From positions 1 through 64,000 of the IMG/VR virus record IMGVR_UViG_3300044638_006409: DNA of 64,000 nucleotides; one strand, given 5' to 3'. The notes beneath the pieces are model-generated. The model ran no database searches, was not told the origin of the DNA, and saw only the letters and a program-made list of their open reading frames with translations. The stretch is from a virus. The position numbers were made by a program, and so were the translations under genes. Below are positions 1-64,000 of the stretch, piece by piece. Numbering within the stretch: position 1 is the first letter of the stretch; each line of letters opens with the position of its first letter.

Positions 1-1
1 A

Positions 2-256
2 ACTTCATCACAACAATTAAACAATCAATTAGATTTAACTTTCACAAATACATTAGGTCAAATAACTGGTACAGGTATTACAATTACATCAGCAATAACA
101 ATTAATTCAGGTACAACAATAGGATATGCTCAAGTTATAACTGGTGATGATTATACGGATTTAGATGGTACATCAGTATTCACTAATTTAGCTGTAACTT
201 ATCCTATTTCCTACACTTTCGACATAACCACTAATAGTATTTTTCCTGATTTGTAA
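2..256 (+). CDS. C-terminal end of an unrecognised, probably structural protein (partial)
   Basis: The frame is open from base 2 to a TAA at 254-256, giving 84 residues; the start lies outside the window. The visible part is rich in Thr, Ser, Ile, Gly and Asn (for example TGTGITITSAITINSGTT), alternates polar and hydrophobic residues as in beta-strands, and has no Cys. This composition resembles the tail and baseplate proteins at the other end of the window, so a virion role is likely by inference. No family is recognised. Confidence 0.6.
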   Translation, partial: TSSQQLNNQLDLTFTNTLGQITGTGITITSAITINSGTTIGYAQVITGDDYTDLDGTSVFTNLAVTYPISYTFDITTNSIFPDL

Positions 257-282
257 TTTGACTTAATTAGTTCTTCATTTTA

Positions 283-290
283 TATTTATA
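283..290 (+). promoter_or_regulatory. TATTTATA motif upstream of the DNA polymerase gene
   Basis: Copy of the TATTTATA octamer that precedes most structural genes here. It lies 61 bases before the polymerase ATG, farther than at other genes, so its use at this gene is uncertain. Confidence 0.35.
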
Positions 291-303
291 AGGACAAGGT
301 AAA

Positions 304-320
304 TGTCATCCAGTATGACA
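304..320 (+). promoter_or_regulatory. Small inverted repeat in the DNA polymerase leader
   Basis: TGTCAT (304-309) and ATGACA (315-320) form a perfect 6-bp inverted repeat with a 5-base spacer, 31 bases before the polymerase start codon. In T4 the polymerase represses its own translation by binding a leader hairpin; a similar role here is only an analogy. The hairpin is weak (2 GC pairs per arm) and does not cover the start. Confidence 0.25.
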
Positions 321-351
321 GCTAATATACTAAACTTATAAAAATATAATA

Positions 352-3069
352 ATGATTACACCTGAAGAAATCGAAAGTTTCTTAAACGGAAACGACCCCG
401 AAGAACACATCGTTGCCATAGAATATGATTGGGCAACAGAAAACATCTTTAAGATTAAAGAAATCCCCGGTAAAGGAAAAGAAATTAGAAAGGATACATT
501 CACCCCATTTGCTTGGGTTGGTGACCTCCACGGACTTAACTTTTACAAATCATCCAAAGGACTTCAAAAAGAAGCAATGACCAAACACGGAATCCTAATT
601 GAGAAATTGGATACTGGTGGAAATGAACGATTAGAGAAGGGTCTAAAGTTCTTGGTTAAATCCCTTAAAGGATATAGAAGTTTAATGCAATTCTTCAAAG
701 AAGGAGGAATTGACCCATATGGTGATAATACCAAAGAATACTTCCTAATCCCATCTCCAGTAGAACAATATCTTATCCAAAAGGAAAAAAGATTGTTTAA
801 AGGTTATGAAGAATATAATGACATTACAAGATTAGGATTCGACTTAGAGACCACATCTTTAGAACCTAAAGATGGTAGAATCTTTATGATTGGAATTAAA
901 ACGAATAAAGGATTACAAAAAGTAATCGAATGTGCAAATGAAGACCAAGAACGAGCAGGTATTGTTGAGTTTTTTAGAATCATAGATGAGGTTAAACCAT
1001 CAATCATCGGGGGATATAACTCATTCAACTTCGACTGGTATTGGATTATGGAAAGATGTAAAGCTCTACACTTAGATATCAAAAAGATTTGTAAGACATT
1101 ACATCCTGAATATAATATGAAACAAACCAAGGGTATGTTAAAACTTGCCAACGAAGTGGAGGAATATACTCAGATTGGAATGTGGGGATATAATGTTATT
1201 GACATTCTACACTCAGTTAGAAGAGCTCAGGCAATCAACTCGAACATCAAATCAGCGGGTCTTAAATATATTACCCAATACATCAATGCTGAAGCTGAAG
1301 ACCGAGTTTATATTGGACATACTGATATTGGTTCAATGTACGCCAAGAAAGAAGAGTATTGGTTAAATGTTAAGAATGGTAAATACAAAAAGGCCGATAA
1401 ACCTGAATATGATAACTTGGACAAAAAGTTTCCTGATATCTATATCAAAACAACTGGTGACAACCTTGTTGAACGATATCTTGATGATGACTTGGAGGAA
1501 ACCTTGAAAGTGGATGAAGAGTTCAATCAGGGTACATTTATGTTGGCATCAATGATTCCAACAACTTATGAAAGAGTTTCCACTATGGGAACTGCAACCC
1601 TTTGGAAAATGTTGATGATGGCTTGGTCTTATAAGTATAAATTGGCCATTCCCCAAAAAGAACAAAAGAAAGATTTCGTTGGTGGTTTATCAAGATTATT
1701 AAGGGTGGGTTATTCCAAGGATGTATTAAAACTTGACTACTCGTCACTATATCCATCCATTCAGTTAGTACACGATGTTTTTCCTGATTGTGATATTATG
1801 GGGGCAATGAAAGGTATGTTATCTTATTTTAGAAACTCGCGTATTAAATACAAGAACTTAGCTGCTGAATGGTATGACAAAGATAAAAAGAAATCCTTGT
1901 CTTATGATAGAAAACAATTACCTATTAAGATATTCATTAACTCGATGTTCGGTGCGTTATCAGCACCACAAGTGTTTGCGTGGGGTGATATGTATATGGG
2001 TGAACAGATTACTTGTACAGGAAGACAATATCTACGTCAGATGTTAAAGTTCTTTATGAAGAGGGGTTACACCGCGTTAGTATGTGACACGGATGGTATG
2101 AACTTCTCATTACCTGAAGGTGGTGTTGATGATAGAGTTTATATTGGTAAGGGTCTTAATTGGAAAGTTAAGAAGGGAAAAGAATACAAAGGTTATGATG
2201 CTGATGTTGCTGAGTTCAACGATACCTTTATGAAGGGTGAAATGGCATTAGATTGTGATGGAACTTGGAAATCTTGTATTAATCTTGCTCGTAAGAATTA
2301 TGCAACGATGGAACATAATGGTAAAATCAAATTGACAGGTAACTCAATCAAATCCAAAAAACTTCCATTATACATTGAGGAATATTTGGATAAAGCAATT
2401 AGATTATTATTGGAAGGTGAGGGACAGAAGTTTGTTGAATGGTATTATGAATACTTAACTAAAATCTATAACAAAGAAATCCCCCTTCTTAAAATTGCAC
2501 AAAGAGCAAAGGTTAAATTAAGTATTAAGGATTATATTGAGAGGTCAAAACAAACAACTAAATCAGGTGGAGCAATGTCAAGAATGGCTCATATGGAATT
2601 GGCAATGAAACACAATTTAAAAGTGAATCTTGGTGAGGTGATTTATTATGTTAATAATGGTGTTAAAGCAAGTCACGGAGATGTTCAAAAGAAGAAAGAT
2701 GAAGTGGTATTAAATTGTTATATGTTAAATCCAAATGATATTGAGAATAATCCAGATATGTTGGGTGATTATAATGTTGCAAGAGCAATAACAACTTTCA
2801 ACAATCGTATTGAACCATTATTGGTTGTATTCAAACAAGAAGTTAGAGATACTTTGATTATTGATAACCCTGAGAAAAGACAATTCTATACACAACAACA
2901 ATGTGAGTTGATTAATGGAGTTCCATTTGAGGAAAAAGACCAAGATAGAATCAAAGAGGATTTGTTAGATTTAGAACCAAAAGAAATTGAGTACTGGAAC
3001 AAGAGAGGAATTGACCCCAACTATATTTACGATTTGGCTGAAGAAGGATGGGAACAATATATTGACTAA
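352..3069 (+). CDS. Family B DNA polymerase with 3'-5' exonuclease (T4 gp43-like)
   Basis: Replicative DNA polymerase of 905 residues, close to T4 gp43 (898). The N-terminal half has the exonuclease motifs FDLETT (D164, E166) and an Exo II-like GGYNSFNFDWYW near residues 222-233. The polymerase half has motif A DYSSLYPS (D462), motif B KIFINSMFGALSAP near residues 525-540 and motif C CDTDG (D579, D581), followed by the KKxY-region-like segment RKNYATM. All catalytic acidic residues expected for both activities are present, so it should be active. It stands apart from the other replication genes (33775-43160), with an unrelated upstream gene and a small lipoprotein downstream. The ATG at 352 follows an A-rich leader without a Shine-Dalgarno site. 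Confidence 0.97.
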   Translation: MITPEEIESFLNGNDPEEHIVAIEYDWATENIFKIKEIPGKGKEIRKDTFTPFAWVGDLHGLNFYKSSKGLQKEAMTKHGILIEKLDTGGNERLEKGLKFLVKSLKGYRSLMQFFKEGGIDPYGDNTKEYFLIPSPVEQYLIQKEKRLFKGYEEYNDITRLGFDLETTSLEPKDGRIFMIGIKTNKGLQKVIECANEDQERAGIVEFFRIIDEVKPSIIGGYNSFNFDWYWIMERCKALHLDIKKICKTLHPEYNMKQTKGMLKLANEVEEYTQIGMWGYNVIDILHSVRRAQAINSNIKSAGLKYITQYINAEAEDRVYIGHTDIGSMYAKKEEYWLNVKNGKYKKADKPEYDNLDKKFPDIYIKTTGDNLVERYLDDDLEETLKVDEEFNQGTFMLASMIPTTYERVSTMGTATLWKMLMMAWSYKYKLAIPQKEQKKDFVGGLSRLLRVGYSKDVLKLDYSSLYPSIQLVHDVFPDCDIMGAMKGMLSYFRNSRIKYKNLAAEWYDKDKKKSLSYDRKQLPIKIFINSMFGALSAPQVFAWGDMYMGEQITCTGRQYLRQMLKFFMKRGYTALVCDTDGMNFSLPEGGVDDRVYIGKGLNWKVKKGKEYKGYDADVAEFNDTFMKGEMALDCDGTWKSCINLARKNYATMEHNGKIKLTGNSIKSKKLPLYIEEYLDKAIRLLLEGEGQKFVEWYYEYLTKIYNKEIPLLKIAQRAKVKLSIKDYIERSKQTTKSGGAMSRMAHMELAMKHNLKVNLGEVIYYVNNGVKASHGDVQKKKDEVVLNCYMLNPNDIENNPDMLGDYNVARAITTFNNRIEPLLVVFKQEVRDTLIIDNPEKRQFYTQQQCELINGVPFEEKDQDRIKEDLLDLEPKEIEYWNKRGIDPNYIYDLAEEGWEQYID

Positions 3070-3071
3070 AC

Positions 3072-3079
3072 TATTTATA
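3072..3079 (+). promoter_or_regulatory. TATTTATA motif, candidate late promoter
   Basis: Octamer 11 bases before the ATG of the small lipoprotein gene and just after the polymerase stop codon. Confidence 0.45.
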
Positions 3080-3090
3080 AAAAAAAACTT

Positions 3091-3261
3091 ATGAAAAAAC
3101 TTATTATTTTAATTTTAGTAATTTCAACGATTGGGTTAACATCTTGTGGTAATCCAGTTTACAAGAAAAGAAAAAAATGTACAGGAAATGGTAGTTGGTA
3201 TGGGAATAGAAACTTGGGTGAAAAGACACCAACACAACAAAACACCTATGTACTGAAGTAA
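3091..3261 (+). CDS. Small predicted lipoprotein (56 aa)
   Basis: A short gene with a classic lipoprotein signal: MKKLIILILVISTIG is a basic N-terminus plus hydrophobic core, followed by the lipobox LTSC with the acceptor Cys at residue 19. The mature part is only about 38 residues, basic (KKRKKC) and polar. It starts 21 bases after the polymerase stop, has a TATTTATA motif 11 bases upstream and ends just before a strong terminator. Phage lipoproteins of this size include o-spanins and superinfection-exclusion proteins. No i-spanin partner is seen nearby, so the role is open. The signal peptide is clear; the function is not. Confidence 0.75.
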   Translation: MKKLIILILVISTIGLTSCGNPVYKKRKKCTGNGSWYGNRNLGEKTPTQQNTYVLK

Positions 3262-3263
3262 CA

Positions 3264-3298
3264 AAAAACCCCACTTAAACGGTGGGGTTATTTTTTTA
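3264..3298. terminator. Probable bidirectional terminator between convergent genes
   Basis: The stem AACCCCAC (3267-3274) pairs with GTGGGGTT (3282-3289) around a 7-base loop. An A-run precedes it and a T-run follows, so it can end transcription from the lipoprotein gene on the plus strand and the gene ending at 3296 on the minus strand. Confidence 0.85.
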
Positions 3299-3640
3299 TT
3301 CTAATTTCATACCATCTGAAGAGATAATGTACCAGTTACCTTCGACATACTCCAACTCAACACAAGCACCATTATCAATTTCTATTTCTTCATATTGGTC
3401 ATCAATCAAAGAATATTTAGGTACAATACTTGTTTTAGTAAGAACTTTAATTTTGATAGATTCTGTTGTATAACCATCTAAAGTAATAGTACAATTATCA
3501 ACATCTTTTACAACTAAAAGGTATTCACCATTGGTTGTATATGTTGGGGTATTAATTACCTTTTTAATTTTAGATGATGGATTTTGACCATATCTGATGG
3601 TCTTTGTGACCTCACCAATTTTTTTCTTTTCAGTTTCCAT
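3296..3640 (-). CDS. Hypothetical protein (114 aa), possibly a small virion protein
   Basis: No family is recognised. The protein starts with a Lys/Glu-rich segment (METEKKKIGEVTK) and then looks all-beta, with alternating strands in its last 70 residues. The C-terminal end (VEGNWYIISSDGMKL) resembles the closing strands of some small phage decoration or fibre domains, which is a weak likeness. It is the last gene of the minus-strand group and converges on the DNA polymerase unit across a shared terminator. The ATG at 3640 follows an AT-only leader; no TATTTATA motif lies directly upstream, so it is probably transcribed with the neck gene 27 bases away. Confidence 0.65.
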   Translation of the reverse strand: METEKKKIGEVTKTIRYGQNPSSKIKKVINTPTYTTNGEYLLVVKDVDNCTITLDGYTTESIKIKVLTKTSIVPKYSLIDDQYEEIEIDNGACVELEYVEGNWYIISSDGMKLE

Positions 3641-3667
3641 TTTTTTATTTTAATAATAATAAAATAA

Positions 3668-4789
3668 TTAGATAACGTAAATCTGTCTTGGTAACGCTTG
3701 CATTTTCTTTACTTTGTTAAGATTTTCAGCTAACAAAGCCTCTCTCTCCATAACCTTTTCAGGTCTTAGTCTGGTTAAACGACCTTCAGCACCAATAAGT
3801 TCATCTATGAGTTTAGTCTTTTCATCTTTACCTTCAGTCGCTAATGATGCGTAATCCATAGTAAGTTCACTGTCAGGAGTTTTGATATTACCACTAAACT
3901 TACCTCTTACTTTTGCCAATGTTTCTTTGGCTGATGCAAAAAACCATTTACGAACCCATATTTGAGCTGGGTTATTTAAATCAATCCAACTTATTTTATC
4001 GAAAGGAACATCAGATGGTAATTTAATAATATCAGGATTTTTCTTCAAACAATCGTCTCTATCAGGACCATCAACCTCATAATACCAATACCATACTTTT
4101 CCTCTCATAAGGGTATTATTACCGAAATCAAACTTACCACCAGGTGTTTGCATCAAGTGTATTGCTTTTTTTCCTTCGGGTAAGGCTGTCATTCTGTATG
4201 TTAAATCACCTGCAATAATTCTTCTTTGGATATTAATTTCTTGCATCCTCAATAACATATCAAATGCTGGCATCATAAAGTAAGAACCCGAATAACCCAT
4301 TTGTGAGTACCCGGCAGGTCCTCCAAGACCCGCACCTCCCAATGCACCAAAAGTCCAAGGGTCAAATAAAAGGTTTGTTAATTCACTAGGTGTGAACCAC
4401 AAAAGTTCATTTAATTCTCTACCTGCAGGTATTTCATATATTTGTTGTCCTGGAACTAATTGAATGTAATCTTTTTTGAGTACTGAATCACCACCAGCCT
4501 GTAAACCAACTATTTTTGAATAGGCATATGAATACCTTTCTTCGAAGTCAAAACTTTTTGTGATAAAAGCTTTGGACAATGATTGGGTATCCAAGTTAAG
4601 ATTATATAATGAAGTCCATTGTGATTCGATTAACCAGTCTTGGACATATTGTGAATAATCCTCGATTGATAGCTCCAAAAGTGAATCCAATTGTTCATCT
4701 TCTAATTCAATACTTCTAAGAGGGGCACCTAAAGTGTGTCTCAGTTTTGTATAAAGATTGGTTCTATCTGGTTCTGGAATTATTGACAT
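3668..4789 (-). CDS. Neck protein, T4 gp13-like
   Basis: Probable head-completion/neck protein that joins the portal vertex to the tail. The pattern matches gp13 of T4-like phages as I know them: an N-terminal helical segment with LGAPLRSIELEDEQLDSLL and a nearby DYSQY (residues 20-50), a variable Gly-rich middle, then a strand W-Y-W-Y-Y-E-V, and a C-terminal helical part PAQIWVRKWFFASAKETLAKVRGKF followed by DSELTMDYASL and a long charged helix. Length is 373 residues against 309 in T4; part of the excess is a Gly/Met/Tyr-rich loop around residues 145-175 (GALGGAGLGGPAGY). The other neck genes (gp14- and gp15-like) lie 6 kb away on the opposite strand. A TATTTATA motif lies 14 bases upstream of the ATG. 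Confidence 0.75.
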   Translation of the reverse strand: MSIIPEPDRTNLYTKLRHTLGAPLRSIELEDEQLDSLLELSIEDYSQYVQDWLIESQWTSLYNLNLDTQSLSKAFITKSFDFEERYSYAYSKIVGLQAGGDSVLKKDYIQLVPGQQIYEIPAGRELNELLWFTPSELTNLLFDPWTFGALGGAGLGGPAGYSQMGYSGSYFMMPAFDMLLRMQEINIQRRIIAGDLTYRMTALPEGKKAIHLMQTPGGKFDFGNNTLMRGKVWYWYYEVDGPDRDDCLKKNPDIIKLPSDVPFDKISWIDLNNPAQIWVRKWFFASAKETLAKVRGKFSGNIKTPDSELTMDYASLATEGKDEKTKLIDELIGAEGRLTRLRPEKVMEREALLAENLNKVKKMQALPRQIYVI

Positions 4790-4803
4790 AGTTAGTTTTT
4801 ATT

Positions 4804-4811
4804 TATAAATA
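4804..4811 (-). promoter_or_regulatory. TATTTATA motif, candidate late promoter (minus strand)
   Basis: On the minus strand the sequence reads TATTTATAAATA, 14 bases before the neck gene ATG. It is extended and contains both the local octamer and the T4-type TATAAATA. Confidence 0.5.
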
Positions 4812-4817
4812 TCAAGT

Positions 4818-7550
4818 TTAGGGACATATTATTTTTTTGAAACTTATATTGGATACTGGTTTAGTATTCAATTCTAACTCGTTACTTTGTGGGTTGTATA
4901 TGTAGGTTATTCCATTTTTAACAACCTTAAAACGAATACTCAATCTTTTTTCTTTACAACCTGATTGACCTTTGTTTGACCAATATATTTCAATATTTTC
5001 CATAGGGACTAAAACATTTTCCTCAAAAATAATTCCTTTTAAGTTTTTTCTAATTAGTCCTAAGAATTGTTCACCAACACCTCCTTCCTTAATCTTGTTG
5101 AAGATGTCACTTATTATTTTGTTGTACACTCTCAAATGAGTTGGTTTCAATTTACTTACTTCACTTGATTTAAAAATGGAGAAAAACTCAGACAAATAGC
5201 TATCAACACTAGTATCCATCATTTTCACCTCAAACTTATCATCTTTTGAAAAAACTTTTTTACCATTATAATAGAAATCTGAGGTGGCCATCAAATCAGC
5301 TTTTATGGGTGTTATTGATTCCATATTACTCAATACACAATCAACGACTTCATCAATATACACATCCTCAGTTTCAGGATATTGTAATATAGTGTTAACA
5401 AGTTTAACAAAACTAGATTCACTATCCTCACCACATTTGTAATTTAAACTGAGTGAAGTAGGATATGACTTCATATAAGGTCCGACCAAACTTTCCTCAT
5501 ATTCTGCATATTTCTGTTTTCTAACTGTTCTTAAAAATTCGTCCAATTTTGATGTATTTCGTATTGGTGATGTTTTAAGATTTTCTAGTCTATTTTTTGT
5601 TTCAGTTCCATCAAATTCATCATCCAAAATAAAGTTTGCAATAACTTTCATAAAATTACCTGGTAGGTCGGATAACATAGCCAACTCCAACATTTTGGTG
5701 AATAATCCCCTACCAAATACTATATCTCTTCTTTCTTTTTTAGTTTTGATGTAACTATATGCAGGATAATAAAAATTTATTATGGTATTCAATGCGTCAA
5801 TAACTTCTTGTTTTTCTTGGTCATTAATTTTATCGACAACTTCGTTTTTGAACTTACAATAAATTGAATTTGTGTCACCGAAAGAACATAAATCATCAAG
5901 TAGATTTTCTCTATCAAAACCTATTGAAATTGCTTCAGTTATTCGTTGTAGTTGTTTTTTTGTAATAACTATTTTTTTTGATTCAGTTAAATTTAATTTT
6001 TTTATATTCAAAGATGGGGATTCAAACTTTTTACTCTCTGATTTAAAAATGTATGAAAATCTTTCTTTTGAAGTCCCACCTTCGTCTTTTACCTCAACAT
6101 CTTCAAAATCGAAGAAAATGTAATTATTTTGATTATCAATGAATGCAAAAATTTGGATATTGTTTGAGTCGTATTTATTTTTACTTTTAAATACATAAAC
6201 TATGTTCCCATTTTCATCTTTAGATTCGTATAAGTCAATAGTGGGTTTTACTTGAACATATTTACTATCACCATCTTCGGTTACAAACATATCTTGTCCT
6301 TTATACTTGTCCCTTGTATCACCATCACAAAATTGTGTTATTTGTGAATTTTTGTTTTTAGTGTTGAATATTTCAATCGCAATTCTTTCCCTTTCTATAC
6401 CTCTATCCAAAGTTCCTTTTTTTGTTTTTGGATTTAAAACTATATTTGCTAAACTATTGGTAAACTTTCCCTCATCACCAAACAGAGTTTTTCCCATAAC
6501 ATTAAACCAAGTTTCCAAATCATAGTTTTTACTATTATATTTTTCATAAAACTCTAATATTTTATCACTAATTCGAGTGTTAGCATCAAACCAATTAACA
6601 ACCGACCATTCACCAGTTCCACCCCTTTGACTTACAGCATATTTTCCACCAATAACACCATAGTTTGTTTTACATAAGTCAGTTTGGATTTTACCATAAC
6701 AAGGAGATTCAATACGAGTATCAGGATTGTAATCCCTAATAATTTCAGGAGAACATTTTGGATAAACTTTCTTCAATATTGTTTGAACAAAAACAGGATT
6801 TAGTCTTCCGTTTGGGTTTAATACCTCAACTTCTTCTTTGATTAATTTTTTAGTTTTAACTGATTCAGTTAACTTAGTTTTCTTTTTATCTGTATATAAT
6901 TTATTAACAAACTCCCAATTTATAACATCCCAAAAGTTACCAATGTATTCATCTCTTTTGTTTTGATATTTGAGATAATATGCGTGTTCCCATACATCAA
7001 GACCAAGAATAGGAAATCCACCCCCATCAACTATGTTCATTAGTGGATTATCTTGGTTGGGTGTTGACATTATTTTAAGTCTGTTGTTTTTTGTCAATAT
7101 TAACCAACACCAACCTGAACCAAATCTATCCTTAGCTATTTCGGTGAATTCTTTTTTGAATGAATTAATTGAACCGAAATCTTTAATAATTTTGTTTTTT
7201 ATTTCAGTTGGTATTTCTTGTTTTTTTGGGGACAACATTTTCCAAAATAAAGCATGATTAAAAGCCCCACCCGCATTGTTTCGTATTGTTTTATTGTACT
7301 TCGAGATGGACTTAATAATGTTCTCCAATTCAACATCGCCATAGTTCTTTTTAGATAAGGCTTTGTTCAATTTATCAACATAACCTTTATAATGTTTGTT
7401 GTAATGTATATCCATCGTTTTTCCATCGATGAAACTACTAATTGAACGATATCCAAATGGTAATTTATCAATACCAATTTTTTTTGCTTCAGATAATATA
7501 TCTTCTTTAGTTAATATTATTTCTTTAAGTAAATTTGCTGCTCTTTCCAT
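4818..7550 (-). CDS. Three-part protein: Mn-type superoxide dismutase + nuclease-like domain + unknown domain
   Basis: A 910-residue protein (916 if the upstream ATG at 7568 is used). Residues about 30-220 are a complete Fe/Mn superoxide dismutase, converting superoxide to peroxide and oxygen: ligands H49 (DIHYNKH), H99 (FNHALFW), D185 and H189 (DVWEHAYY) are all present. NNAGG before the second ligand and NQDNPLM (Q166) are typical of the Mn form. Residues about 240-520 hold a PD-(D/E)xK-like pattern (GIERERIAIEIF, D420, Q433-V-K435). Residues 540-910 are unrecognised. The parts are separated by basic linkers with (L/I)xE sites: LTE-S at 229/230, IKE-E at 239/240, LTE-S at 523/524 and ITE-A at 539/540; the N-terminus MERAANLLKE is similar. 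These match the T4 prohead protease preference, so packaging and cleavage are inferred. I prefer the ATG at 7550 because the TATTTATA motif overlaps the upstream start. Confidence 0.85.
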   Translation of the reverse strand: MERAANLLKEIILTKEDILSEAKKIGIDKLPFGYRSISSFIDGKTMDIHYNKHYKGYVDKLNKALSKKNYGDVELENIIKSISKYNKTIRNNAGGAFNHALFWKMLSPKKQEIPTEIKNKIIKDFGSINSFKKEFTEIAKDRFGSGWCWLILTKNNRLKIMSTPNQDNPLMNIVDGGGFPILGLDVWEHAYYLKYQNKRDEYIGNFWDVINWEFVNKLYTDKKKTKLTESVKTKKLIKEEVEVLNPNGRLNPVFVQTILKKVYPKCSPEIIRDYNPDTRIESPCYGKIQTDLCKTNYGVIGGKYAVSQRGGTGEWSVVNWFDANTRISDKILEFYEKYNSKNYDLETWFNVMGKTLFGDEGKFTNSLANIVLNPKTKKGTLDRGIERERIAIEIFNTKNKNSQITQFCDGDTRDKYKGQDMFVTEDGDSKYVQVKPTIDLYESKDENGNIVYVFKSKNKYDSNNIQIFAFIDNQNNYIFFDFEDVEVKDEGGTSKERFSYIFKSESKKFESPSLNIKKLNLTESKKIVITKKQLQRITEAISIGFDRENLLDDLCSFGDTNSIYCKFKNEVVDKINDQEKQEVIDALNTIINFYYPAYSYIKTKKERRDIVFGRGLFTKMLELAMLSDLPGNFMKVIANFILDDEFDGTETKNRLENLKTSPIRNTSKLDEFLRTVRKQKYAEYEESLVGPYMKSYPTSLSLNYKCGEDSESSFVKLVNTILQYPETEDVYIDEVVDCVLSNMESITPIKADLMATSDFYYNGKKVFSKDDKFEVKMMDTSVDSYLSEFFSIFKSSEVSKLKPTHLRVYNKIISDIFNKIKEGGVGEQFLGLIRKNLKGIIFEENVLVPMENIEIYWSNKGQSGCKEKRLSIRFKVVKNGITYIYNPQSNELELNTKPVSNISFKKIICP

Positions 7551-7554
7551 AAGA

Positions 7555-7562
7555 TATAAATA
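7555..7562 (-). promoter_or_regulatory. TATTTATA motif immediately upstream of the SOD polyprotein
   Basis: The motif is 4 bases before the ATG at 7550 and lies within the alternative N-terminal extension starting at 7568. The spacing resembles that at 10522, 16004 and 62087. Confidence 0.45.
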
Positions 7563-7573
7563 TCTCATAAATA

Positions 7574-10474
7574 TTAACGAACAGAATTAATCTTGTTCAT
7601 AATTTGCTCAATGAACTCCGCTCTATCAATATTGTCACCCATAACAGTATCAATAACATTCTTTTTATTAATTAACATATCATAGATAACACCTTCAATC
7701 GTATTATCAAATAGTGGGTAATAGACTGAAACACAATTCTTTTGACCATATCTGTATGCTCTATCCTCAGCTTGTTGGTGATGTGCGGGAACAAAAGATA
7801 GGTCATTAAATATAACAGCCTCGCCTGCAGTTAAAGTAATACCAACTCCTGCAGCTTGTAAATTACCAACAAAAACTTTTATTTTATCGTTATCTTGGAA
7901 TTGGTCAACCGCGTATTGTCTTTGGACTTTTGAGCAAGTTCCATCCAAATAAACAGCTTTCTTTCCAAAATGAGAATGAATCTTATGTAGAGTATCTGTA
8001 AAGTTTGTGAATATGATAACTTTTTTATTAAGTTCCAAAATATTCTCAACAACCTCAATTGTATTCAATATTTTTTCTTCAGCAATTACTTGTCTAACTT
8101 TCATCAATTTATTAAACTGAACTGTTAAAGACCTCGATTCATCAGGATGTTTATTATACCATTCGTAATACTCACCCATTAACTCTTCATACATTTTAGA
8201 TTTTAATCTAAGATAGATAGGTGTAATAATCTTTTCAGGTAAATCTAGTACATCCTCTTTTAATCTTCTTAAAACTTGTCTTGATGTCCTATCTCTTAAC
8301 TCTTCCAAGTTTGACGCCCCATTCACATTCCAAACCTTTCTATTACCCGCCTTAAATTGATATCCTTGACAATAACGGATAACATAAGCCATCCAATTTT
8401 GAGCAACAGGACTTTCAATTAGATTCAATAAATTATAATAGTTAATTGGTCTTGATGTCATTGGAGTTCCTGTCAATAACCAAAGATATTCAACATCCTT
8501 AACAAAACTATTAATTAATTTTGTTCTTTGAGCTTGGGGATTGGATATGTAATGTGCTTCGTCTATAATAACCAAATCAAAATTACCTTTTGTAATTGGT
8601 GAGTTTTCTTTGTCCTTTAAATCATAAAAGTTTTTAATAATGTCATAATTTACAATAACAAAGTCGTGTTCAGTTGAAAAGTTTTTACCCTCACAAATAT
8701 ACACACTTCTATCTGTATAATTTCTAATTTCCCTCTCCCAATTTATTTTAAGTGACGCAGGACATATTATTAATATTTTTTTAGCGCCAGTTTCTAATGC
8801 CGCTAAAATAGTTGATGTTGTATTGTGAGTTACGATAGCATTTTCTGTAACGTATAATTTGTCTGGTGCATCAACTGAAATACATACAGCTTCTCCTTTT
8901 TTTTCAAACTCTATGTTTTTGATATATCGTCCAACCTTGTATTTTTTAGGTGTGTTATATTGTTTTTCTTTTCTATTAAGTTTGAATGGATTCATACCTT
9001 CAGGTAATTTAATATTTACTCTGTACGATTTTTGTCCATCTTTCTTGATTCCTTTATGTGTATAGTTTGTTACTCTTGTTTTTTTTCTTGCTATACCCCC
9101 TAAACTATGTACTATTTCGATAACATCATCACAAAGTTGTTCTGACACAGTTGAGAATTCAGTTCCACTAAAATTACCATCAGTATCTTTATTACAACTA
9201 CCATCGGTATCCATTAACCCTTTCAGTATTTCTAATCTATTTTCAACAGAAGTATATTTGAATATGTTTGGAATAAATTTGTTATTAGATTTAGTTCCCA
9301 TTAATTCTAATTGCTTCAACACTTGAATCAACGGATTTAAATGACCACTAATTTTTGTTAATCTATAACCATATTTTGTACCTTTACTCTCGACTATTTG
9401 AGTATTATGTGGTAAAGTGTCTTTAATATAATCAACAATTTCTGAGTCAGCTGTTGTAAAATGAACAGAATCTTTACTAATTCCCCCATCGCCTATAATT
9501 AAACCCAACAAGTATGGATGTATGGGTAAAATAGTATCCATAAATTCAATAGGTTTTACAATTGGAATTTGCCATTTGTTGTTACCATCGTTTTCTTTGT
9601 AGTATGTTTTATATTTGTAAATTTTATTCACATTATTTTTTGTACCATTTATTTCCAAGTTCAACTTTTTATCCAACATCTGTTCTACAGATAAAACAAT
9701 CGCTTTTTTTTCTCTTTTATTTTTACTATTATCTCCAAATGACCTTGATTTTACGTTAAATAAATGTTCTTTACAAACTAAAATGGATGTGTTGTCATTA
9801 AATGTGACCCTATATAAATCTTTAATTCCTTGTGGATAAACACCAATTACATTACATTTTTTTCCATCACTACCAATAACTTCGTCACCAACTTTTAATT
9901 TACCGATTGGTTTTCTTCCATATGGGGTAAACACCCTATTTTCAACAAACTCAGCTTTTCCCAGCCCCATGTCGTCTGCTAAAATAAATCTTTTACTACC
10001 CACCAATTTTTCTATTGCGGTTCTTTGGTGTTCAAGTGGGGGTCTATGACTATATTTTGTATAATCTATTTTGACCTCTATTGTGTTATGTGTTTTTAAT
10101 AATGCGGCTTTAGGTAACCACATATCTGTCAATGTATCACCAGTATTAAATTTACCCCAAATATGGTATGATTTGTCTTTGTCTACCAATAACTTTTCAA
10201 CCCAAATATCAGTTGGTACTGATAACATATTTTTTTCATCAGCAATCTTGTTTGCAAAATATGGTTCCATATTAACCCACTTCTTTGCAACCTTTGGTTC
10301 AACAGAATGATAGTTGATAATATATTCAGCTTGGGAACGAGTGGGGTAAAACTTTTTATTAGTTTCTTTTAGGTATTTTAATTTTTGAATATAGTTATTT
10401 GTTCCCGAATAATTATCTAATATGTCGAGTGCTTTTAATTCAATAAGATTAGAGGTATTACCTGATATATTCAA
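7574..10474 (-). CDS. SNF2-family helicase/ATPase interrupted by an intein
   Basis: The precursor is 966 residues; removing the intein (residues 174-551) leaves a 588-residue SNF2-type ATPase. The extein has an N-terminal region, a Q-motif-like HQRTAIEKL, Walker A DDMGLGK/TTST (rejoined after splicing), motif Ia ICPASLKINWERE, DEAH box IIDEAH, motif III LLTGTPMTS and, in the second RecA lobe, IIFTNFTDTL and motif VI QAEDRAYRYGQ, which is typical of SNF2/SMARCAL1-like proteins. Such enzymes remodel forks or branched DNA; T4 UvsW fills a related role, but the motifs here are closer to SNF2. The start is a TTG at 10474-10472, since the nearest upstream ATG (10490) is out of frame. The gene diverges from the gp14-like gene and is followed after 5-23 bases by the SOD gene. 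Confidence 0.9.
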   Translation of the reverse strand: MNISGNTSNLIELKALDILDNYSGTNNYIQKLKYLKETNKKFYPTRSQAEYIINYHSVEPKVAKKWVNMEPYFANKIADEKNMLSVPTDIWVEKLLVDKDKSYHIWGKFNTGDTLTDMWLPKAALLKTHNTIEVKIDYTKYSHRPPLEHQRTAIEKLVGSKRFILADDMGLGKAEFVENRVFTPYGRKPIGKLKVGDEVIGSDGKKCNVIGVYPQGIKDLYRVTFNDNTSILVCKEHLFNVKSRSFGDNSKNKREKKAIVLSVEQMLDKKLNLEINGTKNNVNKIYKYKTYYKENDGNNKWQIPIVKPIEFMDTILPIHPYLLGLIIGDGGISKDSVHFTTADSEIVDYIKDTLPHNTQIVESKGTKYGYRLTKISGHLNPLIQVLKQLELMGTKSNNKFIPNIFKYTSVENRLEILKGLMDTDGSCNKDTDGNFSGTEFSTVSEQLCDDVIEIVHSLGGIARKKTRVTNYTHKGIKKDGQKSYRVNIKLPEGMNPFKLNRKEKQYNTPKKYKVGRYIKNIEFEKKGEAVCISVDAPDKLYVTENAIVTHNTTSTILAALETGAKKILIICPASLKINWEREIRNYTDRSVYICEGKNFSTEHDFVIVNYDIIKNFYDLKDKENSPITKGNFDLVIIDEAHYISNPQAQRTKLINSFVKDVEYLWLLTGTPMTSRPINYYNLLNLIESPVAQNWMAYVIRYCQGYQFKAGNRKVWNVNGASNLEELRDRTSRQVLRRLKEDVLDLPEKIITPIYLRLKSKMYEELMGEYYEWYNKHPDESRSLTVQFNKLMKVRQVIAEEKILNTIEVVENILELNKKVIIFTNFTDTLHKIHSHFGKKAVYLDGTCSKVQRQYAVDQFQDNDKIKVFVGNLQAAGVGITLTAGEAVIFNDLSFVPAHHQQAEDRAYRYGQKNCVSVYYPLFDNTIEGVIYDMLINKKNVIDTVMGDNIDRAEFIEQIMNKINSVR
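8822..9955 (-). other. Intein with LAGLIDADG homing endonuclease inside the Walker A motif
   Basis: A 378-residue in-frame intervening protein. It begins at Ala (AEFVENRVFTPYG, right after GLGK) and ends in VTHN before Thr (TTST); excision restores a perfect GLGKTT. Block A-like GKLKVGDEVIGSDG, block B CKEHLF, two LAGLIDADG helices (LLGLIIGDGG and LKGLMDTDGS), block F GEAVCISVD and block G ENAIVTHN are visible. The first residue is Ala rather than Cys/Ser, block F carries a Cys where Asp is usual, and block G carries Thr before His-Asn. These are features of class 3 inteins, which start splicing from the block F Cys. The Trp of the usual W-C-T triplet appears to be Phe. Both endonuclease acidic residues are present, so homing may be active. 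Confidence 0.93.
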
Positions 10475-10510
10475 AATCGTATTTTAACATAAAAATAGTT
10501 AATAAGTTTA

Positions 10511-10518
10511 TATTTATC
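10511..10518 (+). promoter_or_regulatory. TATTTATC motif before the gp14-like gene
   Basis: Motif variant ending 3 bases before the ATG at 10522, in the 47-base divergent region between the helicase and connector genes. Confidence 0.4.
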
Positions 10519-10521
10519 AAT

Positions 10522-11034
10522 ATGAGTAATAGAATGCCCATAACAAGAATAGGTAAGTTTTTTGGAGCTGAAGACTACAATTTAGATTTGTCTATCGGTG
10601 AAGAATGGTTATATGGTGATATGAACTTTACGGTCGTACTATATCGTATTGATAGAATGAAAACCAAAACTGATGATGTTTATGGTGAAGCCCTAAAGGA
10701 TGGAATTAAATTTTTAACACCAGTAGAGTTGAAAGGTTATGTTCAAATTATGGCACCTGAGAATAAACAAATTGCAGGTAATAAAATTAATCAATTTGAA
10801 CCTGGTAATATGCGATTTTCTATTTATCAGAAACAACTTGATGAGTTGGGTGTTGACATCAATTTTGGTGATTATTTGGGGTACTATGAAACGGAGGACA
10901 GAATAAGATATTATACGGTCAATAATGATGGAAGGGTAATTTCGGATAATAAACATAACTATGCGGGTTACAAACCTTATTATCGTACAATTATGGCTTC
11001 TGCTGTAGTTGATAATGAATTCAGAGGATTATAA
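10522..11034 (+). CDS. Neck protein, T4 gp14-like (tentative)
   Basis: Probable second neck/head-completion protein. The order of segments resembles gp14 of T4-like phages: a strand with VVLYRIDRMKTKTDDVYGEA (compare the FYLPRTYV-KKDTIIEE region of cyanophage gp14), then ELKGYVQIM, a strand MRFSIYQKQLDELGVDIN and NFGDYLGYY followed by a strand ending in YYTVNNDG. At 170 residues it is shorter than T4 gp14 (256). It lies directly before the gp15-like gene and the sheath gene, the position expected for a connector, and the next ATG follows its stop by one base. The call rests on this likeness plus context. Confidence 0.6.
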   Translation: MSNRMPITRIGKFFGAEDYNLDLSIGEEWLYGDMNFTVVLYRIDRMKTKTDDVYGEALKDGIKFLTPVELKGYVQIMAPENKQIAGNKINQFEPGNMRFSIYQKQLDELGVDINFGDYLGYYETEDRIRYYTVNNDGRVISDNKHNYAGYKPYYRTIMASAVVDNEFRGL

Positions 11035-11035
11035 T

Positions 11036-12073
11036 ATGCCACTACCAAAAAAAATAAAAAAATATTTACCACTGACACAATCAAAAACTCTTTTACATAG
11101 AAGACAAGAGTTATTAGACAAAATCAACAAAGATGGTACTTTTTTACCCAAATCAATTCTTCATGCTGATTTGGATGGGGGTTTCTTAGATTTTGTAAAG
11201 AACGAATTAAAGTTAGTTGTCGAGGGTAAAGTTGTACCTGTAGTTGATATTTTGGTGACAACTCAGAATTGGATTCAGTTTACACAAACTTGGGATTTCC
11301 AAAATATTGACAAAAACTTAGAACCTCCTTTCATCTCAATAGTTAGAATACCTGAGGTAAAATTTGGAACAAATCCTGCTGTATTATATAACATTCCAAA
11401 TAGAAGACAATTCTTTTATGCTCAAGTACCAACTTGGGATGGTAACAGGCAAGGTATGGATATATACAAAATACCCCAACCCATACCTGTTGATATAACT
11501 TTTCAGGTTAAGATAGTGTGTAATAGGATGAGAGAGCTTAATCAATTTAATAAAGTTATTTTGGATAAATTTGCATCGATACAAGCATATCAAGTTATAA
11601 AAGGACATTACATTCCAATCAAAAATACGGGTATTTCTGATGAGTCGGTAATGGATATTGAGAAAAGAAAATATTATATCCAAAGTTATGACTTTCTTAT
11701 GATGGGTTTTTTAATTGATGAAAATGAGTTTCAAGTTTCTCCAGCAATAAACAGAGTTTTACAAGTTGTTGAATTTGAACCAAACACAACAAAAAGACAA
11801 AAAAGAGTTATTAGTGATAACAAAAGTACAAATCAAAAAATCAGTTATGATGTTGGTGTAACTACTTTGTCACAAGTTTTTTATTACACTACAGATTTAA
11901 CAATTGGGGAATCAGTTAATGTTTCATCTTTTGATGTTTACATAAATTCCGATTTTTATGGAACAGATGTAAATTTGATTCAGGTAAATACTAACGATGT
12001 AGTAAGGATAGATATTGTGAAAACTGATGTAAACTTATCAGCAAGTTTGGAGTTGTTTGGGTTACTACTTTAA
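11036..12073 (+). CDS. Tail terminator / sheath stabiliser, T4 gp15-like
   Basis: Likely hexameric cap that ends the tail tube and sheath and docks the tail to the neck. The core (residues about 60-250) matches gp15-type proteins: PVVDILVTTQNWIQFTQTW, FISIVRIP, the strand-helix unit PIPVDITFQVKIVCNRMREL with NQFNKVILDKFASIQAYQ, and the closing strand KYYIQSYDFLMMGFLIDE. Length is 345 residues from the ATG at 11036; an in-frame upstream start at 11009 would overlap the preceding gene and is less likely. The last 90 residues form an added beta-rich domain (VSSFDVYINSDFYG) absent from T4 gp15. Its end overlaps the convergent ribbon-helix-helix gene by 4 bases. Confidence 0.7.
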   Translation: MPLPKKIKKYLPLTQSKTLLHRRQELLDKINKDGTFLPKSILHADLDGGFLDFVKNELKLVVEGKVVPVVDILVTTQNWIQFTQTWDFQNIDKNLEPPFISIVRIPEVKFGTNPAVLYNIPNRRQFFYAQVPTWDGNRQGMDIYKIPQPIPVDITFQVKIVCNRMRELNQFNKVILDKFASIQAYQVIKGHYIPIKNTGISDESVMDIEKRKYYIQSYDFLMMGFLIDENEFQVSPAINRVLQVVEFEPNTTKRQKRVISDNKSTNQKISYDVGVTTLSQVFYYTTDLTIGESVNVSSFDVYINSDFYGTDVNLIQVNTNDVVRIDIVKTDVNLSASLELFGLLL

Positions 12074-12231
12074 TCCCCATAGATGTCTTTTTTCTCCTTA
12101 CACTTCTCAATAATCAATCTTTCTAAAAAACGATACATTTTAATCCCATTTTTATCACAATACTTTTTCAGTAGGTCGTGAACCTCGATTGATATTTTTA
12201 AATTTTTTATTTTCTTTTCTTTGTTTTCCAT
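12070..12231 (-). CDS. Ribbon-helix-helix DNA-binding protein (53 aa)
   Basis: A small gene translated on the minus strand from an ATG at 12231 to a TAA at 12070. After a Lys-rich start, KNLKISIEVHDLLKKYC gives the short beta-strand and first helix and NGIKMYRFLERLIIEKC the second helix of an Arc/MetJ/CopG-type fold, which binds DNA as a dimer with the strand in the major groove. It ends in a charged tail (KEKKDIYGD). It lies alone on the minus strand, diverging from the sheath gene and overlapping the gp15-like gene by 4 bases. Phased repeats directly before its start (12233-12259) are a plausible operator, so it may regulate itself and the sheath unit. Confidence 0.8.
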   Translation of the reverse strand: MENKEKKIKNLKISIEVHDLLKKYCDKNGIKMYRFLERLIIEKCKEKKDIYGD

Positions 12232-12232
12232 A

Positions 12233-12259
12233 GTAGAAAAAAGGTAGAAAATATTCTAC
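12233..12259. promoter_or_regulatory. Candidate operator: phased GTAGAA repeats with inverted copy
   Basis: GTAGAA occurs at 12233-12238 and 12244-12249, spaced 11 bases (one helical turn), and TTCTAC at 12254-12259 forms a perfect inverted repeat with the second copy around AATA. The cluster touches the start of the ribbon-helix-helix gene and lies about 90 bases before the sheath gene. Binding by that protein is inferred. Confidence 0.5.
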
Positions 12260-12310
12260 TCAATTTATCAATACATATAATTAAGTCAAGTTTTTTGATA
12301 CTGAATGTTA

Positions 12311-12318
12311 TATTTATC
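12311..12318 (+). promoter_or_regulatory. TATTTATC motif, candidate promoter of the sheath gene
   Basis: Motif 32 bases before the sheath ATG; followed by a pure AT leader with no Shine-Dalgarno sequence. Confidence 0.45.
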
Positions 12319-12350
12319 TATAAAATAAATTACTAAAAACTAAATTTATA

Positions 12351-15300
12351 ATGTCAAACAATAAAGTTTTCGTATCACCAGGTGTGTATACATCAGAAGT
12401 TGACTTGAGTTTTGTTTCACAAAGTGTGGGGGTTACTACACTTGGTATTGTGGGGGAAACTTTAAAAGGTCCAGCTTTTGAACCAATCTTCATTACAAAT
12501 TATGATGAATTTACAACTTACTTTGGTGGTACATCACCTGAGAAATTTGTAAATACACAAATACCTAAATATGAAGCAGCTTATATAGCAAAAGCATATT
12601 TACAACAATCAAACCAATTATTCGTAACTAGAATTTTGGGTCTATCAGGTTATGATGCAGGTCCTTCTTGGTCTATAACTACTATCGCTAATGTTGACCC
12701 TGCTACTATAGGTTTCGAGTGTTTAAGTGCAACTTCAGCAAATTGTGCAACACAATGTGTTTCATTTAATGTAACACCTTATACAATTAACTTCACTGGT
12801 TGTACTAATAGCTCAAGTACAATTGATTTTACATCAACGATACCTGGTTTCTTATCTGCTGACTTGGATAGTACATATGAACAATTCAATGGTTCGTTAT
12901 CTACCATAAAGTCTGATTTGGTAACTCAACTTTATGGTATTGTTAATACACCATCAACTTCTGCATCATCTATAAATTATTTCGGTACAATATCTGGTGG
13001 AACTTATGACACTTTGAGTGGTTATACCGCTGAGACCAATGTATTTGCGGTTGATAATGTTAGTTCAGATTTAGCAAACTTTTCAGCACCTACTAACGAC
13101 CCTTGGTACTATGCGACATTTGATAATATTGGTAACAACAATTATACAGGTTATTCTTTCTTTAGTTATGTTAGTAATTTAGTACAAACATCATCTAAAT
13201 CAAATTGTGCTTCATTCTATAGTTACACGGTTAGCTCGTCAACAATAAGTGCAATTACAGCTTCAATTAATTACAATACGAATACAATCAGTGTTTGTTT
13301 ACCAAGTACAGCCCAAACTTCTGATTATTCAGCAATGACAGTTGTATATAGTGCTTGTACTGACCCAATCTATAGTGGAATCACAAGTGGAGGTGTTGTT
13401 CAATCTTCAACTATGACTGGAGTTTCGTTTACGGCTTTAACAAAATCATATACTGTAGTTTCAGATGATTTGACAGCTACTTCAGCATGGACTGTAAATG
13501 TTACTATCAATGACCCTTGTAATGTATGTTCGACAGGTAATGTTGGAACTTTCCCAACACCAGTATTTACGAATTGTTTTAGTGGTACTGTATCAGGACA
13601 AACATTTATCTACACAGGTGATTCATTCTCAAATTATGATGATTTGGTTGTAGCAACACTTCGTTCGAGAGGTATAGCTACCTATACGACTGACACAGGT
13701 CCTGTTTACCAAGTTTCTAATGTAGGTGATGTGACTATTGATTGTACAGGAAGTTATTCAGGAATTTCTAAAAATCCTTATTCAACTTTTGCAATAGATG
13801 TAACCGACAAAGATGGTACTAACTATAGTTTCGAAACCTCATTCACTCTATCAGATCCTAAGTATATCTCTAAAGTTTTTGGTTCATCTAACTTTGGGAA
13901 ACCTAGAACAGTTGTACCATTGTTTGTTGAAGAACAATTTCAAAATCTTTTAAACTATGCTTATAGAAAAGGATACATTAGAGGTTTGAATTGTACTTTG
14001 AATGGGTTATCGGGTGCAAGACCTTATACTGACTTAACTTCTATAGCGTGGTATTTAGAACAATATCAATCAGCAACATCTCCTTGGTTGGTTTCTGAGT
14101 TGAGAGGTAATAAAGTTTACAACTTGTTCAAGTTCATAACTATTGCTGATGGTGATACTTCAAATGTGGAGGTAAAAATTTCTATTGCAAATATATCTTT
14201 CACAAATGGTACATTTGATGTATATGTTAGAGACTTTTTTGATTCAGACGCTGCACCTCAAGTATTGGAGAAATTTACTAATTGTTCTATGAATCCAAAC
14301 GAGAACAATTTCGTTGCTAAAAAAATTGGTACTTCAGATGGAGAATATCAACTTAACTCGAAGTTTGTTATGTTGGAAATGAACGAAGATGCACCAATAG
14401 ATGCTTTACCTTGTGGTTTCGAAGGTTATACATTCCGTGAATATGCGGGTTCGAAACCACCATTCCCAGTATACAAAACTAAATACGATTTTCCTGGTGA
14501 ACAAATTTACAATCCACCTTTCGGATTGAGTAGTGGTGCAGATGATGCTTTGTTAAGTTCAGGTGATAATGTTAGAAGAACATACTTAGGTATTGGTGAC
14601 TTCTATGGATATGATATTGACTTTTATACTTACAAAGGAAAAAGAATTCCAAGTTCACCTTGTACTGCAACTGTTGGTGATGATTGGGCTTACAAAACTA
14701 AGGGTTTCCATATGGATATAAATGCGAGTGGAATTACAATCTCCAATGGTTTTGCTTCAAGTGGTACTACAGCTTTCTTTGTTGGTGCAGCATCATTCAC
14801 TAATGACCCTGATAATGAAAGTAATCCATACTTCAGAATATTTGCGCGTAAGTTCAGTTTACTATGTAAGGGTGGTTTTGATGGTTGGGACATCTACAGA
14901 GAAAATAGAACAAACAAAGATACATTTGTATTAGGTAGAAGTGGTTACTTAAGGGGGGCTTGTCCTGATTTCAGGTATCCGAACGCAACTGGTTCAGGAA
15001 CATTTAAACAAATAAGTGTTGGTGATAATACACAAGATTATGCAAACTCTGATTACTACGCTTACTTGTTAGGTATTCAGACCTTCTCTAATCCTGAAGC
15101 GGTTAATATAAATGTTTTTGCAACACCTGGTATTGATTATGTTAATAATAGTGGTTTAGTTGAGGCGGCCATAAATATGGTTGAATTTGACAGAGCGGAC
15201 TCAATTTATATAACAACAACACCTGACTATAATTTATATACAGCTTCAGCAAATGATTCACAATTAATTATTTATCCACAAGAGGCTGTTGATAACTTAG

Positions 15301-15938
15301 TAACTGCGGGTATTGATTCGAATTACACCGCTACTTATTATCCTTGGGTTTTAACTAGAGATACGGTTAACAATACTCAAATCTATATTCCAGCAACTGC
15401 TGAGGTTTGTAAGAATCTTGCTCTAACTGATAACATAGCATTCCCTTGGTTTGCAGCAGCAGGTTACACTCGTGGTATTGTAAGTGCAATCAAAGCGAGA
15501 AAGAAACTTACTCAAGAGGATAGAGATACTCTTTATCAAGGAAGACTGAATCCAATTGCAACATTCTCAGATGTCGGAACGGTAATTTGGGGTAACAAGA
15601 CTATGCAAATTAGAGAGTCGGCACTTGATAGAATTAATGTTAGAAGATTGTTATTACAAGCAAGAAAACTTATATCAGCTGTTTCAGTTAGATTGTTATT
15701 CGAACAAAATGACGAAAAGGTAAGACAAGATTTCTTGGATGCGGTTAATCCAATCTTAGACGCAATCAGAAGAGACAGAGGTTTATATGATTTCCGTGTA
15801 ACTGTATCATCTGATCCTGCTGACTTAGATAGAAATCAATTAACTGGTAGAATCTACATTAAACCTACAAGAGCACTAGAGTTCATAGATATTACTTTCT
15901 TCATAACACCAACAGGTGCATCATTTGAGAATATCTAA
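12351..15938 (+). CDS. Contractile tail sheath protein (T4 gp18-like) with a large inserted domain
   Basis: Forms the contractile sheath around the tail tube. The N-terminus (SPGVYTSEVDLSFVSQSVGV, then GIVGETLKGPAFEPIFITNY and YFGG) and the C-terminal 250 residues (FPWFAAAGYTRGIV, LNPIATFSDVGTVIWGNKT, NVRRLLLQARKLIS, then GRIYIKPTRALEFIDITF) are the conserved sheath core that builds the polymer and its interlocking arms. At 1195 residues it is nearly twice T4 gp18 (659). Roughly residues 107-490 are a Ser/Thr/Cys-rich, beta-type insertion with repeats such as SGGTYDTLSGYTAETN and ITSGGVVQSSTMTG, which should project from the sheath surface. The core resumes near residue 502 (DPKYISKVFGSSNFG). 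A strong terminator follows. Confidence 0.95.
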   Translation: MSNNKVFVSPGVYTSEVDLSFVSQSVGVTTLGIVGETLKGPAFEPIFITNYDEFTTYFGGTSPEKFVNTQIPKYEAAYIAKAYLQQSNQLFVTRILGLSGYDAGPSWSITTIANVDPATIGFECLSATSANCATQCVSFNVTPYTINFTGCTNSSSTIDFTSTIPGFLSADLDSTYEQFNGSLSTIKSDLVTQLYGIVNTPSTSASSINYFGTISGGTYDTLSGYTAETNVFAVDNVSSDLANFSAPTNDPWYYATFDNIGNNNYTGYSFFSYVSNLVQTSSKSNCASFYSYTVSSSTISAITASINYNTNTISVCLPSTAQTSDYSAMTVVYSACTDPIYSGITSGGVVQSSTMTGVSFTALTKSYTVVSDDLTATSAWTVNVTINDPCNVCSTGNVGTFPTPVFTNCFSGTVSGQTFIYTGDSFSNYDDLVVATLRSRGIATYTTDTGPVYQVSNVGDVTIDCTGSYSGISKNPYSTFAIDVTDKDGTNYSFETSFTLSDPKYISKVFGSSNFGKPRTVVPLFVEEQFQNLLNYAYRKGYIRGLNCTLNGLSGARPYTDLTSIAWYLEQYQSATSPWLVSELRGNKVYNLFKFITIADGDTSNVEVKISIANISFTNGTFDVYVRDFFDSDAAPQVLEKFTNCSMNPNENNFVAKKIGTSDGEYQLNSKFVMLEMNEDAPIDALPCGFEGYTFREYAGSKPPFPVYKTKYDFPGEQIYNPPFGLSSGADDALLSSGDNVRRTYLGIGDFYGYDIDFYTYKGKRIPSSPCTATVGDDWAYKTKGFHMDINASGITISNGFASSGTTAFFVGAASFTNDPDNESNPYFRIFARKFSLLCKGGFDGWDIYRENRTNKDTFVLGRSGYLRGACPDFRYPNATGSGTFKQISVGDNTQDYANSDYYAYLLGIQTFSNPEAVNINVFATPGIDYVNNSGLVEAAINMVEFDRADSIYITTTPDYNLYTASANDSQLIIYPQEAVDNLVTAGIDSNYTATYYPWVLTRDTVNNTQIYIPATAEVCKNLALTDNIAFPWFAAAGYTRGIVSAIKARKKLTQEDRDTLYQGRLNPIATFSDVGTVIWGNKTMQIRESALDRINVRRLLLQARKLISAVSVRLLFEQNDEKVRQDFLDAVNPILDAIRRDRGLYDFRVTVSSDPADLDRNQLTGRIYIKPTRALEFIDITFFITPTGASFENI

Positions 15939-15955
15939 AATTTGATAATAATTAT

Positions 15956-15982
15956 GGGGGAGACAAAATCTCCCCCTTTTTT
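15956..15982 (+). terminator. Terminator after the sheath gene
   Basis: A perfect 8-bp stem GGGGGAGA (15956-15963) / TCTCCCCC (15969-15976) with loop CAAAA, followed by six T. Confidence 0.92.
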
Positions 15983-15992
15983 AATTAAGACA

Positions 15993-16000
15993 TATTTAAT
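15993..16000 (+). promoter_or_regulatory. TATTTAAT, degenerate copy of the promoter-like motif
   Basis: Lies 3 bases before the ATG of the HAD gene and 10 bases after the sheath terminator; one of several motifs placed almost on the start codon. Confidence 0.3.
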
Positions 16001-16003
16001 AGT

Positions 16004-16885
16004 ATGAGAAATACAATTATAAAATTATTGAGAGAGTTTGAGGAAAGAGAAATTCCTATGAAATATTATGCTTTTGATTGGGATGACAACTTAATGTATA
16101 TGCCAACACAAATTTATTTATTAGATGATGATGGAGAAGAAGTTGGTATGGGAACTGAGGATTTTGCTGAGTACAGAACTGAAATTGGAGTAAAACCATT
16201 TGACTATAATGGTTTTAAAATTGTTGACTTTGCACCAAATCCATTCAGAGATTTTGGAACTAAAGGAGATGAAAAGTTTTTAGAGGACATTATGTCAGCT
16301 AAATTAGCTAAAAATGCCGCATGGTCTGATTTAGTGGAAGCAATCAATAATGGTTCACTATTTGCAATCATCACAGCAAGAGGGCATAGACCTTCAACGT
16401 TAATGATTGGAATAAAAAAACTTATAGACACAAATAGAGGTGGAATTGATTCTGATAAGTTATATGATTCATTAGTAAAAATGAGAGAAAATGCTCAAGA
16501 AAAACCTAGTGACAAGGAAACTGAAATAATGAAATATTTGAAAATGAACAGATATTATCCCGTGTCATATGGTAAAGGTTCTGCAACAAAACCAGAAATT
16601 GCTAAAATTGATGCAATGAATCGATTTATAAAATATGTTCAAGGTCAAGCAGAAAAATTAAATTTAAGACTTTCATCAAAAATCGTGAACAACATTAAAA
16701 ATAAATTTGTTCCGATTATTGGTTTTTCTGATGACGACCCCAGAAATGTTGAGGCAATGAGTAAAGGTATAAAGGGTGTTAAAATATTTTCAACACACGG
16801 AGGTAAGAAAAAAGAATATAAACCAGATGAAGAAGAATTACAACTAGAGACTATAATAAGAAAAATATTAAATAAATTAATATAA
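16004..16885 (+). CDS. HAD-superfamily hydrolase with a capsid-targeting-like N-terminus
   Basis: A 293-residue phosphohydrolase-like protein. Motif I FDWDDNL (D25 nucleophile, D27 acid), motif II IITARG (T124) and a late motif IV GFSDDDPRN are present, so a phosphatase acting on a nucleotide, DNA end or small phosphoester is plausible; the substrate cannot be read from sequence. The first 18 residues (MRNTIIKLLREFEEREIP) precede the HAD core as a separate amphipathic segment with LRE and FEE sites, similar in kind to MERAANLLKE of the SOD protein and to T4 capsid-targeting peptides. The C-terminus is another basic helix (LETIIRKILNKLI). It lies between the sheath and tube genes, an unusual place for an enzyme, and has its own flanking terminator and motif. 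Packaging in the virion is inferred. Confidence 0.8.
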   Translation: MRNTIIKLLREFEEREIPMKYYAFDWDDNLMYMPTQIYLLDDDGEEVGMGTEDFAEYRTEIGVKPFDYNGFKIVDFAPNPFRDFGTKGDEKFLEDIMSAKLAKNAAWSDLVEAINNGSLFAIITARGHRPSTLMIGIKKLIDTNRGGIDSDKLYDSLVKMRENAQEKPSDKETEIMKYLKMNRYYPVSYGKGSATKPEIAKIDAMNRFIKYVQGQAEKLNLRLSSKIVNNIKNKFVPIIGFSDDDPRNVEAMSKGIKGVKIFSTHGGKKKEYKPDEEELQLETIIRKILNKLI

Positions 16886-16963
16886 TAATTATATAAAACT
16901 AGTTCTAGTATAATAATATTTATTTTGTTTTTAAAAGTCAATAGAAAAAAAATTACAAATAGA

Positions 16964-16971
16964 TATTTATA
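16964..16971 (+). promoter_or_regulatory. TATTTATA motif, candidate promoter of the tail tube gene
   Basis: Motif 35 bases before the tube ATG, in a 121-base AT-rich gap that also holds a small palindrome ACTAG-tt-CTAGT (16898-16909). Confidence 0.45.
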
Positions 16972-17006
16972 ATAAAAATAAAGATTAAAATTTAAAAAGA
17001 TATACG

Positions 17007-17495
17007 ATGGCTGATTTATTGATGAAAATGCCCATACCTTATGAGCCGAAAAGACAGAATAGGTTTATTATGAGATTTCCTTCCTCATTAGGTATTAATG
17101 AATGGTTTGTTGAATCCGCTTCAAGACCAACAATAACTGTTAATAGTACACCAATCCCTTTCCTAAACACTGAAACATATGTTGCTGGTAGGTTTACTTG
17201 GGGTACTATAAATGTGACATTGAGAGACCCAATCGGACCTTCCGCAACTCAAGCAATTATGGAATGGATTCGTTTGTGTGCTGAGTCTGTAACAGGTCGT
17301 ATGGGTTATGCCGCTGGTTATAAAAGAAATGTTGATTTGGAAATGTTAGACCCAACAGGTGTAGTAGTTGAAAAATGGATTATGGAAGGTTGTTTTATAA
17401 CTTCTTCAAACTTTGGTAACTTAGGGTATGCACAAGATGCTTTAGCAACAATTCAAATTACATTGAGACCTGACCGTTGTATTTTAGTTTACTAA
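17007..17495 (+). CDS. Tail tube protein (T4 gp19-like)
   Basis: Makes the inner tail tube through which DNA passes. Its 162 residues match T4 gp19 (163). The pattern is characteristic: an N-terminal RQNRFIMRFPSSLGI strand, PTITVNSTPIPFLNTETYVAGR, then W-x-T-I-N-V-T-L-R-D-P-I and ATQAIMEWIRLCAES, and the closing strands LEMLDPTGVVVEKWIMEGCFI and ALATIQITLRPDRCIL. It follows the HAD gene and precedes the chaperone-like and tape measure genes, the usual tail-module order. A terminator hairpin lies 21 bases after the stop, matching a need to express tube protein at a high level on its own. Confidence 0.93.
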   Translation: MADLLMKMPIPYEPKRQNRFIMRFPSSLGINEWFVESASRPTITVNSTPIPFLNTETYVAGRFTWGTINVTLRDPIGPSATQAIMEWIRLCAESVTGRMGYAAGYKRNVDLEMLDPTGVVVEKWIMEGCFITSSNFGNLGYAQDALATIQITLRPDRCILVY

Positions 17496-17516
17496 AAGAA
17501 ATATATAAGAATTTAT

Positions 17517-17547
17517 AACCCCATACAATAATGTGTGGGGTTTTTAT
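17517..17547 (+). terminator. Terminator after the tail tube gene
   Basis: AACCCCATAC (17517-17526) pairs with GTGTGGGGTT (17533-17542; one T-G pair) around a 6-base loop, followed by a T-run. Confidence 0.88.
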
Positions 17548-17552
17548 TTACA
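17545..17552 (+). promoter_or_regulatory. TATTTACA, weak copy of the promoter-like motif
   Basis: Overlaps the terminator T-run and lies 36 bases before the ATG at 17589. It departs from the octamer at position 7. Confidence 0.25.
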
Positions 17553-17588
17553 TAGAATTAAGAAGGTGTATCTTTTAAGAAAAAAAAT

Positions 17589-18344
17589 ATGGACAGAGAA
17601 TTATTAGAAGCGGCAACCTCGAACTTTAATTTACCGCATGATGTAGTAAAACTACCTACGAATGGTATTTTTTATAAAAGTAAAAAAAAGTCAATCAAAG
17701 TTGGATACCTTACTGCAAGTGATGAAAATTTATTGGTGAATGCCAGAAATTCTAACAACAATGTAATAATTTCTTTGTTGAGGAATAAAATCTATGAACA
17801 CGACATTAAACCTGACGAGTTATTAGAAAGTGATATTCAAGCTATTTTAATTTTTCTGAGAAACACTTCATTCGGTCCTGAATACACCTTGAGTTTAGTT
17901 GACCCAAGAACAGAAAAATCATTTGAGGTTACAATATTATTAGATGAATTAAATTTAACTAAGTGTGAATACAAACCTGACGAAGATGGAACATTTACAA
18001 TTAAGTTACCTAGAAGTGGTGACACCTTAAAAGTTAAACCACTTACTATTGGTGAATCAAATGAATTGGAAAGTTTATCGGAGAATTACCCACAAGGTAG
18101 AGTTACCCCAATTATTACTTGGAGACTTAATAAAATGATAGTTTCAATAAATGGGAACGATGATAGAGGAATGATATCCACATATGTTGAGACTATGCCA
18201 ATTATGGATTCCAAATTCCTTAGAGTCTTTGTTAAAGACAATACACCAAGTTTAGACTTAAGAAAAACAGTAAAAGCCCCATCAGGAGAACTGGTGACAT
18301 TCAATGTCACATTTGGGGTCGACTTTTTTCGCCCTTTCTTCTAG
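17589..18344 (+). CDS. Baseplate hub/tape-measure-associated protein, T4 gp26-like
   Basis: A 251-residue protein resembling the T4 gp26-type baseplate family: an N-terminal LPTNGIFYKSKKKSIKVGYLTASDENLL (compare LPS-G...Y-PF...EE-LL), a helical stretch NVIISLLRNKIYE with ESDIQAILIFLRNTSFGPEYTL, then beta-rich FEVTILLDEL, TIKLPRSGDTLKVKPLTIGES and a final conserved helix-strand part. It sits between the tube and tape measure genes, where many phages place tape measure chaperones. Its last 41 bases overlap a second reading frame starting at 18304, and the run CTTTTTTCG at 18323-18330 lies in that overlap, so part of the product may be extended by a +1 or -2 frameshift. That is inferred. Confidence 0.7.
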   Translation: MDRELLEAATSNFNLPHDVVKLPTNGIFYKSKKKSIKVGYLTASDENLLVNARNSNNNVIISLLRNKIYEHDIKPDELLESDIQAILIFLRNTSFGPEYTLSLVDPRTEKSFEVTILLDELNLTKCEYKPDEDGTFTIKLPRSGDTLKVKPLTIGESNELESLSENYPQGRVTPIITWRLNKMIVSINGNDDRGMISTYVETMPIMDSKFLRVFVKDNTPSLDLRKTVKAPSGELVTFNVTFGVDFFRPFF

Positions 18345-18486
18345 TTATAGTAAGTATTTGTTGGATGAATTCTTTTTGTTGGCTAAACATCTTAGAATAT
18401 CTTATACAGAATTTAATACTATACCTACCTATGTGAGAAAATATTTAATCAATAAAATCATAGAAGTTAACACTAATGAGGACTGA
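18304..18486 (+). CDS. Overlapping small ORF, candidate frameshift extension / tape-measure chaperone
   Basis: A 60-codon frame shifted +1 relative to the gp26-like gene, entered either from its own ATG at 18304 or by ribosomal frameshift in the overlap. The product beyond the overlap (SYSKYLLDEFFLLAKHLRISYTEFNTIPTYVRKYLINKII) is helical and hydrophobic, like the second part of G/GT-type chaperones and like small T4 gp51-type assembly factors. The stop codon lies in the stem of the following terminator. Its place directly before the tape measure gene fits a chaperone role. The frame's amino acid pattern looks real; how it is translated is not settled by the sequence. Confidence 0.65.
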   Translation: MSHLGSTFFALSSSYSKYLLDEFFLLAKHLRISYTEFNTIPTYVRKYLINKIIEVNTNED

Positions 18487-18506
18487 AAAATAAATCAGTC
18501 CTTTTT
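18479..18506 (+). terminator. Terminator before the tape measure gene
   Basis: AGGACTGA (18479-18486) pairs with TCAGTCCT (18495-18502), loop AAAATAAA, then a T-run; the upstream arm contains the stop codon of the preceding ORF. Confidence 0.85.
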
Positions 18507-18507
18507 G

Positions 18508-18515
18508 TATTTATA
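18508..18515 (+). promoter_or_regulatory. TATTTATA motif, candidate promoter of the tape measure gene
   Basis: Part of TATTTATAAATA, 14 bases before the ATG at 18530 and directly after a terminator. Confidence 0.5.
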
Positions 18516-18529
18516 AATAAAAGAATTTT

Positions 18530-20452
18530 ATGGCAGGACCTAATCCAGATACAAACCCAGGAGGTGATTTTTTCCAAAAAATATTTGACTCAGGTTTAAA
18601 ACCTTGGTTTGATAAGTTTTTGGACTATGTTAATACAAACTTTGACGAAAGTAAGATTAGAAAAGTTTTATACGACACTGAGGTATCTTCCACAAATGTT
18701 TTGAAAACATTTGGTGTTGGTAGGGAAAGAATGGTTGACATCAGAAGTACAATGAGTGACGCTGTAGCAAGTGTTGTGGAATTGGGTGGAGAATTTTCAA
18801 ATATTGAAAACGCACAATTAGGTGTTTCACAAGCATTAAAAAGAAATGTTGTTTTAACTTCAGATTCTTTCAGAGAAATATATGCCTTATCAACACAAAC
18901 CAACAAAGAAATAAGTACTGTTGTAACTAATTTCAAAGATGTTGGTATTTCTGTTTACCAAATGGGTGATAAAGTGAATGAAGCTTTAGCTGTAAGTGCA
19001 AAGCTTGGTGTGAATGCTAGTGAGGTGATTGATACTATGTTAAACAATATGAGTACACTTAACAAATTTAATTTCGAGGGTGGGACTGAAGGTTTAGCTA
19101 GGATGGCAGCACATGCAACCTCTCTGAGATTTGATATGAAAGAAACTCTAAACTTAGCTGAAAAAGTTTTCAATCCAGAGGGTGCGATACAAGTTGCTGC
19201 AGCTATGCAAAGATTGGGTGTTGCACAATCAGACTTATTAGACCCACTGAGGTTAATGGATTTGTCACAAAATGACCCTGAAGAACTTCAAAAACAACTC
19301 GAACAAATGAGTAAAAGTTTTGTGAAGATGAAAGCGGATGGTACATTCGAAATATTACCAGGTGAAAAAAGAAGATTAAGAGAGATTGAAGACCAATTAG
19401 GAATGACTCAGGGTTCTTTGGCCAAACTTGCATTGAGTTCGAAAGAGGTTGACGAGAAAATGAAAAAAATTAGATTTGGTGGTGAATTTTCGGAAGAGGA
19501 ACAAAGATTTATCGCAAGTATTTCTGAAATCGGAAAGGGTGGTGATATGAGGATTAGACTAGATGGTGAAAACTTGGGTATAGATCAAGCTTTAGAGAAG
19601 TTCAGACAAGACCCCGATAAGTTGAAAGAAATAATGAAACCCAAAACGGCCGAGGACTTAGCAAAAGACCAATTGACAACACTAAAATCAATTGAAAAAT
19701 CTATGGAAACCTTGGCAAATAGAACTGGTTATGCAATGGCTGGAACCCCAGCAGTAACCGAATTTGAAAATGCACAAAGAAGATTAGCCGCATTAATACC
19801 AAGAATGGGAGAAGCACCAGGTTTGAAAACTGAGGACATACGAAAAGATTTATTTGGTACATTTGAACAAATGTTGACAGATGTTAGTGAAGGTAAAACG
19901 AGTATGAAGGATTTTGCAATAAACTTTTCTGAGAAAATGGAGGCGTATGGTAATAAATTAGGTAAATTCCCTGAACACACTGTTGAAGTTATCTCAAAAT
20001 TAGATACGAGCTCAAATAGATTTTTAAAGTTAGGTGAGGATATAATTGGATTAACTACAGAGTTGAAAAGTGCTGGTTTTCCTTCCTTGACAGCAGCACT
20101 TAAACAATTAATTAAAGCTGACATACCAAAACCCAACTCTGCTGAAGCAAAAGACTTCGAATTAAAGTTATTACCTATGGACACCGTGAAATTAGTTGGG
20201 GGAACTCACGAATCATTAAGGGAGGGTGGAACAAGCATGCCTACAAAAATGGAAATCCAACTAACACATAAAGTTGAAATTGATACAACTAAGAGTCCAC
20301 AACTGAATACTTCAGAGTTAAAACAAAGTTTGAAGACTGCCGATGTTGCTGATGCTGTACGAAGAGCTGTTGAGGATTCTATGAAAAGTTTTGGAAAAAC
20401 TGGTAAGCAACCACTTTTGGGTAATGATACAAGTGTTATTAAGAAACCATAA
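18530..20452 (+). CDS. Tail tape measure protein
   Basis: Sets tail length and is threaded in the tube lumen. The 640-residue product is largely alpha-helical, with long stretches of heptad-like sequence and the tape-measure style segments SVVTNFKDVGISVYQMG, ALAVSAKLGVNASEVIDTML, GLARMAAHATSLRFDMKETL and GAIQVAAAMQRLG. The N-terminus is Gly/Pro/Asn-rich; the C-terminus ends in a basic flexible tail (LLGNDTSVIKKP). T4 gp29 has 590 residues for a tail of about 100 nm, so this gene predicts a T4-like tail length. It follows the gp26-like/chaperone-like pair across a terminator and starts with its own TATTTATA motif. Confidence 0.87.
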   Translation: MAGPNPDTNPGGDFFQKIFDSGLKPWFDKFLDYVNTNFDESKIRKVLYDTEVSSTNVLKTFGVGRERMVDIRSTMSDAVASVVELGGEFSNIENAQLGVSQALKRNVVLTSDSFREIYALSTQTNKEISTVVTNFKDVGISVYQMGDKVNEALAVSAKLGVNASEVIDTMLNNMSTLNKFNFEGGTEGLARMAAHATSLRFDMKETLNLAEKVFNPEGAIQVAAAMQRLGVAQSDLLDPLRLMDLSQNDPEELQKQLEQMSKSFVKMKADGTFEILPGEKRRLREIEDQLGMTQGSLAKLALSSKEVDEKMKKIRFGGEFSEEEQRFIASISEIGKGGDMRIRLDGENLGIDQALEKFRQDPDKLKEIMKPKTAEDLAKDQLTTLKSIEKSMETLANRTGYAMAGTPAVTEFENAQRRLAALIPRMGEAPGLKTEDIRKDLFGTFEQMLTDVSEGKTSMKDFAINFSEKMEAYGNKLGKFPEHTVEVISKLDTSSNRFLKLGEDIIGLTTELKSAGFPSLTAALKQLIKADIPKPNSAEAKDFELKLLPMDTVKLVGGTHESLREGGTSMPTKMEIQLTHKVEIDTTKSPQLNTSELKQSLKTADVADAVRRAVEDSMKSFGKTGKQPLLGNDTSVIKKP

Positions 20453-20459
20453 AAAAAAC

Positions 20460-20467
20460 TATTTATA
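20460..20467 (+). promoter_or_regulatory. TATTTATA motif before the first giant baseplate gene
   Basis: Begins 7 bases after the tape measure stop and ends 13 bases before the ATG at 20481. Confidence 0.5.
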
Positions 20468-20480
20468 GTGAAAAGAACCG

Positions 20481-23400
20481 ATGTCAAATAGTCCATTATC
20501 GTTCCAAGCGACAACAATATTTAGAAAGGATTTATTGGTGAGGAATTTGAAACCTTACACAGTACCAGGTTTCTTTATACCTAATACTGGTAACCGAAAT
20601 ACACAATACACACCAAGAGATTTGAGTGTTGTTGACACACCAAATGATTTAATTGAAAATCCACCAAAAGCCGATGAATTATACAAGCTAAATAACTATG
20701 GTCCTGAGGGTGGTTATTTTGATGTTACTATTAATAATAAGTTACCAGTAAAACCAAATCAGGGTGAATATAACCCTAACGATACAAAGATGGATTTGGT
20801 CAATGAATTTTTCATCGATACTGCATTCATAGAAAACAAATATGGACCTGAAGGTGGGTTTAATCAGATGGTTATTATTGATGATATCCAAAACAATAAT
20901 AAATTATATCTACCATATTGGGAGCTTTCACCTGTAAATTTTGTACCATCTTCGTACGCCGCATATAATATATTCAATTCTGAAAATCCGATAGGTACTG
21001 ATGGATTATTGTCCCAAGACTCAAGTTTGGCAAAAATAAGTGCAACTGAGTTAAAAAAACAATTTCAGTATCGAGTTAATATTGAAACAAGTACTAAGAC
21101 AGTTGGTACCATTAATATGGATACTTTTAAAGACCCATATCAAGCTAGTTTACTTGTTTCAGGAAGAGAAAAAATTTATTATCAAAATTGGAGGATTACA
21201 GTTTCAGACCAACCAAATTCATCTACTGACTTTGGTAGTAGACTACAAGGTACTTATTACCCAAGTTCACCAATACCTGGTGATTACTTTGCACCTACAG
21301 AAATAAATGGGGGTGAAAATAGACAAACATTAAGTGCACTAAACTCAGTAAATCGATTGTTTGGGAACGCCTTAGGACCGATTATCACAAACACGAACAA
21401 CCCCTCAATAACATTTATTCAAAATACTGGTAATGCTCAAAGGTCTAGTTTATTTCAGAATTTAGAATTAAATAGATATCAACCCCCATATAGTAAAGAT
21501 AATACAAATCAAAACACAGGACAATCAAGTGCTACTTTAAATTTAACACTGAATGGCACACAACCAGTTAGTACAGTTGGTGGTTACTATGTAGGTAGTA
21601 AAAACGCAGAACCATCATTAATAACTTCACCACCAAATCAAGTTCCTGTTGATGCTTTTGGTAGACAACAACAAGCACCAGTATTTGGTAATTCCGAGAT
21701 GGGTATTCTATTTGAAGGAAATCAGAATCAAATCAATTTTGGTTTAGCAGGTAAATCCTTTTCTGATGGTGGGGGTATTGATGGTGATTTTGTTTGGATT
21801 TCACCAAAGTATAGGGCTGACGCTGGTTTCAGAGCAACTCCTGGTGGAGGAGCCGGTACTTTGGATGACGAATTTAACTTAATTAGTTCGAAATATCAAA
21901 GTAGTCAGTCAACAAATATTGATTTTAAACCCACATCTATATTGGATGAAACTCAGAGGTTAATTAATTCAGCGGATAGCCTCCAAGGTATTGCAAGGCT
22001 AAAACATGTTGGTAATGCTATCAATCAAGTTAGTAAAGTATTCAATGATGGATATAAGGAATTAACAAAAGGGTCAAAAGTATTAAGTTATACAGATAAT
22101 ACTACTGGTATAGAAGTTGGAAGAGAATATTGTAGAATTTTTGCTAAAGATACACCTTATTACACATTTAAAGACCTTCAGAAAACAGATGGTATCACTA
22201 CTAGTGGTAGGAGATTCACTAATTCTGTTTTGGATAGAACATACAATTTAAATATATCACCAACAAGAAATCCTGGTTCAACAAACATACAACCGAATGC
22301 AAGAGGACAATTGGTTGCTAAAAAATATATGTTCTCTATTGAAAATTTAGCATGGAGAACATCAAGTAAACCAGGTTTTACTTATGATGATTTACCCGCT
22401 TGTGAAAGAGGACCTAATGGTGGTAGGGTAATGTGGTTTCCACCTTATGACTTATCATTTTCAGATTCTAGTAATGCAAACTTTGGTAGTACATCATTTT
22501 TGGGTAGACCTGAACCAATTTATACCTATAAAGATACAAGTAGGTCAGGTACATTAAGTTGGAAAATAATTGTTGACCACCCATCAATTATGAATGTTAT
22601 TGTTGACAAACAACTTAAGGGGATTAATAAACAAAAAGTTGATTCTATTTTAGATTCTTTTTTTGCTGGTTGTGTAAAATATGATATTTACGAATTGGCG
22701 AAAAAGTTCAACACTATACCTATAGCTGATTTATTTACTTATCAAGAAATAATCAATTCACCGAGACTTACACCTGAAGAATTGATAGGTGTTGGTAAAG
22801 AAATTAAAGGTAGTGCCGATGGTGAGTTACCAACGGGAGGGGTTAGTACTATGGGTGGTGCTGGTGGAGCAAGTGCTATGGGTGGTGGAAGTACTATGGG
22901 TAACCCCCCTAACTTAGCAGCGGACTTCAAAGGAAAATACTCTGAATTTGGATTTTATTTCGATAATGACATACCGAAACCTAACACTACTCCACAATAT
23001 GATACGACTTATAATTCATATGTTGGTTCGAAAAATAATTATATTAGAGACGCAAACGATGTCTTCAACTCAAGTGGAACTTATTGTAAAACAAACACAA
23101 CTTATTGTAATGAACAAAAAAATGTGGGACAATTTTTCGATTCAGTTGTACAATCTAATTATACAAAATTTTCTGAAGGATTTATAAATGACTTATACAA
23201 TGTATTCAAAGATAATGCTGAGACAACAGTTACTTTAGAATTAGTTGGTTCGGCATCAGAGTTAGGTGGGGAAACATATAATTTGGATCTATCTAAAAGA
23301 AGGATAGCTTCAGTTAAACAATTTTTGGAAAATTATAAAACAACTACTGGTGCTAGTTTGAAAGAGTATTTTAGTAAAATATCAATCAAAGAAGTCCCAA

Positions 23401-25541
23401 AAGGTGAAGTGTTAACTGTATCCCCTCTCGCAACAGATGGGTTAGCTTTTAGTCCTGTCAACTGTAATAAAAAAATTGAACCACAAAGTAATAGTAAGGC
23501 TCAAATTTATTCTATAAACGCTATGGCTTGTAGGAGAGTTATTCTTAAAGTAGTTGATATAGTGTCACCGAGTAAAACAAAACAAGAACAACAACCTGAT
23601 AATAAGAATGTTAGTGGTGACGAACCCAAAACTCCTGATAAATTTGAAATTCAGCGTACTAAAACACTTAGAGAAACATCATCAGTTGACTACACTCAAA
23701 AACTAAAAGATGGAATTGGAAAAAGAATTTTAAGAAATCTTTTGACTGAGTGTGATTATTTTGAGGTTATAAAGGATGAGTCACCTATGATATATGATTC
23801 AATTAGAGAAAAAATTAGATATTTTAACCCATCCTTCCACTCAATGACACCTGAGGGATTAAATTCTAGGCTTACTTTTTTAAATCAATGTGTAAGACCT
23901 GGTGAAACTATCCCGGTGATTGGTACTGATGGTAAACCTAAATTCAACGATGCCTTAAACACTTCATTCGGGACACCCCCAATTTTAGTTTTAAGAATTG
24001 GAGATTTTTACCATACCAAAATAGTTCCTGATGGGGTAAGTTTTTCATATGAAAATAATCTTTTAGATTTAAATCCTGAAGGTATTGGTGTACAACCTAT
24101 GATAGTTAAGGTAACTATGAATTTCAAAATCATTGGTGGTATGGGTTTAGCAAAACCAATCGAACAACTTCAGAACGCTTTATCATTTAATTACTATGCC
24201 AATACAGAAATATATGATGAAAGAGCTACACCTACAGAGGATACTACTGCAATCGATAAATCTATAATCGATGATTTAATAGCTCAACAACCATCTAAAT
24301 TACTACAGAATTCTACACCACAAGCAACAAATGATGGTGGTGATACAATTGGTGAGATAGTTACTAATATACCAGCACCAGCAGGACAAGTAGGACAAAC
24401 AGGTGAAATTGTTTACAAATCAATTATGGACAAGTTGTTAGATGAGTCACCTAAATATTTTGAAGGTCTTGTAAATAAATTGGAGAGTATATTCAAGGAA
24501 TACAACTATGGAATTATCCAAATTTTGGATATCAAAAGAAATTATACCAATGGAAAATTATTTAATGACGAAGATATAAATAGTACAAATGGTGAGGAAA
24601 TAAAGATTTATGGTAAACCCACCTATGAATCTGATATAGACCAAGAATTTACAACTTATATTAATAACATAAATAACAATAAAAATCCTTTGGTTAAATA
24701 TATGGCTGAGTTTTTTAAGGATTCAACCAACGGAAAAAATCCATTTATAGATGTACTTAAGAAGAATATGGTACAATATACCGAGTCATTGAAACCTCGA
24801 TATAAACAAGGTATCACTACAAATCTACAAGATTTAACTCAACTTCAACAAACTTATGTACAATTATTTAGAAAAATTAATTTAATTATCAAAAAGACTG
24901 ATGGGAAACTTTTGGATACCAACTCACCAAGAGTCTATAATCTTATACCAACAACCGATGTTGCCAGTCAAGCAACAACACCTGATACTTATGAAGAATT
25001 AAAAACCGACTATCTTAAGTTCAAACAAGTATTTGATGGGTATAATAAGGTTTTGACTGATAACGAAATTGCTTTCTTTCAAGACGAAAACCCAACAAAA
25101 AAATACACATTTAGTCAGATTACTGATGGAGACGATGCTAATTTCTTTTTGATTATGGGAAGAATTCTGACTGATAAAACAAAAAAAGATGATTTCATAA
25201 GAAGTGTAATCAAAGGTAATCTTACTGGTGTTAAATCACCTGTGAATTTCAAAAACAAATTCGAAAAGATTGTTAACGAGTGGGAAAACAAATCAACGAA
25301 ACAAATTAATGTTGATGAAAAAAAATTCGACAAAGTGAAAAAAAGTAAAAAATACAAAGACTACACTAAAAATCTTAAGGATGATACATATAAAAAAGGT
25401 AAGGTAAGAAAGTTTAATTATACAACTGTCAAAGACCAAGCTAAGGTACAAACACAAGAAACAAAAATAAAGGAGTTATATCAACAGAAAAGTACCGAGA
25501 GTGGGAAAACATCATTCTTGAATACCTACAAATTTAATTAA
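20481..25541 (+). CDS. Giant baseplate/tail-tip protein with embedded OmpA-like domain
   Basis: A 1686-residue virion protein. The N-terminal 800 residues are Asn/Pro/Gly-rich with short repeats (YGPEGGYFD and YGPEGGFNQ). Residues about 815-1030 form an OmpA/MotB C-terminal-type domain: FGFYFDNDIPKP at the start, VTLELVGSASELGGETYNLDLSKRR with a following helix SVKQFLENY, and ACRRVILKVVDI at the end. In bacteria this fold binds peptidoglycan. Next comes a tube-initiator-like segment (ILVLRIGDFYHTKIVPDG, LDLNPEGIGVQPMIVKVTM), then a long helical, charged C-terminus ending in Lys-rich sequence. Its position after the tape measure and before gp53- and hub-like genes suggests a tail-tip or hub role, perhaps gp48/gp54-like. 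A Gly/Ala/Ser/Met linker (GGVSTMGGAGGASAMGGG) precedes the OmpA-like domain. Confidence 0.8.
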   Translation: MSNSPLSFQATTIFRKDLLVRNLKPYTVPGFFIPNTGNRNTQYTPRDLSVVDTPNDLIENPPKADELYKLNNYGPEGGYFDVTINNKLPVKPNQGEYNPNDTKMDLVNEFFIDTAFIENKYGPEGGFNQMVIIDDIQNNNKLYLPYWELSPVNFVPSSYAAYNIFNSENPIGTDGLLSQDSSLAKISATELKKQFQYRVNIETSTKTVGTINMDTFKDPYQASLLVSGREKIYYQNWRITVSDQPNSSTDFGSRLQGTYYPSSPIPGDYFAPTEINGGENRQTLSALNSVNRLFGNALGPIITNTNNPSITFIQNTGNAQRSSLFQNLELNRYQPPYSKDNTNQNTGQSSATLNLTLNGTQPVSTVGGYYVGSKNAEPSLITSPPNQVPVDAFGRQQQAPVFGNSEMGILFEGNQNQINFGLAGKSFSDGGGIDGDFVWISPKYRADAGFRATPGGGAGTLDDEFNLISSKYQSSQSTNIDFKPTSILDETQRLINSADSLQGIARLKHVGNAINQVSKVFNDGYKELTKGSKVLSYTDNTTGIEVGREYCRIFAKDTPYYTFKDLQKTDGITTSGRRFTNSVLDRTYNLNISPTRNPGSTNIQPNARGQLVAKKYMFSIENLAWRTSSKPGFTYDDLPACERGPNGGRVMWFPPYDLSFSDSSNANFGSTSFLGRPEPIYTYKDTSRSGTLSWKIIVDHPSIMNVIVDKQLKGINKQKVDSILDSFFAGCVKYDIYELAKKFNTIPIADLFTYQEIINSPRLTPEELIGVGKEIKGSADGELPTGGVSTMGGAGGASAMGGGSTMGNPPNLAADFKGKYSEFGFYFDNDIPKPNTTPQYDTTYNSYVGSKNNYIRDANDVFNSSGTYCKTNTTYCNEQKNVGQFFDSVVQSNYTKFSEGFINDLYNVFKDNAETTVTLELVGSASELGGETYNLDLSKRRIASVKQFLENYKTTTGASLKEYFSKISIKEVPKGEVLTVSPLATDGLAFSPVNCNKKIEPQSNSKAQIYSINAMACRRVILKVVDIVSPSKTKQEQQPDNKNVSGDEPKTPDKFEIQRTKTLRETSSVDYTQKLKDGIGKRILRNLLTECDYFEVIKDESPMIYDSIREKIRYFNPSFHSMTPEGLNSRLTFLNQCVRPGETIPVIGTDGKPKFNDALNTSFGTPPILVLRIGDFYHTKIVPDGVSFSYENNLLDLNPEGIGVQPMIVKVTMNFKIIGGMGLAKPIEQLQNALSFNYYANTEIYDERATPTEDTTAIDKSIIDDLIAQQPSKLLQNSTPQATNDGGDTIGEIVTNIPAPAGQVGQTGEIVYKSIMDKLLDESPKYFEGLVNKLESIFKEYNYGIIQILDIKRNYTNGKLFNDEDINSTNGEEIKIYGKPTYESDIDQEFTTYINNINNNKNPLVKYMAEFFKDSTNGKNPFIDVLKKNMVQYTESLKPRYKQGITTNLQDLTQLQQTYVQLFRKINLIIKKTDGKLLDTNSPRVYNLIPTTDVASQATTPDTYEELKTDYLKFKQVFDGYNKVLTDNEIAFFQDENPTKKYTFSQITDGDDANFFLIMGRILTDKTKKDDFIRSVIKGNLTGVKSPVNFKNKFEKIVNEWENKSTKQINVDEKKFDKVKKSKKYKDYTKNLKDDTYKKGKVRKFNYTTVKDQAKVQTQETKIKELYQQKSTESGKTSFLNTYKFN

Positions 25542-25543
25542 AA

Positions 25544-25867
25544 ATGGCATTACAGACATATAATAGATATAATGAGTTTCAAATAGATGGACAACAAACA
25601 GTTGTACCATATATAAATTTACCATCGAAGACATCTGATAAAAGATATATCTATAAAATTGGACAATCTCGTATGGATAAAATATCACAACAATATTATG
25701 GTACACCAGTTTTTGGTTGGTTAATTATGTTAGCCAATCCAAATTATGTTGGTGGTGAATGGAACATACCTGATGGTACTATATTGACAATTCCATATCC
25801 GTTGATAACTTCATTACAAGACTACAAAAGCGAGTTGAATAACTATTTCTTTTATTATGGTAGATAA
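25544..25867 (+). CDS. Baseplate wedge protein, T4 gp53-like with LysM-like fold
   Basis: The 107-residue protein resembles the C-terminal half of T4 gp53, which clamps neighbouring wedges together. The segment IGQSRMDKISQQYYGTPVFGWLIMLANP followed by IPDGTILTIPYP has the LysM order of strand, helix, helix and strand, with the usual D-x-I-S-x-x-Y-Y-G-x-P-x-x-W core. It starts 2 bases after the preceding stop and overlaps the next gene by 11 bases, indicating translational coupling. Shorter than T4 gp53 (196 residues), it seems to keep the LysM-like part only. Confidence 0.75.
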   Translation: MALQTYNRYNEFQIDGQQTVVPYINLPSKTSDKRYIYKIGQSRMDKISQQYYGTPVFGWLIMLANPNYVGGEWNIPDGTILTIPYPLITSLQDYKSELNNYFFYYGR

Positions 25868-28800
25868 TTCAGAAAACATTTTAGTTGAGTTTGATTATAA
25901 CAATATTTTTTTAGTTGACCCTAATAAAGTAATTGACAACAATGGAAAAGCTCAAGACAGATTAATTAAACATGAAAATTTAGTAATATATGCTAACTTG
26001 GAGTGTAAAGTATTACCTAGAACAAAATTAGCTTTAGGGGTGGCATCCAATGATGCTGTACAAAACATAACAGTTGCATCAATTAATTTTTTGAATCCTG
26101 GTAAAAAAACTTATTTGGATAATTCTTATACTGATGAACTGACAGGAAAAGATACCTTACAAGGTAGGGGTGTAAATCAACCCAAATTAGAAAAAGTTGG
26201 ATTTACAAATGAAAAGAAAGAACCTGATTATTTTATAAGACAACAAACCCTATCAAGTGGAAGACTAGGTTCAGTGGATAATGGTTTATTGGGTATCACT
26301 TCTATTAGTATTAGACAGAATACTTCGATGGAACCACAAGTAACTATTCAAATGGAGGATGTTAAGGGTAGAGCACTCTTCGAATCTGGAGATAATTCAC
26401 CATATGCCCCATTCTTTAATTTACCATATCCATTATTCTATTTAACTATTAAAGGTTATTTTGGTAAGGCCATTAGACTTCCCTTGATGTTACATAAATT
26501 TAATGCCAGATATGACACATCAAATGGTAATTTTAAAATCCAATTAGATTTTTTCACATATAAGTTTTCATTATTATCAGAAGTTGCTGTTGGGTCTCTC
26601 CAAGCAGTACCCCATATGTACACTTCAAAATTTAATGTCACTAAAATTAATAACACGCTTTCACCCACAGATACAAAAACTCCTGAAACAATAACAAGAG
26701 GCTATCAAAAAATAAAGGAAGTATATTCAGATTATATTTCTAAGGGATTATTACCTGACAATTTTCCACAACTAACTTTAGTACAACTACAAAATAACTT
26801 GAAGTTGTTCTTAAAAAATGAATTAGGTGAGTTTACAAAACAAAATTTGAAACCAATTACTGATGCTGATACATATTTAGATGTTTTAAATCAGTATAGG
26901 GGTGAAATAAAAAATTATGAAACTTCTTGGTTTAACACATATTGTGATAGACAACAAAATTTTTTCATCATCCAAAGAGGTAATGAGCTTATACCAATTT
27001 TTACATTAAAAGAGGGTTATAGAACTGATCCAAACAATAAAAAAGAAGCACAAAGTAAGTTACTTGAAATTGTCAATCGATACAACAATCTACTTAGTGA
27101 AAATGAAACTTTTGGTAAAAACAAGACATATACTATTGGTAATAAACCACCAGTAAAATCTGAAATTAATAACAGAATACAATTTGATTCTTTCCAAAAA
27201 GGGGGAACATTTGTTTTTAATACACCAATTGACTTCGGTACTCAGGCTGGTGAGGGTAATGTTAGATTAGATGAGACATGGAGACTAAAAAAATCTGTGG
27301 CTCAACCAACAGTACCTGACTATCAAACTCTTAGAAAGGAATTAATAAATTCAGATATTGCAAAAAACACCGATGATTATCCGTTCTTTTATTTTTCAGG
27401 TACTGGTTCATTCAATGAATGTATCGACCAAATGGAAAAGGATTTAAACACTTTAATCAATCAAATTGAAGAAGAAATAACAACAGAATTGTCTTTTTTT
27501 CTTCAAAACAAAACTAGTACTTTAGGTTTCAAACCAACGATAAGGAATGTACTCGGGGTAATATTTGCAAATGGGGAAGCTTTTATGAGATTATTAGATG
27601 ATACTCATTCGAAAGCATGGGATGCTAGAGACAACAAAGATAAGAAAGCGGTAATATTTGATCCAGCTATAAGTTCAGCATCCCCAGATATACCACAATT
27701 AGGTCAAACACTTAATCAACCTGTATATCCGTGGCCACAATTTATTGTCCAAACTGGTGGTCAAAATGGAAAAGAAAAGTACGAAATTAAATATCCTGCT
27801 GATTCCGATGTAATTGGTAGAACTAAAGCGAATAACCCTAATGTTTGGCCTGAGGTAGAATTTGTTGAGGAGTATATAAGAGGTTTTACAAAGAGATTAG
27901 CAGCACCAAATTTCGGTGTTACAACAAACAACGAATTGAAAGATGTTTTAAGACTATCTTTTAACGCCATTGAATTCCCAATCGAGAACAATGTTTACTT
28001 CAACAAAGAAGAAGTAAAATTCTATTATGAAATTTATGAAAGAATACTTTGGATTTCTAATTATTCTAAACTATCTCGTTCATATAATTTTACATCTGCC
28101 TTGGATAAAATTACAACTGTGATAGCAGATTCTGAAGTTACCAACATCAAAAATAGTTTAGGTAAGGATAATCCTTTTCTATCCGACAAATTAAAAAATT
28201 ATGCTGTAAATTTAACAAATCTAAAACAATTTTCGAATGGTGGTTTTGGTGAAAGCTGGCAAAATTTCATAAGAGGTATATTCAACACATCATACATTAA
28301 AAATAAAACGGAAAATGCACAAATAGAATTCTTTTTACCTAATTTTTTGAATAATTCTGTAACTACACCGAAAGCTGATATTACAAGTATTGAAAAATTA
28401 CAAACATACATTTCCGATAATAGTGAGACAAATGTATTCGATTTCACAGATACCTATCCATTTACTAATAAACAATGGATAACTCAGTATCTATCCAATG
28501 GTGTTGAATTTACTAATCCAATTTTGGCCTTCGACACGAGAAAATCTGTTTTCTATAATGATTTGAAAAAAACAATTACAAACTTTGAGAAAAATGGTGA
28601 GAATAGAAATTTCAACAGACCTTTCTCTAATTTTTCGTACTTGAACAAAACACCAACCAACTTTTTATCTCAAGGATTGACACCCCCACTTAAAACATTT
28701 TACGAAAATAGACAATCAAATCAAACTTTTATTACTGAAGGACGAGTTGAATATTCTAATTATAATGATGGATTAGTTAGTGCAAAACAAACAACTTCAA

Positions 28801-31800
28801 TATTGAATACCCCATATTTTATAAACTCAATTCAAAGGGGAATACAAAATTTTAGGGACAATGAAACCTATCCATTTGTTGCATCAGCTTATTTGTTTTT
28901 GAATAGTCTCCCACTTTCAACTTTAAGGGAAACTTATAAAACATTAGGTGACTCGTCTAATCCTGAAGATTTGAGTTATATTTTCGCAACATTTAAAAAA
29001 TTTGGTGGTGTTCACAAGTTACCTTTTGCTTGGATTTTGAAAATGGGTTCAATATGGCATCGATATAAAACATTTATTAATGATGGAAGAGACATCATTG
29101 AAACATCTTGGAGTGGTTTTTCATACTTAAACAATTATGATCCAGTAACTAATGACTCCGAAAAGGAATATAACTTAATCATCAATAATTCACAAATTGA
29201 TATTATTCTCCAAAAAAATTCGGTCTTTGGTTCAGGTCCGAATCCAGAAACCTCGACTTTAATCAATGTTGGATTCTACCCCAAATTAATAAATGACTTT
29301 AGTGTCTTTTACTTAGGTTATCCAATAATTGCGACTGATTATCAAATCAATGGTGTATGTGATGTTCAAGGAACAACACTCACAATTATTAATATACAAG
29401 GCTCACTTCAAGTTGGGGATATTCTTAGTGGGTTGGGAATACCAGCGGGAACAACGATTCTTTCACAAATTAATAATTCTCAATTCCAATTAAACAACTC
29501 GTTCAATATAACAAATTCAACCTTTATTGTTACGAATAGACGAGCAGATGGTTATACAAGTTTAGATATACAGAGCGCAATAACATCTGGGTTGACATTC
29601 AATTATGTCAATACAGCAATAGTTAATTTACCTGAGGGTTTTGATAGTTCGAATTCAAAACGAGATTGTAGAATTATACCTTGGTCTATGACTGTGAGAA
29701 CTAATGATGGCAATTTCGAATACCCCTTACCATCTCATGGTTCTTTGTTTAATCAAACTAAAAACGAGTGTATCAAAAATGGAAAGAAACAAATCGAAGT
29801 TTTGAACAATCAAGCTATGTACGATGGTTCTGTACGACTATTTTGGGGTGCACCCAATTTTGGTTACTATGACAATGCCAAAGTTTCTAAACCATCACCT
29901 TACGAGTATTTAAATTTCATAAATAACAATACTAATAATCAGGAAAACTTTAGTATTAGGAATTCATATACTCAAATCAGTGAAATATTTTCAGTTTTTG
30001 AAAAATCAGTTTTAGATAATTTTGAAAATGAATTTCTTAAATTCTCAAAATCAATTTATGATTATGCTGATTCTAGTTTATTTGAAACATCAAATAAATT
30101 AGCTGTAAGTAATCAGGTAGGTGATGTGGAAGCTTCATATAGGAATTTTCAGTACTTGATGAGAAAAATGATGGTACTTACCGTGACCACTGGTGACACT
30201 GGTGATAAAATGGTTGAATTATTGCAAGAAAAACAACTCACAGAGTTTAATAATTACATACAAGGATTTCTTAATTATGATATTATTTTTAAGTTCGGAA
30301 ATCCATCTTCTTATGACAAAAAGTTATTTTATTCATTCTCTAATTTACAGATAATAGATGGTTTTGAGTTTGACAGATACACATTACAAACCCCAAATAC
30401 CCTACCAACCCAAGGTGGAAATATAACTTTGAGTGCCTCAAGGAGTGACCCTAGAAATACTTTAGCGTGGAAAGCTTTATTAACCTATGTTGGATTTTCT
30501 GAAATACCTGAACTTCAATATAAAGATAATGGTTCATACATCACTGACTTTTTTGTTGATTTAAATATTGCATTCACTCAAAGAAATGTTGAGTTGTTTG
30601 CCCCTATGATAAAGATTTATGCTACACAAAAACTAAATCAATTTCAAACTAATCCGATTCCGAAACCTGCACCACCAGTCGGACCTATCGGTAATTTAGT
30701 TTCCGTTGCAACACTAAGAGATAATTTTACAATCAACATATATGTGTCAGGACCTAGTAAGTGGGGTGTGTATAAAACACCAAATGGTGAGGTGTCTTTT
30801 GAAGGAACTAAAAGTTTCCAAACTAATTATCAGATTATAATTGATGAAATAATATTGATTATATATGGAAGTTTGGCAACAAACCCAAATCAAAACCAAT
30901 ATATTGTTAATATACAACAAGCGCAAAATACTGAACAAGAAAATTACCCACAGGTACCAAATCCATCTACAGGTATAAGTAAGGGTATATTTTTTGAATC
31001 AATGACTAACTATTTGTTAAAAATTGAAGATTTTATAGGAAAAATATTGGACAACATTAATGGTAAATTAACTAACGAGCTCGAATCGATAACAAACATC
31101 ACTTTAGAAAAACTTGACTCTGAAATAAGGGATGCCCCAAAAACAAAAATAGAGTTGTATGATATGTTTAAAGCATTCAACGACAAATGGATTGCAGGTG
31201 GTGACTTTAAAAATAGAACTTTATTCGAAGACATTTTAATTTTAGACCGAGCAAGTAGAAACATCGGAGATATTATTCTTATTGATTTATTTAAACTTTC
31301 TGAATTGTTAGATTTTATAAGTCCCGAAAATACAATGGAGGGATTAATTAAAACTATTCTCCACGATAACAGATTTGTCTATATGAATTTACCATCGTAT
31401 GTAAATTTTTATGGTGTTCAAGATGCTGTTAAGAACCCTAAACCTAAAACTGAGGGTTCTTTAGAATTCGCAAATTCTTTGTTTGGTACATTTACAAATG
31501 TTGATTACACTGAATCTCGTTCCAAATTGGTATGTTTTTTCCCTGGTAAACCTAGTGAACAATTAGCAATAAATAACATTGATTGGAGATATAGAAATGA
31601 TGCTTTTGACTTAAGGAGAACTGATAATCCTTTGGTTGAGGAACAGACAGGAAAGAAAGATTTTGATAAGTCAAATAGAGTTGTTGGATTCAATGTTGAT
31701 ATTGGAATTCAGAACCAATCAATCTTTAAAAGTTTCACAGTGGGTCAAGAAAATGGATTGTCAACTGCCGAATCTTTACAAATATTGAATGATATGGCCA

Positions 31801-32762
31801 ACCAATCTGGTGGTCGCCAAGGTACTACTCAAAGTGTTTCTCTTTATAACCTATACAAAAATAGAAGTTATACTTGTAGTATATCAATGATGGGAAATGC
31901 ACTTATTCAACCAACGATGTATTTCAATTTAAGATATGTTCCTATGTTTTATGGTGCATATTATATTACAGAAGTTAACCATTCAATAAGTCAGGGAGAA
32001 TTCAGTACTGACATTGTGGGTGTAAGACAAGCGACAGCTGCTTTATCTAAAATTGATGATTACTTACAAAATTTGAAGTACAACTTTGTTAGAAATATTA
32101 TAGACCAAAGAAGAAATGAAATAAAACAACAAAAGGCTGAGATTCAAAGAGGGGCAAGACTTGAAGAACAAGCAATCAAGTATATCACGGAGGGTATTAA
32201 ACCTTTATCAACATTATCAAATCGTGAACTTCAAGTTGGCGCACCTTACGAAGATTTCAGACAAGTCAGTCCTGATAAAATTACAATTACACTTAAGTTT
32301 TTGAAAGAAACTTTAAAACAAAAAACAGCAAATGAAAATATTCGTTTGTGTGTTTTCTCTTGGTTCTATTTCAGTTCGATATATAATCAATCCTTGGAAG
32401 CAAGAGGTTATAATTTTGGTAACATTGTTTTAACTCGATCCGCTCGATGGAGTGACCCATTAATCACAAAATATTTTCCGAAAAAAGAATATTATTGTTC
32501 AAGTGACCAAAATCCATTATTTTTAGTTGTATTCCCAAGTTTGGACAAAGTGGTTGATTTTTTCATTGAAAGGTGGACACCATTAATTAATCAATTGAAA
32601 GGGACAACACCTACTAATGTCTTTGAATTTACATACATCAACTCTAATGTTGACATCAGTTTAGGTAAAAGAGAGTGGGAAAGTATTAAAAATCAAACAG
32701 ATACTTTTGACGCACAACTTTTAATTATTGGTAAAGGTATACAAGCATTTAATGCAATATAG
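25857..32762 (+). CDS. Giant baseplate hub protein
   Basis: A 2301-residue protein whose ends look like parts of a tail hub. Near residues 145-260 there is GITSISIRQNTSMEPQVTIQ with a nearby FNLPYPLFYLTIKGYFG and IQLDFFTYKFSLLSEV. Near residues 1990-2060 there is a gp27/VgrG-type segment: SCSISMMGNALIQPTMYF-like (CSISMMGNALIQPTMYFN), FYGAYYITEVNHSISQGEF and TDIVGVRQ. Between them lie about 1700 residues of Asn/Thr/Phe-rich sequence, with a small inserted domain (GSLQVGDILSGLGIPAGTTI, near residue 1180) of a kind often seen in phage fibres. The last 200 residues form a separate unknown domain. The ATG at 25857 overlaps the gp53-like gene. T4 gp27 has only 391 residues, so this is a strongly enlarged hub. 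Confidence 0.75.
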   Translation: MVDNSENILVEFDYNNIFLVDPNKVIDNNGKAQDRLIKHENLVIYANLECKVLPRTKLALGVASNDAVQNITVASINFLNPGKKTYLDNSYTDELTGKDTLQGRGVNQPKLEKVGFTNEKKEPDYFIRQQTLSSGRLGSVDNGLLGITSISIRQNTSMEPQVTIQMEDVKGRALFESGDNSPYAPFFNLPYPLFYLTIKGYFGKAIRLPLMLHKFNARYDTSNGNFKIQLDFFTYKFSLLSEVAVGSLQAVPHMYTSKFNVTKINNTLSPTDTKTPETITRGYQKIKEVYSDYISKGLLPDNFPQLTLVQLQNNLKLFLKNELGEFTKQNLKPITDADTYLDVLNQYRGEIKNYETSWFNTYCDRQQNFFIIQRGNELIPIFTLKEGYRTDPNNKKEAQSKLLEIVNRYNNLLSENETFGKNKTYTIGNKPPVKSEINNRIQFDSFQKGGTFVFNTPIDFGTQAGEGNVRLDETWRLKKSVAQPTVPDYQTLRKELINSDIAKNTDDYPFFYFSGTGSFNECIDQMEKDLNTLINQIEEEITTELSFFLQNKTSTLGFKPTIRNVLGVIFANGEAFMRLLDDTHSKAWDARDNKDKKAVIFDPAISSASPDIPQLGQTLNQPVYPWPQFIVQTGGQNGKEKYEIKYPADSDVIGRTKANNPNVWPEVEFVEEYIRGFTKRLAAPNFGVTTNNELKDVLRLSFNAIEFPIENNVYFNKEEVKFYYEIYERILWISNYSKLSRSYNFTSALDKITTVIADSEVTNIKNSLGKDNPFLSDKLKNYAVNLTNLKQFSNGGFGESWQNFIRGIFNTSYIKNKTENAQIEFFLPNFLNNSVTTPKADITSIEKLQTYISDNSETNVFDFTDTYPFTNKQWITQYLSNGVEFTNPILAFDTRKSVFYNDLKKTITNFEKNGENRNFNRPFSNFSYLNKTPTNFLSQGLTPPLKTFYENRQSNQTFITEGRVEYSNYNDGLVSAKQTTSILNTPYFINSIQRGIQNFRDNETYPFVASAYLFLNSLPLSTLRETYKTLGDSSNPEDLSYIFATFKKFGGVHKLPFAWILKMGSIWHRYKTFINDGRDIIETSWSGFSYLNNYDPVTNDSEKEYNLIINNSQIDIILQKNSVFGSGPNPETSTLINVGFYPKLINDFSVFYLGYPIIATDYQINGVCDVQGTTLTIINIQGSLQVGDILSGLGIPAGTTILSQINNSQFQLNNSFNITNSTFIVTNRRADGYTSLDIQSAITSGLTFNYVNTAIVNLPEGFDSSNSKRDCRIIPWSMTVRTNDGNFEYPLPSHGSLFNQTKNECIKNGKKQIEVLNNQAMYDGSVRLFWGAPNFGYYDNAKVSKPSPYEYLNFINNNTNNQENFSIRNSYTQISEIFSVFEKSVLDNFENEFLKFSKSIYDYADSSLFETSNKLAVSNQVGDVEASYRNFQYLMRKMMVLTVTTGDTGDKMVELLQEKQLTEFNNYIQGFLNYDIIFKFGNPSSYDKKLFYSFSNLQIIDGFEFDRYTLQTPNTLPTQGGNITLSASRSDPRNTLAWKALLTYVGFSEIPELQYKDNGSYITDFFVDLNIAFTQRNVELFAPMIKIYATQKLNQFQTNPIPKPAPPVGPIGNLVSVATLRDNFTINIYVSGPSKWGVYKTPNGEVSFEGTKSFQTNYQIIIDEIILIIYGSLATNPNQNQYIVNIQQAQNTEQENYPQVPNPSTGISKGIFFESMTNYLLKIEDFIGKILDNINGKLTNELESITNITLEKLDSEIRDAPKTKIELYDMFKAFNDKWIAGGDFKNRTLFEDILILDRASRNIGDIILIDLFKLSELLDFISPENTMEGLIKTILHDNRFVYMNLPSYVNFYGVQDAVKNPKPKTEGSLEFANSLFGTFTNVDYTESRSKLVCFFPGKPSEQLAINNIDWRYRNDAFDLRRTDNPLVEEQTGKKDFDKSNRVVGFNVDIGIQNQSIFKSFTVGQENGLSTAESLQILNDMANQSGGRQGTTQSVSLYNLYKNRSYTCSISMMGNALIQPTMYFNLRYVPMFYGAYYITEVNHSISQGEFSTDIVGVRQATAALSKIDDYLQNLKYNFVRNIIDQRRNEIKQQKAEIQRGARLEEQAIKYITEGIKPLSTLSNRELQVGAPYEDFRQVSPDKITITLKFLKETLKQKTANENIRLCVFSWFYFSSIYNQSLEARGYNFGNIVLTRSARWSDPLITKYFPKKEYYCSSDQNPLFLVVFPSLDKVVDFFIERWTPLINQLKGTTPTNVFEFTYINSNVDISLGKREWESIKNQTDTFDAQLLIIGKGIQAFNAI

Positions 32763-32765
32763 TGA

Positions 32766-32773
32766 TATTTATA
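32766..32773 (+). promoter_or_regulatory. TATTTATA motif before a small gene
   Basis: Part of TATTTATAAATA, 4 bases after the hub stop and 12 bases before the ATG at 32786. Confidence 0.5.
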
Positions 32774-32785
32774 AATAAAATTATT

Positions 32786-33010
32786 ATGAGCGTAAAATTA
32801 ATTTTAGATAGTTACTTAGGTAAAAATACAAAAACAACTGAAAAAGATTTAGGTGATGGTACTAAACAAGTTTGTGATTTAGATACTGGTGAATGTTATG
32901 TTGTTAGAATGAAAGATGGTCTAATAGAAAGAGTTGACAATACAATGAGAACAAATAAAAGAATCCAAGTGGAAACACAAACTGGGATAAAACAACTATT
33001 AAACGGATAG
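32786..33010 (+). CDS. Hypothetical protein (74 aa)
   Basis: No family is recognised. The protein MSVKLILDSYLGKNTK... is a small beta-rich polypeptide with a Cys pair spaced by seven residues (VCDLDTGEC) and a polar C-terminus. I use the ATG at 32786 because the earlier in-frame GTG at 32762 would place the TATTTATA motif inside the gene. It ends 4 bases before the next gene and is probably co-transcribed with it. Confidence 0.65.
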   Translation: MSVKLILDSYLGKNTKTTEKDLGDGTKQVCDLDTGECYVVRMKDGLIERVDNTMRTNKRIQVETQTGIKQLLNG

Positions 33011-33014
33011 AAAA

Positions 33015-33698
33015 ATGCGAATCGACCACAAGATTTTAAATGAACTTAGTAGATACAAGGAAATAAATAACTATATTATGGAACAAGATGTTCCACCACC
33101 ACCTCCCCCAGCAGGAGATGTACCACCAGTAGGTGGGGCAACACCACCTCCACCACCTGGTGATACTGGTGCTATGTTACCACCTCCTCCTACAGCACCA
33201 ACAACAAGTGATGTTCCTGCAACACCGGTGGATACTGAAGCAGACCCTGATGTTGAAAAAGTTGAAGACGAAAACTCTAAGAAAGTTGAGGTAACTGATT
33301 TAGTAAAAAGTCAGAAATCTGTGGAAGAAAAACAAGATGAATACTTTGAAAATCTTTTCAACCATTTAAACGACTTAGAAAGTAAACTTTCTGCTATGGA
33401 TGGTATTATTGAAAAATTGAATAATATTGAAACTAAAATTGAAAAATATAGAACTAAAACACCTGAAGAAAAATTGGAACTGAGAACTTTAGATTCAGGT
33501 CCTTTTAATCAAAAATTAAGTCAATTCTTTGAAGACAAAGAAGAAGAGATGGAAATGACAGGTAAAAATGAATATGTTTTAACTCCAGACGAAGTTGAAA
33601 GTTATTCACCAAGTGACATCAAAAGAAGTTTTAGAAATTTCGGAGAAGATGAAATGACACCTGAAGATGATATGAGTAAATTCAAAAAAATATATTAG
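33015..33698 (+). CDS. Proline-rich coiled-coil protein, possibly capsid-packaged
   Basis: A 227-residue protein of three parts. The N-terminal 24 residues (MRIDHKILNELSRYKEINNY, then IME-Q) look like a capsid-targeting peptide ending in an IxE site. Residues 26-75 are a Pro/Gly/Thr-rich linker with poly-Pro runs. Residues 80-150 are acidic and coiled-coil-like (EEKQDEYFENLFNHLNDLES, with repeats of IEKLNNIETKIEK), followed by an acidic tail. No enzyme motif is present. It resembles phage scaffold or internal head proteins in composition, but the genes around it are tail genes and an SSB. The likeness to the N-termini of the SOD and HAD proteins is the main clue to a role. Confidence 0.6.
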   Translation: MRIDHKILNELSRYKEINNYIMEQDVPPPPPPAGDVPPVGGATPPPPPGDTGAMLPPPPTAPTTSDVPATPVDTEADPDVEKVEDENSKKVEVTDLVKSQKSVEEKQDEYFENLFNHLNDLESKLSAMDGIIEKLNNIETKIEKYRTKTPEEKLELRTLDSGPFNQKLSQFFEDKEEEMEMTGKNEYVLTPDEVESYSPSDIKRSFRNFGEDEMTPEDDMSKFKKIY

Positions 33699-33706
33699 AA
33701 CTTAAT

Positions 33707-33745
33707 TTGACAAACCCACGGCTGACACTTACTATTGTGTATAAT
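33707..33745 (+). promoter_or_regulatory. Possible early/middle promoter region of the replication block
   Basis: A 76-base gap precedes the SSB gene and lacks the TATTTATA octamer. It holds TTGACA (33707-33712), CTGACA (33722-33727) and TATAAT (33740-33745), but spacings of 27 and 12 bases do not fit a classical promoter. A promoter is expected here because a new functional block begins; the exact elements are uncertain. Confidence 0.3.
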
Positions 33746-33774
33746 ATTTCTTAACAAAAAACTTTTTAAACATT

Positions 33775-34626
33775 ATGGCGACAAACCCATTAGATGCTAT
33801 TTTAGCTCAGTACGAACAATCACAAAAATCAGGTAGCAATACCAACAAAATGTCTCAAGATGAGAGAATGAAGAAATACTTCGCAGCTCTTCTTAAGGAC
33901 AATGAAAAACAAGGACAAAAAAGATTAAGAATCCTTCCAACTACAGATGGAAGCTCACCTTTCAAAGAGGTGTGGTTTCACGAAATCCAAGTAGATGGTA
34001 AATGGCAAAAGTTCTATGACCCAGGTAAAAATGATAATGAGCGTTCTCCACTTACAGAAGTATATGAAGAACTTATGTCAACTGGTAGAGATGCCGACAA
34101 AGAACTTGCAAAACAATACAAACCTCGTAAATTTTACATTGTTAAACTTATCGACAGAGATAATGAAAACGATGGAGTTAAGTTTTGGAGATTCAAACAC
34201 AACTACAAAAACGAAGGTATCTTAGATAAACTTATTCCTATCTTTAGAGCAAAAGGTGATGTAACCGATTCTCAAAAAGGTAGAGATATTATCTTAGAGA
34301 TGACCAAAGCAAAAACCCCAAAGGGTGCGACATATACAGTTATTCAAACTATTATGTATGATGACCCAGCTCCACTCCACGAAAACAAAGAAACGGCTGA
34401 AGGTTGGTTAAATGATGAACTATCTTGGGCTGATGTTTACTCTAAAAAACCAGTAGAATACTTGGAAGCTATTGCCAAAGGTGAAACACCAAGATGGGAT
34501 AGTGAAAAGGGTGGTTATGTTTATAGTAACTCAGATTCAGGTGAAGTTGTATTAGGTGGTAAATCCACACCAACTTATTTGGACGATTCTGATGATTTCG
34601 AACCAAGTGGTGACCTTCCGTTCTAA
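33775..34626 (+). CDS. Single-stranded DNA-binding protein, T4 gp32-like
   Basis: Coats single-stranded DNA at the replication fork and recruits helicase and recombination proteins. At 283 residues it is close to T4 gp32 (301). It has a basic N-terminal segment (MSQDERMKKYFAALLKD), a core start KRLRILPTTDGSSPFKEVWFHE that fits the gp32 OB-fold, a helix-rich EWVY-type middle and an acidic C-terminal tail ending DDFEPSGDLPF, the usual protein-docking tip of SSBs. It contains no cysteine, so the zinc site of T4 gp32 is missing. It opens the replication block, is followed by a terminator, and lies 276 bases before uvsX. Confidence 0.88.
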   Translation: MATNPLDAILAQYEQSQKSGSNTNKMSQDERMKKYFAALLKDNEKQGQKRLRILPTTDGSSPFKEVWFHEIQVDGKWQKFYDPGKNDNERSPLTEVYEELMSTGRDADKELAKQYKPRKFYIVKLIDRDNENDGVKFWRFKHNYKNEGILDKLIPIFRAKGDVTDSQKGRDIILEMTKAKTPKGATYTVIQTIMYDDPAPLHENKETAEGWLNDELSWADVYSKKPVEYLEAIAKGETPRWDSEKGGYVYSNSDSGEVVLGGKSTPTYLDDSDDFEPSGDLPF

Positions 34627-34642
34627 AAATATTTTTTAACCC

Positions 34643-34673
34643 GAACCCCATTAACAAAGTGGGGTTCATTTTT
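34643..34673 (+). terminator. Terminator after the SSB gene
   Basis: GAACCCCA (34643-34650) pairs with TGGGGTTC (34660-34667), 9-base loop, then ATTTTT. It would let SSB be made in excess of the downstream replication genes. Confidence 0.85.
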
Positions 34674-34684
34674 AATCAAAAAAA

Positions 34685-34912
34685 ATGAAAATTCAAAAAA
34701 AGATGATTGATGCTCTCACTTATAAATATGAAAGTGAGATATCTGAGGCTGAGGCTACTCTCTGGATTTATTTTAATAATCCTGTTGCTATTGGTGAACA
34801 TCCACAACACTTGGAAGAAATGGACAAGTATGTTGAGAAAATGGCTAATGCTAAAGACAAACTGGAAACATTAAAAGAATTCGTAAAATACAATTTAAAC
34901 AATGGCAATTAA
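34685..34912 (+). CDS. Small conserved-looking protein of the replication block (75 aa)
   Basis: No named family is assigned. The protein is a helical, acidic polypeptide: an N-terminal helix with YKYESEISEAEATLWIYF, a loop NNPVAIGEHPQH, and a second helix EEMDKYVEKMANAKDKLETL. I recall similar small proteins beside ssb and uvsX in other T4-like phages, but this cannot be checked here. Its end overlaps the uvsX start by 11 bases, so the two are translationally coupled and may act together in loading or regulating recombination proteins (inference). Confidence 0.65.
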   Translation: MKIQKKMIDALTYKYESEISEAEATLWIYFNNPVAIGEHPQHLEEMDKYVEKMANAKDKLETLKEFVKYNLNNGN

Positions 34913-35906
34913 GAAAACGGATTTCAGTAGTATTAAAAAGAAGTTCTCTACCTCAGCAAAGTACAAACAACAAAGATACTTTGACTTGGGTACTGAGTTC
35001 TTGGATGCTGTTGGATTACCAGGTCCTGCTGTAGGTCACCTAAATATGTTTTTAGGTCACTCTGATACTGGTAAAACAACTGCTTTAGTAAAAACTGCAG
35101 TAGATGCTCAGAGAAAGGGTATTCTACCTGTGTTTATTATTACAGAACAAAAATGGAGTTTTGAACACGCTAAATTGATGGGACTACAATGTGAAGAAGT
35201 TGTGGACGAAGAAACTGGTGAAGTTGACTGGGATGGTTTTTATATCTTCAACAATAACTTCGAATATATTGAACAAATCACAGATTATATCAACGACTTA
35301 CTTGATGCACAAGAAAAAGGTGACCTTGAATATAGTTTATGTTTTATGTGGGACTCAGTTGGGTCAATTCCTTGTAAAATGACTTTTGAAGGTAAAGGTG
35401 GAAAACAACATAACGCATCAGTTCTTGCTGATAAAATTGGTATGGGTATTAATCAAAGAATCTCAGGTTCTAGAAAAGCAGATTCAAAGTTTGAAAATAC
35501 TTTGATTATCGTGAACCAACCATGGGTTGAATTACCTGACAATCCTTTTGGACAACCAAAAATTAAAGCTAAAGGTGGTGAAGCAATATGGTTGAACTCT
35601 TCTTTGGTATTTTTGTTTGGTAATCAAAAAGGAGCTGGTACAACTAAGATTACGGCAACTAAAGATAAAAGAAGTGTTAAGTTTGCATCAAGAACTAAAG
35701 TATCTGTATTGAAGAACCATATTAATGGTTTGGGATATGATGATGGTAAGATAATTGTAACTCCCCACGGATTCTTATCAGGTAAAGATACAACTGAAGA
35801 AAAAGCTTCTATTGAAAAATATAAGAAAGAATACGCAGATTATTGGAAAGATTTATTAGGTTTGGAGGGAGATTTTGATTTGAAAGAAGAAAGAGAACAT
35901 GAATAA
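34902..35906 (+). CDS. uvsX: RecA-like recombinase, UvsX
   Basis: Strand-exchange ATPase for recombination-dependent replication and repair. In 334 residues it has the N-terminal FDLGTEFLDAVGL segment, Walker A GHSDTGKT (residues 52-59), the catalytic-Glu region FIITEQKWSF, Walker B-like LCFMWDSVGS, and the L1/L2-region segments GINQRISGSRKADSKFENTL and NQPWVELPDNPFGQ. The C-terminus is acidic (DFDLKEEREHE). It overlaps the upstream small gene by 11 bases and the methylase by 8, forming a coupled cassette. The order SSB, small protein, UvsX is T4-like. Confidence 0.93.
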   Translation: MAIKKTDFSSIKKKFSTSAKYKQQRYFDLGTEFLDAVGLPGPAVGHLNMFLGHSDTGKTTALVKTAVDAQRKGILPVFIITEQKWSFEHAKLMGLQCEEVVDEETGEVDWDGFYIFNNNFEYIEQITDYINDLLDAQEKGDLEYSLCFMWDSVGSIPCKMTFEGKGGKQHNASVLADKIGMGINQRISGSRKADSKFENTLIIVNQPWVELPDNPFGQPKIKAKGGEAIWLNSSLVFLFGNQKGAGTTKITATKDKRSVKFASRTKVSVLKNHINGLGYDDGKIIVTPHGFLSGKDTTEEKASIEKYKKEYADYWKDLLGLEGDFDLKEEREHE

Positions 35907-36906
35907 ACTAAAAGTAATATCACTATTTTCGGGTTATGGTACACAAGAGTTGGCACTGAAATACATCGGTGCTAACTATGAAGATGTTGCAAATTGTGAC
36001 ATCCTTAAAGTTGCGAACATAGCTTATGATTCATTACACGAGACAACATTGGGTAACTTGGGGGACATATCAAAGGTAAACGAAGATAGTTTCCCCCAAT
36101 GTGACCTGATGACCTATTCTTTCCCTTGTCAAGATATATCAATATCAGGGGTACAAAAGGGTATTCAAAAAGGTACAAGAAGTGGTTTGTTATATGAAGT
36201 TGAAAGGATTTTGACAAAGAACCAACCGAAGTATCTTTTGATGGAGAATGTTAAAAACTTGGTATCACATAATCACATTGAGAACTTCAAAGCTCATATT
36301 TCATTCTTAAATGAATTGGGTTATGGTTGTTCTTGGAAGGTATTGAATGGCGCCGACTTTGGTTGTCCACAGAATAGAGAGAGGGTGTTTATGATGTCCG
36401 TATTTGGTTTGACAAATAATGAAGTTGAAACAATTATGAGTGGTGTTGAGAAACATAAGAAAGATAGAGTTCCTATGAGACCATTCATCGAAAATGAGAT
36501 TACAGAGGACTTATTTATCACTTGTGACATTACACCTAACCATCCCAAAAAAGATAGTGTGTGCAAACTTGTGGCAAGGAGAAACGATGTTAACTACGAC
36601 CAAGCAAGACGAGTTTATTCGATTGATGGTTGTTCCCCTTGTTTAACAACAACTGGTTCACCACAGATTATGGTTGATGGAAGAATAAGAACTATCACAG
36701 GAAGAGAGGCTTACAGATTTATGGGTGTTAGAGAAGAAGATATTGATAAATTATTATCAACAAGTTTAACAACTAAGAACCACGTAGCTTTAGCTGGTAA
36801 TTCCATTTGTGTACCAGTAATGGAAGCTATCTTTACAGAGTTTTTGGGTGAGTATATCTCACAAACAGAAGTAAAAAAATCGTTCACACAATTAAGTTTA
36901 TTTTAA
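35899..36906 (+). CDS. DNA (cytosine-5) methyltransferase
   Basis: Transfers a methyl group from S-adenosylmethionine to C5 of cytosine in DNA. The 335-residue protein has motif I LFSGYGTQELAL (SAM binding), motif IV SFPCQDIS with catalytic Cys77, motif VI LMENVKNL, motif VIII QNRERVF and, after the recognition region, motif IX/X-like GREAYRFMG and LAGNSICVPV. No restriction enzyme gene is adjacent, so it is an orphan methylase, probably protecting phage DNA from host restriction or marking it. It starts inside the 3' end of uvsX (8-base overlap) and abuts the RNase H gene, so it is expressed as part of the replication operon. Confidence 0.95.
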   Translation: MNKLKVISLFSGYGTQELALKYIGANYEDVANCDILKVANIAYDSLHETTLGNLGDISKVNEDSFPQCDLMTYSFPCQDISISGVQKGIQKGTRSGLLYEVERILTKNQPKYLLMENVKNLVSHNHIENFKAHISFLNELGYGCSWKVLNGADFGCPQNRERVFMMSVFGLTNNEVETIMSGVEKHKKDRVPMRPFIENEITEDLFITCDITPNHPKKDSVCKLVARRNDVNYDQARRVYSIDGCSPCLTTTGSPQIMVDGRIRTITGREAYRFMGVREEDIDKLLSTSLTTKNHVALAGNSICVPVMEAIFTEFLGEYISQTEVKKSFTQLSLF

Positions 36907-37914
36907 ATGACAAGAACATTATTGGTCGATGGAAACAACCTCATGAAGATAGGTTTCCATGGTGTGAAAGATTATTATCATAATGGTAATCATATTGGGG
37001 GTATATGGCATTTCCTAAACACTATTAGAAGATTCATTGAAGAATATAACTTTGACAAGGCGGTAGTGTTTTGGGATGGCGAAGGAAATTCAAGTAAGAG
37101 AAAAATCATTTACCCCCAATATAAAGAAAACAGAATCCAAGAATCTAACGAGTTTAAGGTTCAATCATTTACCTATCAAAAAGAGAGGGTAAAACAATAC
37201 TTGGAGGAGATGTTTATTCGTCAAGTGAACATAGAAAATAACGAAGCTGATGACTTAATTGCTTATTATTGTCAAATAGCGACTGACGAAAAGATTACCA
37301 TTTTTTCATCGGATAAAGATTTAACCCAACTTATATCACAGAATGTTTCCATTTATTCACCATCAGCCAAGCAATTGTATAGTTTTGGTGATAAAATTAA
37401 ACTTAAAGAACATGAGATTCCTCACAACAATATTTTAACATATAAAATATTAGCTGGAGATAAATCTGACAATATTGATGGAATATATTATTTGGGGGAT
37501 AAAACTTTATTTAAATTATTTCCCGAACTACTTGAACAAGATGTAACAATTAACGATATTTTATCCAAGGCTGAAAATCTCCTCAAAGAAGATAAAGAGA
37601 ATAACACACTCAAAAATCTTTTAACAGGTAAGACAAAGACAGGAATTTATGGGGAAGAATTTTTTCAAATCAACCAAAAGATTGTAGATTTGTCAGACCC
37701 ATTGATAGATGATGAGGGGAGAGAGGTGGTTGAATTATATTATAAGGAAACACTTGACCCCGATGGAAGAGGACATCGAAATCTAATTAAAATGATGATG
37801 GAAGATGGATTCTTCAAGTTCTTACCAAAAGGAGATGATGCTTGGGTGAACTTCTTAAAACCCTTTTTAAAACTAACAAGAAAAGAAAAACACAATTTTA
37901 AAACAAAAAAGTAA
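36907..37914 (+). CDS. rnh: RNase H / 5'-3' flap exonuclease (T4 Rnh-like)
   Basis: Removes RNA primers and 5' flaps during lagging-strand synthesis. The FEN/T4 RNase H acidic clusters are visible: LLVDGNNLMK, VVFWDGEGNSSKR, NNEADDLIAYY, FSSDKDLTQLI and AGDKSDNIDGI, which together bind two metal ions. The helix-hairpin region YYLGDKTLFKLFPEL follows. Length is 335 residues against 305 in T4. Its ATG follows the methylase stop with no gap. The C-terminus is strongly basic (KLTRKEKHNFKTKK), which may help DNA binding. Confidence 0.9.
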   Translation: MTRTLLVDGNNLMKIGFHGVKDYYHNGNHIGGIWHFLNTIRRFIEEYNFDKAVVFWDGEGNSSKRKIIYPQYKENRIQESNEFKVQSFTYQKERVKQYLEEMFIRQVNIENNEADDLIAYYCQIATDEKITIFSSDKDLTQLISQNVSIYSPSAKQLYSFGDKIKLKEHEIPHNNILTYKILAGDKSDNIDGIYYLGDKTLFKLFPELLEQDVTINDILSKAENLLKEDKENNTLKNLLTGKTKTGIYGEEFFQINQKIVDLSDPLIDDEGREVVELYYKETLDPDGRGHRNLIKMMMEDGFFKFLPKGDDAWVNFLKPFLKLTRKEKHNFKTKK

Positions 37915-37919
37915 AAACA

Positions 37920-38372
37920 ATGAGAGAGCAAGACATTACCAAATTGGAGTTCTTAATGATGGTTAACGACAACATCATAGTTCAAAGATACTTCAATGTT
38001 AGAGATTACAATCCTGATGCAAGAAATTCAGTTGATTTCAAAGAGTATATGGATGATTTAATCCATAACTTGAATTATCAACTTAAGATGAAAGCTGTGA
38101 GTTATTTGTTGGAGAATCAATATGATATCACAAACAAACCTGACATCCTTAATACCTCCTATGTAGATGGCCCTGAGTACTTTAACATTTATTTAAAACA
38201 AGGGGACAAGTTACTTTGTCATAGAAGATTTGACGCTAAAATCTACCCTCCAAAGATTAGATACACAGTTGACATCAGACAAACAATCAAAGGAATTTTA
38301 TCAGAATTAACTAGTTTATTTTCAGCAAGAGACCTTTCTTTTGATTATCTTGGACTTAATACAAGAGTGTAA
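37920..38372 (+). CDS. Hypothetical protein of the replication operon (150 aa)
   Basis: No family is recognised. The protein has an N-terminal helical part (ITKLEFLMMVNDNIIVQRYFNV, then DFKEYMDDLIHNLNYQLKMK) and a beta-rich C-terminal half with YFNIYLKQGDKLLCHRRF and KIRYTVDIRQTIKGIL. It begins 5 bases after the RNase H gene and precedes the gp41-like helicase gene by 27 bases. Position suggests a replication accessory role such as helicase loading or recombination mediation, but it does not resemble T4 gp59 or UvsY by eye. Confidence 0.7.
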   Translation: MREQDITKLEFLMMVNDNIIVQRYFNVRDYNPDARNSVDFKEYMDDLIHNLNYQLKMKAVSYLLENQYDITNKPDILNTSYVDGPEYFNIYLKQGDKLLCHRRFDAKIYPPKIRYTVDIRQTIKGILSELTSLFSARDLSFDYLGLNTRV

Positions 38373-38380
38373 TATTTATT
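38373..38380 (+). promoter_or_regulatory. TATTTATT, variant motif before the helicase gene
   Basis: Directly after the preceding stop codon and 19 bases before the helicase ATG. It is the only octamer-like copy I saw before a gene start in the replication block. Confidence 0.3.
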
Positions 38381-38399
38381 CATACAACAAATTTAAACT

Positions 38400-39779
38400 A
38401 TGTCATCTAACAAAAATTTTGATTATTTAGGGAGCTCATTTCAGATACAACTACTTAATCAAATTGTGGTAGATAGTACCTTTTCAAGGTCAATAATTGA
38501 TGTAATAGAACCTAATTATTTCGAAAACAAATACTTCAAACTCATCATACAGATGATTAAAGAGTATAATCAAAAGTGGGACTCAGTGCCCACTTTTGAC
38601 ACATTGGAACAAATCACAAAATCTGAGTTTCAACAAGAACAAATTGCTAAAGTAGTAATTGACACACTTAAGAAAATTAAGGATGCACCTATCTCTGGTG
38701 GGGATTTCGTTCAAGAGAAAGCGTTAAAGTTCTGTAAACAACAAGAGTTACAAAAAGCTATCACTAAAGCACAAAAAGTAATTGATGGGGGTGAGTTCGA
38801 AAACTACGATACCCTTGAGGAAATGATTAGAGATGCCCTACAAGTGGGTATCAATGAAAACGGAATGCTGAGTGTATTCTCAAACTTGGATGATGTACTA
38901 AACGAAGATTTTAGACACCCAATTCCTATGGGTATTGGTGGTATCGATAGATTATTAAAAGGTGGTTTAGCTAAGGGTGAGATTGGTGTTGTTTTAGCAC
39001 CAACAGGTGTGGGTAAATCAACATTCTTGACCAAGATTGCAAATCACGGATTTAACTTGGGTTATAATATTCTCCAAATATTTTTTGAAGATAATCCCAA
39101 GGTTATTCAAAGAAAACATTTTACATTATGGACTAAAATCCATCCAGATGATATGTCTAATAAGAAGGAAGAAGTAATGACAAGAGTTAAGGAGATTGAA
39201 CAAAAAATGGAAAATCAACTTATCTTGGAAAAACTTCCCTCTGATACAATGACAATGACACAAATCAAAAATCTTGTAAGAAAAAAGATTGCTGATGGAT
39301 GTAAAATTGATATGATTTTATTAGATTACATCGATTGTGTTGTACCTGAGAAAAACTTGGGTGATGAATGGAAATCTGAGGGTTCAGTTATGAGAGCATT
39401 TGAAGCAATGTGTCACGAATTGAACTTGGTAGGATGGACAGCAACACAAGGTAATAGAAGTTCTATTTCTGCTGAGGTTGTAACAACAGACCAAATGGGT
39501 GGTTCTATTAAGAAAGCTCAGGTGGGTCATGTGATTATATCAGTGGCAAAAACATTACAACAAAAAGAGATGAAATTAGCAACAATTGCGATTACAAAAT
39601 CAAGGATTGGTGATGATGGTATTATCTTCGAAAATTGTAAGTTTGATAATGGAATGTTGGATATCGATACAGAATCTTCGGTAACATTCTTGGGACACGA
39701 AGAACAAAAAGAAGAAAACAATAGACAAAGAATTAAAGATTTATTAGAAAAAAGAAAACAAAGAGAAAACACAAATTAA
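38400..39779 (+). CDS. Replicative DNA helicase, DnaB/T4 gp41-like
   Basis: Ring helicase that unwinds DNA ahead of the polymerase. At 459 residues it is near T4 gp41 (475). An N-terminal helical domain (residues 1-150) is followed by a RecA-type core: [19 protein letters not shown], Walker [10 protein letters not shown] (200-208), H1a-type LQIFFEDNP with the catalytic Glu, Walker [12 protein letters not shown], and H3/H4-like [11 protein letters not shown] and [10 protein letters not shown]. Asp-rich and Glu-rich C-terminal residues end in KRKQRENTN. The NrdB gene starts 2 bases after its stop, linking replication and dNTP supply. Confidence 0.92.
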
Positions 39780-39781
39780 TT

Positions 39782-40732
39782 ATGACAGAAAAAATATTAA
39801 CAGAAAATCCCAATCGTTTTGTGATTTTCCCAATCCAATACCACGACATTTGGGAATACTACAAACAACATCAGGCTGCGTTTTGGACAGCTGAAGAGGT
39901 GGATTTGAGTGGTGACATCAGAGATTGGCAAAACTTATCAGAGAACGAACAATACTTCGTTAAAAATGTATTATCATTCTTTGCTGCATCTGATGGTATT
40001 GTTAATGAGAACTTAGCTGAAAACTTTTACAGAGAAGTACAATACCCCGAAGCGAAATTTTTCTACGGATTTCAATTGATGATGGAAAATATCCATTCAT
40101 TAATGTATTCTTTGTTAATTGATACTTATATATCCAACCCTGATGAAAAGGATGAATGTTTTAATGCAATCGATAGATTACCCGCAGTTCAAAAGAAAGC
40201 TAAGTGGGCATTAGATTGGATTGAAAAAGCGTCATTCCAAGAAAGATTGGTTGCATTTGCTGCAGTAGAAGGTATATTCTTTTCAGGTTCATTCTGTTCT
40301 ATTTTCTGGTTGAAGTCAAGAGGAATTATGCAAGGACTTTGTAATGCAAACTCCTTGATTTTTAAAGATGAAAACCTACATTGTGATTTCGCAATTCACT
40401 TGTTGAATAATCATGTTGAGAATAAACCAAGTGAAAAAAGAATAAAAGAAATATTACTTTCTGCTTTGGAAATTGAAAAAGAATTTATCACTGAATCACT
40501 ACCTATATCATTAATCGGTATGAACTCTAACCTTATGAAACAATATTTGGAGTTTGTTGTTGATGGTTTATTGGTTAAGTTGGGATGTAGTAAACAATTC
40601 AATGTAGAACAACCATTCAAGTTTATGGAACAAATTGCAGTAGAAACAAAAGGTAATTTCTTCGAATCAAGAACGGTTGAGTATCAAAAAGCAAAACTTA
40701 ACGAAACAATTTCATTCACAGACGATTTCTAA
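39782..40732 (+). CDS. nrdB: Class Ia ribonucleotide reductase, small (beta) subunit
   Basis: Houses the diiron-tyrosyl radical that starts ribonucleotide reduction. In 316 residues it shows [12 protein letters not shown] (iron ligand Asp41), [12 protein letters not shown] with ligands E102 and H105 and the likely radical Tyr109, [15 protein letters not shown], and [10 protein letters not shown] with later Glu and His ligands. The C-terminus ETISFTDDF fits the tail that docks on the large subunit. It is shorter than the E. coli protein (376). The gene pair nrdB-nrdA, with B first, is tightly linked: nrdA starts 10 bases downstream. Confidence 0.95.
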
Positions 40733-40742
40733 AATTATTATT

Positions 40743-43160
40743 ATGTCATTAAGAATTCAAAAAAGGGATGGGGATGTTGTGTCCTTTAATCCAACAAAAA
40801 TACAAAACAGAATTAAAAAAGCCAGTAAGAACTTAAATGTAAACTCAGACCAGATTTTCATTAAGGTTATTACTTCCGTACCAACAGAGGGTGTAATTTC
40901 AACAAAACAATTAGATAAGTTGATTTACGAGATTGCTGCATCATATACAGGTAGCCACCACGATTATTCGAGGTTGGCTTCTTCTGTTGCAATATCTTCA
41001 TATCACAAAGAAACAAATGAAAGTTTCAGTGAGACGATGAAGTCATTAGCTGATATGGGTATTGTTAATAAAGAATTGATTGATATGATTGATTCCTATG
41101 GGGATTTGAATATCGATGAAGTTATCAATCACGAGAATGATTATAACTTTGATTACTTTGCTTGGCGTTCATTATTTGAAATGTACTTGTTAAAAACACC
41201 AGAAGGTGTAACTGTGGAAAGACCCCAACATATGTATATGAGGGTTGCTTTATGGGTAACAAAATCATTTGATGAAGCTGTAGAATACTACAAGTCATTA
41301 TCAAATCAATTAATTTCTCCAGCAACACCAATTATGATTAATGCTGGTACAAAGATTCCTCAATTAGCATCTTGTGTACTACATTATAACAATGATGACT
41401 CAAGAGGAGGTTTGTTAGCAACAATGAATGATATCTCTACTTATTCTGCTGACGCTGCAGGTATTGGTCTTTGTATGTCAAATATTAGAAGTAAGGAGAG
41501 TAGATTGAGTACATCAGGTGGTTTTGCTGGTGGATTATTAAAATATCTTAAGATTGCAAATGAATCACTAAGATTCTTTAACCAACAAGGTAGAAGACCA
41601 GGTTCTGCCGCAATTTATCTTGAACCTTGGCATAAAGATATCTTTGACTTGTTGGACATTAAAAAGAATACAGGTGCGGAAGAATTAAGAGCAAGAGATT
41701 TGTTCACAGCTCTATGGATTCCTGATAATTTTATGAGAGCCGTAAAAGAGGGTGGTGATTGGTATTTATTCTGCCCTAACGATATTAAAAAAGCTGGTCT
41801 AAAACCATTACAAGAATGTTTTGGTAGTGAGTACGAAAGTGTTTATGAACAAGCGGTAAATTTAGGTTTGGGTAAAAAAGTAAAAGCAACAGATGTTTGG
41901 ACTAAGGTAATTGAATCTCAAATTGAGACTGGTGTACCTTATCTTTGTTCTAAAGATAATGCTAACAACAAAACTAATCATCAGAACATTGGGGTTATCA
42001 AACAATCAAATCTTTGTAACGAGATTTACCAATTTACTGACGAGAAAACTACAGCTATCTGTACTCTATCTTCAATGGTGTTGAAAAACTTTGTAAAAGA
42101 TGGTGAGTTTAATTTTAGACTTCTTTATGAAGAAACAAGAAAGGTTGTTAGAGCCCTTAATAAAGTTGTTGATATTAATAACTATTCAACTTCAAAAGGT
42201 GAAAAGGGTGGTAAAGAACAAAGAGCAATTGCAATTGGAACTCAAGGTTTAGCGGATGTATTCTATCTTATGGATTATGAGTTTACTTCAGACGAAGCAA
42301 AACAACTAAACAAAGATATCTTTGAGACAATTTATTTTGCCGCAATCACCGAAAGTAATAGGTTGGTAATTGATGGTGATTATAAACCATATGATTTCTT
42401 CGATGGTTCACCAATGTCACAAGGACAATTCCAATTTGATATGTGGGGATTAACAGAATCTGATTTATCAGGTAGATGGCCTTGGGAAATATTAAAGTCA
42501 AATGTTAAACAATATGGTATTTGTAATTCATTGTTTACAGCACAAATGCCCGTAGCGAGTTCTGCTAAGATTACTGGTTCATATGAAATGACTGAACCTG
42601 CTCACTCAGCAATCTTCAATAGACGAGTAGTTGGTGGTGAAATTATGATTGTTAACAAGTATCTTATTAATGATTTTGAGAAACTTGGTATTTGGGGTGA
42701 GGATTTGAAAAATGAAATTATATACAATGAAGGTTCGATTCAAAATATTAATTTCAACAACTACTTAGACCCTGAAGACAAAAAGTACAATCAAAAAGTT
42801 AAAAGAATTGAACACTTGATTAAGAAGTACAAAACGATTTGGGAAATATCACAAAGGGAGTTGATTGATATGGCAGCAGATAGAGGACCTTTTATTGACC
42901 AATCACAATCAATGAATATTTATATGGGTAATCCTACTTTATCGAAGATTACTTCATCTCACTTCCACGCTTGGCAAAAAGGTTTAAAAACTCTTTGTTA
43001 TTATGTGAGAACAAAAGCAATCTCAACAGGAGCAAAACACTTAGCTATGGATATATCAAAGATGGATAAACCAAAAGTAACACCAACATTACCACATGTT
43101 GAACCTATAACAAACAAACCAACTGATTCACCATTTGAATGTTTTGGATGTTCATCTTAA
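40743..43160 (+). CDS. nrdA: Class Ia ribonucleotide reductase, large (alpha) subunit
   Basis: Catalyses reduction of ribonucleotides to deoxyribonucleotides for phage DNA synthesis. The 805-residue protein has an N-terminal ATP-cone (RIQKRDGDVVSFNPTKIQNR through DYSRLASSVAIS), so allosteric activity control is probably kept. The barrel follows, with LASCVLHY holding the first active-site Cys, SNLCNEI with the radical Cys and Glu, and the strand TQMPVASSAKITG-like region (FTAQMPVASSAKITGSYE). The C-terminal ECFGCSS supplies the mobile Cys pair reduced by glutaredoxin or thioredoxin. I start at the ATG at 40743; an earlier in-frame start at 40677 would lie within nrdB. A strong terminator ends the replication block. 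Confidence 0.96.
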   Translation: MSLRIQKRDGDVVSFNPTKIQNRIKKASKNLNVNSDQIFIKVITSVPTEGVISTKQLDKLIYEIAASYTGSHHDYSRLASSVAISSYHKETNESFSETMKSLADMGIVNKELIDMIDSYGDLNIDEVINHENDYNFDYFAWRSLFEMYLLKTPEGVTVERPQHMYMRVALWVTKSFDEAVEYYKSLSNQLISPATPIMINAGTKIPQLASCVLHYNNDDSRGGLLATMNDISTYSADAAGIGLCMSNIRSKESRLSTSGGFAGGLLKYLKIANESLRFFNQQGRRPGSAAIYLEPWHKDIFDLLDIKKNTGAEELRARDLFTALWIPDNFMRAVKEGGDWYLFCPNDIKKAGLKPLQECFGSEYESVYEQAVNLGLGKKVKATDVWTKVIESQIETGVPYLCSKDNANNKTNHQNIGVIKQSNLCNEIYQFTDEKTTAICTLSSMVLKNFVKDGEFNFRLLYEETRKVVRALNKVVDINNYSTSKGEKGGKEQRAIAIGTQGLADVFYLMDYEFTSDEAKQLNKDIFETIYFAAITESNRLVIDGDYKPYDFFDGSPMSQGQFQFDMWGLTESDLSGRWPWEILKSNVKQYGICNSLFTAQMPVASSAKITGSYEMTEPAHSAIFNRRVVGGEIMIVNKYLINDFEKLGIWGEDLKNEIIYNEGSIQNINFNNYLDPEDKKYNQKVKRIEHLIKKYKTIWEISQRELIDMAADRGPFIDQSQSMNIYMGNPTLSKITSSHFHAWQKGLKTLCYYVRTKAISTGAKHLAMDISKMDKPKVTPTLPHVEPITNKPTDSPFECFGCSS

Positions 43161-43168
43161 AAAATAAG

Positions 43169-43195
43169 AATCACGACTTTATGTCGTGATTTTTT
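43169..43195 (+). terminator. Terminator closing the replication/nucleotide block
   Basis: A perfect 9-bp stem AATCACGAC (43169-43177) / GTCGTGATT (43183-43191), loop TTTAT, followed by T-run. Confidence 0.92.
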
Positions 43196-43204
43196 GTTTT
43201 ATGG

Positions 43205-43212
43205 TATTTATA
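43205..43212 (+). promoter_or_regulatory. TATTTATA motif before the gp25-like gene
   Basis: Directly after the terminator and 29 bases before the ATG at 43242. A second variant, TATTTATT (43231-43238), lies 3 bases before the same ATG. Confidence 0.5.
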
Positions 43213-43241
43213 GAAAAAATGTAGGATATATATTTATTATT

Positions 43242-43700
43242 ATGGCTGATGGTAAAACATATGGTATAAATTTTCCCTTTTTGGACTCAAGTTTGGGAAC
43301 TTATTTCGACTTATCACAAACAAGTGATCAAGAAATAAGGAGTAATTTAGTACATCTATTATTAACAAGAAAAGGTACTAGGTATTATTTACCTGACTTT
43401 GGAACTCGTCTTTACGAGTATTTGTTCGAACCTTTGGATGGTCCGACTTTTTCAGATATTGAATCTGAAATTAGAGAGACAGTTTCTGAGTTTATACCAA
43501 ATTTAACAATCACAAACATAACCATTAAACCAGCCTCAGAGGGATTGGAGGATAAAGGTTTTTATATAGACCAAAATGATAAAAAAACTTTTAGAGTTCC
43601 AGGAATCGGACAAAAGGAACACACAGCAAACATAAAAATAGATTATATCGTAACAGATTCCGCTTTTAACCAAAGTGATTTCGTTATAATTAACGTATAA
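43242..43700 (+). CDS. Baseplate wedge protein, T4 gp25-like
   Basis: A 152-residue member of the GPW/gp25 family, which links sheath to baseplate wedge and starts sheath assembly. Visible family features are the QEIRSNLVHLLLTRKGTRYYLPDFGTRL segment with the conserved E-I-x-x-N-L/L-L-T-x-x-G-x-R-x-x-x-P-x-F-G pattern, then LFEPLD, a helix IESEIRETVSEFIPNLTI and the final strand HTANIKIDYIV. I choose the ATG at 43242; an upstream in-frame start at 43194 would begin in the terminator. The gp6-like gene starts 4 bases after its stop, the same pairing of wedge genes as in many contractile systems. Confidence 0.9.
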   Translation: MADGKTYGINFPFLDSSLGTYFDLSQTSDQEIRSNLVHLLLTRKGTRYYLPDFGTRLYEYLFEPLDGPTFSDIESEIRETVSEFIPNLTITNITIKPASEGLEDKGFYIDQNDKKTFRVPGIGQKEHTANIKIDYIVTDSAFNQSDFVIINV

Positions 43701-43704
43701 TAAT

Positions 43705-45543
43705 ATGGCAAACAAAAAAATATCATATACAACCAGAGACTTTGCTTCGATTAGAACGGAGTTAATTAATTTCACCAGAACTTACTACCCTGATGTTATT
43801 GATAACTTCAACGATGCCTCAATATTTTCTGCTTTACTAGATTTGAATGCTGCTGTAACAGACAACTTACAATTCAATATTGATAGAAGTATTCAAGAAA
43901 CAGTATTACAATTTGCACAACAAAGAAGTTCGATATATAATATAGCAAGAACCTATGGTCTCAAAATACCAGGTCAAAGACCATCAGTAGCCTTGGTTGA
44001 TTTTTCAATAACTGTGCCTGCTTTTGGGGATGCTCCCGATTTAAGATATTGTGGTATATTAAGAAGGGGTTCACAAGTTAATGGTGGTGGTCAAGTGTTC
44101 GAAACAGTTTATGATATTGATTTTGCTTCAGCCGTAGGTGGTGATGGAACTCCAAATAGATTGACAATACCAAATTTTGACGCTAATAACATTCTTTCAA
44201 ATTATACAATTACGAAAAGAGAAACCGTCGTCAATGGTGTTACCAAAGTATTCAAAAGAACAATAACAGCTTTAGATGTAAAACCTTTTTTTGAATTATT
44301 TTTACCTGATAAAAATGTTTTGGGTATTACAAGTGTTTTATTAAAGGATGGTACGCAATACGCAAATGTTCCATCCAACCAAGAGTTTTTAGGTGCTGAC
44401 AATAGATGGTATGAAGTACAAGCTTTAGCCCAAGATAGAGTTTTCATTGAAGACCCAACAAAGGTTTCTGACAACCCAAGTATAAAAGTTGGGATATATA
44501 GACAAGTTAATACTAAGTTTATTTCTGAGTTTACCCCTGAAGGTTTTTTAAAAATGACATTTGGTGGTGGTAGCCAATCAGCTGATGAACAACTAAGAGA
44601 ATTTGCAAGGAATGGTTATAAACTTGATTTATATAAGTACTCAAATAATTTTGCACTTGGTAGTACACTCAAAGCCAATAGTACATTATTTGTTCAGTAT
44701 AGAATAGGTGGTGGGACAGGAAGTAACTTGGGTGTGGGTGTTATAACAAATATTGGAAATATAGATTTCTTTGTTAACGGACCTTCGGATTCAGTTAATA
44801 CAACCGTAGTCAATTCATTGAGTTGTAATAATGTAACTGCTGCAATTGGAGGTACAAATGTACCATCATTGGAGGAAGTAAGAAACTATGTTTCATATAA
44901 TTTTGCAGCTCAAAATAGAGCTGTAACAATTAATGACTATGAATCAATTATTAGAACAATGCCATCACAATATGGAGCACCAGCTAAAGTAGGTATAACA
45001 GAAGAAAACAATAAAATAAAAATTAAATTGTTAACTTACGACACAAATGGGGCACTTACTGAAATAACTTCAACTACTTTGAAAAGTAATTTAGCAAACT
45101 ATTTGTCGAACTATAGAATGTTGAACGACTACATCTCAATTGAAAGTGCAAATGTAATTGACCTTACCATTGATGTTGATGTTGTTTTGGATAATACTCA
45201 AAATCAAGGTCAAGTTATCACAACAATAGTTGATGACATAACAACATTCTTTAGTCCAGCCAACAGAGAAATGGGTCAAAATGTAAATGTGTCAGAGTTG
45301 AGAAGAATTATCCAATCACAAAATGGGGTTATATCAATTACTGAAATTAGATTTTTCAATAAAGTTGGTGGATTATATTCTTCATCACAAACTTCACAAA
45401 GATATCTAAATTCACAAACCAGACAGATTGAGTTAATCGATGACACTATTTTTGCTGAACCAACCCAAACTTATCAAGTTAGATTTCCTAATTCTGATAT
45501 TAATGTTAGAGTCAAAAATTTCAAATCAACTAATTTCTCTTAG
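43705..45543 (+). CDS. Baseplate wedge protein, T4 gp6-like / baseplate J-like
   Basis: Forms the inner ring of the baseplate. In 612 residues (T4 gp6 has 660) it has the N-terminal helical segment YTTRDFASIRTELINFTRTYYPD with DASIFSALLDLNAAVTDNLQFNI, the RSSIYNIARTYGLKIPGQRP region typical of J/gp6 proteins, a beta-rich centre, and the C-terminal part VPSLEEVRNYVSYNFAAQNRAVT with NDYESIIRTMPSQ, GAPAKVGI and VNVSELRRIIQSQNGVI. These are the hallmark wedge segments from gp6 and gpJ. It is co-transcribed with the gp25-like gene. Confidence 0.92.
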   Translation: MANKKISYTTRDFASIRTELINFTRTYYPDVIDNFNDASIFSALLDLNAAVTDNLQFNIDRSIQETVLQFAQQRSSIYNIARTYGLKIPGQRPSVALVDFSITVPAFGDAPDLRYCGILRRGSQVNGGGQVFETVYDIDFASAVGGDGTPNRLTIPNFDANNILSNYTITKRETVVNGVTKVFKRTITALDVKPFFELFLPDKNVLGITSVLLKDGTQYANVPSNQEFLGADNRWYEVQALAQDRVFIEDPTKVSDNPSIKVGIYRQVNTKFISEFTPEGFLKMTFGGGSQSADEQLREFARNGYKLDLYKYSNNFALGSTLKANSTLFVQYRIGGGTGSNLGVGVITNIGNIDFFVNGPSDSVNTTVVNSLSCNNVTAAIGGTNVPSLEEVRNYVSYNFAAQNRAVTINDYESIIRTMPSQYGAPAKVGITEENNKIKIKLLTYDTNGALTEITSTTLKSNLANYLSNYRMLNDYISIESANVIDLTIDVDVVLDNTQNQGQVITTIVDDITTFFSPANREMGQNVNVSELRRIIQSQNGVISITEIRFFNKVGGLYSSSQTSQRYLNSQTRQIELIDDTIFAEPTQTYQVRFPNSDINVRVKNFKSTNFS

Positions 45544-45596
45544 AGGTTTATTTAAACATCACATTACTTATTTTTTAATGAAAATAGCAAATAAAC

Positions 45597-45604
45597 TATT
45601 TATC
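45597..45604 (+). promoter_or_regulatory. TATTTATC motif before the 1900-residue baseplate gene
   Basis: Lies in the 77-base gap after the gp6-like gene, 16 bases before the ATG at 45621. Confidence 0.45.
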
Positions 45605-45620
45605 TTAAAAGTAGTAATTG

Positions 45621-48600
45621 ATGTCAAACTCATATAGAATAAGAACCCAAGTTGGTGTAGATAAGTCAATAAATGTACAATTGGAACAAGATTTTGAATT
45701 TTTGGAGATTCTATCTTTGAAAATAACTCAAAGTCAAATTTATACTAGACAATGCTCTGATTATGGTGTTGTTGTTGGTAGACTTACGGCTAATGATGGA
45801 TTCGGTATTCCAAATGCCAGAATTTCAGTATTTATTCCTCTATCTGACCAAGATCAACTAAATCCAATCATTTCTGATTTATATCCATATAGGTCATTAA
45901 CAACAACAAATGACGATGGATTCAGATATAATTTATTACCGAAAACACAATCACATAGTGGTCATGTTCCCACAGGTAGTTTCTTCGATAAGGAACAAGT
46001 ATTATTAGACCCAAATTACATTGAGGTATTTGACAAGTATTATAGATATACAACAATTACAAACGATAGTGGTGACTATATGATTTTTGGTGTTCCGTTA
46101 GGTAGCCAAACTATACATGTTGATGTGGACTTATCGGACATTGGTGAATTCTCTTTAGCCCCCCAAGATTTAATCAGAAATGGTATAGCAACTGAAAACC
46201 AAGTGGCTGGTAATAAATTTAGGAAATCAACAAATCTGAATGAACTTCCTCAAATAGTATCATTCAATAGGACATTAGAAGTTGTTCCATTGTGGGGTCA
46301 ACCTGAAGTCTGTAGTTTAGGTATTACAAGAACAGACTTTGATTTAGCTACCGAAGCTAATGTTACAATAACTCCCACCGCTATTTTTATGGGATCTATT
46401 TTCTCAACTAATGACAAAGATTACCAAAGAAGAAATTGTAAACCGAAATCCAAACAAGGTGAATTGTGTAATTTAGTTGCTGGACCTGGTGAAATATTAG
46501 CTATAAGACAAACTATTTTTGAAGACGAAGTTGGAAGACCAATACTTGAAACATATGATTTAGAAAGTGGTGGACAAGTTATTGATGAAAATGGTGCGTG
46601 GTTAGTTGATGTACCTATGAATTTGGATTATGTAATTACTAATGAATTTGGAGAAAGAGTATTATCTAATGATCCGAAAAAAGGTATTCCCACAAAAGCA
46701 AAATATAGATTCAAAATAAAATGGAATCAATCACCAAAATTATCTGAAACAGTTAAAAGGGGATATTTTTTAGTCCCGAATGTTAGAGAATATGGTTGGA
46801 CTAATGTTGGCGTTGACCCTAGATCATACTACGAACCAACAAATCCAAACTACGAAAGTTATTTAGCTTTTATTAAATCATATGCTTTCAGTGTTGATTG
46901 GAACGATTATGGATTGACTGGTACAACAATAGGTGAAGAAATGATTCAAAGTGCAATTAATTGTGAGGACAAATTTTACCCGATGATTTTCAACAAAGTT
47001 TATTCAGTATCACAATTAATCGATCAATATAGAAATGGATATTTACCCGACAGAATTATCTCAGTTAAAAATATTTTGGATGATACTTGTGAAAGTGATA
47101 ATGTCAGATTCCCAACGAACGATACTGTTTATAGATTTGACCTCTTATATTTGTTATTTATTATCTTAATTTTTATTGCACGACCAATATTAAATATTTT
47201 TTTAATTGTGGCTCACTTGGTAGCTTATATTTTACAACAATTGGGAATTCCAGATTGGAGAAGAATAGCTAATATGGAAGTACCGAACTTGACATATCCT
47301 GAATGTGATTTGTGTGAATGTCAGGAAGGTAAACGCGCTTTAGGTCCCGGACCTACTGCAGCTGAATTAGCTTTTGATGTGAATCTTGGTTTGTCAGCAT
47401 ACATTTCACCATTGACACAATTTTCTTATTGGGATGGACCGATCACTCAAGGTTTATTTGGTATACAACAATTATTATCAGGTAATAACACACTCGGATT
47501 AAACTACGGTTCACCACAACTTGAAACTGTTTTTACAGATGGACCTGGTAACTCAACAGGTAAAGGTTTTACCAATTCATTACCATTATACGAAAGAATC
47601 AACCTCTTTAATGTCAAAGCTAAATATTTTGACCAATTAAATCAGTTTGTAAATCCGGGTGGAGGTTACAATAGAATCAAAGTCAATTTTGCCCCAACAG
47701 AGAATGGTTATTATGGGGAAACTTTTTATAATCAATACAATACTGAAAAATTGGGTGTTTTGGTATCAGGCGGAACTACATTCAACAATCCTGACCCAAA
47801 CACATATTCGATATTAAATCCAATTCCTTTTCAAAATCAATTAGCTCAACCAACATCATCTTTAGTTTTAAATCCTTGGAATAGTGGTAGTAACACATAT
47901 GTTGTTCCTGAAAATGGTACATACACAATAACATTAACAGTTAACGCATCATCTTATACTTCAGGACAGAAAAACTTTCATTTGGTAATCAATGGCACCA
48001 CACAAGCCGCTCCATTTATTACTTTATTTCCAGCAAGTTCTGTACCACAAGGTTACACCTTATCAACAACTATAAATTTAAATTTAGGTAACACAATAGC
48101 TGTAGAATTACAACAAAAAGGTTTGCCCGCAAATATGACTTACACCTATCAATTACAAATAAGTGGAAGACCTTTTGGATACGGTAATTCGAATGAAAGA
48201 TATCATTTGGATAATGTTATGATGTTGATGGTTAAACCTGATAAAATTACTGAATTGAGACCAGGTACGATACTAAGTTTCCAAAATCCGGAACTATCAT
48301 CCGATGTCAATGTTACAGGTTATACAATAGTCAATCAATTTGGGAGTACATCATCTACTGGTACAACAAAAAACACCACAAGTGGTATTTTAGTACCATA
48401 CGCGAACCCAAATGGAAGTGGTAACTGGTTCGGCCCGGGATTTCCTGGTGGACAAGGACAATCATTTTATCAAGTTACCCAAAACAATGTAATAAATGAA
48501 CACAAATTTGCAATAGATATTGAATATTTTCAAGTTATCACAGCTATGACCGTTAACGACTATATTTCGGTATTACCACCGAATAATCTTAGTGATTCTT

Positions 48601-51323
48601 TGAATAGTCGAGTAATTAATGGTCATAGTTTGATTCATGTAGTTAATACAAGTGATTGTTGTTATAACACCAATTTCTGTGTATGGCCACAAGATACGAT
48701 AACATTGAGAAACTTTAGAGAGTGGAGTGAACAAGTAATTGTTTTTATGGTTCGAGGTGTTGACCCTTATTCCGATAGAATTGAAATTGAATACGATTTG
48801 AGTAGATTGTTTGGGTATCCATTAGATAACCAAGGTAGACCAAACGGACCAGTTATAGTTAGAGGGTCTAATTATAAAATGAATATCCCAATCCAAGGTC
48901 GTTATAAATCTGTAAAACACTATGCAAATAGTACAAATGGTGTCGACCCAAATACAAATCAATTTTTATATTATCCATCATATAGATTTAGAGATAGTAC
49001 AACAGGTAGTGCTAGGTATACTGGTTTTACCTCTAATTTACCAGCCTACTATTCATCCTTAGATGAAACAACACCAACTAACTTTTTTACTGGTGCTAAC
49101 TTGTTAAGAGACACTTTGGATACTGGTACAGCAAATGTTTATGGTGGTAGTGGATATTTGAAAGTTATTGGTGCACCTATCAAACAAAATGGTTTGAATG
49201 TAAATGATGAAAGAAATTTGAGGAATGTGTTCCAAGTAACTTTAAGTAGAAGGGATGCTGTCCCTTGTAGATGGTTCACTTCTCAGAATAATGAGATATC
49301 CACTCTTGGTGGTTCACCAATATCACAGAATGTAGCCGCACCTACTGCTAGTGCACAGTGTAATCCTGGTGGTTTGGGTGTTAATGTTCAATTTTATAAG
49401 AATACTGGATATTTTCCAAACGAAATAGTAGATGGGGGTTCATATATGAGTGGTGAGATGGATAAAGAAAGAAATCTTGGTATATTTAGTCCCAATAGAC
49501 AAGAATTAAGTTTTAAAACTTGGTACTATTCGCCAACATATGATGATACACAAAGAATGGGGTATCAATTCAACGCAATAGACGATAGAATTGTAATGCG
49601 TTCTGACAGATTACCAACTTCAACAAATACATTCAGAAATGGGGCTAATAGTTATGCTTGGCAGGCAAATATAAGTTTGAGTGTTTATATAATTTCTGAT
49701 GATGGAACTTTCTTTAATGGCACTGGTTCACCTGTTGGTAGTCCATCATTTGCAAGTATCAGTCAATCAATTGAAGAGAATAATCTAAACATACAAGCTT
49801 TAAATACTTTTGATTGTCAATCTTTAGTACCACTTAGTTGTTATTATGTACCAAATGGTGCAACTGAGATAGCTGTTAGACCAACTGGTAATAATTGTTA
49901 TACCAATGGAGTTTCTAGTGATAGACAACTAATTATGCAAGGAGGATGTTATGTATTTATTACCACACCATTCAAGTCCTTAGATAAAGACCTAACACTA
50001 CTTTGGGAGTGGACATCTAGAATTCAGATTAATTTTGCGGCATGTAGGAATGTATTTTCACACATTTTTACAAATAATTGGATTAATGGTTCTCTTTTTG
50101 CGTTCTCTATACAAAATAGTAGATTTTTTGATAGTAACAACCAACCATTCAGTGTTTATTGTTATGACACTATGATTTTAGACCCAAATACTAATAATTT
50201 CTATTATAGGTCTAGTCCCTTCACAAATATAAATGTGACACCACCAGCACCAAATTCACCAGTGAGGGTTGGTGTATTTAGAGGTAGCCCTAAACCATCA
50301 GCCCCATCAATTTTTGGAATTAGTTTACCATCGTACAAAGGAAATAACAGAAATTTGAAATTTCCAACCACTATGATTGATTTAGGACCGAGAAGTCAAT
50401 ATTTACAAGAATTAGTTTATTCAAACCAGTTCGATGGTTTTATGGTTAATAGATTAAAAGAAACATCTTACCAAGATGTGTCTGAAATCTTAAATGTTTT
50501 TATCATCAATAGAATCACAAATAAAAGGGTATTGGATCGTTTCTTAAACAGAACTGCAATTAATGTTAGATTATTCTTTGATAATAATCGTGATAATTTA
50601 TTTGTAGATGGGGATTACGCTCAAATGATTTCGATTAATTCTGAGTTAGGAGTTTACGAGTTCAATGCTATAAATTATCCACCAGTGGGTGGACCTAACG
50701 ACCAAGACCCATTGTTTTTCAATAATCCAAATGCTAGGGATCCTGTTTTTGGTATATTCTTTTCATCTGAGACACAGACTAGAGATTTCGTGTCACCTCG
50801 TAGAACCATTCTAAATCCAAATTTACCAATACTTGGGAACAACAATTGTTCTTTCGATTCAATAGGGACTTTTTCACAAGAAGTACCTTTTTATCAATGG
50901 CAAATACAAGAAAATAGTGAAGGTTTGGGTGAAAGTATTTTTGGTTCTGAACGAAACGATTGGTTTACTCAATTTATTGAACAATATGTTAACGATGACC
51001 CGAATTATCCATATTTAAGTTATTTTAAATACAATTATCAATCACTTGATAGATTATTTAAATACTCCAGATACTACAGACCATCTGGGTTTGGGAATCC
51101 ACTAAATGGTGATTTTAAAGGATTCATCTATTCTATTGATAGAAATCAACCTACACCTGAATATGAGACAACATACCGACTTCAAAATCCACCCAACGAT
51201 TATGAAGCTAGAGTTTTCCAAGTGGGTGCACCATTCTTCTTTTATTTTGGACTTAAGAAAGGTAAAACAGCATGGGATAAATTTTCAAAAAAATGGTTAG
51301 ATTTTAATAATATAGTAGAATAA
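45621..51323 (+). CDS. Giant baseplate wedge-type protein with transthyretin-like domain and hydrophobic hairpin
   Basis: A 1900-residue protein downstream of gp6, in the place of T4 gp7. The N-terminal 200 residues include a carboxypeptidase-regulatory (transthyretin/CnaB-like) domain: GVVVGRLTANDGFGIPNARISVF, then TTTNDDGFRYNLLP and a second TITNDSGDYMIFGVPLGSQT. Near residues 508-545 are two hydrophobic helices (LLYLLFIILIFIARPIL and IFLIVAHLVAYILQQLGI), followed by a Cys cluster (CDLCEC). The remainder is large and beta-rich, with Asn/Gly/Thr-rich segments and conserved-looking blocks such as QNSRFFDSNNQPFSVYCYD and WFTQFIEQYVNDDPNYPYL. The ATG at 45621 is preferred to a TTG one codon earlier. 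Its stop overlaps the next ATG (TAATG). Confidence 0.75.
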   Translation: MSNSYRIRTQVGVDKSINVQLEQDFEFLEILSLKITQSQIYTRQCSDYGVVVGRLTANDGFGIPNARISVFIPLSDQDQLNPIISDLYPYRSLTTTNDDGFRYNLLPKTQSHSGHVPTGSFFDKEQVLLDPNYIEVFDKYYRYTTITNDSGDYMIFGVPLGSQTIHVDVDLSDIGEFSLAPQDLIRNGIATENQVAGNKFRKSTNLNELPQIVSFNRTLEVVPLWGQPEVCSLGITRTDFDLATEANVTITPTAIFMGSIFSTNDKDYQRRNCKPKSKQGELCNLVAGPGEILAIRQTIFEDEVGRPILETYDLESGGQVIDENGAWLVDVPMNLDYVITNEFGERVLSNDPKKGIPTKAKYRFKIKWNQSPKLSETVKRGYFLVPNVREYGWTNVGVDPRSYYEPTNPNYESYLAFIKSYAFSVDWNDYGLTGTTIGEEMIQSAINCEDKFYPMIFNKVYSVSQLIDQYRNGYLPDRIISVKNILDDTCESDNVRFPTNDTVYRFDLLYLLFIILIFIARPILNIFLIVAHLVAYILQQLGIPDWRRIANMEVPNLTYPECDLCECQEGKRALGPGPTAAELAFDVNLGLSAYISPLTQFSYWDGPITQGLFGIQQLLSGNNTLGLNYGSPQLETVFTDGPGNSTGKGFTNSLPLYERINLFNVKAKYFDQLNQFVNPGGGYNRIKVNFAPTENGYYGETFYNQYNTEKLGVLVSGGTTFNNPDPNTYSILNPIPFQNQLAQPTSSLVLNPWNSGSNTYVVPENGTYTITLTVNASSYTSGQKNFHLVINGTTQAAPFITLFPASSVPQGYTLSTTINLNLGNTIAVELQQKGLPANMTYTYQLQISGRPFGYGNSNERYHLDNVMMLMVKPDKITELRPGTILSFQNPELSSDVNVTGYTIVNQFGSTSSTGTTKNTTSGILVPYANPNGSGNWFGPGFPGGQGQSFYQVTQNNVINEHKFAIDIEYFQVITAMTVNDYISVLPPNNLSDSLNSRVINGHSLIHVVNTSDCCYNTNFCVWPQDTITLRNFREWSEQVIVFMVRGVDPYSDRIEIEYDLSRLFGYPLDNQGRPNGPVIVRGSNYKMNIPIQGRYKSVKHYANSTNGVDPNTNQFLYYPSYRFRDSTTGSARYTGFTSNLPAYYSSLDETTPTNFFTGANLLRDTLDTGTANVYGGSGYLKVIGAPIKQNGLNVNDERNLRNVFQVTLSRRDAVPCRWFTSQNNEISTLGGSPISQNVAAPTASAQCNPGGLGVNVQFYKNTGYFPNEIVDGGSYMSGEMDKERNLGIFSPNRQELSFKTWYYSPTYDDTQRMGYQFNAIDDRIVMRSDRLPTSTNTFRNGANSYAWQANISLSVYIISDDGTFFNGTGSPVGSPSFASISQSIEENNLNIQALNTFDCQSLVPLSCYYVPNGATEIAVRPTGNNCYTNGVSSDRQLIMQGGCYVFITTPFKSLDKDLTLLWEWTSRIQINFAACRNVFSHIFTNNWINGSLFAFSIQNSRFFDSNNQPFSVYCYDTMILDPNTNNFYYRSSPFTNINVTPPAPNSPVRVGVFRGSPKPSAPSIFGISLPSYKGNNRNLKFPTTMIDLGPRSQYLQELVYSNQFDGFMVNRLKETSYQDVSEILNVFIINRITNKRVLDRFLNRTAINVRLFFDNNRDNLFVDGDYAQMISINSELGVYEFNAINYPPVGGPNDQDPLFFNNPNARDPVFGIFFSSETQTRDFVSPRRTILNPNLPILGNNNCSFDSIGTFSQEVPFYQWQIQENSEGLGESIFGSERNDWFTQFIEQYVNDDPNYPYLSYFKYNYQSLDRLFKYSRYYRPSGFGNPLNGDFKGFIYSIDRNQPTPEYETTYRLQNPPNDYEARVFQVGAPFFFYFGLKKGKTAWDKFSKKWLDFNNIVE

Positions 51324-53098
51324 TGGGTAATATTAATAACATAAGAGTTGTTTTAGGTTCACTAAGATACAAATCGGCACCGGATACTACATTGTCTTTT
51401 GGAGTTCCTCTAAAACAAACAATGAAAGAACTTACAGAATATGACAGAAATATTGATGTGGGACTCGAACAACTTTTTCAAGATGAAAGAGCTAAATCAG
51501 ACAAGTTCAGACCTACATCAAAAATGTCTATAATTTTTCTAAACTCTTATACTGGTTTTACTAATTATACACCATTTGAAAATAATTTATATTATGTAAA
51601 TGAGGTGGAATCTGCCGCTCAACAATGTTTAGTTGGTAATCCAGCCCTAGTACCTTGGTCTGGGTTTCCTCAGTTCTTTGAGTTCGATTTTATTAGAACA
51701 GATAATAATGTTAGTGGGTATACCCAAGCTTCAGGTAATACATTACCCCCTTTATCACATTTAACTTTTGTTAGTAAAAGTGCCACTTCTTACAATTGGG
51801 GAGTTTATTTGACATACCCCATTTATAATGATTACGAAAGAAGACTATTTGTTACAGACCTATCAGGATTTTCACATACATGGAATGTGTCTGATGGAAT
51901 ACCATTCACAATAATTAGAGGTAATACCTTCAATGGGAGAAATTTAATACAATTTTTGTGTCCATTTGCCCATGGATTGAATGTTGGTGATTATGTGTCA
52001 TTAAATTTTAGTTATACCGGTAGAACTATTCAAAATATATTTCAAGTTTATACTTTGGGAACTAATTTCTCCTCTTACCAAGATACTGTTTTTAATATTG
52101 TTGATGTGGGATTTACAGGTAATACTTTTTCAAACTATAGAAGAGGAAGATTTAAAAAAGTAATTTTACCTGGTAATACGGCAGATACTACATCACAATA
52201 CTATGTTAGAGTACACAAGGTAATTTCTAATCCTGAGGATGTTGTTCTTGTAAAAACAGGTTTTGAACAAAATGTTTTCGGTTCTAAAAAGAAATATGAA
52301 AGTAGTGGTTTTACTCCTACTAAACAAGCACGAGTGTCTATAAAAGATGGCTCTCCATCATACACATTGTCTTTCAACAAGACTTTTTCTTTAGAAAACT
52401 TAATTGATAACCAAAAAAGACCTATCAGTGAATTGTTTTTCTCAGTAGTATGGAGAGGTTATTTCGGTTGGACATTGAGACCAAATTATCCGCTTAAAGA
52501 GGGATATGGGTTTAATTTACCATTGGTAAATCAAGAACCTCAAACTTGGTGGACTACCCCATTATCCAATGTTACTGGTATTACATTGAATACATATAGT
52601 AAATTTTCTGATGGTATTAATTATAATTTTTATTATAATGATACTCTAAAGGAGGGTGATTATATTAATGGGGACTTATGTGAATGGAATAATTTTACAC
52701 AAGAAGAAAGAGTAATATCAAAACTATATCATAAAATAACCTATAACCCTGATGTCTTTAATATACAAACAGACATAATCAATCCTTTGGGGTATTATTA
52801 CCAACCACACTATGGTATAAAAACTAGAGTTTTTTCTGATTATATTGAAGAAGAAACTGCAAGAAACTTGGTAGGTGTACCTGATTATGGATATTATTCG
52901 ACATCGACAAACACATTCAGATGGAGAGATGTTTATCCTTATGGTTTTGTTGACTCAACAAATTTGGGGGTCAACCATCCTTTCATTAATGGTTGTCATT
53001 ATCCATTTGGTAATTATTATTTTAGAATAATTCCTGAAGGAACTAATTATAAAGAAGATAAATCAACCCCTCAACCAATAATAGATAATTGTGAGTAA
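51323..53098 (+). CDS. Baseplate/tail structural protein (591 aa), unrecognised
   Basis: Starts in a TAATG overlap with the previous gene. The first 70 residues (NIRVVLGSLRYKSAPDTTLSF... with LTEYDRNIDVGLEQLFQDER) look like a baseplate attachment region; the rest is rich in Tyr, Phe, Asn and Gly with aromatic beta-strand patterns and no enzyme motif. Coupling to the large wedge-type gene and to the next two structural genes suggests a baseplate-peripheral role, perhaps analogous to T4 gp8-gp10. The family is not recognised. Confidence 0.7.
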   Translation: MGNINNIRVVLGSLRYKSAPDTTLSFGVPLKQTMKELTEYDRNIDVGLEQLFQDERAKSDKFRPTSKMSIIFLNSYTGFTNYTPFENNLYYVNEVESAAQQCLVGNPALVPWSGFPQFFEFDFIRTDNNVSGYTQASGNTLPPLSHLTFVSKSATSYNWGVYLTYPIYNDYERRLFVTDLSGFSHTWNVSDGIPFTIIRGNTFNGRNLIQFLCPFAHGLNVGDYVSLNFSYTGRTIQNIFQVYTLGTNFSSYQDTVFNIVDVGFTGNTFSNYRRGRFKKVILPGNTADTTSQYYVRVHKVISNPEDVVLVKTGFEQNVFGSKKKYESSGFTPTKQARVSIKDGSPSYTLSFNKTFSLENLIDNQKRPISELFFSVVWRGYFGWTLRPNYPLKEGYGFNLPLVNQEPQTWWTTPLSNVTGITLNTYSKFSDGINYNFYYNDTLKEGDYINGDLCEWNNFTQEERVISKLYHKITYNPDVFNIQTDIINPLGYYYQPHYGIKTRVFSDYIEEETARNLVGVPDYGYYSTSTNTFRWRDVYPYGFVDSTNLGVNHPFINGCHYPFGNYYFRIIPEGTNYKEDKSTPQPIIDNCE

Positions 53099-53909
53099 CC
53101 AATTTTATTTTACATTACCTACAACAAACAAAACTATTAACTTACCTATAGAAATCAAATGGGATTTCTTAAATAGGACTGATAGTATTGAAATCTATGA
53201 AGATTTTATTTTAGGGGAAGTTATTGGTCTACCTAAGGACTTTGAAGTTACTAGGTTTAGTCATGCTGAGTATAGTCCTAATGAACAAACGAAAATAAGA
53301 TATGAATTCTATTTTTGGAATCAAAATTCGTTACAACCAATATCTACAACAACGAATGTAAATGATTGGCAAAGTTCATATTTAACTGAGGGTTTCACAA
53401 GTGCTGAGGTATATTATTTTACAAATTCATTTACAAACTCCTTTTTTAAACTCGATTTTTACGACACTAACGATGTAAAAACACAAAAAAATTATTTTAC
53501 GGTAATAATTCCAGTTCAGCAAGGTGAAACAATGTCGGCATCCACTTCTAACCAAACACCTAATGTCCAAATAAAAAAACCAATTTTCAATTTGGATTTT
53601 ATTGGTGATAAAGAAGGTTTCTTTTTTTATTGGTTATTGGATAGAGAATATTTGAATTTAGATACATTTTATATGTCAGCAAAGTTCTTTGATGCTAAAC
53701 TTGGTGTCTTCGTTAAGATGATGACAACACCACAAGCATCATTACCGAGTAATCGATTCACCTTCGATGGAAGTCGATACTTTTTTTATCAAGTCAAATT
53801 GGACTACGATAATAAAACATACAAAGTTTTTGAATTTCCTTACGATAATATCGATAGAGTTGGGATTACAAATAAACCCATAAAATGGTATGAATACGTA
53901 AATCCATAA
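53091..53909 (+). CDS. Baseplate/tail structural protein (272 aa), unrecognised
   Basis: Begins with a GTG at 53091, inside the end of the previous gene (8-base overlap), and ends in a TAATG overlap with the next gene. The product is all-beta in appearance, with aromatic strands (KIRYEFYFWNQNSLQPIST and FFFYWLLDREYLNLDTFYM) and a central Ser/Thr/Gln linker (GETMSASTSNQTPNVQ) that splits it into two similar-sized halves. No family is recognised. The tight overlaps argue for fixed stoichiometry with its neighbours in the baseplate. Confidence 0.7.
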   Translation: MSNQFYFTLPTTNKTINLPIEIKWDFLNRTDSIEIYEDFILGEVIGLPKDFEVTRFSHAEYSPNEQTKIRYEFYFWNQNSLQPISTTTNVNDWQSSYLTEGFTSAEVYYFTNSFTNSFFKLDFYDTNDVKTQKNYFTVIIPVQQGETMSASTSNQTPNVQIKKPIFNLDFIGDKEGFFFYWLLDREYLNLDTFYMSAKFFDAKLGVFVKMMTTPQASLPSNRFTFDGSRYFFYQVKLDYDNKTYKVFEFPYDNIDRVGITNKPIKWYEYVNP

Positions 53910-55099
53910 TGCAAGAACAAACATATCATATAAGGATTTCTCCTGAAAATCTTAAAAACGATTTGAAATTAGGAAGGTTCATTTTGGGCTCAGTTCCAAC
54001 ACCTATCAGTGCTGACCCTTGTTGCTCAATCGTTTCAATTTCAAATACACCACCATCTAACTATAGTGGGTATACTTTTTTCTATCCCCCTTTACCTGAT
54101 ATCTTATCGGGTGGTACAAATGGTTCATCATTGTTAACAGGTTTGACAATACCGATTATGTTAACTCAAAATACTGTAGATATAGGATATTATTCATTAT
54201 TTGATGGAATGATTTTCCAACAAGACACAATCACTAATTTTATTTTTTCTGGAAACCCATCTAATGCCTATAGAGTCTTTTTAACAAATACTTCTGCACT
54301 ATCGGCCAAAAAATTCTTGGAGTTTTCAACTTACACAATAGATTGGGGAGATAACACACCAACAGAATCAGTTCCTTCTAACTTGGGGAATAATTATTTC
54401 CATGATTATCCATCAAGTAGTGCTAACTATACAATTACTATGTCGGGTAATAGTCCTTGGGGTTTAAATATAGTAAAAAAAACAATAACATTACCAATTA
54501 GTGGTGTAACTATTCCTAACCCAAATGGTACAGCATATTTTGTACCACAAGGTGGTAGTTGGTCTGGTACACCATTGAGTTATGATTATCTATTTTCGGG
54601 AGACTCCAGTTGTGATTTTGCGTTAGAATCGTATGATGATTTCACATCAGTACCTTTTTTAGTAACTGGATACACTAAATCCTCTCTGAATGATTTAAGA
54701 GTCTATGGTAATAGAAATAATTTATATGGTGGAGGTTTCATTTTAGGTTTCCCAATTACAGGAAGTTCAGGTGTAATTGGAACTTTTCACGGCCCCGATA
54801 GTTCAGGTCTTTTTACCTCATATACAATAAATGATATATTATACTATGATTATATAGATGGTACAACTATTTTTTTAGTTGAACAATCTGGATTTACTAA
54901 TGATACTATTGTTTGTTCGGCAATAACAAAAGATGAGGTATTAATGAATGTAATTTCAGAACCTGAAGTACAATCAAATGTTTTTGTTGAGAGGGGTAAG
55001 TTATCTGGGTTAGAAAGACTAATTAGATTGGGTGAAGTTGACAATGTTGGGGATTTGGAAAAGTATGGATATAAATTTTTTAATATTGTAAATATATAA
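53909..55099 (+). CDS. Structural protein with PKD-like domain (396 aa)
   Basis: Gly/Ser/Thr-rich extracellular-type protein. Around residues 140-185 there is a PKD-like pattern (TYTIDWGDNTPTES, then NNYFHDYPSSSANYTITM), the Ig-like fold common in bacterial surface proteins. The last 50 residues form a charged helical tail (VFVERGKLSGLERLIRLGEV and GDLEKYGYKFF), distinct in composition from the body and likely an attachment point to the baseplate. It begins at a TAATG overlap and ends a four-gene coupled run from 45621. Likely a fibre or baseplate-periphery protein. Confidence 0.7.
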   Translation: MQEQTYHIRISPENLKNDLKLGRFILGSVPTPISADPCCSIVSISNTPPSNYSGYTFFYPPLPDILSGGTNGSSLLTGLTIPIMLTQNTVDIGYYSLFDGMIFQQDTITNFIFSGNPSNAYRVFLTNTSALSAKKFLEFSTYTIDWGDNTPTESVPSNLGNNYFHDYPSSSANYTITMSGNSPWGLNIVKKTITLPISGVTIPNPNGTAYFVPQGGSWSGTPLSYDYLFSGDSSCDFALESYDDFTSVPFLVTGYTKSSLNDLRVYGNRNNLYGGGFILGFPITGSSGVIGTFHGPDSSGLFTSYTINDILYYDYIDGTTIFLVEQSGFTNDTIVCSAITKDEVLMNVISEPEVQSNVFVERGKLSGLERLIRLGEVDNVGDLEKYGYKFFNIVNI

Positions 55100-55105
55100 G
55101 TTCAA

Positions 55106-55113
55106 TATTTATA
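55106..55113 (+). promoter_or_regulatory. TATTTATA motif, candidate promoter of the 55135 unit
   Basis: Starts 7 bases after the preceding stop and ends 21 bases before the ATG at 55135. Confidence 0.5.
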
Positions 55114-55134
55114 AACAAAAGAAAAGTATAAAAA

Positions 55135-56046
55135 ATGGCAACAGGTAGTTATGGTACAATTAGACCGGCAGATGTTTCACCAGAAGATGTTGAGATTATC
55201 TTAAATTATACACCATCAAGAGACGAAACACAAAATTTCGTTCTAACAAAGTTGGATGCAAGAACAATTCTCAAACCTTATTTCAATAACGCAAACACTG
55301 GTGGTAATTCAGGAATTGAGGTCTTAGGTGGATTATATAATTTGACATTACCAAGTGACCAATTTAATAGAGTTGGAATTTACACTCTAATGTTAAGACC
55401 TGTTCAAATTAGAACAAAAATTTTGGATTGTGCCGTTCTATCAACATTACCGAATGTTAGAGGTTTAGTAATAGATTTAAATCAAGTACCTTCGTTATAT
55501 AGAAATAAATTTTTTGAACAAGGTTTAGTTGGATATAGGATTGAGTATTTGAATTCAGATGGTTCTAAAATAGCCAATTTTTTTAGAATAGTTACTTCTT
55601 CATTTTTCTGTGAACCAGTTGTCCAAAATTTAACGAATACATCACAGAAAGCTGTAAGATATAGATACACAGATACAAATACAAATTTAGTATTTTGTAC
55701 TCTATCTCCATCTTCAGCACCATCAAATAAACCAAATGCAATTCCATACATCGGACAACCGAATCAAGACATTATTATTACTAATACCTATTTCAATCCT
55801 ATTACTTTAGATATCGAAATAGCTGAACACGACTTTGGAACATTAGCTATTGCACTATTTGGTAATCAAACGAAATCTATGGAAGATGGTATCTACACTA
55901 TGTATGATAACAATAATAACATTTATAAACAATATAATCTTTACGAAATTAAAGACCAATTCAACGAAACTCTTTATGAGGTTAGACAAGATAGAGGTGA
56001 CAATATTGATACTAACAAAAGTTTTTCTAGAATAACATCACAATAA
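55135..56046 (+). CDS. Baseplate/tail structural protein (303 aa), unrecognised
   Basis: No family is recognised. The sequence opens with GSYGTIRPADVSPEDVEIIL and contains mixed alpha/beta segments such as VGIYTLMLRPVQIRTKILDC and GLVIDLNQVPSLYRNKFFEQ; the C-terminal 60 residues are rich in Asn and Tyr (YTMYDNNNNIYKQYNLYEIK). It ends in a TAATG overlap with the next large gene, so the two should be made together, probably as interacting baseplate parts. Confidence 0.7.
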   Translation: MATGSYGTIRPADVSPEDVEIILNYTPSRDETQNFVLTKLDARTILKPYFNNANTGGNSGIEVLGGLYNLTLPSDQFNRVGIYTLMLRPVQIRTKILDCAVLSTLPNVRGLVIDLNQVPSLYRNKFFEQGLVGYRIEYLNSDGSKIANFFRIVTSSFFCEPVVQNLTNTSQKAVRYRYTDTNTNLVFCTLSPSSAPSNKPNAIPYIGQPNQDIIITNTYFNPITLDIEIAEHDFGTLAIALFGNQTKSMEDGIYTMYDNNNNIYKQYNLYEIKDQFNETLYEVRQDRGDNIDTNKSFSRITSQ

Positions 56047-59000
56047 TGGCTAATAATTTTACAGTACCACCGCAACCAGTCACTGGTGCACAAACCTTCT
56101 CAGATAATTTAGTTGGATTACAACTAGTTACAGGTGGGGGTTTGACTAATGCTAACTTTGGATTTTCTACTTCAACAAGTGAAAAGGTCAATAGAAATTT
56201 TATTACGGGTACTTTTTCTGAACCAATCAATTTAAATGGATTGGGTGTTGAAAATATTGGTCAATCCAAAGCAATAATAGAAAATAATTTTAAGGTATAC
56301 CCCAACTTTGACCTCACATTAGTAACAAACTTTACATTATATGGTTCCATGGTAAAGAGGATGTCAGCCTCGATTACTACTATAATTTCTTACTTCCCAG
56401 CCGCATTGGAGTCAACATTTCAGGGTTTGGATTATACTACTGGTGCGACAGTGGAGAATATATTTTACAACGAGGTTACGGATGAAACCACATTCGATTT
56501 AATTGTTTCAAGATTAAGAAATCCATTCGAAATCGATTTTACTATTAATGCAACGAGGAATCTTAGTTTAAGGGAAGTAAAAGTAAGTGATTTGAGGAAT
56601 ATGACCACTGGTTACACTAAATATTCTTTATATTTGGGTAGTTCAGGGTTTTCAATTACAAATATAACACCTACAACAGATTCTTCTTCAGGTGTATTGA
56701 CACTCAGTTCACAAGGTAATCCATTCTCAGGACTTAGTGTTTATTATGGTAATATAGTAATTAGACCTAATGATTCTGAGGTAAACAAAGTTTTCAACGA
56801 AAATTTAGATGAAGTAGAAAACTTCCTTTTGAATCGTAATATTACACCAATTTATACGGCACAATTTGTAACCCCAACTCTAAGTGATGATGGAACTTAT
56901 CTAATAAACACTTCATTATTAACTTGGCCTTTAAATGGTTTTTGGAACATTGACATACAGACTGGAAAATTTACGACTTATCTTACAGAGTTAAATGAGA
57001 TTAGTGAGTTCTTCGATTTGTATCAAACTAATCTAATATCAAGATTTTATACAACACCAGCTTTTAAAGAATTTGACACTCCTGACCAAAAAATGGAGAA
57101 GATTCTACAAATTTATGGTAGAAGTTTTGATGAAACAAAGAAGTTCATAGATGCCTTAGCAAATATGACTTCAGTAAATTATAATGTTGGTGCTGACATA
57201 CCTTCACAACTTTTAAAAAATTTAGCACAAACTTTAGGGTGGACAACAAACATATCACCTATTTCTAACACGGCCTTTTTGGATTCAGTTTTCGGACAAA
57301 CAAATCAAAATCTTTCTCAATACACTGGTTTACCAACACAAACTACACCTGACCAACTTAACTATCAATTTTATAGAAATTTGGTATTAAATTCTGCTTA
57401 TTTATTTAAGTCCAAAGGTACAAGGAAATCGATAGAAATTTTATTGAGATTAATTGGTGCTCCTGAAGCTTTAGTTGAATTTAATGAATTTGTATACTTA
57501 GCTGACCAAAAAATCAATTTGGATGACTTCAATCAACAATATGCCCAAATTTCTGGAGGTACTTATACACAAATATTACCATCTTTAGACCCAACAAATG
57601 TATTTAGAATTTTGGGATACGATTATACTGGTTTTACCACTTCATCAACCTCAGTAAGTGTTAATTTGACAACTGGTGAAATTCCTATGGATGAGTTTGG
57701 TTATCCAACAACTCCACCTGAAAGTGAAGATTACTTCTTCCAAATAGGTAGTGGGTGGTTCGAACAAACACCTCAACATCGAGCACCTGAAGAAGTAGAC
57801 TTAGTTAATTCCACTTTTACAGGAAACAATCCAAATTTTCAAACCACACTGATACCATTCAATTACGGACAAGTTTATTTGAATAGATTTAGAAAGTTCC
57901 CATTTATGTCGTTGGGATATAATTTATCTTCTATTGTCGATAATAACAAAAGTTGGCATGATTCAGAAGTTGGATTGAGGTCTAATAACGAGTCAACATT
58001 CAACGCTAGATACAATGTTGAAGATGATAAGTTGGTTTTGAATGTTAAAAATATGGATTTGTTTATGAATCCAGCTCAAGGTATTGCTTATGATGTTTGG
58101 TATATGTCAAATGAATTTAACTACCCAATACCTAATCAAGGGTTAAATTATGTACCACCAACATATTGTGATCCTAATCCATACACAAACTACCCAAATA
58201 GAGGTGGTGTGGATTGGACTGAAATAAATCCACAACCCCAAAGGAAAACATTTTTCGAATTTGCACAAACATTTTGGAATAATACGATTAATGTTAGAAA
58301 TAGATTATTTGCGTCTAATGGTAAAACTGGTGGTTATCCAACACTTGAGTCTATTTTCTGGAAATACTTACAATCTAAAGAAACTATTAATATACCTAAC
58401 AATAATTTCAGTTATGAAACAATGTTGGAGTATGTACAAGGTATAGGTGATTATTGGATAAGAATGGTTGAACAAATGATACCAACCACAACTATATGGA
58501 ATACAGGTACTAAATTGGAAAATTCTATATTTCACAGACAAAAATTTGTTTGGAGAAGACAAGAGGGATGTCAAGTTGTACCTTTCGAGATACCAGTACC
58601 AAATCAGGGTGGAACTGGTGTAGGAAATCCTCCGGTAATAAGTAATCCAAATCAACAAACAGGTAATGATGCCGCGGCTAAAAGATTACCACCAACTTGT
58701 CGTTCATGTAGTACATCGTCATCTATATTCTCATATGATTGTCCGATTGATGCTGTCCAATGTTCAGTATATCCAAGTGAAATTAACCCACAACTCCCTG
58801 ACTTTTTTGCTGTGTTGGGTAATGTTTTGAATACTTACTTGAATGGTAATGGTTATAATATGAATAATTGTGATTTGAATAGTTTAACGACTGAATGGTT
58901 CGTTGATGTACGAATTAATTCAGTACAAGTTATTAGTTATTCATTTTTTAATGGTTTCGGATATAATAATTTAATAACAAGTGCACCAAGTCTATCAGCT

Positions 59001-59171
59001 TGGAAAAATGCTTTAACATTTGCCCTAGAGGATTTAGTTAATTTGGGTTATGATTATTATTTTACAAATAAGGGCAGATTAGTGGTTTATAGTTTATTAT
59101 GTCCTGAAGAAGAACAACAATTCGATTTTAAATTGAATGTTGGGATAAACTTTTCAATATTATGTAGTTAA
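56046..59171 (+). CDS. Large baseplate protein with tail protein I-like region
   Basis: A 1041-residue protein. Residues about 330-490 resemble P2 gpI / T4 gp7 N-terminal wedge regions: LISRFYTTPAFKEFDTPDQKM, KMEKILQIYGRSFDETKKFI, DIPSQLLKNLAQTLGW and LFKSKGTRKSIEILLRLIGAPE. The N-terminal 300 residues are beta-rich; the C-terminal third has aromatic segments and a Cys-rich part (PPTCRSCSTSS, DCPIDAVQCSVY) followed by a compact domain ending FSILCS. It begins and ends in ATG/stop overlaps, sitting between a structural gene and the SprB-repeat protein, which suggests it anchors the latter to the baseplate. Confidence 0.75.
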   Translation: MANNFTVPPQPVTGAQTFSDNLVGLQLVTGGGLTNANFGFSTSTSEKVNRNFITGTFSEPINLNGLGVENIGQSKAIIENNFKVYPNFDLTLVTNFTLYGSMVKRMSASITTIISYFPAALESTFQGLDYTTGATVENIFYNEVTDETTFDLIVSRLRNPFEIDFTINATRNLSLREVKVSDLRNMTTGYTKYSLYLGSSGFSITNITPTTDSSSGVLTLSSQGNPFSGLSVYYGNIVIRPNDSEVNKVFNENLDEVENFLLNRNITPIYTAQFVTPTLSDDGTYLINTSLLTWPLNGFWNIDIQTGKFTTYLTELNEISEFFDLYQTNLISRFYTTPAFKEFDTPDQKMEKILQIYGRSFDETKKFIDALANMTSVNYNVGADIPSQLLKNLAQTLGWTTNISPISNTAFLDSVFGQTNQNLSQYTGLPTQTTPDQLNYQFYRNLVLNSAYLFKSKGTRKSIEILLRLIGAPEALVEFNEFVYLADQKINLDDFNQQYAQISGGTYTQILPSLDPTNVFRILGYDYTGFTTSSTSVSVNLTTGEIPMDEFGYPTTPPESEDYFFQIGSGWFEQTPQHRAPEEVDLVNSTFTGNNPNFQTTLIPFNYGQVYLNRFRKFPFMSLGYNLSSIVDNNKSWHDSEVGLRSNNESTFNARYNVEDDKLVLNVKNMDLFMNPAQGIAYDVWYMSNEFNYPIPNQGLNYVPPTYCDPNPYTNYPNRGGVDWTEINPQPQRKTFFEFAQTFWNNTINVRNRLFASNGKTGGYPTLESIFWKYLQSKETINIPNNNFSYETMLEYVQGIGDYWIRMVEQMIPTTTIWNTGTKLENSIFHRQKFVWRRQEGCQVVPFEIPVPNQGGTGVGNPPVISNPNQQTGNDAAAKRLPPTCRSCSTSSSIFSYDCPIDAVQCSVYPSEINPQLPDFFAVLGNVLNTYLNGNGYNMNNCDLNSLTTEWFVDVRINSVQVISYSFFNGFGYNNLITSAPSLSAWKNALTFALEDLVNLGYDYYFTNKGRLVVYSLLCPEEEQQFDFKLNVGINFSILCS

Positions 59172-61321
59172 TGTCTTGTGAATTAAATTTTGCTGTCACA
59201 TCAATCACTGGAGATTGTACAAATTCTAATTTAGGGGCATTCGAATTAAGTATCCAATCAACCTCTCCTGGTGTTTCCCTTCAGATGATTGACCCATTCA
59301 GTTCAACAACAATTATAGGAACTGCTACAACTTATACCTTCAGTGGATTGAGTGCGGGTACTTACACATTTTATCTTTTTGATAGTTGTCCTACCCAAAC
59401 TTCACCCTTCTCGATTTATATTTCCTCAGGTAGTTGTATAAACATAGCCGAAGTTGGACACACAGTATGTAATTCCCCAAATGGTTATTTGACAGTTTTT
59501 TTTGATGAAATATACAACTATTTTGCACAACAATTTTATTTATATAACATAAATTCAGATGTTGCAGTTCAAACCATTTCTAATGGTCAACAATTGACAA
59601 CATTCTATGGTTTAGAACCAGGAACTTATTATGTTGTTGGAACTGATGGGGGTGGTTGTGTTGGAAAAACTGAATCTTGTATTGTAAAAAGTTCTACAAC
59701 TTTGGATTTCGGATTTTATACTATAAATGACGCTGATTGTGCTGTGAATACTGGTGCTATCTATGTTACAGGTCTGACAGGTAATCCACCATATAATTAC
59801 GGATGGGTACCATCACTAACAAGTGGTAGTTTTTTGACTGGTTTAACACAAGGTGAATACTCATTAACAATACAAGATGCTAGTGGTTGTATTGTATCTA
59901 AAACAGCAACCATCGAAAGTATTCCCCCATTAAATGTTACAAATATTTTGGGTACACCCCCCTCTTGTTTTTCAGGTGATGGTGAAGTGATAGTTTACAT
60001 TAGTGGTGGAACAGCACCTTATTATTATCAAGGAAGTAATGGGGAAACGGTGATAACATTTTCCCAATATTATACTTTTACAGGACTTACAAGTGGTATT
60101 TTTTCGGTAAATGTTACAGATGCTGGGTTATGTACAACCACAAGTTCAACAACTATTCAAACCCCAAATAGTTTCTATGTTGTATCATTAAACACAACAA
60201 ATTCTACTTGTAATGACAACTCAGGTGGATTGTCGTTACAATTAGCTGGAGGTTCTGGTTTTTACACTGCAACTATTACTGATAATTTAGGTAACACTCA
60301 AACAAGTTCTAGTTTTGGTAGTTCTACAGCTTTCAACAATTTAAGTTCAGGTGTCTACACACTTCAAATAACAAATGGTGGTCCTTGTGTATACACCCAA
60401 ACAATTACCATTAGTAACACAAATTTATTTACTCTTAGTACATCTACTACTGGTACAACTTGTAATAATGAGGATGGTTCAGTTACTTTAACCATCACTT
60501 CAGGCGGCACACCTCCATATCTTTATGACATCGGAATTCAATCAGATACTAGTAGTAGTTTGTCTTACACTTTTTATAATTTAGCTTCAGGAAATTACAC
60601 AGCGTCTGTATCCGATTCAAATTTTTGTCAACAAATCGAACCATTTAATATATCAATCTCGAATAGTGTTGACTTCAATTTAAATGTTATATCACCAACA
60701 ATCGGTTTAAATGGTGAGATTAATGCGTTTATAACTAATGGTGAACCACCATTTTCTTGGACTTGGAGTTCAAATGTTCCAAGTGGTCAAACTGGACTCA
60801 CGATTACTGGATTGTCGGCAGCTTCTTACACATTATCAGTAACTGACGACAATGGTTGTGTTAGAACACGAAGTGTAAGAATGTTTGGATATAATTTGGT
60901 AAGTTCATATGAAATATTAAGTTTATGTGAGGATGTATCTTCATTCACTGGTGAAATAGGTAAAAGAGGTCCACAACAAATGTTGATTGAAGGATTTTTT
61001 GACTTAACCTCAGGTGATACGGGTTGTATTTTAAATGAAGCTATTTATGAGGTAGTTGTATCAGGAGGCTCAACCGTGAAAACTAGTACTTTTTATACTG
61101 GCACTACCTTAAATGATTTCCCAACAGACGATGAGTACTACACAGCTTTAAGTAATACCTTACTTCAGTACGATGGTATCCAAACTGTTGATTTAGACCC
61201 ACTCAATAATCAAATTATTATTAATACAATATGTGATCCACCAATTTCACTAATTGATTTACAAATAACAGCTAATTTAAAAATCTATTACGATATAAGT
61301 TGTATTTCATGTACACCATAA
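59171..61321 (+). CDS. Tail adhesin with SprB-type repeats
   Basis: A 716-residue protein made mostly of about seven repeats of 80-100 residues resembling the SprB repeat of Bacteroidota gliding-motility adhesins: each has a Cys near the start, an acidic/Gly turn, then strands such as GGTAPYYYQGSNGET or GGTPPYLYDIG, a T-F-x-x-L-x-x-G-x-Y-x-x-x-V-x-D segment and a closing G-C. Repeat starts are seen at TGDC, HTVC, DADC, PPSC, NSTC, GTTC and, without Cys, near SPTIGLNGE. The C-terminal 150 residues are different (SYEILSLCEDVSSFTGEIGK) and may attach to the baseplate. It likely forms a fibre for host-surface binding. The TAATG-type overlap couples it to the preceding gene. Confidence 0.85.
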   Translation: MSCELNFAVTSITGDCTNSNLGAFELSIQSTSPGVSLQMIDPFSSTTIIGTATTYTFSGLSAGTYTFYLFDSCPTQTSPFSIYISSGSCINIAEVGHTVCNSPNGYLTVFFDEIYNYFAQQFYLYNINSDVAVQTISNGQQLTTFYGLEPGTYYVVGTDGGGCVGKTESCIVKSSTTLDFGFYTINDADCAVNTGAIYVTGLTGNPPYNYGWVPSLTSGSFLTGLTQGEYSLTIQDASGCIVSKTATIESIPPLNVTNILGTPPSCFSGDGEVIVYISGGTAPYYYQGSNGETVITFSQYYTFTGLTSGIFSVNVTDAGLCTTTSSTTIQTPNSFYVVSLNTTNSTCNDNSGGLSLQLAGGSGFYTATITDNLGNTQTSSSFGSSTAFNNLSSGVYTLQITNGGPCVYTQTITISNTNLFTLSTSTTGTTCNNEDGSVTLTITSGGTPPYLYDIGIQSDTSSSLSYTFYNLASGNYTASVSDSNFCQQIEPFNISISNSVDFNLNVISPTIGLNGEINAFITNGEPPFSWTWSSNVPSGQTGLTITGLSAASYTLSVTDDNGCVRTRSVRMFGYNLVSSYEILSLCEDVSSFTGEIGKRGPQQMLIEGFFDLTSGDTGCILNEAIYEVVVSGGSTVKTSTFYTGTTLNDFPTDDEYYTALSNTLLQYDGIQTVDLDPLNNQIIINTICDPPISLIDLQITANLKIYYDISCISCTP

Positions 61322-61333
61322 AAAAAATTAAAA

Positions 61334-62059
61334 ATGGCCTTAGATAGTATTGTAACAATTAATCAAACAATTTGTGGATGTGATGGAACACTTTCGGTTT
61401 ATTCCTTTGGTGGAAATCCTCCATATTCATATTCAATCAATGGTGGGATAAGTTATAAAAATTCTCCGTTGTTTTTTGACTTATGTTCTGGTTTGTATAG
61501 TGTAGTTACAAAAGATGTGTCAGGTACAACAATATCAAAAACAATATTTTTAGAAAAACCATCAGGCTTTACAACATATTCAGTATCAATTCAAACAACT
61601 AATAGTCAATCGATAAGTTCACCATCGTTAAATGTTTTCGATTATACATCGACAATTGTAGTGAATCCCGAACTACCATCAGGTGTTAGCCTCACTTTTG
61701 ATGTCAGACATTTGAACACAACGAGTAATTCACCTTCATTAACTGCATGTACTGCAACAACTACATCACAATTAGAAATAAATTCTGTTCTAAGTGGTAT
61801 GTCCTATTCGTCTACGACTACAGGAGAAACATTTAATCCGACACCGGGTTGTCAAGGAGAAACAAAATATATTTCTTCACTGACAGAGGTATGGAATAAT
61901 GTTATATACAAACTTGGTGATGATTTTATTTTATCAACAACAACATCAATATTAAAAAATATAGACATAAATTGTTACATAGGAACAAGCACAGATAGTT
62001 TTACAATCTCGAATTTGAGAATAAGTGGTTGTGATTGTTGTAAAGCTGTGGTAACATAA
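61334..62059 (+). CDS. Short adhesin with one SprB-like repeat
   Basis: A 241-residue protein starting with one SprB-type repeat (INQTICGCDGTLSVYSFGGN, then PPYSYSINGG and DLCSGLYSVVTKDVSG) followed by a single different beta-rich domain ending in CDCCKAVVT. The layout (SprB-like part plus C-terminal domain) is a reduced version of the 716-residue neighbour 12 bases upstream, suggesting duplication of a fibre gene. The Cys-Cys ending may form disulphides or bind metal outside the cell. Likely a tail fibre or tip component. Confidence 0.75.
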   Translation: MALDSIVTINQTICGCDGTLSVYSFGGNPPYSYSINGGISYKNSPLFFDLCSGLYSVVTKDVSGTTISKTIFLEKPSGFTTYSVSIQTTNSQSISSPSLNVFDYTSTIVVNPELPSGVSLTFDVRHLNTTSNSPSLTACTATTTSQLEINSVLSGMSYSSTTTGETFNPTPGCQGETKYISSLTEVWNNVIYKLGDDFILSTTTSILKNIDINCYIGTSTDSFTISNLRISGCDCCKAVVT

Positions 62060-62073
62060 AATCCTACATAATA

Positions 62074-62081
62074 TATTTATA
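62074..62081 (+). promoter_or_regulatory. TATTTATA motif before the last gene
   Basis: Ends 5 bases before the ATG at 62087, in a 27-base intergenic gap. Confidence 0.45.
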
Positions 62082-62086
62082 AACAA

Positions 62087-64000
62087 ATGGGATATATAAT
62101 AAAAAATACATCGGGGTTAATTAATACTAGGTTGACAGATACTGCAAGATTGAAGTTATCACAAGGGACATTCAATATTGCGTATTTCCAAGTAGGTGAT
62201 AGTGAAGTGTCATATAACACATTACCAACTAATACATATAGTCAATTTAATACATTTATTTTAGAACCAAGTTTCAATGCACAAAATTCCTCAGGTGCAC
62301 CACAAAGTAACAAAGAGAATATAAAATATCCACTCTATGTTGATGGTAATACTGGAAATACATATGGAATACCATTTATGGATTCAACATCGAGTCCTAT
62401 CTTTAATACAGCAAGTCCAAGAGGTTTTTTCACTGGTGGTACTGGTACTACATTTTATTGGAGTGCGTTAACCAATAGTGATTATGTAATTAATTCAAAT
62501 TACACAGTCCAAATGAATACCTTAATTGGTACTAATCAAATGACACTAACATTTGATTCTTGTGATACGGATGTTGTGAGGGGATTTGCAATCGGTGACA
62601 TTGTAACAATATTTTATGATGGTGAGGGTTCAAATACATGTCAATGTGTTAATGTTGTTACCCCAACTCCAACACCTACAATATCAGTTACCCCATCGGT
62701 AACAGCAACACCATTTGCAACACCAACACCTTCACCAACAGACCCTTGTTTGTCACCTACACCCACCCCAACACCATCAGCGACATTTTGTCCAACACCA
62801 ACACCTTCAAACGCTTGTTCTACGAACACTAAAGCTAATTGTGTTGTAAAACTACAAAGTTGTTATCCTATATTGACTTATAGAATTGTTGATATGTGTC
62901 TAAATACTATAACTTTGGATAGAAATACTCCTGATTATAGTTATTTGGGGAACGATTGTTACGCAAGAGTATTAGTTTACCCACCAAATATGATATCGTT
63001 ATATGATACTATCACACCATCTCCACATTGGAATGATAATGTTATAAATTTCGAATCTGTTTGTTATACTGACCAATTTGATGTTAAAATTTGGAATATG
63101 AATATTCCTTGGTCAGAAGATCCAGCTGGATTAGATTCAGGTCTTTACAAAGATTATACGAAGTTTGGTTCAATAGGATTTTTGGGTTCGAAAGAATACT
63201 TTGGTTATGCGTCATCAAGTGGACAAACAACGACAAGTGTTGTTTATTTTAATAACTCATTTGGTGAACCTATAATTGTAAGACCTGAGGAACAAAAAAC
63301 GATTGCAATAATTCACTACACTAATCAAACAATAGATTTGTTCTATGGTGAAAAGTTTGCACTACAACCATTTGATGACCAATTTGATGATACAACAGGA
63401 CAAGCAAGAAACTTCAAACTTCACATCCCAACATTAATGTGGCATAAAAACCCTGATTGTTGTTTTGGTGAAACATTTTATGTGGATCCTCCAGGTTTTG
63501 ATGGATTGAGTTTATTCAGAGTACAATACATGAAATCATCCAAAAATCAGGATATGAACAACCCTGGTTTGAGATATTATAATTTGTGGGACACTCACGC
63601 AAACCCAATATTACCAAGTAGAGTAGGAAAAGTTTTCCCTGATTCGAAAATTATTATCATCGATGATGAAGAAATAGTAGCTGCAATGTCATATAAATCC
63701 AATAGAAACTGGACATTGCCAGCACCAAAACTGAATTTAATAGTTCCAAACACTTGTGGTGACTCATCAACAAGTGTTGATGGTATTTTAAGTGCCTCTA
63801 CTGAATATTTGTATGTAACATATAGATTAACAAATTCTTTGGCATTTACTAACTCACTACATTGTAATTATTATTTGAAAGCTACAGGTCCTAATATCAG
63901 TTGTAATCAAGATAGTTCACAAAATGTCGGGGTTAGATTTGGAGGGGATTTAACTTGTTTATCGTCTGATCAAACAAATGTTACACCTTGTTGGTATTCT
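62087..64000 (+). CDS. Large tail/baseplate protein with Pro-Thr linker (partial, runs off the window)
   Basis: Open from the ATG at 62087 to the window end (638 codons, no stop), so the C-terminus is missing. The N-terminal 185 residues start with a baseplate-like segment (MGYIIKNTSGLINTRLTDTA, SQGTFNIAYFQVGDSEV). A Pro/Thr/Ser linker follows at about residues 190-243 (repeats of TPTP and TPSP with Cys interspersed), like linkers of extracellular proteins. The rest is a long beta-rich part with many Cys (SVCYTDQFDVKIWNM, NPDCCFGETFYVDPPGFDG). No family is named. It follows the SprB-type genes and probably belongs to the same host-contact apparatus. Confidence 0.8.
   Translation, partial: MGYIIKNTSGLINTRLTDTARLKLSQGTFNIAYFQVGDSEVSYNTLPTNTYSQFNTFILEPSFNAQNSSGAPQSNKENIKYPLYVDGNTGNTYGIPFMDSTSSPIFNTASPRGFFTGGTGTTFYWSALTNSDYVINSNYTVQMNTLIGTNQMTLTFDSCDTDVVRGFAIGDIVTIFYDGEGSNTCQCVNVVTPTPTPTISVTPSVTATPFATPTPSPTDPCLSPTPTPTPSATFCPTPTPSNACSTNTKANCVVKLQSCYPILTYRIVDMCLNTITLDRNTPDYSYLGNDCYARVLVYPPNMISLYDTITPSPHWNDNVINFESVCYTDQFDVKIWNMNIPWSEDPAGLDSGLYKDYTKFGSIGFLGSKEYFGYASSSGQTTTSVVYFNNSFGEPIIVRPEEQKTIAIIHYTNQTIDLFYGEKFALQPFDDQFDDTTGQARNFKLHIPTLMWHKNPDCCFGETFYVDPPGFDGLSLFRVQYMKSSKNQDMNNPGLRYYNLWDTHANPILPSRVGKVFPDSKIIIIDDEEIVAAMSYKSNRNWTLPAPKLNLIVPNTCGDSSTSVDGILSASTEYLYVTYRLTNSLAFTNSLHCNYYLKATGPNISCNQDSSQNVGVRFGGDLTCLSSDQTNVTPCWYS

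Follow-up and report, generated by a model that had tools for sequence, protein, structure and literature searches.

The window analysed here, 64,000 nucleotides of a 120,655-base viral record (IMGVR_UViG_3300044638_006409), carries a freshwater phage gene for a 910-residue protein that is probably a modular polyprotein, targeted to the capsid and cleaved by the S77 prohead protease of the phage, although cleavage and packaging are inferred in the absence of virion proteomics. The sequence-only reading, in which a T4-type prohead protease processes a polyprotein by cutting after (L/I)xE, was supported, with most of its testable sequence predictions turning out favourably: specificity of the domain junctions for [LI].E, module breaks near the sites and leaders on stand-alone cargo genes. 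Speaking against it were sites inside domains that are common to relatives (two in D2, one in D3), the lack of N-terminal enrichment in G000 and a deviating site in the cultured phage immuto. The features of the gene are as follows; arrows mark putative cuts, and ZIN, REL, NUC, SMA, D2 and D3 are domain names coined in this analysis.

7567-7573, minus strand: second TATTTAT copy
7556-7562, minus strand: promoter-like TATTTAT, 5 nt upstream of the ATG at 7550
4818-7550, minus strand: ORF of the putative SOD-D2-D3 polyprotein, 910 aa
7488-7550, minus strand: N-terminal leader, residues 1-21, with LKE10↓ and LSE21↓; similar layout in relatives
6900-7469, minus strand: Fe/Mn superoxide dismutase (SOD), residues 28-217; Pfam Sod_Fe_N/Sod_Fe_C and PDB 6gsc
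6813-6887, minus strand: linker 1, residues 222-246, KLTE229↓SVKTKKLIKE239↓E
6000-6812, minus strand: D2, PD-(D/E)xK-type nuclease-like, residues ~247-517; alignment, model and fold searches
5928-5999, minus strand: linker 2, residues 518-541, NLTE523↓SKKIVITKKQLQRITE539↓A; resembles an internalised stand-alone leader
4821-5927, minus strand: D3, no fold assigned, residues 542-910; alignment and a low-confidence model

Starting from an alternative in-frame ATG (7568) would lengthen the protein to 916 aa. The start at 7550 was supported by the TATTTAT directly before it, because this element is present in many relatives: of 82 distinct SOD-containing relatives, 66 had it ≤24 nt upstream of an in-frame ATG that precedes their first domain, compared with 0.8% of random 24-mers of G000. 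Any such ATG was accepted, which biases the count towards the element, and the control drew on all G000 positions rather than on start regions. A TATTTATA-like element was not found before the listed capsid or portal genes and stands before the DNA polymerase gene too, and is therefore not a marker of head genes alone.

The SOD domain was assigned firmly, with Pfam E values of 2.4e-39 and 4.1e-20 for its two parts, an alignment to PDB 6gsc at E 1e-62, and H49, H99, D185 and H189, which we take to be the four metal ligands, present at the aligned positions (letters checked). The middle domain had been called nuclease-like, and the fold searches with D2 bore this out. Its core (~373-513) carries E388, GQD420 and Q433xK435 (letters checked), and the E, GQD and QxK elements were invariant in an alignment of 11 sequences. 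The structure model (pLDDT 85.8) found I-Ssp6803I (2ost) as its best Foldseek match (prob 1.00, E 6e-3), with no match at E ≤0.001, and VIA gave Z 8.1-8.4, close to the caution level of the tool, over 106-120 residues against a SPARDA protein, 2ost and Hjc. The model thus supported a PD-(D/E)xK nuclease-like core fold with the E..D..(E/Q)xK arrangement, nuclease activity being inferred only. For D3, fold searches with a low-confidence model (pLDDT 67) found no match; a conserved KADL..SDF..FEVKxM stretch in its alignment hints at a nuclease and does not show one. A peptide-pattern scan of genome_contigs found no relatives of D2 or D3, a PHROGs search with the window ORF gave no match, and PADLOC run on four proteins gave none either.

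All (L/I)xE sites at the N-terminus and in both linkers were found where the sequence-only reading had placed them, as pairs at E10 (NLLKE↓I) and E21 (ILSE↓A), E229 (KLTE↓S) and E239 (LIKE↓E), and E523 (NLTE↓S) and E539 (RITE↓A), so that cleavage would put new N-termini at residues 11, 22, 230, 240, 524 and 540. The same reading had warned that so short a motif could match by chance. This held for the total (13 sites against 11.2±3.0 in shuffled sequences), and the motif count within a single protein was dropped as evidence; it did not hold for placement, with P = 8.5e-5 for all three zones holding at least two of 13 uniformly placed sites and P = 1.9e-3 for the two linkers alone. Both P values are generous because the zones were picked after the sites had been seen, a fault from which the comparative tests on relatives are free. 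Seven of the 13 sites fall inside D2 and D3, and some of these are common to relatives (LSE788 in D3; E333 and E442 in D2, shared with L003 and L014); the motif alone therefore does not make a cut site.

Relatives were drawn from two scans (the best 80 of 170 matches in one and the best 80 of 85 in the other, with contigs recurring between them) that gave at least 286 matching ORF rows; later counts used only complete ORFs (271, of which 160 were unique and 62 remained after 70% clustering) and left out loci L081-L091. At least 15 architecture labels with SOD were present, two being double owing to overlap between the D2 and NUC profiles. Among the 62 non-redundant proteins, 55 of 61 domain junctions carried at least one (L/I)xE and 40 at least two, compared with a mean of 13.0 (maximum 24, 1000 draws) for interior segments and 31.8 (maximum 43, 2000 draws) for shuffled junctions. 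The motif made up 7.3% of residues at junctions versus 1.0% in domain interiors, and the 7.1-fold ratio for [LI].E was not shared by [LI].D (0.5-fold), [VF].E (0.4-fold) or [AS].E (0.3-fold). Other spacings were also raised ([LI]..E 4.2-fold, E.[LI] 2.5-fold, [LI]...E 2.2-fold), partly because of doublets such as LIxE. Strictly between the domain boundaries, sites were present in 7 of 9 SOD>D3, 1 of 3 SOD>SMA, 1 of 2 SMA>D2 and 0 of 1 SMA>SMA junctions. Where the end of SOD could be recognised and another domain came after it, all 108 distinct proteins had (L/I)xE within the next 40 aa, the rate expected for a 32-aa interior window being 26%, and six proteins in which SOD is terminal stop before the site, at NELYLNRTK or similar. 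This set derived from 115 distinct complete SOD-containing proteins, 100 of which fitted the SOD-end pattern (94 + 6); a looser pattern served for the remaining 15, of which 14 had the site and one, a 202-aa ORF, had no recognisable end. Domain content, site positions, and the junction enrichment with its specificity can be read from the sequences directly, as can the differences between modules that follow the same linker.

Leaders of the type MKIIISESQ..LxE often begin stand-alone D3, D2, NUC and SMA genes, and a profile of 17 such leaders had its best match in the D2>D3 linker in all four distinct SOD-D2-D3 proteins. Of 111 distinct proteins with other architectures, 62 had their best match at a junction, 10 had it ahead of the first domain and 39 had it in other places, with three of the scores listed being weak (2.5-5.2) and no null run; the profile was for that reason rejected as a universal linker detector. 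It was built only from leaders fitting an anchor pattern. (L/I)xE was not enriched at the N-termini of 93 G000 proteins (1.3% versus 1.2%) and reached 2.7% versus 1.3% in 55 head-region proteins. A search of the phage collection with the leader peptide gave no match, 23 aa being a weak query. The leader of the window protein appears unlike the T4 targeting peptide in sequence.

Comparison of gene pairs indicated that relatives with different modules diverge at or near (L/I)xE sites, as far as their alignments resolve. The related phage G001 is 81-94% identical in DNA but has a different C-terminal domain; its homology spans window positions 8812-5982, ending at the E523 codon (5982-5984), and resumes at 4815. 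This break is not sharp, because protein identity had already dropped to 50-75% over residues 441-520. Relatives of at least 88% identity gave 24 breakpoint rows, of which 10 lay ≤2 codons from the Glu of a site (8% at random) and 14 lay ≤5 codons from it (17% at random), the other 10 being more than 5 codons away; most pairs are counted in both directions. Over all gene pairs of different architecture (at least 665 breakpoint rows, blurred and mostly of ~75% identity among the rows listed), the median distance to a site was 13 codons versus 23 at random, and 221 of 665 lay ≤5 codons away versus 17%. In L261 a linker of similar kind stands between another domain and a Phage_lysozyme-LysM protein; it has an internal Met (NMKIIITERQYKILNE) that, judged by its sequence, looks like an old start codon.

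No protease, capsid or other head genes were found in the 120,655-base record, a likely fragment, and the protease rule was therefore taken from related phages. A Peptidase_S77 prohead protease was encoded in four of seven related records (three distinct, the capsid and protease sequences of G002 and G006 being identical), near a gp23-like capsid protein, and the Gp23-family prodomain carried (L/I)xE at E6, E23, E44, E51 and E60 in all four, with E60 in the context FLINE↓A(T/A)S. At the position of FLINE↓A, the cultured Flavobacterium phage immuto carries IVSE↓A, which departs from (L/I)xE. The S77 protease and (L/I)xE-rich prodomain of related phages, and the likeness of linker 2 to a leader, are likewise established at the level of sequence.

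Uncut alternatives have to be weighed against this. It is improbable that the product is an ordinary multidomain protein working uncut in the infected cell, with the (L/I)xE segments as lysine-rich helical linkers. Such a protein would sit well with a short motif of chance-like total whose in-domain copies are common to relatives, and with the 28 phage records in which only the SOD part of the 910-aa query matched, the three examined being single-domain SOD genes; it would leave unaccounted for the missing enrichment of the chemically similar [LI].D, [VF].E and [AS].E, the similar segments at the N-termini of stand-alone genes and their absence when SOD is last, and the same motif in the capsid prodomain of related phages. 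Somewhat harder to dismiss, if still unlikely, is packaging through the leaders of a chain that stays largely uncut, the motif binding scaffold. The virion RNA polymerase of N4 is packaged without being processed (PMC5512222, available part), and in the T4 peptide the residues that direct targeting are in part distinct from those needed for cutting, according to the part of PMC9026906 available to us. Asp at position 10 of the T4 peptide abolished processing and left targeting intact. Yet the available part of PMC9026906 states that T4 peptide processing needs residues 8 and 10, matched here to the L/I and Glu positions of the motif, and describes cutting redundancy in phiKZ that the paired sites fit.

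Cutting by a protease carried within the chain, namely the HExxH domain (ZIN) found at the N-terminus of many relatives, is very doubtful. The window protein has no detected ZIN domain and keeps all linkers, SOD-D2-D3, SOD-D2-REL and SOD-NUC proteins are also ZIN-less with linkers, and Pfam matches of ZIN stayed below the cut-off, although ZIN is common (ZIN-SOD-D2 alone accounts for 68 of at least 286 ORF rows) and embedded peptidases occur in polyvalent proteins, as described in the available part of PMC5512222. As a general mechanism it was rejected because the domain is missing from the window protein.

We therefore return to cleavage by the head protease. The polyprotein would be made as a precursor during the late, head-building stage, with short basic leaders bearing paired (L/I)xE preceding each cargo module. 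These leaders would target the modules to the prohead core and would also be where the S77 (T4 gp21-type) prohead protease cuts. Cutting would free SOD, the PD-(D/E)xK nuclease-like D2 and D3 inside the head, to be ejected along with the DNA; the pairing of sites may provide redundancy. Linker 2 may have been the leader at the N-terminus of a D3 gene that used to stand alone, internalised by gene fusion, and cargo modules may be swapped within the phage group by recombination at or near linkers. Late expression, cleavage, packaging, ejection and the role of the cargo in the host are all inferred here and go beyond what sequence can establish. With less confidence, though on balance in favour, we propose a widespread string-of-cargo delivery, in which capsid-packaged polyproteins arise from leader-cargo genes fused head to tail, their leaders becoming internal tags and cut sites, cargoes (SOD, several nuclease-like and HExxH domains, lysozyme) are swapped as cassettes by recombination at leaders, and the head protease sets equal effector doses per virion.

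If this is true, a protease of head maturation, whose known job is to trim capsid and internal proteins, doubles as a polyprotein processor, paralleling polyprotein processing in many RNA viruses, and (L/I)xE leader pairs become a sequence rule for finding packaged host-takeover or counter-defence proteins, useful for uncultured phages, where virion proteomics is missing. It would also tie a superoxide dismutase to the virion, where it may shield the packaged DNA or the newly infected cell from superoxide, and would make it a testable idea that nucleases are delivered just as the phage enters.

The prohead protease of T4 cuts after (L/I)xE. The rule is borne out by the Alt cuts at ITE-6 and LTE-619 (PMC5694885, available part). 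As in the gp21-cut T4 IPI-III and Alt, whose short N-terminal peptides end in a Glu-specific site (10-19 aa for T4 targeting peptides; PMC5694885 and PMC9026906, available parts), the window protein begins with a peptide of ~10-20 aa ending in (L/I)xE (E10, E21), and related phages encode the same protease and capsid families. Unlike the single T4 cargo proteins with the peptide at the end, several cargoes share one chain here, with leader-like peptides between them. Large size, packaging in the head (inferred here), processing of some members and mixed domains recall P1 Dar and polyvalent proteins (PMC9024508 and PMC5512222, available parts), and the union of SOD, PD-(D/E)xK-like D2 and D3, unrelated domains, in one polypeptide is a feature that the protein shares with the latter. 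Polyvalent proteins have embedded peptidases (PMC5512222, available part), whereas the window protein shows none and cutting between modules by the head protease is inferred; its ORF matched no polyvalent-type or peptidase Pfam domain, and the HExxH of many relatives remained below the cut-off. Head proteins of phiKZ and SPN3US likewise have a Glu-specific head protease and several possible propeptide sites, redundant in phiKZ (PMC9026906); in the available source parts, however, their rule is S/A-x-E or A-x-E rather than (L/I)xE, and their sites trim terminal propeptides rather than part cargo proteins. No description of such a polyprotein was found in open-access PMC, subscription papers and preprints being outside that scope. 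A parallel for the first module was PA5oct EST35_0261, a SOD-like protein flagged ESI-MS/MS in its record, which is single-domain, no polyprotein and only ~29% identical to the SOD here, but begins MNDSIKKYISIAE↓A, an N-terminal ...SIAE↓A leader.

A single ORF on the minus strand fills positions 4818-7550 and encodes 910 aa comprising a leader, a superoxide dismutase (SOD), linker 1, domain D2, linker 2 and domain D3.

The polyprotein ORF and its neighbours (window coordinates)
3668-4789, minus strand: gene partly matching a head-tail adaptor family (phrog_211, E 9e-9), adjoining the polyprotein ORF
4818-7550, minus strand: polyprotein ORF, 910 aa
7574-10474: SNF2-type helicase with an apparent intein, adjoining the polyprotein ORF on its other side

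Residues 28-217 are a clear Fe/Mn SOD (Pfam; PDB 6gsc, E 1e-62), and reading the letters in the alignment to 6gsc showed H49, H99, D185 and H189, which we take to be the metal-ligand positions, all present. The sequence-only reading had called the middle domain nuclease-like, and this was borne out to the extent that D2 (residues about 247-517; good model, pLDDT 85.8) has PD-(D/E)xK nucleases as its closest fold match (I-Ssp6803I, probability 1.00, E 6e-3), with nothing in the fold search at E 0.001 or better. Further resemblance of D2 to SPARDA proteins, Hjc and DpnI (Z 7.5-8.4) lay near the caution level of the tool; E388, GQD420 and Q433xK435 were invariant in 11 aligned sequences. For D3 (residues 542-910) the fold search returned no match; its KADL..FEVK stretch was invariant in four sequences. 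The insert in the neighbouring helicase (8813-9955, minus strand), which matches LAGLIDADG and Hom_end (homing-endonuclease) families and is apparently an intein, is missing from the related phage G001.

The pairs of (L/I)xE sites, the cut motif of T4-type prohead proteases, that had been proposed at the N-terminus and in both linkers are indeed there: E10/E21, E229/E239 in linker 1 (residues 222-246) and E523/E539 in linker 2 (residues 518-541). The single protein alone is indecisive, because its total of 13 such sites does not exceed that of shuffled sequences (11.2±3.0) and the remaining seven fall within D2 and D3, some of them shared with relatives (LSE788 of D3 is invariant in four sequences; E333 and E442 of D2 recur in loci L003 and L014). 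Judged by sequence comparison, it is the relatives that decide whether the junction sites are meaningful. Three scans of viral contigs, some of which recur, gave at least 237 loci (the best 80 of 170, 77, and the best 80 of 85) with at least 286 ORFs under 22 architecture labels, 15 of them including SOD; some labels are doubled by overlap of the NUC and D2 profiles. The modules are SOD, ZIN (an N-terminal HExxH domain), D2, D3, REL, NUC and SMA. After clustering to 62 proteins with 61 junctions, and with sites counted strictly between domain boundaries, 55/61 junctions carried at least one (L/I)xE and 40/61 at least two, against means of 13.0 (maximum 24) and 1.4 (maximum 6) for same-length domain-interior segments and of 31.8 (maximum 43) and 12.3 (maximum 21) for shuffled junctions. 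Enrichment at junctions over interiors was 7.1-fold for [LI].E, compared to 0.5-fold for [LI].D, 0.4-fold for [VF].E and 0.3-fold for [AS].E; [LI]..E reached 4.2-fold, in part through doublets such as LIxE. Junctions involving SMA were weak (SOD>SMA 1/3, SMA>SMA 0/1 and SMA>D2 1/2 with a site), as were those of SOD>D3 (7/9). A recognisable SOD end followed by further protein was found in 108 of 115 distinct SOD-containing proteins, and all 108 had an (L/I)xE within 40 aa of it (26% expected from a 32-aa interior window). Six proteins terminate with SOD, just ahead of where the linker would start.

D3, D2, NUC and SMA are found in SOD-free genes too, many of which open with a leader like MKIIISESQ....LxE; at least one site was present in 17 of 19 distinct N-terminal stretches ahead of D3, some of which include another domain. 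The top match of a profile built from 17 stand-alone leaders was linker 2 in 4/4 distinct SOD-D2-D3 proteins (scores 11.0-14.9), one of them being 99% identical to the query. For the other 111 distinct proteins the top match was a junction in 62 cases, a position ahead of the first domain in 10 and some other place in 39; among the matches listed, the scores in other architectures were weak. A second class of polyproteins likewise suggests linkers to be internalised leaders: an unclassified N-terminal domain precedes a similar leader and D3 (L255, L257) or a Phage_lysozyme-LysM protein (L261, 3456-4679), or comes before an HExxH-containing region plus D3, the leader then occurring twice (L254). 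L260 and L256 belong here too, and some of the partners attached in this way are unknown domains. The linker of L260 and L261, NMKIIITERQ, contains a Met at the point where translation of a stand-alone gene would begin; in sequence this Met looks like an old start codon. At L073, stand-alone SMA genes with leaders (7053-7523, 9545-10087 and 10091-10555) surround a polyprotein gene of ZIN-SOD-SMA type, as if supplying material for fusion or duplication. ZIN-SOD-D2 proteins (e.g. L016, L019) close with a tail that has (L/I)xE sites of its own, KLKELG..INE; by analogy with T4 Alt, this tail could be a C-terminal propeptide.

Modules also appear to be exchanged at the linkers. G001 (locus L007) shares 81-94% DNA identity around the polyprotein gene; homology spans window 8812-5982, up to the E523 codon, and restarts at 4815, just beyond the stop codon, with REL occupying the place of D3 in between. 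The break is not perfectly sharp, since protein identity is already down to 50-75% across residues 441-520. Among pairs at least 88% identical, breakpoints lay within two codons of the Glu of such a site in 10/24 rows (8% expected) and within five codons in 14/24 (17% expected), most pairs being entered twice; the excess was weaker among the more numerous diverged pairs (221/665 rows within five codons).

Whether capsid protein and protease follow the same (L/I)xE rule, a check proposed with the original claim, could be addressed only in related phages, and there from sequence. In G000, the full record, no S77 protease was detected, and comparison with head-region ORFs of related phages gave no match except one 25-aa hit. 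Colinearity with G001 implies that the missing head cluster would lie past the start of the window, so that the record is probably a fragment. Peptidase_S77 was found in 4/7 related records. The protease gene of G001 (PF03420) clusters with those for the capsid protein (PF07068, Gp23), portal and terminase. In 4/4 protease-bearing records (three distinct) the capsid protein has N-terminal (L/I)xE at E6, E23, E44, E51 and E60, the last reading FLINE|A(T/A)S. By capsid protein, the closest cultured phages include one infecting Microcystis (43%) and immutoviruses of Flavobacterium (41%); in phage immuto the N-terminal part of the capsid protein contains (L/I)xE three times, but opposite FLINE|A it reads IVSE|A, and judging from this residue pattern the rule may be looser there.

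TATTTAT, which resembles the T4 late promoter TATAAATA, stands within the 24 nt before an in-frame ATG in 66/82 distinct SOD-containing genes (0.8% of random G000 24-mers), and 5 nt before it in 24/25 SOD genes among the matches listed, a spacing that suggests mRNAs with very short 5′ leaders. The element supports 7550 as the polyprotein start and fits late expression. The octamer, or a variant of it, is also found ahead of terminase, protease, scaffold-like, neck, tail and DNA polymerase genes (20/93 G000 genes, 15/55 head-region genes), but not before the capsid gene in the head-region scan. This TATTTATA-like promoter element precedes many genes of the window and of L089-L091, structural ones and some others, as in these examples.

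Upstream of 3668-4789, minus strand: TATTTATA-like element
Upstream of 18530: TATTTATA-like element
Upstream of 20481: TATTTATA-like element

The best explanation is a polyprotein that would be targeted into the capsid and cut there by the prohead protease, both steps being inferred. In earlier reports, the targeting peptides of T4 measure 10-19 aa and phiKZ propeptides contain redundant sites (PMC9026906), T4 Alt is cleaved at ITE-6 and LTE-619 (PMC5694885), a packaging signal of P1 DarB lies within its first 30 residues (PMC9024508), and active T4 carried packaged staphylococcal nuclease, which cut the DNA once calcium was added (PMC3012670). Targeting peptides, head protease and multidomain packaged proteins are already known; their arrangement looks new, and no description of head-protease-processed cargo polyproteins appeared among the papers listed by searches of open-access PMC. 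By inference, SOD cargo could shield the DNA in the head or the cell that has just been infected, and D2, a nuclease by prediction only, could cleave DNA of the host or of rivals. Other proteins of the same phage open with paired (L/I)xE leaders, e.g. MKKIVRLTESDLxxLxKRxIxEQ, and those below are candidates for further packaged proteins.

L091, 12475-12939 and 12914-13363: paired-leader proteins
L090, 30-485 and 14950-16344: paired-leader proteins

A hint from elsewhere is the SOD-like EST35_0261 of phage PA5oct (L252, 1956-2504), annotated as hypothetical, which begins with a leader ending SIAE|A. It bears an ESI-MS/MS flag in the public record, as do a baseplate protein, a structural protein, FtsH and several hypothetical proteins.

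Follow-up and report, generated by a model that had tools for sequence, protein, structure and literature searches.

The 3′ end of a gp26-like gene in IMG/VR record IMGVR_UViG_3300044638_006409 overlaps a small open reading frame (ORF) in another frame, which raises the question of whether two genes or one gene with two products are present. The sequence analyzed, here called the window, comprised positions 1 to 64,000 of this 120,655-base contig; features of the gp26 locus are on the plus strand. The gp26-like gene (17589 to 18344) encodes 251 amino acids in the zero frame and ends in GGG GTC GAC TTT TTT CGC CCT TTC TTC TAG, with the TAG stop at 18342 to 18344. The small ORF (18304 to 18486; 60 amino acids from its ATG at 18304 to 18306) lies in the +1 (equivalently −2) frame. 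A preliminary description of this DNA had proposed a frameshift between the two, and the out-of-frame overlap of 41 bases and the zero-frame stop on which it relied were confirmed from the ORF coordinates. It had also placed a slippery sequence at 18323 to 18330; the T run is present (18324 to 18329), but the C-TTTTTT-CG sequence around it spans 18323 to 18331. Read in codons, this stretch is GAC TTT TTT CGC (18321 to 18332).

Upstream of the gp26-like gene is a tail tube gene identified by profile match (gp19-like; 17007 to 17495; phrog_4542, 2.4e−31), with a terminator-like hairpin at its 3′ side (17517 to 17542). A second terminator-like hairpin covers the stop of the small ORF (18478 to 18503). 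The neighbor previously named as the tape measure gene does exist (18530 to 20452; 640 amino acids), but it is tape-measure-like by position and length only, and its product had no match in profile searches. A T4-late-like motif, TATAAATA, precedes it (18512 to 18519); this T4-late-promoter-like motif occurs 38 times in the contig against 22.9 expected. Elsewhere in the window, a helicase-like ORF on the minus strand (7574 to 10474) has an apparent intein-like insert, with a Walker A GLGK followed by several hundred residues that include LLGLIIGDGG and end in VTHN before TTSTILAALETG. The tail sheath gene (12351 to 15938) encodes 1,195 amino acids, with known sheath domains in the last 300 residues only.

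The 251-amino-acid product belongs to the family of T4 gp26-like tail-assembly chaperones, of which it would be the short form (TAC-N). It matched PF12322 T4_baseplate (3.9e−10, 40.2 bits; cut-off, 24.5) and phrog_150 (5.3e−12), and the PF12322 match was the only one in the 120,655-base record, which may be incomplete. For structural modeling, the short form and the extension encoded in the second frame were folded separately, each from an unchanged reading frame. The AF2 model of the short form (pLDDT, 83) had T4-like baseplate hub and hub-assembly proteins as its best named BFVD matches, with a TM score of up to 0.79 for phage SP-15, consistent with the family fold, and comparison with the PDB gave no matching solved structure. 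The extension alone was modeled as three helices (pLDDT, 90.8).

Relatives were collected to ask whether the second frame is maintained. Scanning IMG/VR with the window protein gave 383 encoding stretches; the 80 best were used, and further IMG/VR loci came from one alignment-based scan and two scans with divergent members. The first set of relatives held 158 loci with the complete region, representing 85 haplotypes and 54 lineages below 90% gp26 identity; the divergent relatives added 41 haplotypes. In all 158 complete loci (85 haplotypes) from the first two scans, the +1 frame was open across the gp26 stop in the same frame, and both frame and site were kept in the 41 additional haplotypes. 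Conservation of the overlap and of the T run had been proposed earlier as a check: the overlap was retained in every complete locus, but the run was broken to TTC TTT in 8 of the 114 distinct IMG/VR haplotypes used for the site and stem tallies. Judged from these alignments, the overlapping ORF pair is not a product of chance.

The extension also behaves as coding sequence. It has a consensus of about 50 residues (LSSNYRQxLIEEYYxLxKFxRTSYSDFxxMPTYxRKYLINRIIEDNTP), and in its non-overlapping part the median dN/dS was 0.33, compared with 1.13 and 1.33 in the other two frames, where 4.7 and 7.0 stops were found on average. By this comparison, the extension is under purifying selection. An out-of-frame tail can be left by gene decay, as when an old in-frame fusion is broken by an indel; a decayed tail would gain stops, however, whereas this frame remained open at a dN/dS of 0.33 across the 54 lineages, which leaves a nonfunctional overlap with almost no probability.

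If the small ORF were a separate gene, it would need its own start, at ATG 18304 or TTG 18313, or re-initiation after the gp26 stop. The ATG is present only in the lineage of the window and a few others, and it is probably not used. Most haplotypes have a +1-frame TTG before the site (18313 in the window), but this follows from the TTT GGG retained in the zero frame: lineages with TTC in place of TTT lack it, and in the GTA lineages a TAG separates it from the site. In these lineages (L127, L157, L194, L237, and L257), the +1-frame TAG stands just before GAN TTT TTT CGN, two codons before the slip site. No start column was conserved among the first 16 codons of the extension in the alignment of relatives, and in three lineages (L025, L127, and L162) the first ATG, GTG, or TTG did not come until 94 nucleotides (nt) after the slip codon, within the domain. 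Shine-Dalgarno (SD)-like motifs, moreover, precede only 2 of the 75 ORFs of at least 150 amino acids in the contig. A strong start of the small ORF that is conserved in relatives had been set beforehand as the observation that would tell against frameshifting; such a start was looked for, and none was found. On comparison of relatives, an internal start at ATG 18304 or TTG 18313 was therefore rejected, and a separately initiated gene is considered quite improbable.

The scarcity of SD-like motifs suggests a host whose translation does not depend on SD pairing, such as a member of the Bacteroidota. A scan of genome contigs for the host found no relative, and tRNA scans for the same purpose found no tRNA.

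With both frames coding and no start codon conserved across the aligned relatives, a programmed frameshift that makes two products from 17589 to 18486 is the favored reading, with a probability of roughly 90%. A pair of the G/GT type, as the preliminary description had envisaged, is supported by the missing conserved start, the dN/dS of 0.33, and homology of the extension to −1-frame extensions in other phages (below). As in lambda G/GT, a conserved shift site lies near the end of the short form and the extension is coding in another frame.

The +1-frame stop of the GTA lineages restricts the slip to GAN TTT TTT CGN CCT TTC TTC TAA. Within this stretch, the putative shift site is UUU_UUU_CGC (18324 to 18332), with UUU at 18327 to 18329 in the P site, re-pairing +1 to UUC (18328 to 18330), and CGC in the A site. 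The P-site codon was TTT in all 114 haplotypes. The A-site codon was CGN in 113 (CGG, 60; CGC, 33; CGT, 11; CGA, 9) and CTA in the remaining one, so that an in-frame UUU_CGN inside the overlap with the +1 ORF was conserved in 113 of 114. Of all sense codons, CGC and CGG occur least often in the contig (6 and 3 times, respectively, among 36,603 codons), a rarity from which slow decoding would be expected, as at known UUU_CGN +1 sites; elsewhere in long ORFs, the two together account for 6 of 1,736 Arg codons. The preference for CGG and CGC may come partly from the overlapping frame, in which the variable base is the second position of a Gly, Ala, Val, or Asp codon. Only one other in-frame TTT_CGN match was found in the contig, in an ORF antisense to the tape-measure-like gene, which leaves the shift site as the sole case in a plausible gene.

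The earlier expectation that the shift would be +1 or −2 rather than the common −1 was borne out and can be narrowed. The extension is in the +1 frame, not the −1 frame, in the relatives, and the X_XXY_YYZ pattern of −1 sites is absent from nearly all haplotypes, in which G, A, or C precedes the run. A −2 shift of the kind known from phage Mu, here on the U6 run, reaches the same frame, and UUU_UUU permits −2 re-pairing; Listeria phage LIS04, with UUU_UUU_AGU, may use it. However, 8 of the 114 haplotypes have UUC_UUU_C, where a −2 shift would put tRNA-Phe on UCU, and UUU_C is kept in all 114. These haplotypes argue for +1 over −2, and a −2 shift is regarded as unlikely to a high degree. They also bear on transcriptional slippage on the T6 run, which would yield a mixed mRNA population: the run is present in the window and most relatives, but the eight haplotypes keep the overlap with only T3, and constraint falls on UUU_CGN and the upstream stem described below rather than on run length, making this explanation extremely improbable. 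A slip at CCU_U was weakened by CCG replacing CCT in two lineages (L143 and L153). On the sequence evidence, a +1 shift at UUU_CGN is the best-supported and most likely mode.

A +1 slip on 18327 to 18329 would join 247 residues (17589 to 18329) to 51 (18331 to 18483), giving a predicted fusion (TAC-NC) of 298 amino acids that ends at TGA (18484 to 18486) and would be conserved in the 114 distinct haplotypes. The added part (TAC-C; 18331 to 18486 with its stop) agrees with the roughly 52 helical residues anticipated earlier, being 51 residues by +1, or one more (an extra Phe) by −2, modeled as three helices. The predicted trans-frame peptide of the +1 fusion, APSGELVTFNVTFGVDFFALSSSYSK, joins ...GVDFF to ALSS..., and the −2 version has FFF.

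Folding of the region indicated an RNA element upstream of the site. Run unprompted, RNAalifold paired columns 18 to 23 with columns 58 to 63 of alignment A2, corresponding to a 5′ arm at 18275 to 18280 (A-GCCCC) and a 3′ arm at 18315 to 18320 (GGGGU-C) that ends 6 nt before the P-site codon. Across the alignment, 95.1% of stem cells were paired, compared with 90.8% in shuffled alignments, with none of 500 shuffles as high; covariation was 0.176 compared with 0.115, a value likewise not reached in 500 shuffles, and both figures ignore the kinship of haplotypes. Pairing was far lower in slid control versions. The five inner pairs were intact across the 114 haplotypes except for one cell, and the outermost pair alternated between C-G and A-U (P = 5e−5 by permutation within amino acid classes, ignoring phylogeny). 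In one lineage (L139), the C-G to A-U double change is synonymous on both sides. The outermost pair of the window itself is an unpaired A-C, its five inner pairs are intact, and the stem folds at −18.5 kcal/mol (z, −2.7). Folding of the downstream sequence gave no sign of a stimulatory structure (z, +0.3 and +0.4).

An SD-like stimulator at the GGGG was also considered and is disfavored by the 2-of-75 count of SD-like motifs, given which the stem explains the GGGG better. The stem is thus a well-supported RNA feature of the alignment, with a probable role in slippage. With the P site on UUU, however, its 3′ arm would sit within the ribosome or where the mRNA leaves it, a point that counts against the proposed reading. 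The loop (18282 to 18288) reads UCNGGAG almost invariably, synonymous positions included (GGA codon, 53 of 54).

Frameshifted tail-assembly chaperones usually shift −1, and sites of this kind were seen in other gp26 phages. U_UUU_UUC or U_UUU_UUU near the gp26 end, together with a −1-frame extension, was found in XacN1, LR756511, CM1, Phosso, PA5oct, Atu_ph07, XaC1, PBECO4, GAP32, Serratia BF, Vibrio 2.275, Munch, RaK2, SCTP-2, and C48C1. In isolated jumbo phages and cyanophage C48C1 (L082, 5753 to 5998; L166; L169 to L176), the −1 extension is labeled either a separate hypothetical ORF or a "baseplate hub assembly catalyst," or has no annotation, and it mostly has no start in the overlap. A search of viral contigs with XacN1 gp26 gave no match.

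The +1 extension of the window is homologous to these −1-frame extensions (hhalign, 95.5%; E value, 1.5e−8, pairwise). The −1 fusions in turn matched T4 gp51 (95.3%; 2.2e−8), and the −1 extension matched the gp51 C terminus (86%; 5e−6); compared directly with gp51, the window extension gave no significant match, and the link runs only through the −1 group. The −1 genes of jumbo phages and cyanophages (XacN1, RaK2, PA5oct, GAP32, and C48C1) thus resemble the window gene in a predicted slip on Phe-Phe codons near the gp26 end and in a homologous extension; they differ in a −1 site on U_UUU_UUC/U, whereas the window clade would shift +1 on UUU_CGN, and almost none of its haplotypes has a U ahead of the run.

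Extensions in the +1 frame were also found in Bacillus phage SP-15 (UUU_CAC), Streptococcus phage GXN1 (UUU_CGU), and the uncultured LR756508 (UUU_CUA). All three have UUU_C at the site and lie near the window clade in the tree, but each is a single sequence, and some have possible start codons. In the short-form tree, +1 users grouped together, but LR756511, a −1 user, joined them (fork support, 86/86). Listeria phage LIS04 (L177 2209) carries its UUU_UUU_AGU at the homologous site, with a +1/−2 extension and a possible −2 slip.

The role of gp26 (TAC-N) and gp51 (TAC-NC) as T4-like tail-assembly chaperones has been published before (Vladimirov, Gautam and Davidson 2022, Virology 566:9-15, as cited in PMC10885494 and PMC12846349), and polyT signals in T4-like TAC-N genes are mentioned in PMC12846349. 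Both T4 proteins are full PF12322 members (8.8e−64 and 3.9e−52). They share with the window pair the family, a common N-terminal part in short and long forms, and an extra C-terminal domain in the long form; T4, however, uses separate paralogous genes, and the window has one gene with a predicted +1 shift. Vladimirov and coauthors reportedly noted that frameshifting persists in several T4-like groups.

UUU_CGN is the established +1 site of influenza A PA-X and the plant amalgaviruses (PMC3498833, PMC5052127). The P-site and A-site motif, the rare CGN codon, and the overlapping +1 ORF are the same, but those are RNA viruses of eukaryotes, translated by eukaryotic ribosomes, whereas the window gene is a tail gene of a DNA phage and has a stem ahead of the site. 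A review lists shifts of −1, −2, and +1 for tail genes, "except T4" (Atkins 2016, PMC5009743). Among structural or tail-assembly genes of phages, shifts that reach the +1 frame include those of Listeria phage PSA and SPP1 (+1, structural genes), haloarchaeal HSTV-2 (+1, tail assembly), and Mu gpGT (−2) (PMC5009743, PMC3498833). PSA slips on a proline codon and Mu is −2, and neither the gp26 family nor UUU_CGN is reported for these four in the same two papers. No report of UUU_CGN in a phage chaperone gene was found in the literature searched, which took in only a minority of subscription papers.

The events at this locus, as we infer them with respect to the occurrence, direction, and efficiency of the slip, the action of the stem, and the roles of both products, would be as follows. 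The region from 17589 to 18486 would be one gene with two products. Most ribosomes would stop at 18342 and release the 251-amino-acid short chaperone. A minority would be held up with UUU (18327 to 18329) in the P site by the CGC that follows, one of the rarest codons of the phage, and the P-site tRNA could re-pair +1 onto UUC (18328 to 18330) while CGC waits in the A site. The product would be the long chaperone with the added three-helix C-terminal domain. The stem just upstream would be part of the signal and may refold behind the ribosome, biasing it forward. If the two forms divide their work as lambda gpG/gpGT and T4 gp26/gp51 do, coating of the tape measure protein would fall to the short form and recruitment of tail tube subunits to the long form.

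What appears to be new is the +1 UUU_CGN signal with an upstream stem in T4-like chaperone genes, together with a switch of shift direction between lineages. It is an even bet whether many T4-like phages carry a distinct bacterial recoding class, in which UUU_CGN is combined with a stem that refolds behind the ribosome, independently of the RNA viruses, and the same Phe-Phe codons have switched between −1, +1, and gene duplication. In PMC10885494, the developers of the PRFect predictor note that forward shifts still lack an identified general motif; such genes are therefore apt to appear in annotations as a short gene with a hypothetical ORF beside it, or with none. Under a UUU_CGN rule that takes in the upstream stem, the long form could be recovered when many T4-like phages are annotated, and the series of −1, +1, and duplication would offer a natural system in which to follow the evolution of recoding signals at a single site.
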